DNA of 57,073 nucleotides from Verrucomicrobiota bacterium. GTDB taxonomy: Bacteria; Verrucomicrobiota; Verrucomicrobiia; Verrucomicrobiales; DEV007. Below the pieces are notes generated by a model that saw only the letters and a list, made by a program, of their open reading frames with translations, did not search any database and was not told where the DNA came from. Below, in pieces: positions 1 through 57,073 of this stretch. Where the stretch lies: contig PKCI01000218.1 in NCBI GenBank assembly GCA_002862135.1, positions 1-57,073 on the forward strand, given 5' to 3'. Every line of letters starts with the position of its first letter. Within the stretch, counting starts at the first letter, position 1. The position numbers and the translations under genes are program-made.

Positions 1-1653
1 GGGTTTGTCAATGAAGCCAGCGCGAGGGCGTCTGTCAATCATCCGGCGATTTCACTAGTTTATGAGTGCGATCAGGAGCTCGGCGTGAATTTTTACACGC
101 TTGAACTTGTCGATGCTCCGAGCCTCAGTGATCTCGCCCGACGACGGAGTGAGCTGGAAGAGGGTGCGTTGTGGAAGATCCTCGAATCCGTGGCCGATGC
201 GTTGGTCTATCTGCGCGACCAGAGGATGTCCCATCGACTCATCACTGCTCAGAGCATGCTTATGCTGCGCAGCGGCGAACCTCGTATCGCTAACCCGGTG
301 CGCGGACGGGGGACACCCTTGTCGGTTGAAGAAGAACGCCGCCAGATGGAGTTACTTGCTGACGCGGTGGCACCGTTTCTAAAGAAGTCAGGGGCTGACC
401 CGGACCTGGTTTCGCTCGTGGACAGAATGGGGGCCGACCGTATCGATGCGGTCAACACGATCGACGGACTCAAACGTTCGCTTTCCCCAAGTGATCCTAA
501 CGAAGGTCTAAGCGAAGTGGAACTCGCCAAGCTGTCAGCTCAGAAGAGCAATCAGACCGCGATTATTTCCGGTGTGTTTATCGGTTTGTTCATCGTGGCC
601 GCTGCCGTGATTACCTTCCTGATTTACGGCTCCAAGCCGGACGCTCGCGAACTCGAATCTTTCACCGCGATTCCTTCAGGGGCATTCCCTTTCCAGGATG
701 GTGAAGAAGTTATCTTGTCGGAGTTCTGGATAGGGCAATTCGAGGTCACAATTGGTGAGTATGCAAACTTTCTTTCTGATCTCGCGACATATCCTGACAA
801 GCTCGAAAAAATTCGCCACGAGGATCAGCCCGAAAGCAAGACCTCCTATGAACCCGACCGTTGGTCAGAGATTCTCAGTGCGGCGAAAAAGGGTGGGAAG
901 TTTTACGGCGGACAAATCGATATGAATTGCCCAGTGGTCGGTGTCGATTGGTGGGATGCTAATGCCTACGCCGCTTGGAGAGGGGGTCGTCTCCCCACGG
1001 AGCAAGAGTGGGAGAAAGCTGCTCGTGGTCGCTCGGGAAATCAGTATCCGTGGGGCGACGAGATGGTGCCTGAGAATTTCAACAGCGGCATGGATCATGA
1101 GTCGGAAGGCGACGTTGGTGCCGGCGACATTGATGGTTTCAAATACTGGAGCCCGGTCGATGCAATGACAGCCGACGAGAGTCGATACGGAGTGATGGAT
1201 CTTGCTGGTAATGTCAGCGAATGGACCGCGACCCGGGATGCTCATCCCGAGTCTCCCGACAAAAGCGTTCCCTTGAAACGTGGCGCTTCTTTTGCCACGA
1301 AGGGGGACTTTGAACTGACGGTTCGACGCGCCAGCGAGTCGGCAGAGGAACGAAACTTCCTCACCGGTTTCCGTGTCGCTGCGGATACCGCAGAGCCGGA
1401 GATTGTCGGCCCGTCAGTGCCCGCTCCGCAGTCTGCGGAAGAGGGGAGTAATGAAAATGCCGAGGAACCGGCTTCTCCCATGACTTCAACTGAAACGGTC
1501 ATGCCCAACGGTGACGAGGAGGAATCGTCTGACGCACCCGTCGAAAAACCGGAGCTTGAGGCTCCGGAGGCTAATGATGCCACTGCTGCGTCTCCGTCCT
1601 TTAAGGGGGGCAAAGGCAGCGAGGGAGAAATGGCCCCTGCTCCTGCGGAGTAA
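1..1653 (+). CDS. Pseudokinase / FGE-sulfatase-like membrane protein, 5' end missing
   Basis: The reading frame is open from base 1, so the gene starts upstream of the window; the GTG at 85 lies inside the kinase fold and is not a credible start. Residues 1-165 (window numbering) look like the back half of a Ser/Thr kinase: HP.I..VYE, then FYTLELV, then a catalytic loop at residues 78-87 reading HRLITAQSML. The HRD aspartate is Leu, the metal-binding Asn is Ser and no DFG follows, so it should be catalytically dead. One membrane segment follows (about 545-630 bp). An FGE-sulfatase/SUMF1-like domain comes next, with RLPTEQEWEKAARG, YPWGDE, GNVSEW and GFRVA. It lacks the two catalytic cysteines of true formylglycine-generating enzymes. 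The last ~85 residues are a Glu/Pro/Ala-rich tail. By analogy with similar fusions it is probably a surface sensor or scaffold (inference). Confidence 0.85.
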   Translation, partial: GFVNEASARASVNHPAISLVYECDQELGVNFYTLELVDAPSLSDLARRRSELEEGALWKILESVADALVYLRDQRMSHRLITAQSMLMLRSGEPRIANPVRGRGTPLSVEEERRQMELLADAVAPFLKKSGADPDLVSLVDRMGADRIDAVNTIDGLKRSLSPSDPNEGLSEVELAKLSAQKSNQTAIISGVFIGLFIVAAAVITFLIYGSKPDARELESFTAIPSGAFPFQDGEEVILSEFWIGQFEVTIGEYANFLSDLATYPDKLEKIRHEDQPESKTSYEPDRWSEILSAAKKGGKFYGGQIDMNCPVVGVDWWDANAYAAWRGGRLPTEQEWEKAARGRSGNQYPWGDEMVPENFNSGMDHESEGDVGAGDIDGFKYWSPVDAMTADESRYGVMDLAGNVSEWTATRDAHPESPDKSVPLKRGASFATKGDFELTVRRASESAEERNFLTGFRVAADTAEPEIVGPSVPAPQSAEEGSNENAEEPASPMTSTETVMPNGDEEESSDAPVEKPELEAPEANDATAASPSFKGGKGSEGEMAPAPAE

Positions 1654-1673
1654 TTGGCCGGCCAAATTCCTGT

Positions 1674-1856
1674 TTATTCGTGGATTCCGCGGGCCCAGGC
1701 GACGACTTCATCGTCCTCCAGTTCAAACGAAACTACCATAGGGCGGCAGCAGATTTCGCAGTCGTAGTCGACTTCAGAGGGGACCTCGTCGGGATAGGGG
1801 AGAGGGACATGAAACTGCTCAAAACAGGTGGGGCAGGTGACAGGGGCAGTATCCAT
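1674..1856 (-). CDS. CPXCG-motif cysteine-rich small protein
   Basis: A 60-residue protein with two cysteine pairs, CPTC near the N-terminus and CEIC-C in the middle. This matches the CPXCG cysteine-rich family (Cys_rich_CPXG), small presumed zinc-binding proteins of unknown role. The start at 1856 (MDTAPVTCPTC) fits the usual family length of about 60 residues. An in-frame ATG at 1919 would add 21 residues that do not look conserved. It converges on the preceding kinase-FGE gene with only 20 bp between stops. Function is unknown; metal binding is inferred from the cysteines. Confidence 0.75.
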   Translation of the reverse strand: MDTAPVTCPTCFEQFHVPLPYPDEVPSEVDYDCEICCRPMVVSFELEDDEVVAWARGIHE

Positions 1857-2072
1857 TTTCTGTGAAATCGGCTGAGTTCCTTTGTTTTCGTGGGTTTTGG
1901 GGCCAAAAAAGAATCGCAAAAGTAAGCCGAAAATCGCTTGTTTCGAGACGGTTTGCCTTTAAATTTGCGCCCCTCCGCCCGTTGCAGGCGCTTCTCTTGC
2001 GGGATGGAGTAAGAAACTGAGAAGCAATGTCGGAAGGCAAATAAACCAAACAAACAAACCTTAATCAAACCT

Positions 2073-3791
2073 ATGGCAGCCACAATCAACCCGTCAAATC
2101 CGGAGCTTTTAGCTCTGATTGGCCAAAAGTTCCACACCCACCGCGAGAACTCAATCGTGCGGGGTAAAATCATCGAAATCCGATCCCAGGTGGTGGTCGT
2201 GGACATCGGTGCCAAGTCTGAAGGCATCATTGCAATTTCTGAATTTGAGGATGAAGAGATCAACGTTGGCGACGAGATCGAAGTTCTCCTTGAGAAACTG
2301 GAGAACGACGAAGGTATGGTCGTTCTCTCGAAAGAGAAAGCTGCTCACAAACAGAACTGGGACAAGATCGTCAAGGTTTACGAAGACGGTGGCCTTGTGA
2401 AAGGCAAGGTGAAGTCCGTCGTCAAAGGTGGGCTCATGGTCAACGTTGGCGTGGAAGCTTTCCTTCCTGGTTCCCAGATCGACATCATTCCTCCCAAGGA
2501 CCTCAACGAATACGTTGGTAACGTTTACGAGTTCAAGATTGTCAAAGTCAACGATATCCGCAAGAACATCGTGCTGAGCCGCCGCGAGGTGATCGAAGCT
2601 GAGCGTGCTGAGCAGCGCGCTGAGTTCCTTGAGTCCGTCAAGACTGCTGACAAGGTTGAAGGTGTCGTTAAAAACATTACCGATTTCGGCGCTTTCATCG
2701 ACCTCCAGGGCATGGACGGTCTTCTTCACATCACCGACATGAGCTGGGGCCGCATCAATCACCCCAGCGAGATGCTTGCCATTGGTCAGCCTCTCGAGGT
2801 TATCATTCTCGACGTAGACAAGGATAAGGAGCGTGTCTCCCTCGGCCTCAAACAACTTCAGGACAATCCCTGGGAAGCGATCGATGCCAAGTATCCGATC
2901 AGCAGCGAAGTCAGCGGCAAGATCACGAAGCTCGTGCCCTATGGTGCTTTCGTGGAATTAGAACGCGGTGTGGAAGGTCTTATCCACGTTTCCGAGCTTT
3001 CTTGGACCAAGCGCATCACCCGCCCGAGCGACGTTCTCTCTCTCGACCAAGACGTCAAGGCTGTGGTCCTCGCGATCAACACGGACGAGCAGAAGATTTC
3101 TCTCGGTGTCCGTCAGCTCGAGCCCAATCCTTGGGACGAAGTTGAGACTCGCTACCCAATCGGTTCAACGATCAAGGGCGAGATCCGCAACCTCACTCCA
3201 TACGGTGCCTTTGTGGAACTGGAAGACGGCATCGACGGCATGATCCACGTTTCCGACCTTAGTTGGACCCGCAAGATCAATCACCCGAGCGAGATCCTCA
3301 AGAAGTCCCAAGAAGTCGAGGCCGTCGTTCTCGAAATTGACAAAACCAACCAGCGCATCAGCTTGGGTGTCAAGCAGCTTGAGAACGATCCGTGGAGCGA
3401 GATCGACACCCACTTTAAGGTTGGTGACCTTGTCAAGGGAACGGTCGCCAAGATCGCCAGCTTCGGCGCTTTCATCCAGCTCGAGGATGACATCGACGGC
3501 TTGGTCCACATCTCGCAGCTCAGCGAAGATCACGTGGCAAAGGTCAAAGATGTCATCAAGGTGGGCGACGACGTGGAAGCCCGCGTCATCAAAGTCGACA
3601 AAGTCGAGCGACGTATCGGTCTCTCTATCAAGGCAGCCGAATACTCCGAGGAGCAGCTCAAGAAAGAGACTGCTGCTTTCGACGCCCTCCGGCCGAGCTC
3701 TGACCTCGTGGGTCTCGAACAGGCATTCAATCTCGCTACCGAAGAGTGGCGTCCAGGCGAAGAGCCCGGCGAAGAGGATGCCGAAGATTGA
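2073..3791 (+). CDS. rpsA: 30S ribosomal protein S1
   Basis: A 572-residue protein made of six consecutive S1 (OB-fold) repeats. The middle and C-terminal repeats show the standard pattern G.V..i..yGAFVEL..G.eGLIHVSELSW followed by ISLGv.QL..nPW. It unfolds and delivers mRNA to the 30S subunit, which matters in organisms whose mRNAs, as here, rarely carry clear Shine-Dalgarno sequences. The ATG at 2073 follows an A/C-rich leader without a Shine-Dalgarno. The length matches bacterial S1. It is followed by a strong intrinsic terminator at 3847-3876 and appears to be a single-gene transcription unit. Confidence 0.97.
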   Translation: MAATINPSNPELLALIGQKFHTHRENSIVRGKIIEIRSQVVVVDIGAKSEGIIAISEFEDEEINVGDEIEVLLEKLENDEGMVVLSKEKAAHKQNWDKIVKVYEDGGLVKGKVKSVVKGGLMVNVGVEAFLPGSQIDIIPPKDLNEYVGNVYEFKIVKVNDIRKNIVLSRREVIEAERAEQRAEFLESVKTADKVEGVVKNITDFGAFIDLQGMDGLLHITDMSWGRINHPSEMLAIGQPLEVIILDVDKDKERVSLGLKQLQDNPWEAIDAKYPISSEVSGKITKLVPYGAFVELERGVEGLIHVSELSWTKRITRPSDVLSLDQDVKAVVLAINTDEQKISLGVRQLEPNPWDEVETRYPIGSTIKGEIRNLTPYGAFVELEDGIDGMIHVSDLSWTRKINHPSEILKKSQEVEAVVLEIDKTNQRISLGVKQLENDPWSEIDTHFKVGDLVKGTVAKIASFGAFIQLEDDIDGLVHISQLSEDHVAKVKDVIKVGDDVEARVIKVDKVERRIGLSIKAAEYSEEQLKKETAAFDALRPSSDLVGLEQAFNLATEEWRPGEEPGEEDAED

Positions 3792-3846
3792 TCGATTCCC
3801 AAAACTCTGCGGAGGGTCGCGAGGCCTCCTGGAAGAAAACGTTGAA

Positions 3847-3876
3847 AGGAGCAGGGGAAGCCCTGCTCCTTTTTTT
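3847..3876 (+). terminator. Rho-independent terminator of rpsA
   Basis: A perfect 10-bp stem (AGGAGCAGGG at 3847-3856 with CCCTGCTCCT at 3861-3870) with a 4-nt loop is followed directly by a run of T to 3876. It lies 55 bp after the S1 stop codon. This is the clearest intrinsic terminator in the window. Confidence 0.93.
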
Positions 3877-4027
3877 GTAAAAACGGGCTTTCGGGGGTCA
3901 CAAACGCTGACTTTACGAAAATGATCTACGGACCCATGCTGGTTTTCCGGCCGTGTTTTCCCGGAGAGCTGCCTGAAAGTTTTGCTGGTCCCTGCCATCA
4001 GAGTAGGCTCGAGAAGGCTTGGAACTC

Positions 4028-6115
4028 ATGAACCGGGAAACTACCAAGATAAATTTGCCTCCTCCGGGAATGATGCGGAAGCGGGACCCGCGGGCTCCCC
4101 GCTGGATCTGGTTGGTGTTGATCGTGGTTTCTCTTGTCGTTGGGACTGGGGCTGGACTCTACGTGGGCTTGAAGAATGCCCCGGATCCCGGAGGCAAGGA
4201 GGTCGCAAGTGGTAGCGAACTGGCGGATCAGGAAGTTGAGCATAAGCTCGCGGAAGCGCGCCAGGCAGTCGCAGAAGGCAACTGGATCGGAGCTCGTCTC
4301 CTTTTTATGGAGGTTCAGGATGTTGATCCAGATAATCCGGTAGTGCTCGCATCTCTGCCCCTGATTGATCGGCGGCTTGATGAAGCTCGCGGCAGTATTG
4401 AAGTGGTCACGGATCCGCCTGGTGCGGAGGTGGAGCTTGAGGGTATTGGTAAGAAAAGGTCTCCGTATACTTTCACTGGGGTGCCTTACGGCTCTCACCT
4501 TCTCAAGGTTTCCAAGGATGGCTTCGAACCGGTCACCCAAACGATCGCAGTCCGCAGTGAAGATCTTATTGTCGTTCCGTCGATCGACCTCACTGCAAGC
4601 TCTGGCCAGATCGAGGTGGTCAGCGAGCCAAGGGGCGCCGAATTCAAATTACTCAAGCTGGTTGAAAATGAGCAGCAGGAATTGGTCGAAGTTGGACAGA
4701 CCCCAGCCATTATCGGCAAGCTTGATCCCGGCGATTACCGGGTGCTCATGGAGGTCGACGGATGGCCGGAATATGCTGAGACGGTTCGCGTGCAGAATGA
4801 TCGTAACACTGCTGTTTCTGCTGTTTTCGCCATGGGTGGATTTAACGTGGTCAGCGATCCAATCGGAGCTGAAGTCTGGGTGCAGTCAGGAGGTGAGCCT
4901 ATGAAACGTTCCGGTGTAGCTCCCTTGAGCCTGACAGACCTCCCTGTCGGACCGTTGAAGCTGGAACTTCGTTACAAAGACTGGCCGCCAATTCGTCGAA
5001 CCGTTGAAGTCACTGATGGGGATTCCCGTAATCTGGACTTTGCCTGGGAACGAAGCCTGGTGACTTTTCGCAGTGATCCAGCCGGGGCGGAAGTTTGGCT
5101 AAATGATGCCCGTCTCGGCAATGGCCGCGAGGTTGCTCCGTTCAAGGTGGAACTGCCGGAAGGGGAGTATGTCTTTCTTGCTCGTCACAGTGAACTCGGC
5201 AGCAAGGGGGTGAGTCATATTGTCGAGGCGGCCCAAGGGTCAGATGAGGTCTTCTTCCAATTCGATTACGGTTCGATCAAGCTGAGCAGTGAGCCTGTTG
5301 GTGCGGCCGTGATTTCGAGTGGCATACCGATTGGGCGCACACCGTTGACCCTGCCGGCGGTGAAGCCCGGCGTCTACACCTATGAGTTCCGCAAAGACCA
5401 ACACCGTGGCACGGTGGTTTCAGGTGTACTGGAACCCGGAGGTACTCTGGACTTCAATGCCCGCCTGACTTATGACCCGGCACCAGTCACAAGTCGAGAT
5501 TTCACGAATAGAGTAGGACAGAAGATGATCTGGGTTGGCGAGTTGGGCGGTTGGGTCGCTTCTCACGAAACGACACAGGCGCAGTTCGAACAGATTTCAG
5601 GCGAGAACCCGAGTTACTTCCCGTCACCCAATCATCCGGTCGACAGCGTCACCTGGTATCAGGCAGTTAAGTATTGCGAGGCGCTTACTCATGAGGAGCA
5701 GATTCGCGGGAGAATTCCGAAAGGCTATCGTTACCGCCTGCCCACTGATGTGGAGTGGGGCAAGTATGTTGGCGGACAGAAGCTCGATGGCGCTATCTCC
5801 AGCCTGTTTGAGCGTAAGAAGTCAACCGCGCCGGTTGGCTCTCTCGCTCCGAACGAGCACGGACTTTACGATGTCCGGGGCAACGTCTGGGAATGGGTTG
5901 AAGATTGGTATTCCCCGACAATCGTTAATCGTGTCACACGCGAAGGTGCGACTCCAAGCCCAGACTGGGTTGGCACCGAGCGGAAGGTTTTGCGAGGGGG
6001 TGCCTGGAACCGGTCTTCCCAGTTTGACCTTTCTGTGGCTAATCGAATGGCAGCGCGTCCCGGTGCGGAAGACCGTTACGATGTCGGTTTCCGCGTGGTC
6101 CTGATGAAAGACTGA
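4028..6115 (+). CDS. PEGA-repeat / FGE-sulfatase-like membrane protein
   Basis: A 695-residue protein. After a short cytoplasmic N-terminus there is one transmembrane segment at about residues 25-45 (WIWLVLIVVSLVVGTGAGLY). A short helical segment follows, then five PEGA-type repeats starting near residues 122, 193, 270, 345 and 415, each with the core V.S(D/E)P.GAEV. The C-terminal 200 residues are an FGE-sulfatase-like domain: MIWVGE, HPVDSVTWYQA, YRLPTDVEWGKY, GNVWEWVEDWY, VLRGGAWNR, GFRVVL. The two catalytic cysteines of real FGE are absent, so a binding or structural role is likelier than formylglycine formation. PEGA domains are typical of surface proteins. The start is set at the ATG at 4028; a TTG at 4019 would add three residues. 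Confidence 0.88.
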   Translation: MNRETTKINLPPPGMMRKRDPRAPRWIWLVLIVVSLVVGTGAGLYVGLKNAPDPGGKEVASGSELADQEVEHKLAEARQAVAEGNWIGARLLFMEVQDVDPDNPVVLASLPLIDRRLDEARGSIEVVTDPPGAEVELEGIGKKRSPYTFTGVPYGSHLLKVSKDGFEPVTQTIAVRSEDLIVVPSIDLTASSGQIEVVSEPRGAEFKLLKLVENEQQELVEVGQTPAIIGKLDPGDYRVLMEVDGWPEYAETVRVQNDRNTAVSAVFAMGGFNVVSDPIGAEVWVQSGGEPMKRSGVAPLSLTDLPVGPLKLELRYKDWPPIRRTVEVTDGDSRNLDFAWERSLVTFRSDPAGAEVWLNDARLGNGREVAPFKVELPEGEYVFLARHSELGSKGVSHIVEAAQGSDEVFFQFDYGSIKLSSEPVGAAVISSGIPIGRTPLTLPAVKPGVYTYEFRKDQHRGTVVSGVLEPGGTLDFNARLTYDPAPVTSRDFTNRVGQKMIWVGELGGWVASHETTQAQFEQISGENPSYFPSPNHPVDSVTWYQAVKYCEALTHEEQIRGRIPKGYRYRLPTDVEWGKYVGGQKLDGAISSLFERKKSTAPVGSLAPNEHGLYDVRGNVWEWVEDWYSPTIVNRVTREGATPSPDWVGTERKVLRGGAWNRSSQFDLSVANRMAARPGAEDRYDVGFRVVLMKD

Positions 6116-6134
6116 ATGGTTGCTCCGGCGGCTG

Positions 6135-7046
6135 CTACTCAACAGCGAACGTCTGAGTCATCTGGGCGTCCGGCGTGGCTGGCCTGTAGTGGAACACGCG
6201 GATGGCCTCTTCGTCCGGACTCTTGGCGGCGTAGATTGCAATCTCGACCCTGGGAGAGCCTCCCGCGGCCCCACCGGCGAGCGGCTTTGTGGTGATGTTG
6301 ATCTGATTGGTTCCGCGACGAACGCCACCCATGATCAATTCAGCGGTTTTGACATTGGAAAAGTTGCCGTTTTCGATTCCGTTGACGGTGACATTCACCT
6401 CGTATCCGGTGGAGTCGACCCAGGCTTCGGCAATGAAGTCTGGAGCATTGACCGGCTGAGGAACGGGAGGCAGCTGCGGAGCCGGCTGGAATTCTTCACC
6501 TTGAAGAAAGGAGAAATCAGCATTCCGAATCTGAAGGAGCAGCTCTGAGTCGTTGCCGGTTTTAACGACACGGAGTCTGTCGAATTTCCAGGTGCCGTCT
6601 TCTTTGAGGAAATGCAATACAATTAGGTTGTCAATCGGACCTCCGTCAGGAGCTCCGCCGAAGTTGGCTTTTCCGAAGTAAGTGGAGGTCGCGGTTTCCC
6701 TGGTAGAGAGAACGCCGAGTCCGACGAGTCCTGCAAGCGTTGGGGCTTCGAGCGGATCAGCGAAGAATGTTTTTGGAAAAGGAAGCTTCTGCGAAACAAT
6801 GATATTGCGAACCTCCATTTGGCGGGAGAATGCGGTGACTTGCTCCCATTTGGCAACATCCCGAGTGGCCATGGCATTGTGCCATGCGTTGTAAGCGTTC
6901 TCAAGCGTCGCACGAAGAGTTGGATCCCGTCGGGCCTGCTGAGCGACAGCAGTGTTTATGGTTGGGCTTGTCAGAAGGCTTGCCAAGAGGCTCGTCAGGA
7001 GAAAAGACGAGATGATGGGGGAGAGGGCTTTTCCATTCTGGAACAT
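6135..7046 (-). CDS. Exported protein of unknown function
   Basis: A 303-residue protein with a Sec-type signal peptide (charged start, hydrophobic residues 10-33, likely cleavage after TAVAQQ). Residues 45-180 form a compact region with the pattern LENAYNAWHNAMATRD, which resembles NTF2/SnoaL-like starts, though this is a guess. A proline-rich linker (PAPQLPPVPQPVNAP) at about 193-207 leads to a C-terminal beta-rich domain (DFIAEAWVDSTGYEVNVTVNG) of about 95 residues. I do not recognise a named family. It is convergent with the PEGA-FGE gene (20 bp between stops) and has no obvious partner. Confidence 0.8.
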   Translation of the reverse strand: MFQNGKALSPIISSFLLTSLLASLLTSPTINTAVAQQARRDPTLRATLENAYNAWHNAMATRDVAKWEQVTAFSRQMEVRNIIVSQKLPFPKTFFADPLEAPTLAGLVGLGVLSTRETATSTYFGKANFGGAPDGGPIDNLIVLHFLKEDGTWKFDRLRVVKTGNDSELLLQIRNADFSFLQGEEFQPAPQLPPVPQPVNAPDFIAEAWVDSTGYEVNVTVNGIENGNFSNVKTAELIMGGVRRGTNQINITTKPLAGGAAGGSPRVEIAIYAAKSPDEEAIRVFHYRPATPDAQMTQTFAVE

Positions 7047-7314
7047 AGAGAGAGGGTAGCATGTTGAAGCTGGTTGAACAGGAGAGTTTCGGGGGCTAGA
7101 TGAAACTTGATATTTGTTGCCATCCTTTACTCATCGTGTTTCGGGTAAGCCGCTACAGCCTCCAGCTGACCGGAAAACGTTCTTGCTGGAGAAAGGCCAG
7201 GCCAAGACCCACTCGAGCTTGGAGGGACGTGATCTCCAAAATTCATGTCGGGAAGACGTTCATGCGGCAATGACGTGACTTGCCTTTCCCACTGCGATCG
7301 CTCAAACTTCTACT

Positions 7315-8769
7315 ATGAAGTTTACTGCTGCTCTTCTAGCTCTCGGCTTTGCCTTCTCCGCTAACCTTCCTGCGCGTCAGTGGAAACAAGCGGCTACCGG
7401 TAAAGTGATCGAAGCTGAACTCATCAAGATTGAATATGGCAAGGCTCACCTGAAACTCGCGGATGGTCGCGTCGGCCAGGTCGAAGTAATTTCTTTGAGC
7501 CTGGAAGATCAGCAGTATATCGCAACTCTGGAGGAAGCTGGCGTCCCAGCAGGTGGCGGAGTGGCAGTTGATGGTGCTGACTGGCCCCATTTTCGCGGAG
7601 CGAATTCCGACGGTATTTCTCCTGACACAGACCTACTTGATAAGTGGCCCGAAGGTGGTCCGGAAAAGCTCTGGGTCTTTAGTGATGCCGGGATGGGATA
7701 CTCCGGTTTCTCAGTCGTGGGCGGAAAACTCTACACGCTGGGGACCCGTGGCGATGAAGTTACCGTGATCTGTGTCGACATTGCCTCCGGTGAGCAGCTT
7801 TGGTCCACCCGCATTGGAACTGATGATCAACAGGGATATAACGTGGGTTGGGGGCATGGCCCTCGCAGCACCCCGACAATTTCTGATGGGCTCGTTTTTG
7901 CGACCGGCCCGAAAGGAACGGTTGCCTGCCTCGACGCTGCAAGCGGTGACAAGAAGTGGAGCAAGGATCTGAAGAGTGACTTTGATGGTCAGGCCGGGGG
8001 ATGGGGCTTTTCTGCTTCTCCCCTTGTGGATGGCGACAATCTCATTCTCGGCCCCGGTGGTAGAGATGCTGGCATCGTCTGTCTCAAGAAAGACACGGGA
8101 GCGACCGTTTGGAAATCGGACGATGTGAAGCCGGGCAAAGCGGAGTACGCCACCATTCAGATCTCCGAGATGAATGGCCAGCGCCAGTATATCCGTCTTT
8201 TCGCTGAGGAGCTTGTCAGCGTTTCCGCTGATGACGGTTCTGTTGTCTGGCGTTCGGAGTGGCCTGGAAAAACCGCGGTGATTCCTACACCCATTGTGAG
8301 TGGCAATGAGGTCTATGTGACTTCCGGCTACGGAGTGGGTTGTAAGCTGGTCTCGATCGACAGCAGCAATAATGCTTCGGATGTCTGGATGGACAAGACG
8401 ATGAAGAACCACCACGGTGGCGTTGTTAAAGTGGGCGATTACCTTTACGGATTCTCTGACGGTGCCGGGTTGATTTGTCAGGATTGGAAAACCGGTGAGC
8501 TCGTCTGGAATGAAAAGGGCCGCTACACTACCAAAGGATCCGTTCACGTCGCTGATGGCAATCTTTATGCTCTCAACGAAGATGACGGAACACTTACTCT
8601 CGCCACCGTAAGCCCGGACGGCTTTGAGATGAAAGGGCAGTTCACTCTTGACCCCCAGAGCGAAAACCGCAACCCCAAGGGGAAGGTTTGGACTCATCCG
8701 CTCGTGATTGGCGGCAAGCTTTTCCTCCGCGACCAAGAGATCATTGTTTGCTACGACGTCTCCAGTTAA
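7315..8769 (+). CDS. SHD1-domain PQQ-like beta-propeller protein (exported)
   Basis: A 484-residue protein with a signal peptide (MKFTAALLALGFAFSANLPA). Residues 20-70 form an SLA1-homology-1 (SHD1) domain: W....GK.IEAEL, HLKLADGRV, LSLEDQQYI. This domain is characteristic of Planctomycetes and Verrucomicrobia. The rest is a PQQ/pyrrolo-quinoline-quinone-like eight-bladed propeller: WPHFRGANSDGISPD, GFSVVGGKLYTLGTRG, VICVDIASGEQLWS, VACLDAASGDKKWS. Such proteins are periplasmic, and most lack the residues of true quinoprotein dehydrogenases. A binding or assembly role is more likely than catalysis. A hairpin terminator follows at 8809. Confidence 0.9.
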   Translation: MKFTAALLALGFAFSANLPARQWKQAATGKVIEAELIKIEYGKAHLKLADGRVGQVEVISLSLEDQQYIATLEEAGVPAGGGVAVDGADWPHFRGANSDGISPDTDLLDKWPEGGPEKLWVFSDAGMGYSGFSVVGGKLYTLGTRGDEVTVICVDIASGEQLWSTRIGTDDQQGYNVGWGHGPRSTPTISDGLVFATGPKGTVACLDAASGDKKWSKDLKSDFDGQAGGWGFSASPLVDGDNLILGPGGRDAGIVCLKKDTGATVWKSDDVKPGKAEYATIQISEMNGQRQYIRLFAEELVSVSADDGSVVWRSEWPGKTAVIPTPIVSGNEVYVTSGYGVGCKLVSIDSSNNASDVWMDKTMKNHHGGVVKVGDYLYGFSDGAGLICQDWKTGELVWNEKGRYTTKGSVHVADGNLYALNEDDGTLTLATVSPDGFEMKGQFTLDPQSENRNPKGKVWTHPLVIGGKLFLRDQEIIVCYDVSS

Positions 8770-8808
8770 GGAAATTGACTCAGTGAATTTCCCCTGGACG
8801 GGAGGCAA

Positions 8809-8842
8809 CCGGGTTGAACGCACCGTTCAACTCGGTTTGATT
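8809..8842 (+). terminator. Intrinsic terminator after the PQQ-like gene
   Basis: A 12-bp stem (8809-8820 with 8824-8835, one G-U pair) has a 3-nt CAC loop and is followed by TTTGATT. It sits 39 bp past the stop at 8769. It also argues that the following CPBP gene starts at the ATG at 8853 rather than the TTG at 8841, which touches the hairpin's tail. Confidence 0.7.
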
Positions 8843-8852
8843 GTGGCGCTGC

Positions 8853-10238
8853 ATGTCGAACGATGAAGAAAAACAGGAACTGGTGAGTTCTCGTGAGGAC
8901 AGAAAGGCGGCAGCATGGACGTGGCCTGTGATCCTGGTCTCGGTGTTCTTCATAGGGTGGCTGGTCAATGTGATTCCTACCGGAGCTCTCGAGCCAGATG
9001 AGGCAGAGGTATCGGGAGCAGAACTCGGCAGTGCGGCCGACTTGGCCCTATTGCAGATTCAAAGTCAGGCCATCATTGCCTCGGCTTCGATGGACGCTGA
9101 CTCGGCGACCCATGCTATTCAGACTCTGAGAGAGCAGACGTCCGGAACGCGCGCTCGTGCGGCAGTGTTGTTGCTTGAGGACTTTATTGACATTCCGGAT
9201 TCTAAGCCTATTGCGCGGCTCCGCGAGCTCAAGAAAAGCAAGGGAGCGCCGAGCTGGCTCGAGGAAGTTGAGATTTCGCTGAACACGGGAGTGACCGACC
9301 AGCAGCGGATTGTTTTGCGTCGGGAGTTGGGATGGTTTGCCGAACTGGCAGCTGGACCGGATCGCACTGAACCTGTCAAAGCGAGGGAAATTCGCCAGCA
9401 ATCTACCGGCGTGATTCTTCTGGTGATGCTTTGCCTGTTCGGGGCTGCCGGGGTGATCCTCGTGGGTGGAGTCTTTCTCATTAAGTTGGCGCGCAAGCGG
9501 AGACTTACGGCCACGACGATGAAGCTGGAGCCTGAAACTTTCCCTCGTGGTGTGATGCTGGAAGTGTTTGCCCTTTACCTTTGTATGATTGCCCTGGGCG
9601 AGTTGGGTTCAATTTTCTTTCATGGTGGTATCTCGATGATCGGTTATGTCCTCTCGATCGGAGTCCCCCTCGGCTGGCCTCTTTTTCGAGGACACAAATG
9701 GAAGCCTTTTTTGCACTCTCTCGGCTGGCATCGAGGAGACGGCGTTTGGAAAGAAATTGGATGCGGCATTCTCGGCTATTCAGGGGTCCTCGCGATAGCA
9801 TCGATAGGCATCGCGCTGACCTGGATTTTGACGATGTCCGTAGGCATGTTTTCCGGCGGCGGTGCTGAGACTGCTGCCAAGCCTGCGGGCCCGGAGCCCC
9901 ACCCTATCCTTGGTTGGATGTTCAGCGGTGACTGGATTGCCCGAATTCTCTGCCTGCTTCTCGCTGCAGTCCTCGCACCGCTGTTGGAGGAAGCCTTGTT
10001 CCGGGGAGCCCTTCATCGCTACTTGCGCGGACAATTCGGCTTTTTCGCCTCGGCTTTGATCACTAGCGTAATTTTCGCCGCTCTTCATCCTCAGGGCTGG
10101 ATGGCCATCCCGGCATTGGGGGCTATTGGAATTGGCTTTTCGCTGCTGCGGGAATGGAGAGACTCACTGATTGCACCGATGGTGGCTCATTCCATTAATA
10201 ACGGTGCGCTGATCGTGGCCGTATGGGTGGCTCTATGA
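8853..10238 (+). CDS. CPBP-family intramembrane metalloprotease
   Basis: A 461-residue multi-pass membrane protein. The C-terminal half carries the CPBP (CAAX protease/Abi) signature. EE at residues 379-380 with Arg four residues on (LLEEALFRGALHRY) is followed by a helix with a conserved His (SVIFAALHPQGW) and a last helix with HSINN. These are the presumed metal ligands of the glutamic-type protease. The N-terminal ~200 residues are family-atypical: one membrane helix, a soluble Ala/Glu-rich segment of about 130 residues, then another helix. The extra soluble segment may be a substrate or partner domain (inference). The substrate is unknown. The ATG at 8853 is preferred over TTG at 8841. 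Confidence 0.88.
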   Translation: MSNDEEKQELVSSREDRKAAAWTWPVILVSVFFIGWLVNVIPTGALEPDEAEVSGAELGSAADLALLQIQSQAIIASASMDADSATHAIQTLREQTSGTRARAAVLLLEDFIDIPDSKPIARLRELKKSKGAPSWLEEVEISLNTGVTDQQRIVLRRELGWFAELAAGPDRTEPVKAREIRQQSTGVILLVMLCLFGAAGVILVGGVFLIKLARKRRLTATTMKLEPETFPRGVMLEVFALYLCMIALGELGSIFFHGGISMIGYVLSIGVPLGWPLFRGHKWKPFLHSLGWHRGDGVWKEIGCGILGYSGVLAIASIGIALTWILTMSVGMFSGGGAETAAKPAGPEPHPILGWMFSGDWIARILCLLLAAVLAPLLEEALFRGALHRYLRGQFGFFASALITSVIFAALHPQGWMAIPALGAIGIGFSLLREWRDSLIAPMVAHSINNGALIVAVWVAL

Positions 10239-10451
10239 AAAAACGTGCGATGATTGAAACTCAGGCCAGTTCGGGAGCTGGATCTCGAAATTTATGAAAT
10301 ATATATTAATAGTAAAAATTTCTTGATCAATCACTTCGCTTATTCTAATCTAGAAATTATAAAATATTCATAACTGGAGTGCCTCTCACAATAATTTAGA
10401 CATTTCAGAAAAAGATTGGACCCAACCTGCTCAACTTTTTCGCTCACCGCC
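10239..10451. other. AT-rich intergenic leader
   Basis: 213 bp between the CPBP gene and the long acidic protein. Positions 10280-10420 are far richer in A/T than the surrounding coding DNA and contain TATAAA at 10358 and a TTGATC...TAATCT pair with 17-bp spacing at 10323-10351. It presumably holds the promoter of the roadblock cluster; neither candidate matches the sigma-70 consensus well. Confidence 0.35.
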
Positions 10452-12224
10452 ATGTCCTTCACATTTAGGAATCTGTTTTCTGAGGAAGGCGAATACTCTG
10501 CTCCCGAAACTCCGCAAGAAGCTGAAGCCACCAGCCCGGATGATATCTTTTCCTCACCGTCCACAGGGGGCGTTCTTAAAGACTCGCCTTCCGAGGGTCA
10601 TAGAGAAACGGCCTTCGAGCGAACTCAGAGTTTCCTGGTTAGTGAGCTTCTGCCTTTCATTCCGCCCGCCATTTCTGCAAAGAGTGGCATCCCGATGGAG
10701 GACGAGCTCATCCTCCGCATGCCGGCAGACGGGAGTACTGACGTGAAGTTGTCGGTGATTTATCAGGTTTGCCCCCAGTTGTTCGCGGCGGAGATCACTC
10801 CGCTGAATGATTCGACAGTCACCTTGCCTGCCAAGCTGGAATTGTCGGCCGGTGGCGAAGAGAAATCGGCCGTAAGGCTGAGCGGGGTTGCTTTTGGAGC
10901 CAATCCGTTCAGCGTGGATGAAGAAACTGCAGCTGCCGATACGACCGAGGCAAAAACCCCTGAAGCCGGAGCAGATGGCAAAGTTGAGGAGGACAATCCC
11001 TCCTGGTCCCCTGAGTCTTTGGGTGCAGAAGCAGCTTTGGAGGGGAAAAAATTCGATGAACCCGCGTCGGATTTTTCTGGATTTGAAGCGCTGGCTGTGA
11101 CGAAGCCTGAGCCTCTGGTTGAGGAAGTGCGTCAAGGTTTTGACAACCTGAAGGGATTCACAGCTCCCGCTGTGGATCTGGCAGAAGAGGAGCCAAAAGC
11201 TGGAGTGATTGAAGATCATGCGCCAGCAGACGGTTTAGAGGAACCGGCAGCCTCAGCAAGTGAAGAAGAGTCGGAAGCATTCGGCGGTAATGGTTTTGAT
11301 AATTCAGGTGGTGGTTTTTCCACGCTCTTCTGCGAACAGGCTGAGGGAGATTCCGAGATACCGTTCCCGGGATCCTGCAAAGAGACGGTCCCTGCTGAGG
11401 GGCACGGAACTTGGGGCACCATGTTCGAAGCCGGATTCAGCGGAGTCAACGGCGGAGAAGATATCGCACCTGTTCCCGACGGCTTTGGAGATAGGTTGAC
11501 CCGTGATATCAAGGGCGAAGCGGAGCCCGGACAAAACGCTCCTGCGTCGTCGCTGGAATCGGTTGAGGCCGAGATGGTTGCGCCCCCCGCTGCTGAAGTA
11601 TTCATAGAAGAGCCGATGCCGGAGAAGAATAAGCCGGATACCTTTGGGCTCGATGCTGCTCCGGCGTTTTCAGAGTCAAAGAGCTATGATCAAGGAATGC
11701 CAGAAGGGTTCGATGCCCCGGTTAATGCTGCTCCTGAAGAAGATGCAGCGCCCGATTCGGAACCCGCAACTTTGCCGCCGGCGGTTTCAACTGCCGCAAC
11801 ATTCGACTTTGCTGTCGGTCTCGTAGATGAAGCTGAGGAAATGCCGGATCTTGAGATGAGGGCGATTTTCTCATCGAGCGATTCATTCACTCTGTCCCGG
11901 GTTGCGCGGAAGATTGTTGAACTGCCCGACATGATGGGATGCGCACTCGCCACCCCGGTTCGCCTCGTGCAGGCTTCCCGAAGCGAAGAGAGTCGGTTGG
12001 GTGATGAGTCACAGGAGACGATCCAGTCGGTCAAGAACCTTGCCAAGTTGACGGGACTACCGGACACCAAATCATTTACACTGCAGAGTGATCGAGGTAT
12101 TGTTAGCCTGTTCATGGAGGGCTCCTGCTGCCTGATTGTTCGTCATAATGCCCCTGAGTTCGGGCCGGGAATCCGCGAAAAGCTGATCCTGATTGCCCGC
12201 ACGATGCACAAGCTTAACGACTGA
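10452..12224 (+). CDS. Long acidic protein with roadblock/LC7-like C-terminus
   Basis: A 590-residue, strongly acidic protein without signal peptide or membrane segment. Residues about 55-125 form a short folded block (LPFIPPAIS, DELILRMPADGS, VKLSVIYQVCPQLFAAEITPL). Residues 130-460 are low-complexity, rich in Ala, Glu, Pro and Gly, with scattered aromatic islands. The last 125 residues (466-590) look like a single roadblock/LC7-type domain: FTLSRVARKIVELPDMMGCA, VKNLAKLTGL, GIVSLFMEGSCCLIV, IREKLILIARTMHKL. This assignment is by pattern only. It lies 13 bp upstream of a decayed MglA-type GTPase gene and near a second roadblock protein. That context supports a role as a GTPase partner. A TTG at 10416 would give an unlikely 12-residue extension. 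Confidence 0.7.
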   Translation: MSFTFRNLFSEEGEYSAPETPQEAEATSPDDIFSSPSTGGVLKDSPSEGHRETAFERTQSFLVSELLPFIPPAISAKSGIPMEDELILRMPADGSTDVKLSVIYQVCPQLFAAEITPLNDSTVTLPAKLELSAGGEEKSAVRLSGVAFGANPFSVDEETAAADTTEAKTPEAGADGKVEEDNPSWSPESLGAEAALEGKKFDEPASDFSGFEALAVTKPEPLVEEVRQGFDNLKGFTAPAVDLAEEEPKAGVIEDHAPADGLEEPAASASEEESEAFGGNGFDNSGGGFSTLFCEQAEGDSEIPFPGSCKETVPAEGHGTWGTMFEAGFSGVNGGEDIAPVPDGFGDRLTRDIKGEAEPGQNAPASSLESVEAEMVAPPAAEVFIEEPMPEKNKPDTFGLDAAPAFSESKSYDQGMPEGFDAPVNAAPEEDAAPDSEPATLPPAVSTAATFDFAVGLVDEAEEMPDLEMRAIFSSSDSFTLSRVARKIVELPDMMGCALATPVRLVQASRSEESRLGDESQETIQSVKNLAKLTGLPDTKSFTLQSDRGIVSLFMEGSCCLIVRHNAPEFGPGIREKLILIARTMHKLND

Positions 12225-12237
12225 CCAAACCATAGCT

Positions 12238-12913
12238 ATGGTTAACCACAGTTCACGGGAGATTCAGTTTGAGATCGTTTACCGCGGTCCTCCCGAGAGT
12301 GGAAAACCACCAACCTAAAATACATCTACCGCCGCCTTAATCCCTGATAGCGCGGTAACATGGTTTCTTTGGCCACTAAGCATAATCTAACCATTACCTT
12401 TGATCTCCTGCCGGTTTACACGACTGAAATCGCTGGTTATAAGGTAAATCTTCAGATCTGCACCGTTCCTGGCCAGGTGGTTATGCGGGAAGCGCGCAAG
12501 TGTTGATGGCGGTTGGGGACGGGATCATATCTGTAGCTGATTCGAGGCAGGAACGGTTTGAAGCGACGCAGAGGTGCTACAGCAATTGCTGCAGCGCCCT
12601 CTCAAAGCTTCGATTTGATCCTCGCCGAATCCCTTTCGCCTTTCAGTTCAATCAGCGGGATGCCAAGGGAGCGGTAACCCCGGATTTACTTGACGATGCG
12701 TCGGAGGTTAAGGTTCCTTCTTGCCTCGCCTGTGCGATTGCCGTTTACCAGGTCTTTGCGACACTAGATTGGATGACCCAGCAGGTTCTGGCGAAATCCC
12801 ATTTGCGAGCTCTGAACGCCGAATGTCTTACCATGGCATCGATAACCGCGGCCAACCGGTCCATCCAGAGCTCTTACACAAGGTGGTTTACGGGCTTGAA
12901 AGGGAGCCTCTAG
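12238..12913 (+). pseudogene. Decayed MglA-type small GTPase gene
   Basis: Joining three frames reconstructs an MglA-like GTPase. Frame one (12238-12306) reads MVNHSSREIQFEIVYRGPP then ESGK, a Walker A start. A one-base loss in the A run at 12303-12306 shifts to TTNLKYIYRRLNP. Two stops (12345-12350) are bracketed by a compensating insertion and deletion. The frame then resumes with MVSLATKH, FDLLPVYTTEIAGYKVNLQ and TVPGQV to 12500. A second one-base loss gives LLMAVGDGIISVADSRQE, then PFAFQFNQRD (the N/TKxD base motif) and KVPSCLACAIAVYQVFATL, ending at 12911-12913. The motif order and spacing match MglA, including the TVPGQV box that replaces DxxG. At least two net frameshifts and four in-frame stops make it non-functional, unless the read sequence is wrong here. 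Confidence 0.85.
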
Positions 12914-12933
12914 GGAGAGATATTCAACGGAAC

Positions 12934-14136
12934 ATGGATATTAGTGAAAGCTCAGATTCGGCAAACGCCGACTTTACGCCCGCTGCGCCCATAGAGATTA
13001 GCCTGGAGGTGGCGGAGCAGGCGGACGAATTATTGCGCGAGCTCGCGGAAGATGCCGGCCTCGATACGGCCCTCATCGTCGATCAGAATGGAGCCCTCGT
13101 TACTGGAATCTCCGCCGAAGAGAATGTCACTGTCGATTTGATCTCTGCCCTTGTTGCGGGAGCGAGCGGGGCGATGAAAACCCTGGTTCGTGAAATGGGT
13201 GAGACAGGCGAAATTGAAAGTCTTCATCAGGGAAGTGAACGCTCGGTTTATCTTCGTGAGATCGTCGGTCGATTTTTTCTGGTTGGAGTCGCTGAAGCAT
13301 CCCTGCCCGTTGGTTTGACCAGAGAGAAGTCTAACCAGATGCGGGGGCGATTTGCTGAACTGCTGAATTTAGTAAAACCAACTGATTTTACAGAAAAGGA
13401 AGAGCTGTCTGAATCTGCGGTTATGCCGCGAACGCTTCGGGAAGTAGCGATTGCGCGCGCGGCCGAAAGAGCTGCCAGAGATCCTGAGGTAGACGAGGAC
13501 GATCCGCTCGTCGGCATCGACGATGATCCGGTCGTCGATGATGAGAACGTTTTTTTCGACCTCGGAAAGCTGACCGCAGTGGCTGAAGGCAGCGAATCTT
13601 CCGGAGACGAAAGTTCTGCTGCGGAAGAAGAGTCAATTTTCGAGTTGGAAGAGGAGGAAGCCGAGATCGAGGAAGAGGAAGAAGAACAGCGTGATCCAAC
13701 CGAAGTAATCGAGCCGCTCGAACTTGATGAACCGGAGATTGTCATTGAACCCGAAGAGGGGCCTCCAGCCGAATCTCCATTCGAGATCGATGAAGAGGAA
13801 GAGGAGGAGGAATTGGTAGTTCCGGAAACGATCGTTCTCGAAGAGGGGGCGCCTGTGGAATCCATCTTTGAACTGGAGGCTGACGAAGTTGAGGAGGAGG
13901 AAGACGATGCAGTTGAAGCGGTTGACGAAGGGTCAGCCGTTGAAATTGACGACCAAGAGGACTTTTCCGGTATTTTTGAGGTCGATTCTGATTCCGACGA
14001 AGAAGAAAGCGACCTCGTTTCCGAGCTGGGTGACGACGACAGCACTAATGCAGATGGGGAGTCTGCTGAGACTTCGGAGGGAAGCGAAGCAGAGGAGGAA
14101 AAAGAAGTCGGAGGCTCCGGACCGTTTTACTTCTGA
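12934..14136 (+). CDS. Roadblock/LC7-domain protein with long acidic tail
   Basis: A 400-residue protein. Residues 15-145 are a roadblock/LC7 (MglB-like) domain: EQADELLRELAEDAGLDTAL, IVDQNGALVTG, LISALVAGASGAMKTL, RSVYLREIVGRFFLVGV. Such domains dimerise and act as GAPs or regulators of MglA-type GTPases. The following ~230 residues are overwhelmingly Glu/Asp and carry four copies of a short motif, (E/S)(S/G)(I/P)FE(L/I/V)(E/D), at 13630, 13771, 13858 and 13966. These could be docking peptides. The ATG at 12934 lies 20 bp after the GTPase pseudogene. A longer upstream reading frame only covers the pseudogene's 3' end in another frame. It is probably co-transcribed with its upstream neighbours. 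Confidence 0.85.
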   Translation: MDISESSDSANADFTPAAPIEISLEVAEQADELLRELAEDAGLDTALIVDQNGALVTGISAEENVTVDLISALVAGASGAMKTLVREMGETGEIESLHQGSERSVYLREIVGRFFLVGVAEASLPVGLTREKSNQMRGRFAELLNLVKPTDFTEKEELSESAVMPRTLREVAIARAAERAARDPEVDEDDPLVGIDDDPVVDDENVFFDLGKLTAVAEGSESSGDESSAAEEESIFELEEEEAEIEEEEEEQRDPTEVIEPLELDEPEIVIEPEEGPPAESPFEIDEEEEEEELVVPETIVLEEGAPVESIFELEADEVEEEEDDAVEAVDEGSAVEIDDQEDFSGIFEVDSDSDEEESDLVSELGDDDSTNADGESAETSEGSEAEEEKEVGGSGPFYF

Positions 14137-14246
14137 GAAAACTGAGTTTCCAGCCATGCGGAAGATCGGGAATTGAACCTTTGCCCATTCGCTATCGTGT
14201 GTTACGAATAGAATCGAAACTCTCCATTCGGATACAGAATACCTAA

Positions 14247-14930
14247 ATGGATTTGATCACCAAAGGCGGGCCTTTAATGTGGCTCCTACTCGGCTGTTCC
14301 ATTATCGCGATTGCGATCTTTCTCGAACGCCTCTTCTACTTTCACCGTGCGAGGATTGACGTCGGAGATTTGCTCTTCGGGTTAAGAAATCTGATCAAGA
14401 ACAAAGCCTATTCTGAGGCACTCTCAGAGACAGTAGTCACTCCCGGACCCGCGGCTCGCGTGATTCAGTCAGCGTTGCGTCGTTATTCCGCGCCCCGGAC
14501 AGAGCTTAAAGAAATCGTTCAAGAAAGCGGCCAGCTCGAAGTACCCAAGCTCGAAAAACATTTATCCGTACTCTTAACTGTGGCCTACATCGCTCCACTG
14601 ATTGGCCTGCTCGGCTCGGTTCTCGGTTTGGTTGACACCTTCGTGCGAATCAACGCCGTTGGTGGTTTTACAACGGTATCCGAGATTTCTCAGGGCGTTT
14701 ATGAGGCTCTCATTACATCAGCTGCCGGACTAATGGTGGCGATTCCTGCGCTCATTTTCTATTCTCATTTGCGCACCTACGCGAAAAGCCTGATGCACGA
14801 TATGGAGAGTGCGGGCATTGAAATCGTGAATACGATTTGCGATCTCCGTTCAGAACCTTCAGACATTATTTCGATGCGTCCGGATAATGAAGAGGCCAGT
14901 GGTGAGGGGGACGATTCGGTTCAGTCCTGA
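14247..14930 (+). CDS. exbB: MotA/TolQ/ExbB family proton channel protein
   Basis: A 227-residue inner-membrane protein with the three-helix ExbB/TolQ layout: helix 1 at residues 8-28, then a cytoplasmic loop of about 90 residues, then helices 2 and 3. Conserved features include APLIGLLGSVLGLVDTF and the channel segment YEALITSAAGLMVAIPAL. With ExbD it forms a proton-motive-force-driven stator. It is followed 29 bp later by exbD. The symbol is given at family level; TolQ- or AglR-type function cannot be separated by sequence reading alone. The location after roadblock/MglA genes is unusual for a TonB-system stator. Confidence 0.9.
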   Translation: MDLITKGGPLMWLLLGCSIIAIAIFLERLFYFHRARIDVGDLLFGLRNLIKNKAYSEALSETVVTPGPAARVIQSALRRYSAPRTELKEIVQESGQLEVPKLEKHLSVLLTVAYIAPLIGLLGSVLGLVDTFVRINAVGGFTTVSEISQGVYEALITSAAGLMVAIPALIFYSHLRTYAKSLMHDMESAGIEIVNTICDLRSEPSDIISMRPDNEEASGEGDDSVQS

Positions 14931-14959
14931 GAGGTGTTCAGAAAAGTGCGGTTACAGTC

Positions 14960-15364
14960 GTGAAACTTGAGTCAACATTGAAGGATCGTGGCGGAATGCT
15001 TTACACGGCACCCCTGATGGATGTGATCATGCTCCTGATCATCTTCTTTCTGTTCGGCTCTAGCTTTGTCTTGAAGTCCGGAATCGGAGTGACTCTGCCG
15101 AAGTCGGGTTCGGTTCTTCCACCTGCCGAAGATGCTCATATCGTGACCTTGATCCCAGGGCGTTCGGGCGACTTCTACTTCAACGACCAGAGAACAACTC
15201 TGGAAAAGTTACCCGGGGTTCTTGAGGAAGCGATCAAGCGTTCGGATGATGTCATTCTTTTGAGCGACGAAACAATCGACTATGGGGTCGTGATGGAGAT
15301 ATCCAGTATCATCCTGGGATACGGTTTTAATCTTTCGCAGGCGACTCAGCAATACACTCCGTGA
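14960..15364 (+). CDS. exbD: ExbD/TolR family biopolymer transport protein
   Basis: A 134-residue protein with a short cytoplasmic N-terminus, one transmembrane helix carrying the essential Asp (residue 21 in APLMDVIMLLIIFFLF) and a periplasmic domain ending FNLSQATQQYTP. This is the partner of ExbB in a proton-driven stator. It starts with GTG at 14960. Genes are spaced 29 bp from exbB and 15 bp from the next gene, so one operon is likely. Confidence 0.9.
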   Translation: MKLESTLKDRGGMLYTAPLMDVIMLLIIFFLFGSSFVLKSGIGVTLPKSGSVLPPAEDAHIVTLIPGRSGDFYFNDQRTTLEKLPGVLEEAIKRSDDVILLSDETIDYGVVMEISSIILGYGFNLSQATQQYTP

Positions 15365-15379
15365 TTCATTTTGCGAAAG

Positions 15380-16084
15380 ATGAGGGGTATGCAACATAAG
15401 AAATCAGCGGACGAGTTTTTTATCTTTTCGTGGTCCAAGGACCGCCTTGGTTGGCTCTACCTGACCGCGTTCACCATGTTTTCGTTCATGATCCATGGTG
15501 CAGGGTTTTATCTCTTCCAGGTAGTGTATCCAGCTCCGACTCGTGTGGATCCGACCATGCAATCCATCTCTATTCTGGACGAGTCGAATCCGGAAGTTCG
15601 CTCACTGTTCCAGCGCCTCACAGACCGAACCGTCTATCTTAAGGCGCCTTCGGAGCAGAGCGATGTCAGGGTCCGCTTACAGGATTACGAGGTCCGGTTC
15701 CTGCCCTCATTCCAAAGCATAAAAGTTGAGCCGATTCCACCGGATTATCCTTGGTCACTGTCGCTTAGAGAAGCGAAGGTGATAGCCTTGCCCGAAACGA
15801 ACAAAAAGGGGGAGACACTCGCGAGTTTTGATGACAGCCTGGGCGAAAGCCGTGTGGCTCCCTGGTCTATTTTTGAAGATTACCTGGAGAGAGCTGAAGC
15901 TGTCCCTGCCTTTCGTGCCAGGCTCCGGGTTTTGCCTAATGGAGATGTCAGAGTGATTAAGATTGAAGCCGAACTCGAACAGGAAAACCGCAGGAAGCTA
16001 ATCGAAGTGATCGAATCGACCCTAAGATTTCTACCCTCTGAAATTGCCTCGGAGGGTTGGATGGATGTCTGGGCCAGGGGTTGA
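15380..16084 (+). CDS. TonB-like membrane-anchored periplasmic protein
   Basis: A 234-residue protein with an N-terminal transmembrane anchor (about residues 25-47, LYLTAFTMFSFMIHGAGFYL) and the rest predicted periplasmic. The last ~75 residues (VPAFRARLRVLPNGDVRVIK, LIEVIESTLRFLPSE) resemble the strand-helix pattern of TonB C-terminal domains. There is no proline-rich spanner of normal TonB. Its position right after exbB-exbD is what suggests an energy-transducer role (inference). The start is uncertain among TTG 15371, ATG 15380 and ATG 15389. Confidence 0.6.
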   Translation: MRGMQHKKSADEFFIFSWSKDRLGWLYLTAFTMFSFMIHGAGFYLFQVVYPAPTRVDPTMQSISILDESNPEVRSLFQRLTDRTVYLKAPSEQSDVRVRLQDYEVRFLPSFQSIKVEPIPPDYPWSLSLREAKVIALPETNKKGETLASFDDSLGESRVAPWSIFEDYLERAEAVPAFRARLRVLPNGDVRVIKIEAELEQENRRKLIEVIESTLRFLPSEIASEGWMDVWARG

Positions 16085-16137
16085 TCTTCAAAGAATTAGG
16101 GGGCAGGTTAGGGAACGTCCTATAGAACGTAAGAAAC

Positions 16138-16377
16138 ATGTTTCGAGTCACTCTTGATGGAATGATCGCCGTTTATCTGGTGGTCATCATGTGCGCCCTG
16201 TTCTTCGCGTGGGTGGCTGCCGAGATTTTCCGAAAAGGCCGCGAGAACCGCCGCCGCAAGCATTTCGTAATCTGCGGGATCTGCGACCACGTTTTCGAAG
16301 ACCTTTCCGATCACGATCTGGCTGAGTGCCCGCGTTGCGGGGCAATGAACGAACGGGAACGAGTGATCGAAATTTGA
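16138..16377 (+). CDS. Small membrane protein with cytoplasmic zinc ribbon
   Basis: A 79-residue protein with one membrane helix at residues 8-30 (MIAVYLVVIMCALFFAWVAA), a basic stretch (KGRENRRRKH) and a C-terminal zinc-ribbon-like part with CGIC and CPRC pairs about 20 residues apart. The basic residues after the helix predict the ribbon faces the cytoplasm. No named family is recognised. It sits between the ExbBD cluster and fabF with its own ATG. Confidence 0.72.
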   Translation: MFRVTLDGMIAVYLVVIMCALFFAWVAAEIFRKGRENRRRKHFVICGICDHVFEDLSDHDLAECPRCGAMNERERVIEI

Positions 16378-16489
16378 TTAAATTTGTCCCGGAGGTGCCG
16401 AGATTAATGTCGGGATCTGCCCCGAGAAATCGCCTTGCAATGGGTATGAACCACGCTGAGTTTAGCCGCCAATTCGAATAGACAAGATC

Positions 16490-17737
16490 ATGGAACGAAG
16501 AGTTGTCATTACCGGAATGGGGGTGGTTTCGCCTATTGGAAACGATCTCGATACCTTCTGGAACAGCCTGATCGCTGGAAAGAGCGGAATCGGCCATATC
16601 ACCAACGAAGCTCTTGCTGAGTTTGACTGCCAGATTGCTGGTGAAGTGCGGGATTTCGATGCAGCTCAGTATTTCAAGAACCCCAAGGATGCAAGGCGCG
16701 CGGACCGTTTTGCCCAGCTTGCCATGGGAGCAGCCGTGATGGCCATGGACGACTCCGGCATCGATCTGGAGCAGGTAGACCTGGATCGCTTTGGCTGCAT
16801 GGTAGGGAGTGGTATCGGGGGCCTCGAAACCCTCGAAGGACAACACATCAATCTGACCCAAAAGTCTCCCAAGCGGGTTTCCCCGTTCACCATCCCGATG
16901 ATGATCGCAAACATCTCCAGCGGAATGGTATCCATGGAATACGATCTTCGTGGTCCTAACATGTGCATTGTGACTGCTTGCGCGACCTCCAATCACAACA
17001 TCGGCGAAGCCTGGCGAATGATTAAATTCGGTGACGCCGAGGCATTTATCGCCGGTGGTTCCGAGTCCACGATCTGCCCGATGGGTCTGGCAGGTTTTGG
17101 CAATATGAAAGCGCTCAGTATGCGCAACGATGAGCCAGAGAAGGCCTCACGTCCTTTTGATGTCGACCGCGACGGATTTGTGATGGGTGAGGGCGCCGGT
17201 GTCATAGTGATCGAAGAGATGGAGCATGCTCTCCAGCGTGGTGCTCGCATCTACGCCGAGCTAACTGGATACGGTGTTTCTGCAGACGCTTATCACCTGA
17301 CTTCTCCTCATCCTGAAGGCGACGGCGCGCGCCGCTGCATGGAGATGGCGATTAAGCACGCCGGAGTCAAGCCTGAGGAGATCGACTACGTCAATGCTCA
17401 CGGGACTTCGACTGGTCTCGGTGACGTCTGCGAAACTAAGGCGATCAAGCATGTCTTTGGTGAGTATGCCAAGGACGGACTAATCGTCAGTTCGACCAAA
17501 TCTATGACCGGACACCTTCTCGGTGCAGCCGGAGGCGTTGAGCTGGCCGCCTGTGTCAAGGCGATTGGTGAAAGCATTATTCCTCCTACGATCAACCTCG
17601 ATAATCAGGATGAGCGTTGCGACCTCGACTACGTTCCGCACACGGCGCGGAAGGCTGAGGTGAAGCGGGCTCTAACCAACTCATTCGGATTCGGTGGCCA
17701 CAACGCCTCCCTTATTTTGGAGAAGTTCGAAGGCTAG
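16490..17737 (+). CDS. fabF: Beta-ketoacyl-ACP synthase II
   Basis: A 415-residue thiolase-fold condensing enzyme of fatty acid elongation. It joins malonyl-ACP to a growing acyl-ACP in the cytosol. The Cys-His-His triad is visible: Cys164 in VTACATSNHNIGEA, His304 in NAHGTSTGLGD and His342 in SMTGHLLGAAGG. Length and motif spacing match FabF rather than FabB or FabH. It stands alone and is not beside acpP or other fab genes. It ends in a convergent arrangement with the sigma factor gene, with a hairpin between them. Confidence 0.96.
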   Translation: MERRVVITGMGVVSPIGNDLDTFWNSLIAGKSGIGHITNEALAEFDCQIAGEVRDFDAAQYFKNPKDARRADRFAQLAMGAAVMAMDDSGIDLEQVDLDRFGCMVGSGIGGLETLEGQHINLTQKSPKRVSPFTIPMMIANISSGMVSMEYDLRGPNMCIVTACATSNHNIGEAWRMIKFGDAEAFIAGGSESTICPMGLAGFGNMKALSMRNDEPEKASRPFDVDRDGFVMGEGAGVIVIEEMEHALQRGARIYAELTGYGVSADAYHLTSPHPEGDGARRCMEMAIKHAGVKPEEIDYVNAHGTSTGLGDVCETKAIKHVFGEYAKDGLIVSSTKSMTGHLLGAAGGVELAACVKAIGESIIPPTINLDNQDERCDLDYVPHTARKAEVKRALTNSFGFGGHNASLILEKFEG

Positions 17738-17767
17738 TTCCGAGCCTGAATTGATTTAACGAAAATA

Positions 17768-17797
17768 GCCGCGTCGAAATTGACAGCGGCCTTTCTT
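17768..17797. terminator. Hairpin between convergent fabF and sigma factor genes
   Basis: GCCGC-GTC (17768-17775) pairs with GAC-GCGGC (17782-17790, one bulged A) around a 6-nt loop. CTTTCTT follows on the plus strand and TATTTTC on the minus strand. It may terminate both genes; the T tracts are poor. Confidence 0.5.
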
Positions 17798-17825
17798 GGA
17801 TCTACGAACCGAACGGCTCTTGGCT

Positions 17826-18734
17826 CTAGACGGCCATGGCGGTTTCTTCGTGGTCGGAAAAGAATTCGTCATCCTCGGCTTCGCCACCGTTACGGAGGGG
17901 GCGGGGGCCGGGATCCTCTCTCTTCTGGAGCGCGCGGCGCAGCTTCTTCAAAGCAATATTCTGCAGCTGGCGAATACGCTCACGTGTGACGCCGAACTCC
18001 TGACCTACTTCTTCGAGAGTCTTCGGCTTCTGGCCGGCAAGGCCGAAGCGGGCATCGATGATCTTTCGCTCACGTTCATCGAGAACCTCGAGAAGGTCGT
18101 CGAGCTGCATGTGCATATTTTTGTGGCTGAGGAGCTCGAGGGGTGTTTGAGCTTTCTCGTCACCGATGATCTCCCCGAATTCGGTGTTGTCGTCATCGCT
18201 GATTGGAGCATCCAGAGACGCCGGGCGAAGCGCAGCGGACTTGAGGTGGGAAAGCTTGGCGCGGTCGATACCTATCTCCTCGGCGAGTTCCTCGTCGGTG
18301 GGCTCGCGGCCTAGTTCCTCGCTCAGCACCATGGCAACGCGGCGCATCTTAGAGATTTTGTCCACCATGTGGACGGGCAGACGAATTGTCTTACTCTGGT
18401 TCGCCAGCGCGCGCTTGATGGACTGCTTGATCCACCAGGCAGCATAGGTAGACAGCTTTCCTCCTTTATTGGGATCAAAACGCTCGACAGCCTTCATCAG
18501 GCCGATGTTACCTTCAGAGATGAGGTCGAGGAGCGGAAGGCCGTAGTTGGCGTAATCCTGGGCAATTTTAACGACCAAGCGAAGGTTTGCCTTGATCATA
18601 TGGGCCCGAGCTTCTTTGTCGCCCTTCTTAATTCGGTCGGCCAGTTCGACCTCTTCTTCTCGCGTCAATAGAGGTGTTTTTCCGATCTCCCGAAGATAGA
18701 TCTTGATGCCACCGTCCATTTCCAGATTTGCCAT
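17826..18734 (-). CDS. RNA polymerase sigma-70 family factor (RpoD/RpoS-like)
   Basis: A 302-residue sigma factor with regions 1.2 to 4.2 but no region 1.1. Region 1.2 reads IKIYLREIGKTPLLTREEE. Region 2 (residues about 40-122) includes DLISEGNIGLMKAVERFDP, STYAAWWIKQSIKRAL and IRLPVHM. Region 3 includes LGREPTDEELAEEIG. Region 4.2 reads TLEEVGQEFGVTRERIRQLQ. The RIRQLQ helix and full region 3 make it a group 1/2 sigma, closest in layout to RpoS or short RpoD types. It has an unusual acidic C-terminal extension of about 30 residues (GGEAEDDEFFSDHEE). Upstream is a 400-bp AT-rich region with inverted repeats that may control it. Confidence 0.9.
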   Translation of the reverse strand: MANLEMDGGIKIYLREIGKTPLLTREEEVELADRIKKGDKEARAHMIKANLRLVVKIAQDYANYGLPLLDLISEGNIGLMKAVERFDPNKGGKLSTYAAWWIKQSIKRALANQSKTIRLPVHMVDKISKMRRVAMVLSEELGREPTDEELAEEIGIDRAKLSHLKSAALRPASLDAPISDDDNTEFGEIIGDEKAQTPLELLSHKNMHMQLDDLLEVLDERERKIIDARFGLAGQKPKTLEEVGQEFGVTRERIRQLQNIALKKLRRALQKREDPGPRPLRNGGEAEDDEFFSDHEETAMAV

Positions 18735-19107
18735 GACAGTTGAGTGGGTTAAATAGGTTAGTCTGCGAAATAGAATGTATCCCTCAAGGTCAACAGCGGG
18801 AACTGTAGATCGGCTGTTTTTCTCTTTCGACTAGATTGTGATTGGGGAAGCATTGTTAGTCAGGCCGGCTTTCTAAGAGAATTTCTCAAGGAAAATCTGC
18901 TAATGCCCATGTTACGAGCCTCGGTTCCCAGATCTGTTCAATAAAAATTAATTAAAACATTCTAAAAACGGAAATTTCTTAATGTTTATGAAATTTCAAG
19001 TATTTCCGCAAGAAAATAGTTTGATTTTTTTTTAAGTTGTGAAGGCCTGGCCTGCACCCATGATGCGGGCGATTCACCCTCGGGAGACGTTCGAGCGGGG
19101 AATCATC
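18735..19107. other. AT-rich intergenic region upstream of the sigma factor gene
   Basis: About 370 bp without a credible gene. Positions 18930-19045 are strikingly AT-rich compared with neighbouring DNA and include a T9 run. Nested inverted repeats lie at 18969-19008. It is upstream of the minus-strand sigma gene and downstream of the MBL-fold gene's terminator, so any regulatory content should act on the sigma gene. Confidence 0.5.
18969..19008. promoter_or_regulatory. Nested inverted repeat, possible operator
   Basis: CGGAAAT at 18969 and ATTTCCG at 19002 form the outer arms. Inside, the 8-bp palindrome GAAATTTC occurs twice, at 18971-18978 and 18990-18997, 19 bp apart, close to two helical turns. 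This arrangement fits a tandem protein-binding site upstream of the sigma factor gene. No factor is identified. Confidence 0.3.
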
Positions 19108-19131
19108 AAAAAAACCGCAAGCAACTGCGGT
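19108..19131 (-). terminator. Intrinsic terminator of the MBL-fold gene
   Basis: Read on the minus strand, ACCGCA pairs with TGCGGT around a 6-nt loop and is followed by a run of seven T. It begins 5 bp after the stop codon of the gene at 19136-20047. Confidence 0.85.
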
Positions 19132-19135
19132 CGAT

Positions 19136-20047
19136 TCAGTAGCCCAGCCCGAATTCCTTGCGATAGGGCTCGCTTTTGACTCCGCGCCCGGAACTGGGGT
19201 CGGTCACTGGTCCCATCGTCATGCGCTGGCCCAGTTTGAGAAGCCGGTAGCGCTGGCTGAGACGTTCGCAGCAGGAGGTGAACTCATCCGTTGAAACGTT
19301 GCCCTGATCGAACAAGTCGTAGTGGGCCGGGATGACAAGGCTTGAACTGGTCGCTCTGGCCAGTGCAGCAGCCTCGAAACCATTAAGACTGTCGCGGCCG
19401 TCCGCGGTTTTTTCGTCACCATTGATAGGCATGAAAGAAAGATTGATAGGCCAGCGGCGAACCGCTTTGACAAGATTGGTGTGCCAGATAGTCTGTCCGC
19501 TGTGGTAGAGAGCAAACGGCCCGAACAGGATGACGTAGCCTAGGTCCTTGGAATTGCCATTTATGTCGCGGCGAATTTTCGGCGTGGCGGCATCGATGCC
19601 GTGAAATTCGAAAGAGTCAACTTTCACAAAAGTGTCTGCGTTAACCGGAACGATGTTAGGACCCGCTTTTCCCAGGAGATCGCGAGTCTGGTCTTCGATG
19701 CCTGCGGGAACTACAAGTTTAATGTTGGGATTGGCAGCACGGAGAGGCAAAAGGGTTTCGAGATCAAGGCGGTCGGCTTGGGCACTGCTGCAGAGGACTG
19801 TTTCCACACCTTCCAGCGCCAGAGGATCGACGACCTGCTCTGAGACCCTTCTAATGGGAGAGTCTGTTCCCTCGGTGGGGCGTGTAACGGAGTCCGAAAG
19901 ATAGGGATCAATCAGGACCCCTTGGCCGTTCCACTTGATGAGGAAGCCGCTTTGACCGAGCCACCAGACGTGAACGGCTCCTGTCACTTTATCTGCCTCG
20001 CGGAAATCGTTTACGAATTCAGTGTCTTTTTGAACGGGCTCAATCAT
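19136..20047 (-). CDS. MBL-fold protein (UlaG-like) with degenerate metal site
   Basis: A 303-residue metallo-beta-lactamase-fold protein. The framework follows UlaG-like lactonases: VHVWWLGQSGFLIKWNGQGV, LIDPYLSDSVTR near residues 45-56, YHSGQTIWH, and IPAHYDLF near the C-terminus. The defining HxHxDH motif is replaced at residues 88-93 by S-A-Q-A-D-R, losing all three histidines. The later GDT is GQT. The YHSG and PAHYD histidines remain. Classical zinc hydrolysis is therefore unlikely. It may bind a different metal, or act as a non-catalytic homologue. It is a single-gene unit with its own terminator. Confidence 0.85.
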   Translation of the reverse strand: MIEPVQKDTEFVNDFREADKVTGAVHVWWLGQSGFLIKWNGQGVLIDPYLSDSVTRPTEGTDSPIRRVSEQVVDPLALEGVETVLCSSAQADRLDLETLLPLRAANPNIKLVVPAGIEDQTRDLLGKAGPNIVPVNADTFVKVDSFEFHGIDAATPKIRRDINGNSKDLGYVILFGPFALYHSGQTIWHTNLVKAVRRWPINLSFMPINGDEKTADGRDSLNGFEAAALARATSSSLVIPAHYDLFDQGNVSTDEFTSCCERLSQRYRLLKLGQRMTMGPVTDPSSGRGVKSEPYRKEFGLGY

Positions 20048-20184
20048 AGGTCACGAGTTCAGCGGGCGCTCCTTCGTCAATTGGGGCCACGTAACATGCT
20101 ACGAAACGAGCGATTTCACAAGGCTTCTGAATTAAAAACTAGAGTCAGTCGACTTTGTTGAATTCCTATACTCACCGAGGTCGA

Positions 20185-21996
20185 TCAGGGAATTTTGACT
20201 ACGATTCGCTGGTTAGGCGGAAGCCCGCTCAACGGTATCGCCGCTTGCGAACCATCCGGGTTGAGAATTGAAAGTGTTTCGATCGTTTTAGCTTCGCCCA
20301 GTCCGATGGTGAAAGAAAATTCGCTCCGAACGGTTCGGGGAATCTGTTTAAGAATCCAGTCGCTGTCGCGGGGCACCGCAGTGATTCGTGTGCCCTCGAG
20401 GGGACTGCCGTCCAGCGTGATATGAATCCATCGTCCCACGGGACCGGTCGTGTAAAGCCAACGAACACTACCTGATGCGGTTTCATACAGCAGGTCGGCA
20501 TGGCCGTTGGCATCGTAGTCGTTGGACTCAATGCGCACGGGGCTGTCGAGGAAGCTCCCCAGGCTGGTGATTGTGATGTCGCGAAAATTGGTCCCTTCCC
20601 GATTCCAAAGAACGCGATTCGTTTCCAGGTTCGGTGTGCCAATGAGAAGGTCTTCGTAGCCATCATTGTCGACATCAAATGACCCGATTGAGGTAGCGGG
20701 CGCTTCGGGAAGTTCGAGTTCTTCGGTGACATTGGTCATCTGGCCTTTGCCTTGGTTATGGAGCAGCTGCAGTCTGCCGCCCGCAACGGTGATGAAGTCG
20801 AGGAGACCATCGTTATCGAAATCAAAAAAATGACCGGGCGCCGCTGCGCTAGAATCTGTAAGACCGATGCCGGGAGCGATATCATTGAAACGCCATTCTT
20901 CGGCATTGGCCGAGGGTTGTCCGACGTACAATCTGTTGGCGAGGCCTTCAATGCTCAGATAATAGTCTGGAACGAGGTCTTCATTGATATCGACCACTTC
21001 AATTTGTCGAGTCCCTCGGGGAACCCAGAGTTTCAGGTCCCAGGCGACTGGTTCGAAAGTCGCGAGATTGTTTTGACGGTAAAGTTCGAGAGGGTGGTCC
21101 TCACTGCCGACTAGAAGGTCAAGGAGCCCATCGCCGTTGAAGTCCAGCCAGGCAGCGAAGTTGGTGGTATTGAATGACAACAGTCCGAGATCAGAGGTAA
21201 CATCATCGAACCGACCATTGCCCCGGTTTTTCAGGAGCGTGTTAGGGAGGCCGTCCTTTCGGGTAACGAGTAGATCGAGATCTCCATCGGCATCGTAGTC
21301 AGCCGGGTAGAGTCCGTTTCCCGGATGAGCGAAGGCAGGCCATTGGATCTCGGTGAGATTCCCCGAATCGTCTAGATGAAATGCTTTGGCACCACCGTCG
21401 GAAACGAACTCGATGGTCCCGTCACCATTGAAGTCCCCGGTGCAGTAGGGCGCTTTCATCGCGGTTTCTTTGTTCGCTAATCGAACGTCGAAAGTGTCGG
21501 ATTCGGGTGGCGGGGAGGTGTTGCGACGCAGGCTCTCGGGGATTTGAGTGACGTCGATGTCGAGGGCAGAGAGGGCGAGGTTGAATTGCCAGATCTCATC
21601 CGGCGACGGGGTGCCGGTTGAGTTGTTTTGTATGGTGGTGACGAATTCGCGGAGCCATTTTTCGTCGGAGGGGGCGGCGGTTTCCGGGAAAGGGAAAGGT
21701 GCATCGGGTAGGCTGCCGAGCAGGAGTTCCACCTGTGAGGGAGGAAGAGGAGTCGGCACTGTTTCAGGATTGGCGGTCCGTGCTGGGAGAAGGGCGGAGA
21801 TGACTTCGTCCACCTTCATCCCGGTATATCGCTCAATCAGTTGCCGGTCGAGGCGGGGTGGGCGTTTGGAAGGAATAACCTCAGTGAAGACCGGATTTCG
21901 GAAAGAGATTAGTGGCAGGATGCGCTCGAAGTTGACCAGAACCAGGCCGGTCAAAAACAGGCTAGCTATGATCCAGATGACAGCTCGTTTCGACAT
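20185..21996 (-). CDS. FG-GAP/VCBS repeat protein with ASPIC/UnbV C-terminus
   Basis: A 603-residue protein with an N-terminal hydrophobic segment (signal peptide or anchor, VIWIIASLFLTGLVLVNF). Residues about 190-510 contain seven calcium-binding-type FG-GAP/VCBS repeats, each with a D.(N/D).DG..DLL core: DFNGDGTIEF, DYDADGDLDLLV, DFNGDGLLDLLVG, DINEDLVPDY, DFDNDGLLDF, DVDNDGYEDLL, DYDANGHADLLY. The final ~75 residues match the ASPIC/UnbV domain (GRWIHITLDG, IETLSILNPDGSQ). Such proteins are extracytoplasmic propellers common in Verrucomicrobia and Planctomycetes. The ligand is unknown. Confidence 0.9.
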   Translation of the reverse strand: MSKRAVIWIIASLFLTGLVLVNFERILPLISFRNPVFTEVIPSKRPPRLDRQLIERYTGMKVDEVISALLPARTANPETVPTPLPPSQVELLLGSLPDAPFPFPETAAPSDEKWLREFVTTIQNNSTGTPSPDEIWQFNLALSALDIDVTQIPESLRRNTSPPPESDTFDVRLANKETAMKAPYCTGDFNGDGTIEFVSDGGAKAFHLDDSGNLTEIQWPAFAHPGNGLYPADYDADGDLDLLVTRKDGLPNTLLKNRGNGRFDDVTSDLGLLSFNTTNFAAWLDFNGDGLLDLLVGSEDHPLELYRQNNLATFEPVAWDLKLWVPRGTRQIEVVDINEDLVPDYYLSIEGLANRLYVGQPSANAEEWRFNDIAPGIGLTDSSAAAPGHFFDFDNDGLLDFITVAGGRLQLLHNQGKGQMTNVTEELELPEAPATSIGSFDVDNDGYEDLLIGTPNLETNRVLWNREGTNFRDITITSLGSFLDSPVRIESNDYDANGHADLLYETASGSVRWLYTTGPVGRWIHITLDGSPLEGTRITAVPRDSDWILKQIPRTVRSEFSFTIGLGEAKTIETLSILNPDGSQAAIPLSGLPPNQRIVVKIP

Positions 21997-22055
21997 TCCC
22001 AGCCAGTTTACTTTGGATCAATCCGAGCTTCAGTCAAATTCGCGCCCTGTCAGGA

Positions 22056-23084
22056 CTAGCTGAAGTTCTGCCACCGGTGGAGGACTTCGAGAGCCCGTCC
22101 ACTGTCGATCGCGTCGTTGGCTAAGGTGAGTCCCTCAGGCACGCTGGAAGCTCTTCCGCAGATGACGAGGCCGGCGGCACTGTTGAGAGTCACCAGCTCA
22201 CGCTTCGGGCCGGTCAAGCTTCCGTCGAGGATGCCTCTGAGGATTTCTGCATTTTCACCAGCTTTGCCTCCCCGTAGTTCATTGAGGTCAGGCGCGGGCA
22301 GACCAAGTTCGAGGGGATCAATGGTAGAAGCTTCCCCGGCGGTCGTCCAGATCTGAGTTTCGCCGATGGTCGAAAGCTCATCCATTCCGCCTGCCTTTCC
22401 GGCATTGCCATGAGCGGCCCAGGCATTTTTTCTTCCAAGTCGTGAAAGGATATCGGCATAGATGGCTCCGACGTTCGGATCAAAAACTCCAATTAGCTGG
22501 TAGTCTGGCCGCGACGGATTGAGAAGGGGGCCAAGCAGATTGAAGATGGTGCGTTTTCCCCGCTGAGCCAGCAGTTGGCGAACCGGGACGACTGCCTTGA
22601 AAGCCGGGTGGTAGAGAGGGGCAAAAAGAAAACCGGCTCCTACTTCAGCGACGCATCGCCCAAAGTCTTCGGCTGGCAGGTCGATGCGGATGCCGAGAGC
22701 TTCAAGCACATCGGCGCCACCGCTCTTGGAGGTAATGCCGCGGTTGCCGTGCTTAACCACGGCAACGTCGCAGGCAGCCAGGATAAAGACACTCGTCGTG
22801 GAAACATTAAACAGGTCCAGTTTGTCTCCTCCGGTGCCGCAGACATCGATAAGCGGTTTGTCGATTGTGTCGCGGTCGAGTGAAGGTTCGATGGCACGGG
22901 TGAGAAATTCAGAGGCAAAGCCGGCAATTTCGGCAGCAGTCTCACCTTTTTCCGAGAGAGCTTCAAGGAAGTCGGCTTTGGATTCGTGTTCGATAGAATC
23001 GTCAAGAATGGATTCGGTCGCGAGACGAATATCGCCTGCGCTGAGTTCAGACCCCCGGCGGAGTTTTTCTACGAGATCGTGCAT
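22056..23084 (-). CDS. trpD: Anthranilate phosphoribosyltransferase
   Basis: A 342-residue enzyme of tryptophan synthesis that transfers phosphoribosyl from PRPP to anthranilate. Diagnostic motifs are DVCGTGGDK (PRPP glycine loop), FNVSTTSVFILAAC, KHGNRGITSKSGGADVLEALG and FNLLGPLLNP. Length fits TrpD. The start at 23084 (MHDLVEKLR) is preferred over a GTG at 23099. It stands alone, without trpC or trpE alongside. The divergent neighbour is the yqgE-like gene. Confidence 0.96.
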   Translation of the reverse strand: MHDLVEKLRRGSELSAGDIRLATESILDDSIEHESKADFLEALSEKGETAAEIAGFASEFLTRAIEPSLDRDTIDKPLIDVCGTGGDKLDLFNVSTTSVFILAACDVAVVKHGNRGITSKSGGADVLEALGIRIDLPAEDFGRCVAEVGAGFLFAPLYHPAFKAVVPVRQLLAQRGKRTIFNLLGPLLNPSRPDYQLIGVFDPNVGAIYADILSRLGRKNAWAAHGNAGKAGGMDELSTIGETQIWTTAGEASTIDPLELGLPAPDLNELRGGKAGENAEILRGILDGSLTGPKRELVTLNSAAGLVICGRASSVPEGLTLANDAIDSGRALEVLHRWQNFS

Positions 23085-23172
23085 GCTTGAAGTGAACACC
23101 GGTGCTTCGGAGTTGCCAACGGAGAAAATCTATTTGAAAGTCTTTTTGTGTTATCGACACCGGCTATTGCCT

Positions 23173-23769
23173 ATGGCGTCAGAAGATTCAGAATTCGATT
23201 CCGTATCCGACAACCTGAACGAATCCTACAAGGGTAGCTTAATCCTTGCGGATCCGAGTTTGAAGGAGCCAACTTTTTTCCAGAGTGTTCTGCTTCTGAC
23301 CGAACACAGCATGGATAAGGGCGCTTTCGGCTATATTTTGAACCGCCCACTAGGTAGGACGGTGGGGGAACTGCTCACCGAGGAAATTCTCTCCGATGCG
23401 CATCATGAAAAGCTATCCAAAGTTCCCGTTTTTCTGGGAGGGCCAGTCAATCGCGAGCACCTTACCTTTTCTGCTTTCGGATGGTCAGAGGCGGGGGAGG
23501 AGCTTCAATATAACACTCACCTATCGGCTGCAGAAGCGGTGATGCACCAGATGGAAGGGTTTCACATCCGTGCATTCGTTGGCTACTCGGGGTGGTCCGA
23601 AGGGCAGCTTGAGGACGAAATGGAGAGCAACTCTTGGATCACCCACAAGCCTGAGCCGGAGGTAATCGACCTCTCCAAAGTGGATGGTCTCTGGAAGTTG
23701 CTGCTTCGCGACCTCAGCCCGTGGCATAAGCTCATCGCTGACGAGCCGGATGACCTTGGGTTGAACTGA
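23173..23769 (+). CDS. YqgE/AlgH family protein
   Basis: A 198-residue protein of the YqgE/AlgH (DUF179) family: GSLILADPSLKEPTFFQSVL, LLTEHSMDKGAFGYILNRPL, VFLGGPVNREHLTF and FVGYSGWSEGQLEDEM. All the conserved blocks are present and in order. The function is not firmly established; the family has been linked to transcriptional regulation (AlgH) and cytoplasmic quality control. The ATG at 23173 gives the normal family length. The longer upstream frame is antisense to trpD. It converges with the next gene at 3 bp. Confidence 0.93.
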   Translation: MASEDSEFDSVSDNLNESYKGSLILADPSLKEPTFFQSVLLLTEHSMDKGAFGYILNRPLGRTVGELLTEEILSDAHHEKLSKVPVFLGGPVNREHLTFSAFGWSEAGEELQYNTHLSAAEAVMHQMEGFHIRAFVGYSGWSEGQLEDEMESNSWITHKPEPEVIDLSKVDGLWKLLLRDLSPWHKLIADEPDDLGLN

Positions 23770-23772
23770 CCT

Positions 23773-24237
23773 TCACATTACATCCAGAATCATCAACGGA
23801 GGATCTTCGAGAATATCTCCTGTGGTTTTTCCGAGGAGATGCTCTTTTAGCGGCGCAGCCGGACCGAGCACAGTTACAGTATTTCCTTCCTCCGTTTTGC
23901 AAGTGAGACCGCCGCCCGCGGGAGCGAGCAGGTAGAAGACAGACTTGCCGTCGAAGTCGGCTTCGACGAGGGCACCGGGGGCGATGGGATCGTCCAGATC
24001 AAGGTCTGGAAATTCAAAGGTGTCGAGCGAGGTAATGGCTGCCTTCAATTTGTCGGCTTGTTCCGCCTGCCCCGCAGCAAGGTAGGAGGCTTCGAGACCG
24101 CGCGTGTCGTATTTGCTCTCCGCCTTGGTGTCTTCACCCGTGGCAGCTTCATGGGCCCCCTCAAGTGCTTTGATGGCGCGTTCATACTGGGCCTTTAGCT
24201 GCTGGCGGAGGGATTCGACGATGGCTGATTTGTTCAT
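23773..24237 (-). CDS. GreA/GreB-like protein
   Basis: A 154-residue protein. Residues 1-70 form a charged helical region (ESLRQQLKAQYERAIKALEG, AESKYDTRGLEASYLA). Residues 80-154 resemble the GreA/GreB C-terminal FKBP-like domain: PGALVEADFDG, VFYLLAPAGGG, TVTVLGPAAPLKEHLLGK. The true GreA coiled-coil tip with its acidic pair is not clear. Either a diverged RNA polymerase cleavage factor or a secondary-channel-binding relative is possible. The start overlaps the upstream regulator's stop by ATGA (24234-24237), so the two are probably translationally coupled. Confidence 0.7.
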   Translation of the reverse strand: MNKSAIVESLRQQLKAQYERAIKALEGAHEAATGEDTKAESKYDTRGLEASYLAAGQAEQADKLKAAITSLDTFEFPDLDLDDPIAPGALVEADFDGKSVFYLLAPAGGGLTCKTEEGNTVTVLGPAAPLKEHLLGKTTGDILEDPPLMILDVM

Positions 24238-24992
24238 GAGGTAGGCGAGCCGATTCGAGGGCACACGCGATAGCGAGCCGGTGTTGTTCCCAGGATTCTC
24301 CGAAACTGGCGGGTGAAAGCACTTTGATCGCAGAATCGGTATTTTTCTGCAAGTGAAGCAATCGGTTCGCTTCCTTTTCGCAGCTCGACAGCTGCGGCGT
24401 TGATGCGAGTGCGAAGGATAAAGTCCCGAGGGCTAATTTTTACGTAGTCGATAAACTGTCGATGCAGTTGGCGCTCAGAAATACCGAACTCACGTGCCAG
24501 CTCAGCCACCCGCAAAGGGATAGTTGGATTGTCGCTGATAAATTCAATGGCCCGGCCGGCTGAGTGATGGGCGGTGCGAGGGGACTCCCACGAGGCGAAA
24601 GGACGAGTGATGCCAACGACACCAAGCGGGGAGCTGTTTTCGTCGAGAATGGGATACTTTGAGCTGGCGTGCCACTCGAGCTTGCCGTTGTGGTCGTAGA
24701 GTACCTCTGGGTGATCAATCATGGGTTTTTTGTTGATCATAATAGCCCGGTCACCGGCGACCAACTGCTCTGCGACCGGGTCCGGGTAGCGGTCGAAGTC
24801 GGTAGTTCCGGCAAATTCGGACACCTTCTTCAGACCGAGTCGATTGAGGAGTGCGCGGTTCCCGTGGAGGAAACGGCTGTCGGCATCCTTGACGAAAAAG
24901 TAAGCCTCGGGGAGATGCTCAAATATCCGCGTCATTGCGAGACAAACGGGATGCCTCAGTAGTGCCGGTGCATTTTTGAATAAATCAGACAT
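24234..24992 (-). CDS. PAS-domain AraC-family transcriptional regulator
   Basis: A 252-residue regulator. Residues 20-130 form a PAS sensor domain (IFEHLPEAYFFVKDADSRFL, GTTDFDRYPDPVAEQLVAGD, ILDENSSPLGVVGITRPF). Residues 145-245 form an AraC-type double helix-turn-helix (RVAELAREFGISERQLHRQF, ASLAEKYRFCDQSAFTRQF, GTTPARYR). The start at 24992 is chosen because the PAS domain begins soon after. Longer frames reach 25163 but overlap the divergent sulfatase gene. The layout suggests it controls the divergently transcribed sulfatase operon in response to a sugar or redox cue (inference). Confidence 0.88.
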   Translation of the reverse strand: MSDLFKNAPALLRHPVCLAMTRIFEHLPEAYFFVKDADSRFLHGNRALLNRLGLKKVSEFAGTTDFDRYPDPVAEQLVAGDRAIMINKKPMIDHPEVLYDHNGKLEWHASSKYPILDENSSPLGVVGITRPFASWESPRTAHHSAGRAIEFISDNPTIPLRVAELAREFGISERQLHRQFIDYVKISPRDFILRTRINAAAVELRKGSEPIASLAEKYRFCDQSAFTRQFRRILGTTPARYRVCPRIGSPTS

Positions 24993-25032
24993 TTGGCTGA
25001 AAAATACCAAATAATGTCGGCTTGTCACAAGA

Positions 25033-25049
25033 CGAAGAGGAAATCTTCG
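25033..25049. promoter_or_regulatory. Inverted repeat between regulator and sulfatase
   Basis: CGAAGA-GGAAA-TCTTCG is a perfect 6-bp inverted repeat with a 5-bp centre in the 82-bp divergent intergenic region. It is a possible operator for the AraC-type regulator, though it is short and could be chance. Confidence 0.25.
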
Positions 25050-25074
25050 CGCATGTTGGGGAATGTTTCGAATC

Positions 25075-26736
25075 ATGAAAAAAACTTCCCTTATCCTTAT
25101 CGGATTGCTGTTGTCCTGCCTGGTCAGCGCTGAAGAGAAGCGTCCTAATATTCTCTTCATCATGTCAGACGATCACGCCGCCCACGCCATCGGAGCTTAT
25201 GGCGGTCGTCTCGCAGCGCTTGATCCCACTCCGACGCTTGATCGTCTCGCCAAGGAAGGAATGCTTTTTGAAAATGCTTTCTGCACCAACTCGATCTGTG
25301 CTCCCAGCCGGGCCTGTGTCATTACCGGCCAGTATCCTCACACGAATGGGGCCTATGACCTTGGCGGAAAGATCGAATCAGAACGCCAGTATCTCGCGAT
25401 CGAAATGAAGAAGGCCGGTTACCAGACTGCTATGGTTGGTAAGTGGCATCTGAAAGAAGAACCGGGTGCTTTTGAGTTTTACACCGTCCTTCCGGGGCAG
25501 GGGAAATACCACAACCCGGAGTTCCGCATACGGGGCGAGAAGGGGTGGCCCAAGGATGTGATTACCTATAACGGCTACCACTCCTCTGATGCCATTACTA
25601 AGATCACACTGGATTGGCTCAAGGACGGTCGCGATGGAGACAAACCGTTCTTCCTGATGCATCACTACAAGGCGCCTCATGACTACTTTGAGCACGCTGC
25701 ACGTTATGACGAGTATCTTGCCGACGTGGACATCCCGGAGCCCGATAATCTCTGGCTAGAGAATCAGCCGAAGTTCGGCTCTATCGCTACACGCGGCTAT
25801 AATGATGAATTGGTGCCTCACATTGGCACTTCGATCGGAAATCGTAATCCGAGACGTTCCTATGCCGTCGATCTTCCACCGCGATTTCCGAAGGACTTTC
25901 CGCAAAACTACGTCCCTGCCGATAACACTGAGGAAGAGATCAAGCGGATGTCCTACAATGCCTACCTGAAGACCTACCTCCGTTGCGTCAAAGGCATCGA
26001 CGACAACCTTGCAAAGCTCTTCGCCTATTTAGAAGAGACCGGCGAAATGGACAACACCGTAATAATCTACACCGGCGACCAGGGCTTCATGCTCGGGGAG
26101 CACGATTATCAGGACAAGCGCTGGATGTACGAAGAGTCGATGCGTATGCCTTTTCTGATTCGCTATCCAAAGACGATCAAGGCAGGCAGCCGCACTGACG
26201 CTATCGTGGAGAATGTGGACTACGCTCCGACCATGCTTGCCTTTGCCGGAATCGAGACTCCTAAGTATATGCAGGGCGAGAGCTTTAAAGAGATCTGTGA
26301 GACCGGAAATGAGTCGGAAGATTGGAAGAAAGAAGCCTATTATCGCTATTGGATGCATATGGCTCACCACGACAATCCGGGGCATGTCGGTATTCGGACC
26401 AAGAAACACAAATTGATCTTCTATTACGGCGCGAAATACGACGGCAGCTATCGAACCCCACCGGCATGGGAGCTCTACGACCTTGCGAAAGATCCTGCTG
26501 AGAATGTGAATGTTTACGATGATCCTGCCTACGTTGACACGGTGGCCGATCTTAAAGAGCGGCTTGCAGCGCTCCGCACTAGGATAGGTGATACCGGCGA
26601 GGACTTTCCTGATCTCGAGGGCATTCTGCAGGACTTCTGGGCTTACGACAGCGACGACAAAGCCGAGGCAATCACGATTTCTAACGAATTTCTGTCTCTG
26701 CGCGAGCAGGAGCTCGCTAATAGAGAGAAGAAGTGA
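25075..26736 (+). CDS. Exported sulfatase (formylglycine-dependent, family S1)
   Basis: A 553-residue sulfatase with a signal peptide (MKKTSLILIGLLLSCLVSA). The metal site begins NILFIMSDDHAAHAIGAYGG. The formylglycine motif CAPSR has Cys at residue 75, with GQYPHTNG after it. The second metal part reads VIIYTGDQGFMLGEHDY with KRWMYEES, as in N-acetylglucosamine-6-sulfatase-like enzymes. The substrate is likely a sulfated polysaccharide (inference). Maturation needs a separate true FGE, because both FGE-like domains in this window lack the catalytic cysteines. ATG 25063 is an alternative start four codons upstream. It is followed by a TIM-barrel sugar isomerase-like gene. Confidence 0.93.
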   Translation: MKKTSLILIGLLLSCLVSAEEKRPNILFIMSDDHAAHAIGAYGGRLAALDPTPTLDRLAKEGMLFENAFCTNSICAPSRACVITGQYPHTNGAYDLGGKIESERQYLAIEMKKAGYQTAMVGKWHLKEEPGAFEFYTVLPGQGKYHNPEFRIRGEKGWPKDVITYNGYHSSDAITKITLDWLKDGRDGDKPFFLMHHYKAPHDYFEHAARYDEYLADVDIPEPDNLWLENQPKFGSIATRGYNDELVPHIGTSIGNRNPRRSYAVDLPPRFPKDFPQNYVPADNTEEEIKRMSYNAYLKTYLRCVKGIDDNLAKLFAYLEETGEMDNTVIIYTGDQGFMLGEHDYQDKRWMYEESMRMPFLIRYPKTIKAGSRTDAIVENVDYAPTMLAFAGIETPKYMQGESFKEICETGNESEDWKKEAYYRYWMHMAHHDNPGHVGIRTKKHKLIFYYGAKYDGSYRTPPAWELYDLAKDPAENVNVYDDPAYVDTVADLKERLAALRTRIGDTGEDFPDLEGILQDFWAYDSDDKAEAITISNEFLSLREQELANREKK

Positions 26737-26805
26737 TTTTCCGCTGCGTGGCTGGGACAGCTTTGCGGCTTGTCCCCGCTTCATCGGCTCTTTATGCTGA
26801 AGGCG

Positions 26806-27732
26806 ATGAACCGTCGCCGCTTTCTTTCTCAATCCGCTGGACTGTCATGCGCTGCGATCGTTCCCGCGATCGGTCAGGATTCTGAATCGGAAAGAGGAGG
26901 CGCGAGCCGGAGCCGGATTGGAGTCTCCAGCTATTCATTCTGGAGATTTCGGAACGAGGAGTATCGCCCGCTCACGGTTTGCTTGGATCATGCTGCGAGG
27001 ATCGGATTTGACGGGCTTGAGATCCTGCAGCGCCAACTGGTGGATGTTTCCTCGTCGGCGCTGAACGTGATCAAGTCGCACGCTTTCAGTCTCGGCCTCG
27101 ACTTGATGGGTTATTCAACCCACCAGGGATTTCTGTCTCCTGACAAAGCCAAACGAGAAAAGAATATCGACCATACGACGGACTGCCTCGAGCAGGCTTA
27201 TCAGCTGGGTATCCCGACGATTAGAGTTAATACTGGCACTTGGGGGACATCAAAGTCCTTCGACGACCTGATGGCGAACAAGGGGATCGAACCCCCGCTT
27301 GAAGGCTATAGTGATGAAAACGGATTCCAGTGGGTTATTGACGCCTATGGAAAACTGGCAGGGGAGGCGGAAAAACGAGGAGTCGTGATGGGATTAGAGA
27401 ATCACTGGGGCCTCGGGAGGACGGCTGCCGGGGTGATTCGCGTGATTGAGGCTGTAAACTCTCCGTGGCTGAAGGCCACGCTGGATACCGGCAATTTCCT
27501 CGAGCAGAAATACGAGCAAATGGAGGCGCTCGCTCCACACTGCGTCCTCGTCCAGGCGAAGACTTACTACGGGGGGGGCACGTGGTATTCCCTTGATCTC
27601 GACTACAGTAGAGTCGCCGCCATTCTCAAACAGGCAAACTTCCGTGGATATCTCTCCGTCGAATTTGAAGGCAGAGATAATGTTTTGTCAGGAACTGAAC
27701 GAAGCCTGAAGATGCTACGCGCGTATCTTTAG
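26806..27732 (+). CDS. Tat-exported sugar phosphate isomerase/epimerase-like protein
   Basis: A 308-residue xylose-isomerase-like TIM-barrel protein. The start MNRRRFLSQSAGLSCAA is a twin-arginine signal. Barrel motifs are IGVSSYSFW, GFDGLEILQRQL, GIPTIRVNTGTWG, VVMGLENHWG, ATLDTGNFLE and GYLSVEFEG. The conserved Glu, Asp and Glu in the last strands fit metal-dependent epimerases or isomerases. It lies 69 bp after the sulfatase, so it may process the released sugar in the periplasm (inference). An ATG at 26794 is an alternative start. It converges on the nitroreductase gene at 6 bp. Confidence 0.88.
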   Translation: MNRRRFLSQSAGLSCAAIVPAIGQDSESERGGASRSRIGVSSYSFWRFRNEEYRPLTVCLDHAARIGFDGLEILQRQLVDVSSSALNVIKSHAFSLGLDLMGYSTHQGFLSPDKAKREKNIDHTTDCLEQAYQLGIPTIRVNTGTWGTSKSFDDLMANKGIEPPLEGYSDENGFQWVIDAYGKLAGEAEKRGVVMGLENHWGLGRTAAGVIRVIEAVNSPWLKATLDTGNFLEQKYEQMEALAPHCVLVQAKTYYGGGTWYSLDLDYSRVAAILKQANFRGYLSVEFEGRDNVLSGTERSLKMLRAYL

Positions 27733-27738
27733 GAATTA

Positions 27739-28380
27739 TCACCCAATGTGATCGAACAGCTCCTCAGCCGAATAGCGAACCTTCGGTGAGGACGCATACT
27801 TGTCATCCTTGGCACGATAGCCTGCCGGGCAAACAACGGCAGTCGTAAGTCCTTTCTCAGCAAGACCGAGTGCTTCGTCATACATCGCTGGAACGAATCC
27901 TTCCATGGGGCAGCAGTCGATCCCGAGCAGGGCAGCTGAGGTCATGAAGTTCCCCAGTGCGATATAGCTTTGGAGCTTGGCCCAGCCAATACAGTCTTCA
28001 GAGCGTGGTCCTTCGATGATGTCGCCGATCATCATATTTTTGTAGAAGGCAAGCGATTCCACCTCAACGCCGCGGGCGGTGGCGGTTGCCGCAATCAGCT
28101 TGTCCACGTCGCTTTCGGTCATTTCGGTCCGAACTGCAAAAACAAGCAGGTGGGAACAGTCCGCTACCTGCTGCTGCTTGTATGAGGCGGGAACCAAAGA
28201 AGATTTGAGTTTCTGATCCTGAATGACGATAAATCTCCAAGGCTGAAGTCCGTAGGAAGAAGGGGTCAAAATGAGCGCTTCTTCGAGAGTTTTCCAATCA
28301 GCTTCGGAGATCCTCTTTTCCGGATTAAAGACTTTGGTGGCGTAGCGCCAGTTCAGCTTTTCGATCAATGTTTCGTTCAT
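27739..28380 (-). CDS. NAD(P)H-dependent nitroreductase family protein
   Basis: A 213-residue FMN-dependent nitroreductase. Motifs include WRYATKVFNPEKRIS (flavin phosphate binding), LTPSSYGLQPWRFIVI and the C-terminal LTTAVVCPAGYRAKDDKY. The layout is that of the NfsB/YfkO-like branch. It probably reduces quinones, nitro compounds or similar electrophiles in the cytosol. The start at 28380 (MNETLIEKL) matches the family; a further 32 upstream codons do not. Confidence 0.92.
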   Translation of the reverse strand: MNETLIEKLNWRYATKVFNPEKRISEADWKTLEEALILTPSSYGLQPWRFIVIQDQKLKSSLVPASYKQQQVADCSHLLVFAVRTEMTESDVDKLIAATATARGVEVESLAFYKNMMIGDIIEGPRSEDCIGWAKLQSYIALGNFMTSAALLGIDCCPMEGFVPAMYDEALGLAEKGLTTAVVCPAGYRAKDDKYASSPKVRYSAEELFDHIG

Positions 28381-28558
28381 TTTGGAAAAAATGGCCAGAA
28401 GAGCCAGATCCGTCAACGTTGGAAACCTACTGATTCGGCCCGAAGATACCAGCTGGAGGCAGGGATCGACTGTCAAAACTTAAATCATTGGGCATCGGCG
28501 AAAGCGTCACGGGAACGAAAGAATGTTTCCGTTTGAAAGACGAATTTCCGCCGTTGAT

Positions 28559-28588
28559 TTCACCTTCGAATTGACCGATTTCTATACT
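28559..28588 (+). promoter_or_regulatory. Candidate sigma-70 promoter of the yej operon
   Basis: TTCACC at 28559 and TATACT at 28583 are 18 bp apart, 42 bp before the yejA-like start. The -10 is good, the -35 only partial. Confidence 0.35.
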
Positions 28589-28629
28589 GGTGCCTATTCA
28601 GCCGGGCTCAGAGGTCGTAAACACCCGAA

Positions 28630-30432
28630 ATGATGATTCAGAAACTTCTCCACTCCGTTCTTCCCGCAGCTCTGTTTCTATCTTTATCGCATGCTGAGGA
28701 ATTCCCCGGCGCCGACTGGCAGGATGTTCCATCTCCGCTTGCTTCAGAGTTTGCTGAACCGGGTGGAGAGATTTCGATGTATGCCTCGCAGTTTCCGAAA
28801 AGTTTTAATTACCAAATCGAAAACAACGTTTTTTCCCGCGAGATTTTTCGTCTCATGTTCGAGCAATTGCTCACCATTGATGATGTGACTCTTACCTTTG
28901 GGCCTGGGATTGCTAATCGATGGGAAGTTTCCGAAGACAAGAAGCAATTCACATTTCACATCGATCCTCGCGCTCACTGGAGTGACGGGGAGCCGATCAC
29001 CGCGGAGGACGTCGCCTGGAGCTTTAATGCGGTCAAAAATCCCGAGCATCTTACCGGGCCGCTTCAGGCTTCGATGAAGCGTTTGATCGAGATCGAAGCG
29101 CTGGATGAAAAAACCGTTCGTATTACTGCCGATGAAGTTCACTGGAAGAACCAATTGGCCTGCTCGATGTTTTACATCATGCCCAAGCATTGGTGGGAAA
29201 GTCAGGACTTCAATAAGGTGAACTTTGAATTTCCGATTGTTTCCGGGCCCTACAGCCTAGGAGAGGTAAAAGAGCAGCATTTTGCGCGCCTTGAAAAACG
29301 TGGTGACTACTGGCGCGCCGGGGATGCCGTAGGTGAAGGGCAATTAAATTTTGATACCATCGAATACCGGTTCTATGCTCAGCGGGACATCGCTTTCGAA
29401 GCGTTCAAGAAAGGGGAGTTTGACCTCTTTGCAGTTTATACTTCGAGTCGTTGGATCAAGGAGACTGAGGCCGAGCGATTCAAGAAGAACTGGATAGTTA
29501 AACAGTCCGTTTTCAATCGTCAGCCAGTGGGATTCCAGGGGATGGCGATGAACATGCGCCGGGCACCCTATGATGATAAGAAAGTGCGCCAGGCCCTCGC
29601 TTATCTCATGGACCGCAAGCGCATGAACGAAACAATTATGTTCAATCAGTATCCGTTGTCCCGCTCCTACTGGGAGGATCTGTGGGGCGGTGACCACCAG
29701 AATCCCAATGAGCTGATTCCTTTTGATGTCGAAAAAGCCCGAGGCCTTCTTTCTGAAGCCGGCTGGGAAGTGAACAAGGACAGCGGAAAGCTCGAAAAGG
29801 ATGGGAAGCCTTTCGTCATTACTTTCCTGATTCGTGATCCTAGCACCGTGAAGTTTCTCCTGATTTTTGAGGAAGCCCTAAATGATGTGGGCATTGAGTT
29901 GAAGATCGACCAGAAAGACTGGGCTGGATGGGCCCGTGACATGGACGAATTCAATTTCGAAATTACGTGGGCCCCTTGGGGAGCAGTACCCTTCAAGGAC
30001 CCCGAGACGATGTGGCATTCCAGTACGGCAGAGCTGAAATCAAGCAACAATATTACTGGCTTTAAAAACGACCGAGTCGACGCGCTGATCGAGATGGCCC
30101 GCGGAGAGTTTGATGTGGAGGTTCGTCATAATATCATTCGAGAGATTGACCAGATTCTTTTTGAAGAAACCCCTTATGTGCTCCTCTGGCACCTCGATCA
30201 CACTCGTCTGCTTTATTGGAACAAGTTCGGAATGCCTGACCATGTTCTCGGCAAGTTCGACGAAGAGTGGGCAGCAGTGGACTACTGGTGGAATGACGAA
30301 TTTATGGCGGAGGATTTGGAGGCTGCCCGTGAAAGTGGTTCGGAGTTGCCACCGCCTCCGCGAGAAGTGATTTTTGACGAGGTGTTCCAACCCGGTGTGG
30401 CGCATTCGCTGCTGCCGACCCCTCTGCAGTAA
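28630..30432 (+). CDS. yejA: Periplasmic peptide-binding protein of a YejABEF-type importer
   Basis: A 600-residue extracellular solute-binding protein of family 5 (SBP_bac_5), with signal peptide MMIQKLLHSVLPAALFLSL. Typical blocks are FGPGIANRWEVSEDKKQFTF, HWSDGEPITAEDVAWSFNAV, NMRRAPYDDKKVRQALAYLM and KARGLLSEAGWE. The ~600-residue length, the long ALYxxF-type middle and the gene order with YejB-, YejE- and YejF-like partners make YejA the best match. Yej systems import oligopeptides, including microcin C-type compounds in some bacteria. ATG 28633 is an equally possible start. Confidence 0.9.
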   Translation: MMIQKLLHSVLPAALFLSLSHAEEFPGADWQDVPSPLASEFAEPGGEISMYASQFPKSFNYQIENNVFSREIFRLMFEQLLTIDDVTLTFGPGIANRWEVSEDKKQFTFHIDPRAHWSDGEPITAEDVAWSFNAVKNPEHLTGPLQASMKRLIEIEALDEKTVRITADEVHWKNQLACSMFYIMPKHWWESQDFNKVNFEFPIVSGPYSLGEVKEQHFARLEKRGDYWRAGDAVGEGQLNFDTIEYRFYAQRDIAFEAFKKGEFDLFAVYTSSRWIKETEAERFKKNWIVKQSVFNRQPVGFQGMAMNMRRAPYDDKKVRQALAYLMDRKRMNETIMFNQYPLSRSYWEDLWGGDHQNPNELIPFDVEKARGLLSEAGWEVNKDSGKLEKDGKPFVITFLIRDPSTVKFLLIFEEALNDVGIELKIDQKDWAGWARDMDEFNFEITWAPWGAVPFKDPETMWHSSTAELKSSNNITGFKNDRVDALIEMARGEFDVEVRHNIIREIDQILFEETPYVLLWHLDHTRLLYWNKFGMPDHVLGKFDEEWAAVDYWWNDEFMAEDLEAARESGSELPPPPREVIFDEVFQPGVAHSLLPTPLQ

Positions 30433-30468
30433 GTTGTAAGCTAGATCGACCATTCCCGGTCCTGCTAG

Positions 30469-31515
30469 ATGGAACGCCTCAGCTACTTTATCCGAAGACT
30501 GCTTCTCGTGATTCCCACCTTCCTGGGGATCACGTTCCTTGTATTTGGACTGACACAGTTTATTCCCGGCGGTCCGGTAGAGCAGCAACTGGCGGCGATT
30601 CGCGGATTTGGTGGTGGCGAAGCGGGCGGTGGAGCTACCGGCGGTGTCAGTATCTCCGAAGACCAGCGCAAGGCGATTGAGAAGGAGTTTGGTTTCGACA
30701 AGCCTTTCCTCGAGCGATACTGGACCTGGCTGGTCCCAGATGCGATGGGCATGAAGTCTTACTCTTACAAGTATAACAACAAAACCGTCTGGGAGCTGAT
30801 CGAGGAACGGTTTCCAATTTCGCTCACCTTTGGGATTTCGGGTTTTGTTCTCACCTACCTGATCTGTATTCCGCTCGGCATTGCCAAAGCTCTGAGGAAC
30901 GGCAGTGGATTTGATGTTGCCTCTTCGGTGGTGGTTCTAGTGCTTTACGCCATTCCCGCGTTTGCCTTCGGGATGGTTCTAAAAACCCTCTTTTGCGGAA
31001 CATCGGACACTTTCTGGGATATCTTGCCGATTGGTGGATTCCGGTCTGAGAACTGGGACGAACTTTCTTCGTGGGGCAAAGTAAAAGACCAGGCCGAGCA
31101 TATGTTTCTGCCGGTGCTTTGCTATGTGATCGGTAACTTTGCGGTTCTTACGATCCTGATGAAGAATTCGTTGCTTGACCAGATTGCTCAGGACTATGTC
31201 AGGACGGTGTTGGCCAAGGGTGGTTCGATGCGCCGCGCGGTCTGGGGGCACGCGTTGCGCAACGCGCTGATACCGATTGTGACAGGCATCAGCGGTATTC
31301 TCACGATTATGTTTGCCGGTTCGATGCTGATCGAACGGGTGTTTTCAATTAGCGGGATCGGTTTGCTGACACTCGATGCTGTGGTCGGCCGCGACTACAT
31401 GGTTTTCATGGGAGTGCTGGCGCTCACTTCCATCCTCGGGCTGATCGGTCGAATCCTTTCCGATTTCTGCTACGTGCTTGTCGATCCTCGAATTAGCTTT
31501 GGAGGTGAGAAATGA
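30469..31515 (+). CDS. yejB: Peptide ABC transporter permease, YejB type
   Basis: A 348-residue inner-membrane permease of the DppB/OppB class. It starts YFIRRLLLVIPTFLGITFLV and then FIPGGPVEQQL, with the YejB-like GFDKPFLERYWTWL in the first loop. The cytoplasmic EAA loop is ...AKGGSMRRAVWGHALRNAL. A glycine-rich stretch (GGGEAGGGATGG) at residues 46-58 is unusual. The next gene overlaps its stop by ATGA, indicating translational coupling. Confidence 0.93.
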   Translation: MERLSYFIRRLLLVIPTFLGITFLVFGLTQFIPGGPVEQQLAAIRGFGGGEAGGGATGGVSISEDQRKAIEKEFGFDKPFLERYWTWLVPDAMGMKSYSYKYNNKTVWELIEERFPISLTFGISGFVLTYLICIPLGIAKALRNGSGFDVASSVVVLVLYAIPAFAFGMVLKTLFCGTSDTFWDILPIGGFRSENWDELSSWGKVKDQAEHMFLPVLCYVIGNFAVLTILMKNSLLDQIAQDYVRTVLAKGGSMRRAVWGHALRNALIPIVTGISGILTIMFAGSMLIERVFSISGIGLLTLDAVVGRDYMVFMGVLALTSILGLIGRILSDFCYVLVDPRISFGGEK

Positions 31516-33104
31516 GGGACTGGCTGCTTCATATTCTCGATCCGAACACAAGACGGCGACTACGTCGATTCGGTAAGATCAAGCGAGCCAGGTGGTCGCT
31601 GACTTTTCTGTTAGCCATCTTTATCATCAGCCTTCTTTCTAACTTTATCGCCAACGATAAGCCTCTTATTGCCAGAGCGAACGGGCAGTGGTTTTTCCCC
31701 GTATTTAAGTTCTACCCCGAAGACGCTTTCATGGGCAACGGGGTGAATACCCGGCCGCGTTACAAGCAGTTGGAGAGGCGGCCGCTTTTCGAAGATAATG
31801 CGGACAACTGGATGTTCTGGCCAACCATTCGAAATGGTCCTGAGGAGTCCCTTGAGGCGAGCCAGATTGAAATTGATCCAACCCTGACTCTGAGCTTTTC
31901 ACCGGCTGATCAGTTGGCCACGGTCGAGGTGGATTCGCAATTGAACATACAGCGCAGTCGCGGTGCAGCCGGCTTTTACGGGAAAGCCTCTGAGTTTGAG
32001 TTGAGACGAGTGCCGCTGGCTACCGGGCCGGTCGAGGTTCCGGAGGCGATTAACGCAGCAGTTGCCAAGCGTTTTAAGAATGTGGAAACACCCGAAGTCC
32101 TGGTGACGAATGATCAGGGAATTGTATTTTCGCTCTCGCCCCATCGTCCCCGAAGTAGCGCTCCCAAGCTGGTGCGCATTTCGATGGAGCGTCTTGCTGT
32201 TGCCAGCGAAGAACAAAAGGGGGTAATCACTCCGGAAATGGAATGGGAGGGAGAGGCTCCATCAGCATGGGGAAGACTGGGAGATGAGGCAAGGGCAGCC
32301 GTTCTGGCAAGAGCCCAAGAAGCTTTGATTGTGCCTCAGGAGGATCTAGCAGTGAACAGTTCTGACGGAAAAATCAGAGTGAAGTTTGAAAGCGAAACAG
32401 TGGAGTTCCCGTTCCGTCCCGTCAAAGGGCACTGGTTGGGCCTGGACAACAGTGGGCGAGACGTGGGAGTGCGGATTTTATATGCGACGCGCTCGGCTTT
32501 GATATTTGGCATCAGTCTGACCATCGTCACCTACCTGATCGGGATTCTCCTTGGGGCTGTGCAGGGCTACTTCGGCGGCAAGATCGATATGTTCGGGCAG
32601 AGATTGACCGAAATTTGGGAAGCAATGCCCTTCCTTTTTATCATGATTTTTCTCAGCTCGGTCTATGGAAGGAGCTTTGGTCTTCTCGGTGCTGTCTACT
32701 GTGGTTTCAGTTGGATCGCGATTTCCTATTACATGAGAGCCGAGTTCCTGCGCCTGAGGAAACAGCCGTTTGTCGAGGCGGCCCGGGTTATGGCAATCGG
32801 ACGATGGAAGATCATGTTCAGGCACATTCTTCCAAACGCGCTGGTGCCGGTGATCACCTTTTTTCCCTTCGCCTTGGTGGGAGCCATTTTCACCCTCACA
32901 TCATTAGACTACCTAGGCTTTGGTTTGCCGCCAGGAACACCGAGTTGGGGTAATCTTCTGGATCAGGGCCAGGTCCAGCCCTATGCTTGGTGGCTGATTT
33001 TCTATCCTGCGATCGCTCTCTTCATCGTGAGCCTGCTGGGAATTTTTATTGGTGAAGGCGTTCGGGCTGCCTTTGATCCGCGAACCGAGTCGAAGCTTCA
33101 GTAA
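31512..33104 (+). CDS. yejE: Peptide ABC transporter permease, YejE type, with large insert
   Basis: A 530-residue permease. Residues 1-110 match YejE (first helix, then FIANDKPLIARANGQWFFPV and WMFWPTIRNG). Residues 306-530 contain the usual core: GHWLGLDNSGRDVGVRILYA, the helices, and the EAA loop VEAARVMAIGRWKIMFRHIL. Between them, about 190 residues (112-305) have no counterpart in ordinary YejE proteins, which are ~340 residues long. This insert lies in the periplasmic loop and looks beta-rich and soluble. It may contact the binding protein (inference). The reading frame is intact, so it is a genuine domain gain rather than a fusion artefact. Confidence 0.9.
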   Translation: MRDWLLHILDPNTRRRLRRFGKIKRARWSLTFLLAIFIISLLSNFIANDKPLIARANGQWFFPVFKFYPEDAFMGNGVNTRPRYKQLERRPLFEDNADNWMFWPTIRNGPEESLEASQIEIDPTLTLSFSPADQLATVEVDSQLNIQRSRGAAGFYGKASEFELRRVPLATGPVEVPEAINAAVAKRFKNVETPEVLVTNDQGIVFSLSPHRPRSSAPKLVRISMERLAVASEEQKGVITPEMEWEGEAPSAWGRLGDEARAAVLARAQEALIVPQEDLAVNSSDGKIRVKFESETVEFPFRPVKGHWLGLDNSGRDVGVRILYATRSALIFGISLTIVTYLIGILLGAVQGYFGGKIDMFGQRLTEIWEAMPFLFIMIFLSSVYGRSFGLLGAVYCGFSWIAISYYMRAEFLRLRKQPFVEAARVMAIGRWKIMFRHILPNALVPVITFFPFALVGAIFTLTSLDYLGFGLPPGTPSWGNLLDQGQVQPYAWWLIFYPAIALFIVSLLGIFIGEGVRAAFDPRTESKLQ

Positions 33105-33106
33105 CT

Positions 33107-34750
33107 ATGCCTGATCCATTACTCAGCGTGAACAATCTTGCGATTTCTTTCCATGTGGAGGGAAAGATGGTCGAGGCGGTGAAAGGAATTTCGTTTGAAA
33201 TTCAGCCGGGTGAAATTGTTGGATTGGTAGGAGAGTCCGGAAGCGGAAAATCAGTAGGTGCGATGTCCTCACTCAGGCTGGTTCCCTGTCCTCCCGGGCA
33301 GGTAGAGAGCGGGGAGATTATTTTTGGGGAAAAGAACTTGCTTGGATTGCCCATCGACGAACTGCGCAAAGTTCGAGGGAAAGACATCAGCGTGATTTTT
33401 CAGGAGCCGATGACGGCTCTTTCGCCTCTCCATCCTGTGGGAAGGCAACTCGCCGAAGCGGTTCTGGTGCATGAGCCTGACGTCTCACGCAAGGATGCTT
33501 GGGACCGCGCTGTTGAATGGCTTGATAAGGTGGGTATCCCGGATCCGGAAGAGCGGGCCAAGGCGTTCCCGTTCCAGTTTTCCGGAGGGATGCGTCAGCG
33601 CGTCATGATTGCGATGGCGCTAATCCTCAAACCGAAGCTGATCATTGCCGACGAGCCCACTACGGCGCTTGATGTGACTCTGCAGGCTCAGATCTTCGAC
33701 TTGATCCTCGGGATGAAGGCGGATGACACTTCGATTCTCTTTATCACCCATGACATGGGGGTCATCTGGGAGCTCGCCGATCGTGTTCTCGTGATGAAGG
33801 ACGGCGAAATCGTAGAGCGGGGCGAGGTGGAGCCCATCTTCGAATCTCCGAAGGATCCCTACACGCGTGAATTGCTCAGTGCGGTGCCCAGGTTGACGGA
33901 TGAACCTCTGAAGTCTTCGTTCGATCCTGATAATGATCAGCCCCTGATTGAAGTGAAGAGTTTAAGGACCTGGTTTCCGGTGAAGCGAGGTGTGTTTGCC
34001 AGGACCGTGGACTGGGTCAAGGCCGTTGAGGATGTGAGTGTCGATGTCTATTTTGGCGAGTGTCTCGGACTGGTCGGGGAATCAGGTAGCGGAAAGACCA
34101 CCTTGGGGAGATCCATCCTCGGACTGGAGGAGACTCGTTCCGGTTCTATCCGATTTGAAGGTGAAGAGATTCGCGGGCGCGGCTATCACGGGATGCGTCA
34201 CATGCGCAAGGATCTCCAGATGATTTTTCAGGATCCGTTTTCATCACTGAATCCACGACTGACGGTCCAGGAGATTCTGACGGAAGGGCTTATCGAGCAT
34301 GGACTGCTCGAAGGGGATGCTCCTGATGTGGCGGCGCACTGGTTGGAGGAAGTAGGATTGCCAGCGGAGGTGATTAATCGTTATCCCCACGAGTTTTCCG
34401 GCGGGCAGCGTCAGCGGATTTGCGTTGCACGCGCTGTAGCAATGAAACCGAAGTTCGTCGTTTGTGATGAAGCGGTATCTGCTCTCGATGTTACAATTCA
34501 GGCGCAGGTCATTGATCTGCTGATGGAACTTCGTGAAAAGTTTGGCCTTTCCTACCTGTTCATTTCCCACGATTTGAGCGTCGTGAAGCGGATTTGCGAC
34601 CGTACTGTAGTGATGCGTCAAGGTAAAGTAGAGGAGGCCGGAGAGACGATTGAGTTGATCAAAAATCCTCAAACCGACTACACACAAAAGTTGATTTCTG
34701 CGGTGCCGATTCCCGGGGATGTTTCGAAGCGGGCGAGGAACCACGACTGA
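33107..34750 (+). CDS. yejF: Dual ATPase subunit of the YejABEF-type importer
   Basis: A 547-residue protein with two ABC ATPase domains fused, as in YejF. Walker A motifs are GESGSGKS at residues 42-49 and GESGSGKT at 324-331. Signature motifs are FSGGMRQR and FSGGQRQR. Walker B regions are LIIADEPTTALD and FVVCDEAVSALD. H-loops are FITHD and FISHD. The second half has the oligopeptide-family C-terminal extension (TDYTQKLISAVP). It energises uptake from the cytoplasmic face. It begins 2 bp after yejE. Confidence 0.95.
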   Translation: MPDPLLSVNNLAISFHVEGKMVEAVKGISFEIQPGEIVGLVGESGSGKSVGAMSSLRLVPCPPGQVESGEIIFGEKNLLGLPIDELRKVRGKDISVIFQEPMTALSPLHPVGRQLAEAVLVHEPDVSRKDAWDRAVEWLDKVGIPDPEERAKAFPFQFSGGMRQRVMIAMALILKPKLIIADEPTTALDVTLQAQIFDLILGMKADDTSILFITHDMGVIWELADRVLVMKDGEIVERGEVEPIFESPKDPYTRELLSAVPRLTDEPLKSSFDPDNDQPLIEVKSLRTWFPVKRGVFARTVDWVKAVEDVSVDVYFGECLGLVGESGSGKTTLGRSILGLEETRSGSIRFEGEEIRGRGYHGMRHMRKDLQMIFQDPFSSLNPRLTVQEILTEGLIEHGLLEGDAPDVAAHWLEEVGLPAEVINRYPHEFSGGQRQRICVARAVAMKPKFVVCDEAVSALDVTIQAQVIDLLMELREKFGLSYLFISHDLSVVKRICDRTVVMRQGKVEEAGETIELIKNPQTDYTQKLISAVPIPGDVSKRARNHD

Positions 34751-34823
34751 GGGTGGATTTTCTGAGAAAGTCTCACAAAACCCGTCTTGCCGAAGCTATC
34801 AAGGAGACTTAAACTATTACCGA

Positions 34824-35117
34824 ATGACGTTGGAAGACTTTCTCAACTCCGTAAATAGCGACGAATCAGCCCCGGAAGACATCAGTCCGGAGTTGAGGGC
34901 GCTTTGGTTAACCAAGGCGGGACAGTGGGATGCCGCCCACGATATTGCCCAGGATATTCCCTCCAAGATGGGCTCATGGATTCACGGATTGCTTCACGCT
35001 ATCGAGGGTGATTTTGGGAATTCAGCCTATTGGTTTCATCGAGCCGGGGAGCCTACGATTACAGCTACCGGGATCGATGACGAGTGGGAGAGAATCGCCA
35101 GGGCAAATTTCTCATAA
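34824..35117 (+). CDS. Small conserved protein of unknown function
   Basis: A 97-residue soluble protein. The C-terminal half has the pattern LRALWLTKAGQWDAAHDIAQ, then SWIHGLLHAIEGDFGNSAYW and FHRAG. I recall this pattern from a widespread but unnamed bacterial family, resembling two short helical hairpins. The start at 34824 (MTLEDFLNSV) excludes a low-quality upstream frame overlapping yejF. It lies 33 bp before the pseudokinase-TPR gene. Confidence 0.75.
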   Translation: MTLEDFLNSVNSDESAPEDISPELRALWLTKAGQWDAAHDIAQDIPSKMGSWIHGLLHAIEGDFGNSAYWFHRAGEPTITATGIDDEWERIARANFS

Positions 35118-35150
35118 GGATTGGTGCTGGAATCCGTTTAAAGGGCGAAG

Positions 35151-37841
35151 ATGCAGCTGCCGGAATTACCTGGGTATCAGTATGAAGATCTCCTTGGGGA
35201 GGATCCCTACGGCTGGTCTTTTATGGCGTCGCACGAAAGCGGCGAGCGCAGGGTGGTGAAGGTTCTCAAATCCCAGGCGACTAATGAGTCGTTTTTGAAA
35301 CACTACCTCAAGATATTCAGTGATCGGGAATTTGCGATCCAGGGGACTGTGCAGGTATTCGACTATGGGATCGAGGGTCCTGATTCACTGACGGCAGTTG
35401 CGACTCCGTTTTTCGGATGGAAGAGCAAGGATAAGCGCTGGCAGGTCGCTTCGTTGAAGCGACTGCGGCAGTTCTTTCAGGGCGATCAGGCCGTTGAAGT
35501 GGTTGGTGATCTTGCCAGGAGCCTTTCAAACTCTCACTGTGAAGGTGTGTTTCACGGAGGCCTTCGACCCGCGAGCATTTTCGTGACCGGGGATTCGGGA
35601 GGGTTTCAAGATATCCTCATTGGAGACTTTGGGCAGGCCTTTCTGGGGAGGCTGCAGTATCTCGAAGCCGGTGATCTCATGTTTTATGTCAGCCCGGAAC
35701 AACTGGGTAACAGAGACCTCTCCAATGGACTCGGATTCAAGTGGGATGTCTACGCTTTTGGCGTCATCGCCTTCCAGATCCTGACCGGGCACCTTCCGCG
35801 CCTGGAGCGCCTGCAGCAACAGTGTGCCAAGCACCAGAAAGCTTTCAATGCGGCAGCGGCAATTTCCTATGGCGGGCTGACCCCTGCTTCGGAACATTTT
35901 CTAAATCAGCTCGAAAAAGAAAAGCCGGTTGAGTGGCCGGAAGGGGCTTCTGACGAACGCGGCATCGCTTTGCGTTCGATTATTGAGTCCTGCCTCGAGT
36001 TTGATGTTGAGGATCGGCCTGATTCCATGGTTGAGGTAAACGACGCCATTTGCCGAATCGGCGACAAAGCAGATAAGGACGCCGCTTCGAAGCCGGTGGT
36101 ACTGGCATCCGAGCCGACACCAGCTGAACGGGCTATAATTGCGCCTCCCGAGAAGGCAGCATCAACTGTGCCAGCGCTGGAGCCCGTCGTTGAGGGAGTG
36201 TTACGCGATCGTCCAGCGTCGATATGGCAGATGACGGCGGTTGTTGCGGTACTGTGCGTTATTCCGTTGAGTATTTTGGCGATTAAAAACTATCAGGAAC
36301 TGAAGTCGGTCCAAGCAGAGGCAACGATCAAGACCTCTGAGCTTCAGGCCAGCGTCGATGAAAAGGCTGAGGCGTACTTGAGGGAGCTGGCCAAAAACCG
36401 TGAAAGCTCTGAGCACTTGCAGTCTGAACTCAATGAAGTAGAAAACAGCCATAGCCGACTTCTCGGTGAAGCAAAGCTAGCCAGGCAGATTGTCCGTCAG
36501 ACACAGGAAAATGGAGACGAGTTCTTCCGAATCGTCTTGGACAACCGCGATACTGACGTTCCCGATTTTCGCGAGAAGCGTGCCGATGCCCTCATCTCAG
36601 GGCGGAAACACTACGAGAATCTGATCGAAGTCTACGGAGATGCTCCGGATTTTATGATATCGACTGCTAACGCTTTCTTCTACCTTGGTCGCATTTATCG
36701 CGAGATGGGTGAGTTTGGAAAGGCATTGGTAGTCTTCGGAGAAGCGGAGAGGCGCTACGTCGCCTTGCTAGAAGACAGTCGAACCGGGAGCGTGCAGTTC
36801 ATGAAAAACCTCGCGGTCGCGAAGCGGGCTCTCGGCCAGCTTTCCTACAACGACGGAAAGTATGCAATCGCCCGCCATCACTTCTCTGAATCTTCCCGTT
36901 ATTGGACGGAGGCAAGGTCGATGGATTCTAATTTGTCGACCGAGGCCGGGGTCAGCATTCATGAAAACTCGCTTTCCGTCGTCGAGTGCGAATATGCTAT
37001 CGGACGCCGCGATGCTGCCCTCGACGCGACGCGGTCGGTCGGGGTTCAGTTGTTGAAGTTCCAGGAATCGGATCCCGAAAACGATCGTGTCATTGGGGCT
37101 CTGGCCTATTCGTTTTCACTCGCCGGGCGGATTATGGAGGCAAAAGGCGAGACTGAACTGGCCACAGAAGCCTATCAACAATCTGCCGATCTCTATGCTC
37201 AGGCGGTGAAGCTCAATGCGGCCGTGGACGAGTACCAGCTGGGTCTTGGCAACAACCTCGCCCGGGTTGGTCTTCTCTCCCGAGACATGGACAAACTGAA
37301 AGGGGCTGTCGACATTCTTGGCCGGGTGGTGGTGCACAATCCTTTCGAGCCGTCTTACCAGAAGACCCTGGCCGATGTCTATGGTGTGCTGGCTCGCGAT
37401 CAGCGGGATGGGGGACGTCTCTCCAACGCGATCGAATTTGAACAGGAAGCCATTTCGATCCTGCAACCGATTGTCCGGGAGAACGGGCTTAAGACGCCTC
37501 CCGATGTGCTCTATTCCTACTCATTGAGACTGGCGCACCTAGCGGAACTGCTGGGGGACGGTGGTCAGTTTGACGAGTCTCGTCAGCCCCTAGGCGAGGC
37601 GATCAATGTTCTTGAGAAAATTTCGGAGCGCGACAACTCAGTTGCCTCATATCGCAGGGCTCTCGCCCGGGCCCGCGGCCTTGCCGGATTTGCCTGTCTT
37701 AAAGCAGGCAACAAGGCCGAAGCCAAACAACATCTCGAATTAGCCAAGGCGGAATGGGAATCCTACGTTCAGGCCAATCCCGATGATACGGATGCCGAGC
37801 AGGCTGTGAAGTGGACCGCCGACCAGTTGAGAGGCTTATAG
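35151..37841 (+). CDS. Pseudokinase-TPR membrane protein
   Basis: An 896-residue protein. Residues 8-300 are a Ser/Thr kinase fold: the VAIK-type lysine at residue 37 (RRVVKVLK), DFG intact at 159-161, and VSPEQLGNRD, YAFGVIAFQILTGHLPR. The catalytic loop at 135-142 is H-G-G-L-R-P-A-S: the HRD Asp is Gly and the Asn is Ser. The catalytic base is gone. A membrane helix follows at about 360-378, then a coiled coil (380-440) and then about 430 residues of TPR-like helical repeats (YLGRIYREMGEFGKALVVFG, LGNNLARVGLLSRDMDKL). In intact relatives the kinase is cytoplasmic and the TPR part is extracytoplasmic. Here it probably senses or scaffolds without phosphorylating. Confidence 0.87.
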   Translation: MQLPELPGYQYEDLLGEDPYGWSFMASHESGERRVVKVLKSQATNESFLKHYLKIFSDREFAIQGTVQVFDYGIEGPDSLTAVATPFFGWKSKDKRWQVASLKRLRQFFQGDQAVEVVGDLARSLSNSHCEGVFHGGLRPASIFVTGDSGGFQDILIGDFGQAFLGRLQYLEAGDLMFYVSPEQLGNRDLSNGLGFKWDVYAFGVIAFQILTGHLPRLERLQQQCAKHQKAFNAAAAISYGGLTPASEHFLNQLEKEKPVEWPEGASDERGIALRSIIESCLEFDVEDRPDSMVEVNDAICRIGDKADKDAASKPVVLASEPTPAERAIIAPPEKAASTVPALEPVVEGVLRDRPASIWQMTAVVAVLCVIPLSILAIKNYQELKSVQAEATIKTSELQASVDEKAEAYLRELAKNRESSEHLQSELNEVENSHSRLLGEAKLARQIVRQTQENGDEFFRIVLDNRDTDVPDFREKRADALISGRKHYENLIEVYGDAPDFMISTANAFFYLGRIYREMGEFGKALVVFGEAERRYVALLEDSRTGSVQFMKNLAVAKRALGQLSYNDGKYAIARHHFSESSRYWTEARSMDSNLSTEAGVSIHENSLSVVECEYAIGRRDAALDATRSVGVQLLKFQESDPENDRVIGALAYSFSLAGRIMEAKGETELATEAYQQSADLYAQAVKLNAAVDEYQLGLGNNLARVGLLSRDMDKLKGAVDILGRVVVHNPFEPSYQKTLADVYGVLARDQRDGGRLSNAIEFEQEAISILQPIVRENGLKTPPDVLYSYSLRLAHLAELLGDGGQFDESRQPLGEAINVLEKISERDNSVASYRRALARARGLAGFACLKAGNKAEAKQHLELAKAEWESYVQANPDDTDAEQAVKWTADQLRGL

Positions 37842-37888
37842 CAGATCGGCGGTTGATTTCCTGCCGACAAACGCTTGGTTGGCCCCCC

Positions 37889-38665
37889 ATGATCGAGACC
37901 GTTAAGATCGAAGACGTTAAGGATATCGCGAAACGTGCCGGCGACGAAGTCCTGGCCGTTTATGGCACGGAGTTTTCTGTTGATGTCAAAGAGGATACAT
38001 CACCGCTGACGGAAGCTGATCAGCGTTCTAATGATGTGATTGTTGAAGCTCTGAATCGCCTCTATCCGGATATTCCGGTGATCTCAGAGGAGAACAAGGC
38101 GGTTGAGTATTCCGAGCGAAAGCACTGGGACCAATTCTGGCTCGTTGATCCGCTCGACGGAACTAAGGAATTCATCAAGCGTAATGGAGAGTTCACGGTA
38201 AATATTGCCCTGGTAAAAGAGCAGATGCCGATTCTCGGCGTCGTCTACCAACCAGTGGGGGATCATCTTTACTGGGCTCAGGAGGGGCAGGGAGCCTGGA
38301 AGATCACGGGAGGGGGTGAAGCCTTCAAACTTGAAGGAGGCGAGCACTACTCTGCGAAGGACTCTGTCACTGTAGTGGCGAGCCGCTCCCATCTGACCGA
38401 TGAGGTGCAGGCTTTTGTCGATGCCCTCAAGGCGGAGGGCAAAGAGGTGGAATTCCTTTCAGCCGGCAGTTCGTTGAAACTCTGCTTGGTTGCGGAGGGC
38501 GGTGCCGATGTTTATCCGCGTCTCGGACCGACCATGGAGTGGGATACCGGGGCTGCTCACGCTGTTGCGCTGGAGTCTGGACGCCGTGTGATCAATCACG
38601 AAACCGGTGGTGATCTGGTTTACAATAAGGAGAACCTGCTCAATCCCTTCTTTATCGTGGAGTAG
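37889..38665 (+). CDS. cysQ: 3'(2'),5'-bisphosphate nucleotidase
   Basis: A 258-residue inositol-monophosphatase-superfamily enzyme that removes the 3'-phosphate from PAP, recycling the by-product of sulfate assimilation. The metal site is VISEENK, DPLDGTKEFIKRNGEFTVNI and the C-terminal WDTGAAHAVALESG. The FIKRNGEFTVNIAL block distinguishes CysQ from inositol phosphatases. The start at 37889 follows the preceding gene by 47 bp. A shared bidirectional terminator follows. Confidence 0.94.
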   Translation: MIETVKIEDVKDIAKRAGDEVLAVYGTEFSVDVKEDTSPLTEADQRSNDVIVEALNRLYPDIPVISEENKAVEYSERKHWDQFWLVDPLDGTKEFIKRNGEFTVNIALVKEQMPILGVVYQPVGDHLYWAQEGQGAWKITGGGEAFKLEGGEHYSAKDSVTVVASRSHLTDEVQAFVDALKAEGKEVEFLSAGSSLKLCLVAEGGADVYPRLGPTMEWDTGAAHAVALESGRRVINHETGGDLVYNKENLLNPFFIVE

Positions 38666-38691
38666 GATAACTCACTGTCTGAAAAACAAAA

Positions 38692-38722
38692 AGCACGTCC
38701 GGCGGGGACGTGCTCTGTTTTG
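38692..38722. terminator. Bidirectional terminator between cysQ and pseudopilin gene
   Basis: A perfect 9-bp stem (AGCACGTCC 38692-38700 with GGACGTGCT 38706-38714) has a 5-nt loop. The plus-strand side continues CTGTTTTG and the minus-strand side TTTTGTTTTTC. It should stop both convergent transcripts. Confidence 0.85.
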
Positions 38723-38746
38723 AATTGTTTTGTTCAGGGGAAAACC

Positions 38747-39361
38747 TTACCAAGTCGTGATGTTGTCGGAGGTGTCTTCTTCGTCCCCTGACTTACCGGA
38801 ACTCCAGATCAGGATGGATTCCGGAATATACTGAGATTCGGTTTTGTTGTCCCATTCGGGCTTCTCGACGCGGTTGTTGTAGTCGAGGTCGAGACGAAGG
38901 TAGTAGTAATCGAACCACGGATCCCAGAGCTCACCGCCGCCGTCTTCACTCATGCTGATCCCGCTCTTATACTTGCCACCTTCTCCCCGCTTACCCTGCT
39001 TACCGGAGTAGAAAGCAATGCGTCGGGGGTTTAAGCCGCCGCTCTCGGCTTCCTTGTCAGATCCAAGAAGAACATCCATGAGTTCATTGTCGGAACGCAG
39101 TTCCTCGGTTTCTTCGCGATCTCCTTTGACGGGATACTTACGATATTCGGTGAAGTAAGAGGAAATAGCTGCCTTCAGGTTGTAGGCGGTATTGGATGCA
39201 CGGGTAGATTCGGCTTTGCGCATCACGCCAGTAGCGGCTGGATACATCAGGCCAGCGAGAATTCCTATGATGGCGATCACAACAAGCAACTCCAGCAGCG
39301 TGAAGCCCGTGTAACGTTTTCGATTTGGTTTTCTGAGTGATTTTCTCATGTTTGCGGGCAT
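38747..39361 (-). CDS. Type II secretion / type IV pilin-like prepilin
   Basis: A 204-residue prepilin with a long basic leader (KSLRKPNRKRYTG) and the methylation/cleavage motif G|FTLLELLVVIAIIGILAG, with Glu at +5. It then has the helix of major pseudopilins and a soluble part with DPWFDYYYLRLDLDYN, a possible calcium site as in GspG-like proteins. It is a lone pseudopilin, outside the gsp operon further on, so it may be exported by it or by a separate pilus machine. An alternative start is ATG at 39349. Confidence 0.87.
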   Translation of the reverse strand: MPANMRKSLRKPNRKRYTGFTLLELLVVIAIIGILAGLMYPAATGVMRKAESTRASNTAYNLKAAISSYFTEYRKYPVKGDREETEELRSDNELMDVLLGSDKEAESGGLNPRRIAFYSGKQGKRGEGGKYKSGISMSEDGGGELWDPWFDYYYLRLDLDYNNRVEKPEWDNKTESQYIPESILIWSSGKSGDEEDTSDNITTW

Positions 39362-39489
39362 GTTTAGCGGGTTGACACCATGGTGACGAGTTCTTTTTTC
39401 TGAATTCTCGCTTCAATTATTGACAATACAATGTAAACACATGGCCAATCGGCGCGTCCAGCTAATTTGGTAGATTTTTTGACCACGGT

Positions 39490-41763
39490 TTGAAGAAGAA
39501 TTTTATCGAGACAATCCGAGCCCGAGTGAAGAAGCCGGACTACCAGCCGCTAAACAAATCCGAAATGGCCCGGGATCTTGGTGTGCCATCCGAGGAGCGG
39601 GCTGAATTTCGGGCGGCCCTGGTCGAATTGGAAGCCAAGGGGGAATTGGTGCGTGGCAAGAAGGCCCGCTATCGGGTTCCTGACCGGAATAGTGGCGGCG
39701 ATTTGATTCGGGGCCAACTTCGGATGTCAAACGATCGCAAGCGTCGAAGCGCGTTCTTTGTGCCCGAGGATCCGGCGAGCAGCCCTATCTTCCGGGACAT
39801 GGAACGCCCGCGCGTTTTTGTTCCGGGCCGTTTCACTTCGACGGCCCTCGACGGAGATACGGTCGATGTGAAGATTGAGCGGGGCGCGCCGCCGAAATGG
39901 CACAAGCATTCGCCGAAGCATCGTGCCCGGATGAATGACGACACGGAGTATATTCAGGCCCGTGTGGTGGAAGTCGTGGAACGCAGTGAGCGGCCCATTG
40001 TGGGTATTTACCATGGCAAGGGAGCCCGCGCTTCTGTCGCCCCGCAAGACGGTCGCCTGCCGGCCTCGTTCCGGCTTATGAGTATTTTACCTGAGGCAAA
40101 ACCGGGCGACATCGTCGTGGCTTCGTTTACGGAATGGAGTGATGTGTATCAGCCTCCCACGGCAGAAATGGTGAAGGTGTTAGGTCGTGAGGACGCTCCC
40201 GGAGTCGATATTCTTAAAATCATTCACCGATATGGACTGCCGCTCGAATTTCCTGAGACCGTCCTCGCCGAAGCCGACTTGATCGACGAGGTCGTATCAG
40301 AGGAAGAAATTGCGCGACGCGAGGACTGGCGTGAGCGCGAGGTATTCACGATCGACCCGGAGGATGCCAGGGATTTTGACGACGCCATCTGCGTGACGGA
40401 GAAACCGGACGGTCGCTGGGAACTGGCTGTTCATATTGCCGATGTGTCGCACTATGTGAAACCCGACTCCGTCTTGGACAAGGAAGCGCGGAAGCGCGGG
40501 AATAGTGTCTACCTGGCCGATCGCGTCATCCCGATGCTACCGGAGAAATTGAGCAACGGGGTCTGCAGTCTAAAGCCTTACGTTGAGAGACTCACTCATG
40601 CCGCGGTGATGGATTTCGACTCGTGCGGCAAAATGACAAAAACCCGTTTTGTTTCCGCCGTGATTCGAAGTCACCATCGCTACACTTATGAGCAGGCGTA
40701 CGAGCAGATGATGCTGACGGATGAAGAGGTCGAGGCGATTGAGGATGAGAAGCAGAAACAACTGACCATTCGTCTCAAGCGGGCCTGGGAACTGGGATCA
40801 CTGCTTCGCGAGCGAAGATATCAAAACGGAGCTCTCGATCTCGACTTCGCCGAGGTCCGGGTGGTGTTGGACGAAGGGGGCCGTGCCATCGGGGTGAAGC
40901 GCAGTGTTTACGATGAGAGTCACCAGTTGATCGAGGAATTCATGCTCGCCGCTAACGAGGCTGTGGCCTATGAAACGAGGAACGCTCCGGCCCCCTCAAT
41001 CTATCGGGTTCACGAAGATCCCGATCCGGGAAAGTTGGAGGAATTCGCCGATCTTGCCCGCAGTTTTGGGCATCGGATAGGGGATATGACCCATCGTCCG
41101 GAGCTTCAGAAGCTTCTTCAGAGCGTTAAGGGAAATGTTGAAGAACACAGCATCAAGGTGGCATTGCTGAGAAGCCTGCGACGGGCGGACTATCGTGCCG
41201 AACCAATGGGGCACTACGGATTGGCTAAGACGAACTACACTCACTTCACCAGTCCGATACGTCGATACGCCGACCTGGTGGTTCACCGGGTGTTGCGGCG
41301 GATTCTGTCGAAACGGGGAGAAGCCACGGCGCCCGATCTACCGGGACGCACGCCGACAGCGGCGGAAATGGGGGACATCTCCTACCGTATCTCCAGGACC
41401 GAACGCGTCGCTGCCGAAGCGGAAATGGAGACGCAACGTCTCAAGATGATCGAGTATCTCGAAAGCACCTGTCGCGAAGATCCTGACGCGGTTTTTGATG
41501 CCACTGTGTTGGAGGTGCGCCCGATCGGTGCCTTCGTCGAATTGAATGATCTCATGATCAAGGGGCTGATCCGAAAGGAAGATCTCTCGCCCCGCGATGA
41601 GTATTTTTTCGACCGCATCCACAAGCAGTTTAAGAGTCGCTGCAACGCGCCAACCCTTGCAGCGGGGCGAACGGTCTCTGTGCAACTTCTCCGGGTAAAC
41701 CACATCAAGGGCTTCATTGATTTCGTGCCGGTTGAGGCAGCTCCTGATTTCAGCCAGTGGTAG
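39490..41763 (+). CDS. rnr: Ribonuclease R
   Basis: A 757-residue 3'-5' exoribonuclease. It has an N-terminal winged-helix part (residues 1-65), cold-shock domains, and then a catalytic RNB domain of about 290-620: TIDPEDARDFDDAICV with the four metal-binding aspartates, HIADVSHYVKPDS, NSVYLADRVIPMLPEKLSNG and YTHFTSPIRRYADLVVHR. The C-terminal S1 domain (VLEVRPIGAFVELNDLMIKG) is at 635-720. It degrades structured RNA. It begins with a TTG start at 39490 (MKKNFIETIRA). Confidence 0.95.
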   Translation: MKKNFIETIRARVKKPDYQPLNKSEMARDLGVPSEERAEFRAALVELEAKGELVRGKKARYRVPDRNSGGDLIRGQLRMSNDRKRRSAFFVPEDPASSPIFRDMERPRVFVPGRFTSTALDGDTVDVKIERGAPPKWHKHSPKHRARMNDDTEYIQARVVEVVERSERPIVGIYHGKGARASVAPQDGRLPASFRLMSILPEAKPGDIVVASFTEWSDVYQPPTAEMVKVLGREDAPGVDILKIIHRYGLPLEFPETVLAEADLIDEVVSEEEIARREDWREREVFTIDPEDARDFDDAICVTEKPDGRWELAVHIADVSHYVKPDSVLDKEARKRGNSVYLADRVIPMLPEKLSNGVCSLKPYVERLTHAAVMDFDSCGKMTKTRFVSAVIRSHHRYTYEQAYEQMMLTDEEVEAIEDEKQKQLTIRLKRAWELGSLLRERRYQNGALDLDFAEVRVVLDEGGRAIGVKRSVYDESHQLIEEFMLAANEAVAYETRNAPAPSIYRVHEDPDPGKLEEFADLARSFGHRIGDMTHRPELQKLLQSVKGNVEEHSIKVALLRSLRRADYRAEPMGHYGLAKTNYTHFTSPIRRYADLVVHRVLRRILSKRGEATAPDLPGRTPTAAEMGDISYRISRTERVAAEAEMETQRLKMIEYLESTCREDPDAVFDATVLEVRPIGAFVELNDLMIKGLIRKEDLSPRDEYFFDRIHKQFKSRCNAPTLAAGRTVSVQLLRVNHIKGFIDFVPVEAAPDFSQW

Positions 41764-41877
41764 AAACGGAAATGATGGGGTTAATGGTGCTAACGAGTAA
41801 ACTTGCCAGTTACCTTCGGGCGTATTCAACGATGATGCTGGGCCTGAAAAGCATGAAAGGCTATACAACTTGTTCCA

Positions 41878-43341
41878 ATGCCCCCCTTTCCCTTCGACAA
41901 CACCTACGCGAAACTGCCGGACCTTTTTTTTCAGAGGGTGGACCCGCGTCCGGCCGGTTCTCCTGTCATGATTCAGTTCAACCGGGACCTTGCCGGGAAG
42001 TTAGGTTTGGACGTGGATGGCCTAGATTCCCCGGAAGGGCTGGAGTATTTCTCGGGTAACCGGATTCCAGAAGGGGCTGACCCTATCGCATTGGCTTATG
42101 CCGGGCACCAGTTCGGCGGGTTCTCACCGCAGCTTGGTGACGGGCGGGCTCTGTTACTCGGAGAAGTGGTCGGTCAGGACGGAGTCAGGCGTGATATTCA
42201 ATTAAAAGGTTCCGGGCCGACCCCGTTTTCGCGGCGTGGCGATGGGCTTTCTGCGCTGGGACCTGTCATCCGCGAGTATGTCTTGTCGGAAGCGATGGCT
42301 GCGCTCGGGGTTCCGACCACGCGGGCGCTTGCTGCTGTTGCAACGGGAGACAGGGTCGCGAGAGAAAGCATGCTCCCCGGAGGAGTCTTTACCCGCGTGG
42401 CCCAGTCCCATATCCGGATTGGAACCTTTCAATTTTTTGCCGCCCGGGGAGACTGGGGTAATGTCGGGGCCCTGGCGGACTACGCGATCGGTCGCCACTA
42501 TCCTGAGACCAGGGAGGCAGACAATCCGTATCTCGCTCTGCTCGCCGGCGTGATTGAAAAGCAGGCCAAGCTCATTGCTCACTGGATGCAGCTGGGATTC
42601 ATTCATGGTGTCATGAATACTGACAACATTAGTATCTCAGGCGAGACGATCGACTATGGTCCCTGCGCTTTCATGGATGCCTATCATCCTGCCAAAGTGT
42701 TCAGTTCGATCGACCAAAACGGGCGCTACGCGTATGCCCAACAGGGACCGATCGGGCACTGGAACCTGGTTCGTTTCGCAGAGACTTTGATTCCGCTGAT
42801 TGATAATGACCAGGAGAAGGCTATCGAATTAGCGGAGGGCGCCCTCGACCGATATCCGGAAATTCACGGTGAAGCGCTAAGGGCGCGGTATGCGGAGAAG
42901 ATAGGAATTGAGAGCAATTCCGAAAACGACTGGGAACTGGTTCAACAGTTGCTGTCGGCGATGGCAGCCGGGCGAGCTGATTTTACGCTCGTCTTCCGAC
43001 ACCTCAGTGGTGCCCTGGAGAGTGGTGACGATGAATTGGTGGAGAGCCTCTTTTCCGATTCCGGAGCCATCGTTTCCTGGATGAAGAGTTGGCGAGAGCG
43101 AATTCCTGAAGATGAGAGGGCAAACGCAGTTGCCCTTATGAGGCGGATCAATCCGGTCTTTATTCCCCGGAACCACCGGGTGGAGGAAGTCATTGCAGCG
43201 GCCTACCAAGGGGATTATAAGCCCTTTCGGAGCATCAATGCCGTGCTGCAAAATCCGTTCTTAGAACAGTCGCAATCTGTCGAATACGAACTGGCTCCGA
43301 ATCCCTCTGAAGTGGTTCAGTCTACTTTCTGCGGGACCTAG
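41878..43341 (+). CDS. selO: Protein adenylyltransferase SelO (YdiU/UPF0061)
   Basis: A 487-residue protein of the SelO family, pseudokinase-fold enzymes that AMPylate proteins. Conserved blocks include AYAGHQFGGFSPQLGDGRA, LKGSGPTPFSRRGDGLSALG, PTTRALAAVATG, VFTRVAQSHIRIGTFQFFA, HGVMNTDNISISGETIDYGP and FMDAYHPAKVFSSID. The C-terminus is TFCGT, with Cys three residues from the end, where animal SelO has selenocysteine and E. coli YdiU has Cys. The paired Cys in DYGPCAF is also present, so the redox disulfide seen in E. coli is probably conserved. No SECIS or in-frame UGA is seen. Confidence 0.93.
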   Translation: MPPFPFDNTYAKLPDLFFQRVDPRPAGSPVMIQFNRDLAGKLGLDVDGLDSPEGLEYFSGNRIPEGADPIALAYAGHQFGGFSPQLGDGRALLLGEVVGQDGVRRDIQLKGSGPTPFSRRGDGLSALGPVIREYVLSEAMAALGVPTTRALAAVATGDRVARESMLPGGVFTRVAQSHIRIGTFQFFAARGDWGNVGALADYAIGRHYPETREADNPYLALLAGVIEKQAKLIAHWMQLGFIHGVMNTDNISISGETIDYGPCAFMDAYHPAKVFSSIDQNGRYAYAQQGPIGHWNLVRFAETLIPLIDNDQEKAIELAEGALDRYPEIHGEALRARYAEKIGIESNSENDWELVQQLLSAMAAGRADFTLVFRHLSGALESGDDELVESLFSDSGAIVSWMKSWRERIPEDERANAVALMRRINPVFIPRNHRVEEVIAAAYQGDYKPFRSINAVLQNPFLEQSQSVEYELAPNPSEVVQSTFCGT

Positions 43342-43371
43342 TGGTGCTCAGGCTTTTGCGAATCCGCTTTG

Positions 43372-43394
43372 CGCCCTCGAGAGGTGGCGTTTTT
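43372..43394 (+). terminator. Probable intrinsic terminator after selO
   Basis: CGCCCT pairs with AGG-GGCG (one bulged base) around CGAG, followed by TTTTT. It lies 30 bp after the selO stop. Confidence 0.5.
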
Positions 43395-43466
43395 CGGGAT
43401 CGAATTTTTTGTGAAAAAGACAGGAAACGGCTGACATTTCATGGTGTTTGAAGTTTGATTCCACCG

Positions 43467-44714
43467 ATGCCGTCCTTTTCCTACACTGCCATCGACACCG
43501 CCGGAAAGCAGGTTTCCGGCAGCATCGTCGTGCGTAATAAGTCGGACGTGTATCGCGAGCTCGAGTCAAAGACGCTCACTCCGATTCGAGTCAATGCCCA
43601 GGCCGACGGAAAGGCGGAGAAGAAAAAGCGAAGCTTTGCCATCGGCGGCAGTGAGGATAAACACGGGCCTACCAAGCTGAAGCGCCCGGAACTGGTGCTT
43701 TTTACCGAAGAGTTGGCCGATCTGCTCGACGCTGGAATGCAACTGGAGCGAGCCCTCAAGATCCTGCACGAACGCCAGACCAACGTCTCCATTCGAGCGG
43801 CGGCCGGTGTGCTCCGGGACGAGATTCGTGAAGGGACTAGGTTCTCTAAAGCGCTTGCGAAATCTTCTCCCTCTTTTGATGAGCTCTATCGCAGCCTCGT
43901 GGCCGCGGGTGAGGCAAGCGGATCGCTGCCGGAGATCCTGCGACGTCTGGTGGTGAACTTGAAACAGCTCTTCAACCTGCAGCGCCGCACGGCCGGGGCG
44001 ATGATTTATCCGCTGACCGTGTTGCTGGCCTGCGTGATCCTGCTTTTTGTCTTCTCAACGGTCCTGATGCCCTCGCTCAGCGAAATGATGGAGAAAACGG
44101 GGCAGGACCTTCCCATGATCACCGAACTGCTCATCATGTTCACCGATTTCATGTCGAAGTGGTGGTGGGTGATTCTCGGAATCATTGTGATTTCAGCCAC
44201 GTCGTTCCGTGTTTACATCGGAACGGAAAAGGGGCACGCCTGGTGGGATGGCTACAAGATGCGAATGCCGGCGTTCGGGCCGGTGATCCTGGGACGCTTT
44301 TACGCCCAGTTCTGCCACACGCTTTCGAATTTGGTGAACAATGGAGTTCCTCTTCTCAACAGTTTGAAGCTTATTACCCGTGGAACTCCGAATCTCTATA
44401 TCCGCAACCACCTCGAGAATGTGGTGTTGGATGTTGGGGAAGGCACCAGCCTGGCGAAAGCGATGGAAACCACCGAAGCCTTTCCCGAAGCTCTCGTAGA
44501 TCGCGTGGCGATCGGTGAGCAAACGGGTGAGCTGGGTAAAGCATTCTCCAAGGCTGCGGCCAAGTATGATGAAGACCTCGACGTTCGTATCTCGCGATTG
44601 ACGACACTGGTCCCGACCGTCATGCTTGTTTTTGTTGCGATGATCGTAGGGGTCGTCGCCTATTGCATGATTAATACCATCTTCGGATCGATGGCCGGAA
44701 TCCGCGGTCGCTAG
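43467..44714 (+). CDS. gspF: Type II secretion inner-membrane protein GspF
   Basis: A 415-residue membrane protein with a short N-terminal soluble part (MPSFSYTAIDTAGKQVSG) and two T2SSF domains, each followed by hydrophobic segments: FTEELADLLDAGMQLERAL, FYAQFCHTLSNLVNNGVPLL and EQTGELGKAFSKAAAKYDED. It forms the inner-membrane platform with GspL and GspM. The start at ATG 43467 is preferred over TTG 43455. It is the first gene of the gspFGHIJK operon. Confidence 0.94.
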   Translation: MPSFSYTAIDTAGKQVSGSIVVRNKSDVYRELESKTLTPIRVNAQADGKAEKKKRSFAIGGSEDKHGPTKLKRPELVLFTEELADLLDAGMQLERALKILHERQTNVSIRAAAGVLRDEIREGTRFSKALAKSSPSFDELYRSLVAAGEASGSLPEILRRLVVNLKQLFNLQRRTAGAMIYPLTVLLACVILLFVFSTVLMPSLSEMMEKTGQDLPMITELLIMFTDFMSKWWWVILGIIVISATSFRVYIGTEKGHAWWDGYKMRMPAFGPVILGRFYAQFCHTLSNLVNNGVPLLNSLKLITRGTPNLYIRNHLENVVLDVGEGTSLAKAMETTEAFPEALVDRVAIGEQTGELGKAFSKAAAKYDEDLDVRISRLTTLVPTVMLVFVAMIVGVVAYCMINTIFGSMAGIRGR

Positions 44715-44739
44715 AAAAATTTATCCCAAAGAAAATTGT

Positions 44740-45171
44740 ATGAGACTGAGTCCTGACAAACGTAAACGGAAGGCACCGGGTTTTACCCTGGTGGAGCTAG
44801 TGATTGTGATCACGATCATCGCGGTCCTCGCTGGTTCCGGAATCTACCTGGTGGTAGGTTTCATTGACGATGCCAAGTATCAGCGGATCGATTCCGACCT
44901 CAAAGCGCTCGATATTGCGCTGAAGGCCTACGAGCGTAACAACTACTTCAAGCCCCCCGCCCACGAGCAGGGGCTCATGGCCTTGGTAGAGCGTCCCTCC
45001 GGCGATCCTCAGCCGGAGCGGTGGAGGCAGTATCTCGAAGAGGAAATGCTCGATCCCTGGGGAATTCCCTATCAATATCGTTTCCCCGCACAGCAGAGTT
45101 CCAAGAAGTATGACATCTTTTCCCTCGGCGAAGACGGCGTGGAAAGCGACGACGATGTCGGGAATTGGTAA
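44740..45171 (+). CDS. gspG: Major pseudopilin GspG
   Basis: A 143-residue prepilin with leader APG|FTLVELVIVITIIAVLAG and Glu at +5. The C-terminal half has DPWGIPYQYRFP and DIFSLGEDGVESDDDVGNW, the calcium-binding ending typical of GspG. It polymerises into the pseudopilus that drives substrates through the secretin. The gene overlaps gspH by 17 bp. Confidence 0.94.
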   Translation: MRLSPDKRKRKAPGFTLVELVIVITIIAVLAGSGIYLVVGFIDDAKYQRIDSDLKALDIALKAYERNNYFKPPAHEQGLMALVERPSGDPQPERWRQYLEEEMLDPWGIPYQYRFPAQQSSKKYDIFSLGEDGVESDDDVGNW

Positions 45172-45826
45172 GGCGATTTCCCGTCAACAGACCCGACCGG
45201 CGAACGGGGCTCGCGGCATGACGCTGGTCGAGCTCATCATCGCGATTTCAGTGCTGTCGATTCTCACCGGAATCGCTGTGCCTGCCATCGACAGCGCACA
45301 GCGTGCCCGCGTTGCGCGCGCGCCGGTCAATCAGCTCTATTCGATGGCTCGCGAAGTTCGGTTGCGCGCCATGTCTGAGCAGCGTCCCTACCAGGTTCTG
45401 TTCGACAATGAAGGCTTCAAAGCATCGAGATTTTACCACCCTTACGGCGGTCGCGAGGAATTCGATGAACTGAAGATGAAGCTCGATCAACTCGACCAGA
45501 GGGATGCGATTATCGAGGCGTCTCAAGCCCGCGGTATCGATATGTCCGGGCCACAGGAAGTGGATCTGCAACGGGAGCAGGTTGAAGAGGGGATTCGTTT
45601 TTTGAAAGAGTATGACCTCGAGAGTGGCGTCGAATATAAGCTCCGCTTCTGGGACGACACGGACTGGATCGATATGAACAGCGGAGAATTTCGACGCTGG
45701 GTGTTTCAGCCTTCAGGAATGTGCGAGCCGCTCAAGATTCAGGTGCAATCGGAGGGCGCTTTCTTTGAAATTGAATTTCATCCGCTGACGGCTGATGTGA
45801 AGCGGGAGCGTTCGTGGGTGGAATGA
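45155..45826 (+). CDS. gspH: Minor pseudopilin GspH
   Basis: A 223-residue prepilin. The leader contains ARG|MTLVELIIAISVLSILTG, with Glu at +5. It has a GspH-like soluble domain (QLYSMAREVRLRAMSEQRPY, GEFRRWVFQPSGMCEP). The start at ATG 45155 lies inside the end of gspG, which is the only ATG close to the leader. It ends in ATGA overlap with gspI. Confidence 0.85.
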   Translation: MSGIGKAISRQQTRPANGARGMTLVELIIAISVLSILTGIAVPAIDSAQRARVARAPVNQLYSMAREVRLRAMSEQRPYQVLFDNEGFKASRFYHPYGGREEFDELKMKLDQLDQRDAIIEASQARGIDMSGPQEVDLQREQVEEGIRFLKEYDLESGVEYKLRFWDDTDWIDMNSGEFRRWVFQPSGMCEPLKIQVQSEGAFFEIEFHPLTADVKRERSWVE

Positions 45827-46218
45827 TCGTGAACGGAAACAGTCGTGGTTACGCTTTGCTGGACGTCGTGCTGGCTGTGGCTCTGTTTGCCCTCACTGTC
45901 ACTGGCCTAGTTGGCGTTCTTCAAAGTATCAACGAGACCTCCGCTGAATTGGCGCGCGATCGCATGATCCAGCATCAGCTCACTTCGTTGCTCGCCGAAA
46001 CTAAGGTGATGCCGGTGAGCAGCATGAACAGCGAGCGCCTCGATGAAGTGACCGACATTACCTACCGGACTTTCGTCGGGGAGATGGAAGTGGACAACGG
46101 CGAGGGGAATGCGCTGAGTGATCTCTACATGCTCACGGCGGAGGCGGTATTCATGGATAGTGGCGAACCGCAGACCGAAACCGCGAGGATCATCATTTAC
46201 CAGCCGGAACGACGATGA
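45823..46218 (+). CDS. gspI: Minor pseudopilin GspI
   Basis: A 131-residue prepilin: SRG|YALLDVVLAVALFALT followed by LQSINETSAELARDRMIQHQ, then a compact GspI-sized domain. The +5 residue is Asp instead of the conserved Glu. The ATG start at 45823 overlaps the gspH stop (ATGA), and its own stop overlaps the gspJ start the same way. Confidence 0.83.
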   Translation: MIVNGNSRGYALLDVVLAVALFALTVTGLVGVLQSINETSAELARDRMIQHQLTSLLAETKVMPVSSMNSERLDEVTDITYRTFVGEMEVDNGEGNALSDLYMLTAEAVFMDSGEPQTETARIIIYQPERR

Positions 46219-47204
46219 GGAGAACTGTCAGAGGCGATACTTCGAGAGCAGCGTTTTCGCTGTTTGAAATCGTTATTGCCATGGCGATTCTGAGCATGAT
46301 TGCAACCGCAGTGCTTTCGGTTCTATGGCAGGCCGGAGATACAGCAGCGGAGCTTCGTTACTTAGATCGGAGAGACGAGGAAGTGAATCGCTTTGTCATG
46401 CTGCTTCGTGAATCGATTGAAGGTTTGCCACCCGACGCCACCATCACTATGGACCCGGCAGAGTCTTCGGAGTCGGGTAATCACGAGATGCTCCTTGAAA
46501 ATACCCCCACGGCTTTTGTTTTCGGCGAAATGATTGGCAGCGCAGAGGAAGCCTACATCGCGATGCGGCCGGAGAACAGTTTCGAAGGGATACCTACCTA
46601 CGAGTTGGCTTTGAGCAGGAATGATTTTTTTCCCGAAGATACTGACGGCAGTGGCATGGCGATTCGTTCCGGTGGCAGCGAGGATCTGGTTGCTGATGAG
46701 CAGGGGCGTTACTGGTTACCACTTCTTTCCGGGATTTCAGCAGCAACGTGGCGTTACTGGGATGAAGATCAGCAGGAGTGGATTGACGAGTGGACAGATG
46801 AAGAGGTCTTGCCCCCTTTGCTCGAGTTTGCCCTGATTGATGCGCCGGGCTCCAACCCTCAGCGTTTTGTTTTCGAAGTGCCGAATCGTCTCGTGAACCC
46901 AGAAGGAGAAACCCAAACGACTCCGGGAAGTAATTCCTCGACTCAGACTTCGACGACTTCGTCCTCGGGTGGGGGTGGTGGTGCCGCTCGACCCGGCGGG
47001 CCCGGAGTGCGATGGCCCGGTGGAGTGCGCGCCGGTGATCGTGGTCCCGGAGCTGGAGGACCTAGGAGTCCGGGAGGTCCGGGCGTTACCGGAGGGCGTG
47101 GACCCGGTGGTCCGGGAGGCGGAGGGCGTGGACCCGGTGGTCCGGGAGGCGGAGGTGGTAGTGGTCAAGGTGGTGGCGGCGGAACCGGAGGGGGCGGTCA
47201 ATGA
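46215..47204 (+). CDS. gspJ: Minor pseudopilin GspJ with Gly/Pro-rich tail
   Basis: A 329-residue prepilin. The leader is SRAA|FSLFEIVIAMAILSMIA: Glu at +5 is present, but the residue before the cut is Ala rather than Gly. Residues 50-225 form the GspJ domain (WLPLLSGISAATWRYWDEDQ, FVFEVPNRLVNPEG). The last ~100 residues are Ser/Thr-rich, then a Gly-Pro-Arg collagen-like tail. The tail includes a perfect 30-bp tandem duplication at 47091-47150. The tail is unlike normal GspJ and may be a spacer exposed in the periplasm, or a recent expansion. The stop overlaps gspK (ATGA). Confidence 0.85.
   Translation: MRRTVRGDTSRAAFSLFEIVIAMAILSMIATAVLSVLWQAGDTAAELRYLDRRDEEVNRFVMLLRESIEGLPPDATITMDPAESSESGNHEMLLENTPTAFVFGEMIGSAEEAYIAMRPENSFEGIPTYELALSRNDFFPEDTDGSGMAIRSGGSEDLVADEQGRYWLPLLSGISAATWRYWDEDQQEWIDEWTDEEVLPPLLEFALIDAPGSNPQRFVFEVPNRLVNPEGETQTTPGSNSSTQTSTTSSSGGGGGAARPGGPGVRWPGGVRAGDRGPGAGGPRSPGGPGVTGGRGPGGPGGGGRGPGGPGGGGGSGQGGGGGTGGGGQ
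47091..47150 (+). repeat. 30-bp perfect tandem repeat in gspJ
   Basis: Two exact copies of a 30-bp unit (47091-47120 and 47121-47150). Each encodes ten residues, GGRGPGGPGG. It lies in a larger GC-rich Gly-Pro tract and is likely to vary in copy number by slippage. Confidence 0.95.
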
Positions 47205-48127
47205 GACTTTCCTTCGTTCAGCGCTCTCGAGAGAGAGGCATGGCCCTTTTGCTGGTCCTAGTCACCGTCATGGCGCTGGTGCTGATCATCGGCACGTTGT
47301 GGGAGACGTGCCAGCCGGGTTGGGAAGAGAGCGATCTTGGCCGCGTTCGCTACAAGGCGGGGTTGCTTGCGGAGAGTGGTTTTGCTCTCGCTATGCACCC
47401 TGACATTGAACCCGGAGATGTGGCCTTACGGCAGGGATTCGGACCCGAGCAGGAAATACGTGTGTTGATTACCAGTGAGGGTGGCCGGATTCCGGTCAAC
47501 CGTTTGACTGATGAGCGATGGCGGGTTGCTCTTGTCGAGTTGTTTGTTCTCTGGGGCATGGACGCTGCAACAGCCAGTATTGCGACGGAGTCGTTGGCCG
47601 ACTGGATCGATGACGACAATGAGGTGCTCTCGAACGGGGCTGAGAATGCCTTCTACTCGAGCCTGGATCGTCCCGAGTTTCCGGCGAACCTGCCCTTTAC
47701 CTCACTGGAGCAAATGCTGTTCGTGCAAGGTATGGACGAAGTGGCCCGTTTCCAGCCGATGTGGCGTAACTACTTCACGATTCACAGCGACGGCTTGCTG
47801 GATCTCAATGCAGCGGAATGGGAAGCCATCGTGGCCGTTACCGGAACGACGCAGGATTCGGCGCTGAACTTTGTCGCGGTTCGAAATGGAGATGACGGTA
47901 TTCGCGGCACGATTGACGACTACCAGTTCATTGATATGGGCGAGGTGCAGGCTTTGCTCGGCCTGTCCGAAAACGAATATGCGGAGATTGCGGATCTCAT
48001 CTCCCTCGACAGCACGGTAATTCGCATCGAATCGGAAGGTCGCTACGGTGACTTCAAGGAGACGAGGGTGCTGCTGGCGACAGAATCTGGGAACGGGTGG
48101 TCTCCGCTGGCAAGATTTCGCAATTAG
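47201..48127 (+). CDS. gspK: Minor pseudopilin GspK
   Basis: A 308-residue minor pseudopilin: ERG|MALLLVLVTVMALVLIIG, without Glu at +5, as is normal for GspK. The soluble part has the GspK pattern: EGGRIPVNRLTDERW, SLADWIDDDNEVLSNGAENA, FTSLEQMLFVQGMD, LDLNAAEWEAIVAVTG. GspK caps the pseudopilus tip with GspI and GspJ. It is the last gene of the operon here; no gspL or gspM follows, so these must lie elsewhere. Confidence 0.9.
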   Translation: MRLSFVQRSRERGMALLLVLVTVMALVLIIGTLWETCQPGWEESDLGRVRYKAGLLAESGFALAMHPDIEPGDVALRQGFGPEQEIRVLITSEGGRIPVNRLTDERWRVALVELFVLWGMDAATASIATESLADWIDDDNEVLSNGAENAFYSSLDRPEFPANLPFTSLEQMLFVQGMDEVARFQPMWRNYFTIHSDGLLDLNAAEWEAIVAVTGTTQDSALNFVAVRNGDDGIRGTIDDYQFIDMGEVQALLGLSENEYAEIADLISLDSTVIRIESEGRYGDFKETRVLLATESGNGWSPLARFRN

Positions 48128-48152
48128 GCCTAAAGTGGCAGCGCCTTGCTCG

Positions 48153-48827
48153 ATGAAAATCGATATCGTCACCATCTTTCCGGAAATTGCTGAAGCGCCA
48201 CTGCGTTCCAGTATCATGGGGCGCGCTATCGACTCTGGTACAGTTGAAATCAACTTTCACAATCTTCGCGACTGGACCACGGACAAGCACAACAAGGTCG
48301 ATGACATTCCCTACGGTGGTGGACCGGGAATGGTGATGAAGCCGGAGCCGTTCTTTGCCGCCGTTGAGGAGTTGAAAACTGAAGAGTCCAAGGTGCTCCT
48401 GATGACACCCCAAGGGCAGCCATTCAGGCAGGCGACAGCAGAGCGGTTCGCCGGACTGTCCCACCTGATCATTCTTTGCGGGCATTACGAGGGCGTGGAT
48501 CACCGCGTCGTTGATGCACTCGTGGATGAAGAGATCTCTATCGGCGATTATGTGCTTACCAATGGAACCATTGCGGCAGCAGTGTTGGCTGATGCGGTCA
48601 TTCGACTGATTCCCGGTGTTCTCGGGGATGAAAGGTCCGCCCAGGAGGAGTCCTTTGCCGGCGATGGAACCCGGATTGAAGCGCCCCACTACACCCGGCC
48701 ACCGGATTTTCGGGGAATGGAGGTTCCAAAAGTGCTGTTGTCTGGGAATCACGCAGCGATCGATGGATGGCGCCATGAAAAAGCTGAGGAGCGCACTCGC
48801 CGAAACCGGCCGGATATAGTGGGGTGA
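48153..48827 (+). CDS. trmD: tRNA (guanine-37-N1)-methyltransferase
   Basis: A 224-residue SPOUT methyltransferase that makes m1G37 in tRNAs to prevent frameshifting. Motifs are MKIDIVTIFPE, DDIPYGGGPGMVMKPEPFF, LCGHYEGVDHRV, ISIGDYVLTNG (trefoil knot, SAM site) and HYTRPPDFRGMEVPKVLLSG. The start at 48153 begins right at the canonical MKIDIVTIFPE. It lies 25 bp after gspK and is not accompanied by rpsP, rimM or rplS, its usual partners. Confidence 0.96.
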   Translation: MKIDIVTIFPEIAEAPLRSSIMGRAIDSGTVEINFHNLRDWTTDKHNKVDDIPYGGGPGMVMKPEPFFAAVEELKTEESKVLLMTPQGQPFRQATAERFAGLSHLIILCGHYEGVDHRVVDALVDEEISIGDYVLTNGTIAAAVLADAVIRLIPGVLGDERSAQEESFAGDGTRIEAPHYTRPPDFRGMEVPKVLLSGNHAAIDGWRHEKAEERTRRNRPDIVG

Positions 48828-48840
48828 CGAATTATCAGGA

Positions 48841-50103
48841 CTACTGAGTCGCCTGAAAAATTCCTGCCGCTTTGTGCAGGGTTTCCTCCCACTCTTTCTC
48901 TTTTACGGAGTCGGCCACAATTCCGGCGCCGACGTGGAAGTGCAGTTGATCTCCCTCCTTAACCGCTGTGCGGATGGCGATGTTGAAACGACTCTCGCCG
49001 TTGAATCCGAAGCAGCCGATAGCGCCGGTATAGACTCCGCGCGGAGAGGGTTCGAGTTCATCGATGATTTCGCGGGAACGCTTCTTGGGAGCTCCGGTAA
49101 TACTGCCACCCGGGAAGCAGGCATGCAGGGCCTCTACGGGACTGATGTCGGGACGCAGGGTGCCTTCCACGGTGGAGACGAGGTGAAACACCTGGGCGAA
49201 GCGTTCAAGCTTGAGCAGTTCGGTCGCAGTAACGGTTCCAAACTCGCAGATCTGACCCAGGTCATTGCGCTCAAGGTCGGTGATCATGATCAGTTCGGCG
49301 ATCTCCTTGGTCGAGGTGATGAGATCGTAGGCGGACTTTTCATCCTGTTCGCGGTCGCGGAAACGGGGGCGGGTACCCTTGATGGGGCGCGTCTGGATGG
49401 TGCGCCCGCTCATGCTGAGAAACTGCTCGGGAGACGAGGAAATGATTTTGCGTTCGCCGAGATCGAGAAAGGCGGCGTAGGGAGCGGGGGAGCGTTCGCG
49501 AAGCCGATGGTAGAGATCGAGTGCTTCAAAATGGTCGCCAACGTGAGCTGAGAAGCGGTGGGAAAGGTTGACCTGGTAGATATCCCCCGCAGCGATGTAT
49601 TCCTGCGCTGTCGCCACCATGTTGCAGAATTGTTCACGCTGGATTTCGCCTATAAACTCGATGTCGGGAAAGGCGGGGAACGAAGCGGGTGGTTGCCGAT
49701 GGCTGGAGAGGTCTCCGACTTCGATCCAGTTTTGATTGTGGTGCTCGTAGACCAGGCAGTTGCGATAAAGACCGAAGGTGAATTCGCCTTCGTAAGTGAC
49801 GTAGCCGTAAAGGCCGGCACCGGGGAATCCGAGGTCCGGTGTCGAGTTCGATGAGGAGCTGTTCTCTTGGTAGGCCGCCTCGAGGGCACAGCGGTCGGAT
49901 TCGTCGAAGAGGTTACCGGTGATGACTTCCTCCGGCAGGGCCGTGATCAGGGAAAAGCGCGAGTAGGCGTCCGAGTCGGTGTCCTCTCCGGATGAAGATG
50001 AGTCCAGGTAAACGAACCCGCGAAGGTGCCGGAGCTCGCCTGCCAGCCGCGCCGGGGCCGGGAAATTCAGCCCGAGGCGCGGAGTTGTGGATTGACTCGC
50101 CAT
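48841..50103 (-). CDS. pabB: Aminodeoxychorismate synthase component I
   Basis: A 420-residue chorismate-using enzyme of the TrpE/PabB family. The signature TRPIKGTRPR has the PIKGT lysine typical of PabB (TrpE has PIAGT). Other motifs are DLERNDLGQICEFGTV, FPGGSITGAPKKRSREIIDE, GVYTGAIGCFGFNG and FHVGAGIVADS. It makes 4-amino-4-deoxychorismate for folate, with glutamine amidotransferase PabA supplying ammonia. No pabA or pabC is next to it. It converges with trmD. Confidence 0.93.
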   Translation of the reverse strand: MASQSTTPRLGLNFPAPARLAGELRHLRGFVYLDSSSSGEDTDSDAYSRFSLITALPEEVITGNLFDESDRCALEAAYQENSSSSNSTPDLGFPGAGLYGYVTYEGEFTFGLYRNCLVYEHHNQNWIEVGDLSSHRQPPASFPAFPDIEFIGEIQREQFCNMVATAQEYIAAGDIYQVNLSHRFSAHVGDHFEALDLYHRLRERSPAPYAAFLDLGERKIISSSPEQFLSMSGRTIQTRPIKGTRPRFRDREQDEKSAYDLITSTKEIAELIMITDLERNDLGQICEFGTVTATELLKLERFAQVFHLVSTVEGTLRPDISPVEALHACFPGGSITGAPKKRSREIIDELEPSPRGVYTGAIGCFGFNGESRFNIAIRTAVKEGDQLHFHVGAGIVADSVKEKEWEETLHKAAGIFQATQ

Positions 50104-50118
50104 ATGCGGTCGTTCAAA

Positions 50119-51168
50119 TCACACCGCGGCAATGACCCTATCAAGAAGCGCTTTTGTCGCCTTGATGCCGTCGACTTCACCGAGTTTTTTGCCTTCATAT
50201 TCGATGCCGATGTAACCTTTGTAGCCCGCGTCGCGGACGATTTGCATCATGCGTTCGAAGTTGGTGTGAATCTCGTTGCCGTTCTCGTCGAAGTCATGAG
50301 CCTTGGCGGAAACGCCTTTGGCAAAGGGCATCAGTTCCTCGACTCCTTTGTAGCGGTCGTAGCCGAGGCCAACGCTGTCTTCGCTATAGGCAGGATCGCC
50401 TTCATAGGGAGCCTTGTCGGCGGCATATTTTTCCGCATTGCCGCGATTCTTGGCGACGTAGAAATTGCCGTAGTCGGGAAGGGAGCCGCAGTTTCCCATG
50501 TCGACCGTGCTGAGCACGTTAGCGAGCCAGCCGCCATTGGAGGAAAGTCCACCGTGATTCTCGACGATCACGTTGAGTCCCATGGGAGCGGCGTGTTCGG
50601 AAAGTCGCTTGAGGCCATCAACGCAAAGGTCAGCCTGCTTCTCCGGGTTGATTTTGCCGTCGGAGGCGGCGTTCACGCGGATGCTGTGACAGCCGAGAAA
50701 ATTGGCGGCGTCGAGCCAGGCGTAGTGCCCCTCGATGGCGGCAGTGCGCTTGACAGCATCAGGATCACCCAGCCTGCCGACGCGGTCGCACATGATGAGA
50801 ATCGGGTTAACACCGTTATCGTCGCAGCGTTTCTTAAGATCCTGCATGTAAGCACCACTGGCCCCTCCCTTAGGCTGAATGCCGAGCGTATCGTGAGGCT
50901 CGCTTAGGAAAGAGTTCACAAACTCGACAGCATCAATGCCAAAGGTGTCCTTGGTGTATTTGGGGAAATCAAGGTTGTCGAGTTCCTTGGCTTTGAGGGC
51001 AACGTGAAGAGACCATTGAGCCAGCGAGATTTTGAAATCGGAACCCACAGGTGCTGGAGCTGAGATTTCTTCTGAACCTGACGGGCTGTCTCCGCAGGCG
51101 GATAGAAGGCCCCCTGTTGAGAGTGCTGCAGTCGTGGTAGTGATGAATCGGCGACGATTAAAGCTCAT
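50119..51168 (-). CDS. Tat/lipobox sugar phosphate isomerase/epimerase-like lipoprotein
   Basis: A 349-residue TIM-barrel protein of the xylose-isomerase-like family. The N-terminus combines a twin-arginine motif (SFNRRRFITTTTAALS) with a lipobox (LLSACG), so it is probably a Tat-exported lipoprotein. Barrel blocks include ISLAQWSLH, GIDAVEFVNSF, LGCHSIRVNA, LNVIVENHGGLSSNGGWL, MGNCGSLPDYGNFY and YIGIEYEGKKLGEVDGI. The metal-binding Glu and Asp positions look present. The substrate is unknown. It is the second such protein in the window, but differs from the one at 26806 by its lipobox. Confidence 0.86.
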   Translation of the reverse strand: MSFNRRRFITTTTAALSTGGLLSACGDSPSGSEEISAPAPVGSDFKISLAQWSLHVALKAKELDNLDFPKYTKDTFGIDAVEFVNSFLSEPHDTLGIQPKGGASGAYMQDLKKRCDDNGVNPILIMCDRVGRLGDPDAVKRTAAIEGHYAWLDAANFLGCHSIRVNAASDGKINPEKQADLCVDGLKRLSEHAAPMGLNVIVENHGGLSSNGGWLANVLSTVDMGNCGSLPDYGNFYVAKNRGNAEKYAADKAPYEGDPAYSEDSVGLGYDRYKGVEELMPFAKGVSAKAHDFDENGNEIHTNFERMMQIVRDAGYKGYIGIEYEGKKLGEVDGIKATKALLDRVIAAV

Positions 51169-51278
51169 GCCGCGAAGCTAGCAGGGTTAGTTGCGGGACT
51201 CAACCTTGTTTGAAAGACCTCTTTTTCTTTATTCTGCTCCTTTTTCTCCAGGTGGGCTCTAACGGAAAAAGAAAAGAA

Positions 51279-53474
51279 TTAAGAAAAGGAAAAAGAGGCC
51301 AGCCTGTCTGCCAGTCCCGTAAACCGTCGCGAACTCTTTTCATTTCTCACAGCCATCTCGAGGGCTCTTTTTTCTCCAACCAGAATCACCAGTTTTCGTC
51401 CTCGGGTGATTCCGGTGTAGAGCAGGTTGCGCTGTAAAAGCACGAACTGCTGACCTGCCAACGGAATCACCACTGCCGGAAACTCGCTGCCCTGGGATTT
51501 ATGAATCGTGATGGCATAGGCGAGCTGCAACTCGTCAAGTTCGCCGGGCTCGTAATTCACCCGCTGATTGCCGTCGAAGGTGACAACCACGTGAGAAGGC
51601 TCCTTGGTGATCTCGGCGATATGGCCGATATCTCCGTTGAAGACTTCCTTTTCGTAGTTATTCCGGGTCTGGATCACCTTGTCGCCGGCGCGGAAGGTGG
51701 AACCGAAGCGTTCGATCTCGAATTTAAGCTCGGCAGGCGGATTGAGGGTCTCCTGGAGCAGCGAGTTCAGTTCGGCGGTGCCAAGTGACTGACGATTCAT
51801 TGGAGTGAGCACTTGGATGTCATTTCGGGAATCGAGGTTGAAGCCCTTCGGAATGCGCTCTTTCACGAGGTGACGCAGTGTTTCGCGAATGGCATCGGGG
51901 TTGCCACGTTCGATGAAAAAGAAATCGGCATCGGCGGTGTTTTCAAGGGGGGGAATCGTTCCCTCATTCACATCATGGGCCGCTTCGACGATACGACTGG
52001 TTTCGCTTTGACGGTAGATGCGAGTCAGTCGGGCCACGGGGGCGACTCCGCTGTCGAGGATATCCCGCAGGACGCTGCCCGGACCGACGGAGGGAAGTTG
52101 GTCCACATCGCCTACGAGGAGGACATGTCCGTCCTCGGGGATGGCATCGAGCAGCTTTGCCATGAGCTCGACATCGACCATGGAGGCTTCGTCGATGACA
52201 AAGAAATCACCTACGAGCGGCTTGTCCTCGTTGCGGGTGAAACCGATTTCGGGCTGGTATTCGAGGGCGCGGTGAATGGTAAGCGCTTCGCGACCGGTCG
52301 ATTCGTGGAGCCGCTTGGCGGCGCGGCCGGTGGGGGCGCAGAGGACGGGCTCGACCTTCTTGGTCACGAGGATTTCGAGGATCGCATTGAGGATAGTGGT
52401 TTTCCCGACGCCGGGACCACCGGTAATGACGGAGAAGCGATGCCGGGTTGCCTGGATCACAGTTTCGGCCTGTTCCTCGCTGAGCTGAAGCTGGTGATGG
52501 CGTTCAAACCAGGCAATGGCTTGTTCGGGCTGGACTTCGGGAAGGGTGACCTCTCGCGCCATCAACTGGTGAAGGCGCTCGGCCACTTCTGTTTCGGCAG
52601 TGTGAAGTTCGGTGGTGAAGACCAGTGGCTCGCCGTCGGTGTCTTCGATAATAATCCTCGCCCCGAGGACGAGCTCTCCGAGGGCCCGGTCGACGGCCTC
52701 CATGGTGGTTTCGAGAATGTTGACTGCTTCCTCGACCAGCTTGTTGCGGGGGAGTGCGCAGTGGCCCTGGCGGGCGGCCTGCTCGAGGACGTAGAGCAAG
52801 CCGGCGGAGATTCGTTGCGTTGAATCATCAGCCTGGCCCATTTGGCGGGCGATCTGGTCCGCAGTCTTGAATCCGACTCCGGGGATCTCTCTTGCGAGGC
52901 GGTAGGGGTCGGCGCGAAGCACATTGGTGGCTTCCTCCCCGTAGGTTTTGAAGAGGCGAAGTGCGCGGGCCGTGGAGAGGCCGTGTTCGTGAAGGAAAAT
53001 CATGATGTCGCGAACGGACTTCTGCCGTTTCCACGAGTCCTTGATGCGGACGCGTCGGGCTTGACCGATGCCGCTGACTTCCTCGAGTTTTTTCGATTCC
53101 TCCTCAATGACCCGGAAGGTTTCGGTGCCGAATTTCTCGACGATTCGTTTGGCGTAGGTCTTGCCAATCCCGTCGATCAGTCCGCTGGCGAGAAAGCGGC
53201 GAATACCATCCGTGGAGTTGGGTGCGATGGCGAGAATGTGCTGTGCCTGGAACTGCCGTCCGAAACGGCGGTCGTCTTTCCAGTCGCCCCGGGCCCGGAT
53301 TTGTTCTCCCTCAATGACCGCCGGAAGGCTCCCCAGCACTGTCACCGTGCCGTTTTTTGCCGTTTCCACCTGCATGATGGTGTAGCCGTTTTCTTCGTTA
53401 TGAAAAACGATAGAATGCACCGATCCTTCTATTTCAGGGGCCTCTGGTGGGCCGTTTTTGGGGCGCGAACTCAT
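51279..53474 (-). CDS. recD2: RecD2-type ATP-dependent DNA helicase
   Basis: A 731-residue superfamily 1B 5'-3' helicase of the RecD2 type. The N-terminal OB-like domain reads GSVHSIVFHNEENGYTIMQV. Helix-hairpin-helix motifs (GLIDGIGKTYAKRIVEKFG, EVSGIGQARR) precede Walker A, GGPGVGKTT, near residue 351. Walker B region FFVIDEASMVDVEL follows, then VLLVGDVDQLPSVGPG. The C-terminal UvrD-like domain has AYAITIHKSQGSEFPAVVIP and LLYTGITRGRKLVILVG. Unlike RecD it lacks RecBC partners and works alone in repair. It is read opposite to secG, whose start lies 83 bp beyond. Confidence 0.94.
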   Translation of the reverse strand: MSSRPKNGPPEAPEIEGSVHSIVFHNEENGYTIMQVETAKNGTVTVLGSLPAVIEGEQIRARGDWKDDRRFGRQFQAQHILAIAPNSTDGIRRFLASGLIDGIGKTYAKRIVEKFGTETFRVIEEESKKLEEVSGIGQARRVRIKDSWKRQKSVRDIMIFLHEHGLSTARALRLFKTYGEEATNVLRADPYRLAREIPGVGFKTADQIARQMGQADDSTQRISAGLLYVLEQAARQGHCALPRNKLVEEAVNILETTMEAVDRALGELVLGARIIIEDTDGEPLVFTTELHTAETEVAERLHQLMAREVTLPEVQPEQAIAWFERHHQLQLSEEQAETVIQATRHRFSVITGGPGVGKTTILNAILEILVTKKVEPVLCAPTGRAAKRLHESTGREALTIHRALEYQPEIGFTRNEDKPLVGDFFVIDEASMVDVELMAKLLDAIPEDGHVLLVGDVDQLPSVGPGSVLRDILDSGVAPVARLTRIYRQSETSRIVEAAHDVNEGTIPPLENTADADFFFIERGNPDAIRETLRHLVKERIPKGFNLDSRNDIQVLTPMNRQSLGTAELNSLLQETLNPPAELKFEIERFGSTFRAGDKVIQTRNNYEKEVFNGDIGHIAEITKEPSHVVVTFDGNQRVNYEPGELDELQLAYAITIHKSQGSEFPAVVIPLAGQQFVLLQRNLLYTGITRGRKLVILVGEKRALEMAVRNEKSSRRFTGLADRLASFSFS

Positions 53475-53556
53475 GAAATGGGGAAAAATGGGGGGCTCGA
53501 GAGAGGTAATTCTCGCCCTTTACAAGCCATTACCTGTGTCGCATATTCGCCGCCCC

Positions 53557-54135
53557 ATGGCAATTCTCTCGATTTTGTTAACCGTGATCATCATCGCCGT
53601 CAGTATTCTGATGGTGCTGGTGGTGTTGCTTCAGCGTCCCAAACAGGAGGGCTTAGGTGCCGCCTTCGGTGGTAGCACGCTCGATTCAGCTCTCGGCGCC
53701 CACACCACGGATATTCTCCAGAAGATCACGACCTGGCTCGGAATCATCTTTTTCATTTCCGCAATTGGTCTGGCAATGGTGAAGACCCGCCAGTTCCAGG
53801 CGACTGCAGCAAGCGACGTTCTCGAAGAAGTGAAGGATCGTGAGCCCCAGCTGCCCGGTCTTCCGCCTGAGCTTTCCAACCTGCCTGCACTCGATACTAC
53901 TGCGCCGGCACCTGTGAATCTCGACCAAGCGCCCGCGGGCTCTCTGCTCGACGACAAGGCGAATGAAGCAGAGTCCGCTCCGGCAGAGACTACCGAAGAG
54001 AAGCCTGCCACTGAGGAGAAGACGGAGGAGCAGTCCAAAGCTGAAGAAGCTCCCAAAGGTGAAGAGGCTTCCAAAGGGAAGGGCAAAGCCAAAGTCAAAG
54101 TCAAGGAAGGTGCCAAAGGCGAAGGCGCTCAGTAA
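53557..54135 (+). CDS. secG: Preprotein translocase subunit SecG with charged tail
   Basis: A 192-residue SecG. Residues 1-75 are the normal family domain: two helices (LSILLTVIIIAVSILMVLVV and WLGIIFFISAIGLAMV) around LLQRPKQEGLGAAFGG. SecG assists SecYEG-driven export. Residues 80-192 are a low-complexity cytoplasmic or periplasmic tail, rich in Glu, Ala, Pro and Lys, ending KGKAKVKVKEGAKGEGAQ. Ordinary SecG is 75-110 residues, so the tail is an extension. The ATG at 53557 is chosen because it sits just before the first helix. Confidence 0.93.
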   Translation: MAILSILLTVIIIAVSILMVLVVLLQRPKQEGLGAAFGGSTLDSALGAHTTDILQKITTWLGIIFFISAIGLAMVKTRQFQATAASDVLEEVKDREPQLPGLPPELSNLPALDTTAPAPVNLDQAPAGSLLDDKANEAESAPAETTEEKPATEEKTEEQSKAEEAPKGEEASKGKGKAKVKVKEGAKGEGAQ

Positions 54136-54145
54136 TGTTCGTGAT

Positions 54146-54177
54146 GCGGGCGTTCAGCGCCGCTGATGCCCGCTTTT
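54146..54177 (+). terminator. Intrinsic terminator of secG
   Basis: GCGGGC (54146-54151) pairs with GCCCGC (54168-54173), with an inner TCAGC/GCTGA stem and GCC loop, followed by TTTT. It lies 11 bp after the secG stop. Confidence 0.85.
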
Positions 54178-54210
54178 ACCATGTCGCGATTCTGAGGCGG
54201 TAACCCCGGC

Positions 54211-55257
54211 ATGAGTGCTCCCTCGCAATTGACGGAAGCCAACGGCCGCCACCGCGTGATCGTTCGATCCCCGAATCCCCTAGGCGATGCCTGCATGTCA
54301 TTGCCTGCCGTGCGTGCGTTGAAGCAACGCCGTCCTGATACCGAGATCACGGTGTGCTGCCGTGACAATCTTACTGCGATGTGGGCAACCCGCGCCGAGA
54401 TTGATGAGGTCATCCCATTCAAGAAAGGGCTCAAGCCTCGCGAGGTGGGTCGCATCATTCGGGAGCACGGAAGATTTGATGAAGGTTTGCTGCTTCCCAA
54501 CTCATTTCGCTCCGCGCTTGAGCTGCGACTCGGTGGCGTCAACAAGCTGACCGGTTACAAGCGCTACGGGCGGGGGTTGTTGCTTAAAAACGCAGTCCGC
54601 GAATCTGAAGCGAGGGATGACAAGGTGCATCACGTTCACCGCTATTTGCATCTCGCCGAGGCAATGGGGGCAGATATTTCTGATCTCGATGACCTGCTCG
54701 CGATTCCCCCGGCTCCGGCACCGATAGACTCGGGTCTTACCGAACTACACATCGGGGTTTGTCCGGGTGCCGAGTATGGCAACGCAAAGCGATACCCGAT
54801 TGATCGCTACGCCAAGGCGCTTCAAACACTGCGCGGGAATCACCCGGAAGCGACTTTTCGAATTTCTGTGTTCGGCAGCCCGGCTGAAGAAGGGATCGGC
54901 GATGAGCTGGCAGGACTTCTCGACGAGCCTCGTAAGAACCGGGCCGGTAAGACTTCCATGGCAGACCTTGTCGACGAACTGAAGACCTGTCACTTTGTCG
55001 CGACCAACGACACTGGCACAATGCATCTCGCCGCGGCTCTGGGAGTGCCTACAGTCGCAATTTTTGGCTCCACTGAGCCGGCCTTCACGGCTCCGGTTGG
55101 AACCGTCCACCGCGTCATTCGTCACAAGGTGGATTGCAGCCCATGTTTCCTCCGGGAGTGTCCGGTGGACTATCGCTGCATGTTACAGGTTGAACCGGAG
55201 ACCATACTGGCCGAAATGGAGACTCTCCTGCAGGACACCTCTCCGGCAGGAAACTGA
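54211..55257 (+). CDS. Glycosyltransferase family 9 (LPS heptosyltransferase-like)
   Basis: A 348-residue GT-B glycosyltransferase of family 9, similar to WaaF: VIVRSPNPLGDACMSLPAVR, LKQRRPDTEITVCC, LLLPNSFRSALELRLGGV, GVCPGAEYGNAKRYPIDRYA, TNDTGTMHLAAALGVPTVAI and FGSTEPAFTAPVG. It probably adds a heptose or related sugar to lipid A core on the cytosolic face. A single symbol is not assigned because WaaC and WaaF cannot be told apart here. It is followed 7 bp later by the MYG1-family gene. Confidence 0.88.
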   Translation: MSAPSQLTEANGRHRVIVRSPNPLGDACMSLPAVRALKQRRPDTEITVCCRDNLTAMWATRAEIDEVIPFKKGLKPREVGRIIREHGRFDEGLLLPNSFRSALELRLGGVNKLTGYKRYGRGLLLKNAVRESEARDDKVHHVHRYLHLAEAMGADISDLDDLLAIPPAPAPIDSGLTELHIGVCPGAEYGNAKRYPIDRYAKALQTLRGNHPEATFRISVFGSPAEEGIGDELAGLLDEPRKNRAGKTSMADLVDELKTCHFVATNDTGTMHLAAALGVPTVAIFGSTEPAFTAPVGTVHRVIRHKVDCSPCFLRECPVDYRCMLQVEPETILAEMETLLQDTSPAGN

Positions 55258-55264
55258 ATCCTGT

Positions 55265-56122
55265 ATGAAATCCATCGTCACTCATCCTGGCAGCGCTCAT
55301 AAAGATGACCTGTTGGCCTGTTGCCTGCTTATTGCTCAACACGAAGTTCCGGTCTACCGCCGTGAACCGACTGAGGATGATTTGAACAATGAAGAGATTG
55401 CGGTGGTCGATGTTGGCGGCGAGCACGAACCGTCCCGAAGCAATTTTGATCACCACCAGTTTCCCCGCGATCACAAGCCGATTTGTGCCTTGTCATTAGT
55501 GTTGAAGGACCTGGGGCTCTATGATGATGCCCGCCAGTTTTGCGAATGGCTGGAACCCGCTGAGTGGTTCGATACACGCGGGCCTTTCGCAACAGCCAAG
55601 TGGTTGGGGGTGGATCGGGCAGTGATGAATCAGCTCAATTCTCCGATCGATATCACGCTTCTCCGTCGATTCGCTCAGAAAAACGAGTGGCAGCGGGGAG
55701 ACGCGATCTGGGAAATGATGCGCATGATCGGTGAAGATCTGGTGATGTTCCTCAAGACCCTGCGTGAGCGCGTCGACTTCGTCGCGGAAAACGCCGAGTT
55801 TATTGAGATTGGGGAAGGGAATGATTCTTTGTCGGTTCTCTTCATGCCCCGCTGCGAGCCGATGCCGGATGATCCTTCATCCGGCTTGATCCGCTACATA
55901 GAATCGACCGGCAGGAAGGTTGACGGCTTGATCTATCCCGATCGCCGCGGATCCGGTTTCGGCCTCTCGCGCCATGAGGACAGCTCGCGCCTCGACTTTA
56001 CCCGAATTGATGGTGAGCCCGATGTTCACTTTGCTCATGCTCGTGGATTTGTGGCAAAGACGAGCGCAACGGATCTCGACAGGCTCAAGGAATTGATGTC
56101 CAAGGCGGAAGTTGTTTCATAA
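55265..56122 (+). CDS. MYG1/UPF0160 family protein (DHH-like metal-dependent hydrolase)
   Basis: A 285-residue protein of the MYG1 family. Residues 6-18 read THPGSAHKDDLLA, with His7 and Asp14 as ligands. DVGGE and SNFDHHQF (His63-His64) follow, resembling the DHH/DHHA nuclease-phosphoesterase core. In eukaryotes MYG1 is a 3'-5' RNA exonuclease; the bacterial role is less clear. The start at 55265 (MKSIVTHPGSAH) is preferred, as the upstream part overlaps the glycosyltransferase gene in another frame. It appears to be in the same operon as that gene. Confidence 0.88.
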   Translation: MKSIVTHPGSAHKDDLLACCLLIAQHEVPVYRREPTEDDLNNEEIAVVDVGGEHEPSRSNFDHHQFPRDHKPICALSLVLKDLGLYDDARQFCEWLEPAEWFDTRGPFATAKWLGVDRAVMNQLNSPIDITLLRRFAQKNEWQRGDAIWEMMRMIGEDLVMFLKTLRERVDFVAENAEFIEIGEGNDSLSVLFMPRCEPMPDDPSSGLIRYIESTGRKVDGLIYPDRRGSGFGLSRHEDSSRLDFTRIDGEPDVHFAHARGFVAKTSATDLDRLKELMSKAEVVS

Positions 56123-56549
56123 CCGCCAGGATGGGCTAATAAAGATCGTCGCTACGATGATCTCCATTTTCTGGATTAGCCGGTCGACCCTGAGCCGCAT
56201 GGCGGGGAATGGGACGACTTTTTTGAGCGAACCGGAGCGCAGAAGGAATCACTTGAAGAAATTGGGGTTCTTGTTGCCAGAGACCTCTGATCCATTCCGG
56301 GGCGTTCTGATCCTCTGCCATTGAAGTAGGAATGAATCAAAGTTGATCCTGAATTGGGATTGTATTGAATGAAACTTAGGTGATTCTCAATTTTATCGAA
56401 GTCACCCAGAAGAATGAACTGTAAAATTTTCGGGATCTTACGGGCGATTTTGAGGCGAAAGCCGGTACTAGGCCCGCTCTTGCAATGAGGGCCCGCAACG
56501 CTACGTTTCGGACCCTGATTGGCGGAGGTTTGCTCTGCCGAGCTATCTG
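56123..56549. other. Intergenic region with no clear gene
   Basis: 427 bp between the MYG1-family gene and the ccsA-like gene. Apart from a weak minus-strand reading frame at 56136-56321, nothing convincing was found. Positions 56330-56420 are AT-richer and could hold the promoter of the downstream gene. Confidence 0.4.
56136..56321 (-). CDS. Possible small hypothetical protein
   Basis: A 61-codon frame starting MAEDQNAPEWIRGLWQQEP and ending RSDDLY. The composition (Gln, Pro, Arg, Trp) is that of a plausible small soluble protein and it does not overlap another gene. There is no Shine-Dalgarno or recognised family, so it may be chance. Confidence 0.3.
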   Translation of the reverse strand: MAEDQNAPEWIRGLWQQEPQFLQVIPSALRFAQKSRPIPRHAAQGRPANPENGDHRSDDLY

Positions 56550-57073
56550 ATGGACAAGATTTACCTGATACTGGCGACTGTGATCTTTCTCGGCGGCTTC
56601 GTGCTCGCTGTGATAGCGTTAAGAACGGGCAAACACGGGACGGGGAAACTCAACGTCGGGCTCGCTGTTGCCGGCCTGTTTTTTCAGTGTCTCTTTCTCA
56701 AGGAGCGGGGGGATTTGCACCTTCGCTGCCCAATCACCAACGGGGCCGAAGTTTTCGTTTTCATCAGTTGGAGCATCGTCATTCTCTACCTCGCTCTGGG
56801 GCGTGCTTTTCGACTCTCTTTGCTCGGCGTGTTCAGCATGCCGCTCGTCTTTGTCTTCCAATCCATCGCCATCATCAGCTTGCTGATCAACGATCCGGGC
56901 GCGCGTCCGCCGGATACGCTGGATCCGTGGCTGGAAATGCACGCGGCGATGTCCCTGCTCGCTTATGGCGCTTTTGGCCTCGCTGGAATTGCCGGGGTGA
57001 TGGACCTGATTCTCGATCGACAGCTTAAGAGCCACAAACCGGGAAGGCTCTTTTACTCGTTACCACCGATGAA
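56550..57073 (+). CDS. CcsA/HemX-like cytochrome c assembly protein, 3' end missing
   Basis: An open frame from ATG 56550 to the window end, 174 residues, with no stop. It is a multi-pass membrane protein: YLILATVIFLGGFVLAVIAL, then a second helix, then CPITNGAEVFVFISWSIVIL and WLEMHAAMSLLAYGAFGLAG. The NGAEVFVFISW block resembles the N.yEs..FlaW segment of CcsA/ResC-type cytochrome c biogenesis proteins and the related HemX/YpjD family. The HAAMSLLAYGAF block matches the next conserved histidine helix. The C-terminal histidine and WWD-like region lies beyond the window. Confidence 0.75.
   Translation, partial: MDKIYLILATVIFLGGFVLAVIALRTGKHGTGKLNVGLAVAGLFFQCLFLKERGDLHLRCPITNGAEVFVFISWSIVILYLALGRAFRLSLLGVFSMPLVFVFQSIAIISLLINDPGARPPDTLDPWLEMHAAMSLLAYGAFGLAGIAGVMDLILDRQLKSHKPGRLFYSLPPM

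Follow-up and report, generated by a model that had tools for sequence, protein, structure and literature searches.

A disabled MglA-type GTPase gene between two retained roadblock-type partners, and its repeated loss within one genus of Verrucomicrobiales

The locus and its genes

The window, by which we mean the whole 57,073-nucleotide stretch analysed here, carries the remains of an MglA-type small GTPase gene between two open genes, termed below the upstream and downstream partners (Table 1). It belongs to a genome (G000) of 3.48 Mb in 239 contigs that is 91.8% complete. The named relatives that share the locus are recorded under Verrucomicrobiales or Akkermansiaceae, almost all with titles that mark them as MAGs.

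Table 1. Features of the GTPase locus in the window
Feature	Position	Strand	Remarks
Upstream partner: long low-complexity N-terminal part and C-terminal domain of predicted roadblock fold	10452..12224	+	domain 11820-12221
MglA-type small GTPase pseudogene	12232..12882	+	start codon lost, 3 frame breaks, 2 nonsense codons
5′ fragment, P-loop region, first frame	12235..12309	+	profile A1 positions 2-26, E 1.9e-5
Middle fragment (switch I, FDLLP, TVPGQ), second frame	12300..12500	+	profile A1 positions 24-90, E 1.1e-22
3′ fragment (VADS, NQRD, VFATL), third frame	12494..12844	+	profile A1 positions 89-205, E 2.3e-35
Downstream partner, MglB-like roadblock protein with long acidic tail	12934..14136	+	domain about 12934-13395
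MotA/TolQ/ExbB-type proton channel protein	14247..14930	+	PF01618 E 1.5e-28; TolQ model E 5e-26, below cut-off
ExbD/TolR-type protein	14960..15364	+	PF02472 E 3.4e-14
Conserved neighbour matching no family	15371..16084	+	kept beside ExbD in relatives

Translation revealed pieces of one MglA-like protein spread over three frames, the 3′ fragment being covered by a program-listed ORF (12500-12913). None of the three pieces matched a family in a Pfam hmmscan, and an NCBIfam scan of them returned only a chance-level calcium/proton exchanger match (E 0.11), so the MglA identity rests on intact relatives. The profile search proposed in the first-pass annotation of this DNA settled the family: a profile built from the 26 intact congener copies (A1) matched MglA structures (5ymx and others) along its length (E 1.3e-60), and in the window genome it retrieved exactly three fragments, all within the pseudogene, with no second MglA-like match elsewhere in the 91.8%-complete assembly. 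The 3′ piece also matched open genes in 12 of the 17 congeners searched, at 38-45% identity. The P-loop, PGQ and NKxD motifs are intact in 24 of the 26 intact relatives, G035 and G038 being without PGQ, and the pseudogene has an MglB-like gene directly downstream.

That gene, the downstream partner, is recognised as Robl_LC7 (E 3e-7, 30.5 bits against a Pfam cut-off of 23) and matches MglB structures (E 6e-15); the NCBIfam Thermus MglB model also matches it, below the model cut-off. Judged by the starts of its relatives, the listed ORF from 12721 begins too early. The upstream partner, whose start we placed, by inference, from comparison with the MSFTF start of G015, has no Pfam family; its profile (A2) retrieved no roadblock chain at E values of 1 or below, nor did a profile comparison link it to the downstream partner family. 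Its predicted succession of helix, two strands, helix, three strands and helix is that of a roadblock, which makes it a roadblock protein by predicted fold though unrecognisable as one by sequence. The first-pass annotation had called both flanking genes intact roadblock proteins, a description that holds at the sequence level for the downstream one and at the level of predicted fold for the upstream one. In both proteins the stretches outside the domain (window 10452-11819 and 13396-14133) are of low complexity and rich in acidic residues. In the upstream alignment, column 52, picked post hoc, has alanine in 28 of its 31 rows; the only changes are in G011, G030 and UBA6138.

Genes of ExbB and ExbD type follow the MglB-like gene in 18 of the 24 congener loci that extend at least 2.5 kb beyond it and in none of three more distant loci; the window, G011 and G030 share this arrangement.

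A pseudogene with an intact sister copy

The closest relative compared, G033 (MAG DT_116), has an intact GTPase gene of 217 aa at the same locus (L054:2984-3637). Against this copy, the window gene has a non-start codon at the site matching the G033 start (12232) and three frame breaks, near 12303, near 12500 and, in the variable tail, near 12803; one break sits in a short homopolymer run. The middle fragment holds one TGA and one TAG, both products of in-frame nonsense substitutions, which lie side by side at 12345 and 12348. A frame break interrupts the P-loop, and the NKRD motif has become NQRD; the window copy thus has neither a single ORF with a start codon nor an intact set of P-loop, PGQ and NKxD motifs. 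The first-pass annotation had recognised a broken MglA-type gene here and its motif series across three frames, as the three profile-matched fragments and the intact sister bear out. The span it gave (12238-12913) located the gene and missed the lost start codon; its count of at least two net single-base losses was right about a broken frame and is corrected to three breaks, and what it took for a compensated indel pair near 12342-12352 is the pair of nonsense substitutions.

Decay has also reached the residues of the protein. Of the 78 columns on which at least 22 of the 25 other intact copies agree, the window copy departs at 22 and has a gap at one more, against five departures in G033. Most intact copies (24 of 26) depart at 0-10 conserved columns, the exceptions being G038 (19/83) and G035 (36/85); since these two genes are open all the same, departures alone are no proof of a dead gene. 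Between the window copy and G033 the GTPase omega is 0.53 over codons 1-190 and 0.59 over all 217. Over 38.4 kb, 31 neighbouring collinear genes of the two genomes have no internal stops and a median omega of 0.10, with the maximum (0.43) in the upstream partner. This comparison excluded five stop-containing ORFs that were antisense or intergenic; four real genes that these had displaced, checked afterwards, were likewise unbroken, giving 35 of 35 collinear genes unbroken against G033.

It is very improbable, in our judgement, that 12232-12882 holds a working GTPase gene hit by clustered sequencing or assembly errors, the other possibility raised in the first-pass annotation. The division of the assembly into 239 contigs and the frame break within a homopolymer run would suit such errors, but errors would neither stay within one gene nor favour conserved sites, and here the comparison found all 35 other collinear genes unbroken, while the GTPase gene combines replacement substitutions at conserved sites (NKRD to NQRD among them) with start-codon loss and two nonsense codons; relatives, moreover, carry separate deletion remnants of the same gene. 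The stretch is a real MglA-type GTPase pseudogene, disabled in this genome. The loss postdates the split from G033, yet it is not very fresh, given its load of replacement substitutions.

Separate losses across the genus

Both partners were found in 30 of the 33 genomes of the genus, window genome included; the three without them are 52-75% complete. Among the 30, a full-length GTPase is present in 26, fragments in the window genome, and no match in three (G011, G030 and G015), where the MglA profile found nothing in the genome as a whole; a repeat on the genomes behind L075 (UBA1506) and L076 (NP75) likewise gave no match. The matched partner domains are free of stops in all 30 genomes with the locus, and the partner genes are open in the window genome, G033, UBA1506 and UBA6138, in line with the open flanking genes already described in the first-pass annotation. 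The comparison with close relatives that it had also proposed proved informative, with an intact gene in G033 and remnants in UBA1506 and UBA6138.

In G011 (UBA1506), 172 nt separate the partner matches. A 5′ GTPase remnant (42 of 58 bases identical) is joined to the gene end and the spacer behind it, a 3′ side of 51 identical bases in 70 that covers roughly the final 20 nt of the gene plus that spacer; for each, none of 1000 shuffles scored as high. UBA6138 has a spacer of 161 nt with a 5′ GTPase remnant only (51 of 74 bases identical; 0 of 1000 shuffles as high), the rest of the spacer having no match to the GTPase gene (583 and 855 of 1000 shuffles as high). A tree of 31 rows built from the two partner domains groups the window genome with G033 (support 95), G011 with G030 (100), and UBA6138 with two GTPase keepers, G032 and G041 (97). 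The genomes that lost the gene thus fall in different clades, and at least three independent losses have occurred at this locus: in the window species, in G011 (with or without G030) and in UBA6138. Loss in G030 (NP75) is likely; an assembly gap falls exactly in its locus. In G015 (L058:1181-3804; 77% complete, long branch) the partners are directly adjacent, leaving neither a GTPase between them nor space for a remnant; this may be an ancestral absence or an old loss, and we did not count it among the losses.

Alignment A1 points to another candidate route to losing the switch. G035 (L063:2141-2764) and G038 (L062:2354-3001) have open MglA-like genes in which the P-loop is kept and the PGQ glutamine is gone, and G035 is also without the switch I arginine and most of switch I. 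The account of Myxococcus xanthus MglA in PMC6785124 names arginine 53 and position 82 as active-site residues. Both copies are candidate pseudo-GTPases, judged by these motifs.

Genome sizes of the window genome, G011 and G030 are about 3.5 Mb, compared with 5.0 Mb for the GTPase keeper G033, and GTPase loss may go with genome reduction.

The partners without their switch

The partner domains of the window genome and G033 are 91% and 86% identical. They are under purifying selection in both pairs measured (omega 0.20-0.27), with values of 0.27 and 0.21 for the window genome and G033 and of 0.235 and 0.195 for G011 and G030, pairs of which neither is purely post-loss, since G033 keeps its GTPase and the G030 loss is unproven. 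Over whole genes, omega is 0.41 and 0.28 for the first pair and 0.31 for the downstream gene in the second. Whole-gene values of the two partners rank first and third among 31 genes of the region.

Selection on the domains is perhaps mildly relaxed. Their omega in the loss pairs lies above the regional median of 0.10, and values in six GTPase-keeping pairs are lower (0.014-0.147), at dS that is larger or saturated, for which reason we preferred pN ratios of the partners relative to four neighbouring genes. These are 2.1 (window genome and G033) and 2.13 (G011 and G030) in the loss pairs, compared with 0.66, 1.12, 1.49, 1.52 and 1.84 in five keeper pairs, a subset of the possible pairs chosen for having all six genes and using G006 twice; the cross pair of G033 and G011 gives 1.31. 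In the upstream domain, four genomes counted as losers (G030 included) depart at 9/54, 7/54, 5/53 and 5/54 conserved columns, whereas 22 keepers have a median of 2 departures, the highest being 11/59 and 8/57 (one-sided Mann-Whitney p 0.005, with rows that are not independent and uncorrected for kinship). The corresponding excess in the downstream domain is marginal (p 0.05). These counts left out the divergent G005, G009, G015, G035 and G038, and the alignment A3 used 29 of 30 rows, a partial downstream domain in G001 being omitted. Faster partner evolution in the window genome was considered as a sign of relaxation and discarded as not specific, because neighbouring genes share the excess of changes unique to that genome. 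The upstream partner looks partly relaxed or retuned, and the MglB-like partner largely unaffected.

In relatives, the gene order is upstream roadblock-fold protein, intact MglA-family GTPase, MglB-like protein. Ancestrally, both roadblock proteins would have controlled the nucleotide state of the GTPase, the MglB-like protein as a putative GAP/GEF and the upstream protein as a second regulator or a scaffold, with an output in polarity or surface motility, perhaps through type IV pili or through the ExbBD-type channel encoded next to them. Where switching was no longer selected, the GTPase would go first, and the roadblock proteins would retain a role that does not depend on it, such as that of a dimer or scaffold for what is left of the machinery. 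We consider this joint account, of a pseudogene, a roadblock-regulated switch that was lost first and partners that keep such a role, highly probable. It agrees with the earlier proposal of a lost GTPase with orphaned partners, which is supported by the conserved-site changes, nonsense codons and start loss, and by the remnants in relatives. Persistence of the partners may be transient, which would count against the account in full.

Such transience would be expected if the partners were merely slower to decay, the whole module being non-functional and the partners next to be lost. The slightly higher pN ratios of the loss pairs, partner-domain omegas exceeding those of keeper pairs and the greater number of conserved-site departures in the losers' upstream partner all lean that way, but domain omegas in G011-G030 and the window-G033 pair remain far below 1, no matched partner domain carries a stop in any of the 30 genomes, the downstream excess is marginal, and the extra changes of the window genome occur in neighbouring genes too; we regard slow decay as somewhat unlikely. 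Retargeting of the partners to another small GTPase in trans, which the first-pass annotation had entertained, is improbable. Roadblock proteins do serve other Ras-like GTPases, as described for Ragulator and the Rag GTPases (PMC5680233), but the MglA-family profile gave no second match in the window genome and none in G011, G030 or G015. A more specific form of the preferred account, in which the upstream and MglB-like proteins form a stable roadblock complex with a GTPase-free function, is possible and is put forward tentatively: the switch would be an add-on discarded several times, by point decay, deletion or loss of catalytic residues, while its regulators stayed.

A close known counterpart is the MglA/MglB polarity switch of M. 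xanthus and Thermus thermophilus, which resembles the congener loci in pairing an MglA-like GTPase with an MglB-like roadblock protein. The present module differs in its extra upstream roadblock-fold protein, in the long low-complexity parts of both partners and, in the window species, in its dead GTPase. In M. xanthus, the AglRQS gliding motor, which is of TolQR type, works with MglA according to PMC3169522, and in this it resembles the ExbBD-type channel found here, whose putative link to the GTPase comes from gene adjacency. From that parallel a surface-motility or polarity role for the module can reasonably be inferred.

Orphan MglB proteins have been described before. In the 2014 survey of Wuichet and Sogaard-Andersen (PMC4316618), 328 of 749 MglB were orphans, none then characterised as that survey has it; its account attributes some orphans of actinobacterial conservons to mglA loss and places Group 5 MglA in Verrucomicrobia. 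Events of this kind are thus already on record; the conservon MglB of that account likewise stays in its old neighbourhood after its coupled GTPase is lost. Unlike those orphans, the present case lies in another phylum, shows decay in progress, recurs in one genus and has an intact sister. The Snodgrassella orphan mglB-3, linked in PMC11112851 to type IV pilus motility, is also a roadblock MglB uncoupled from mglA, but its genome retains an mglA and two coupled mglB, and duplication or transfer is the origin suggested there. No report of MglA pseudogenes in Verrucomicrobiales was found among the matches listed from the open-licence literature. What is new is to see the GTPase loss under way, and repeated, in a single genus with both roadblock partners still in place. 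Among its species, the same partners stand beside GTPases that are intact, dying, deleted or lacking a motif, a matched set that makes roadblock function without the switch directly testable.

Co-loss of type IV pili with the GTPase was considered and set aside in its simple form, since PilT-family genes persist in the window genome, G011 and G030. A third PilT-like ATPase with a T2SSE domain adjoins a secretin gene in G033 (C263; L109:5281-6348 and L109:6499-8964). Among the matches listed, its score class (about 259-276 bits) occurs in at least 20 of the 33 genomes and is absent from the window genome, G011 and G030, and also from six GTPase keepers; the pair hints weakly at a pilus or secretion module lost along with the GTPase.

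At the 3′ contig end of L068 in G005, the reading of the downstream partner ends in LSLIHISEPTRP, which we take to be translated Illumina adapter; untrimmed adapter at this contig end of the G005 assembly is likely.
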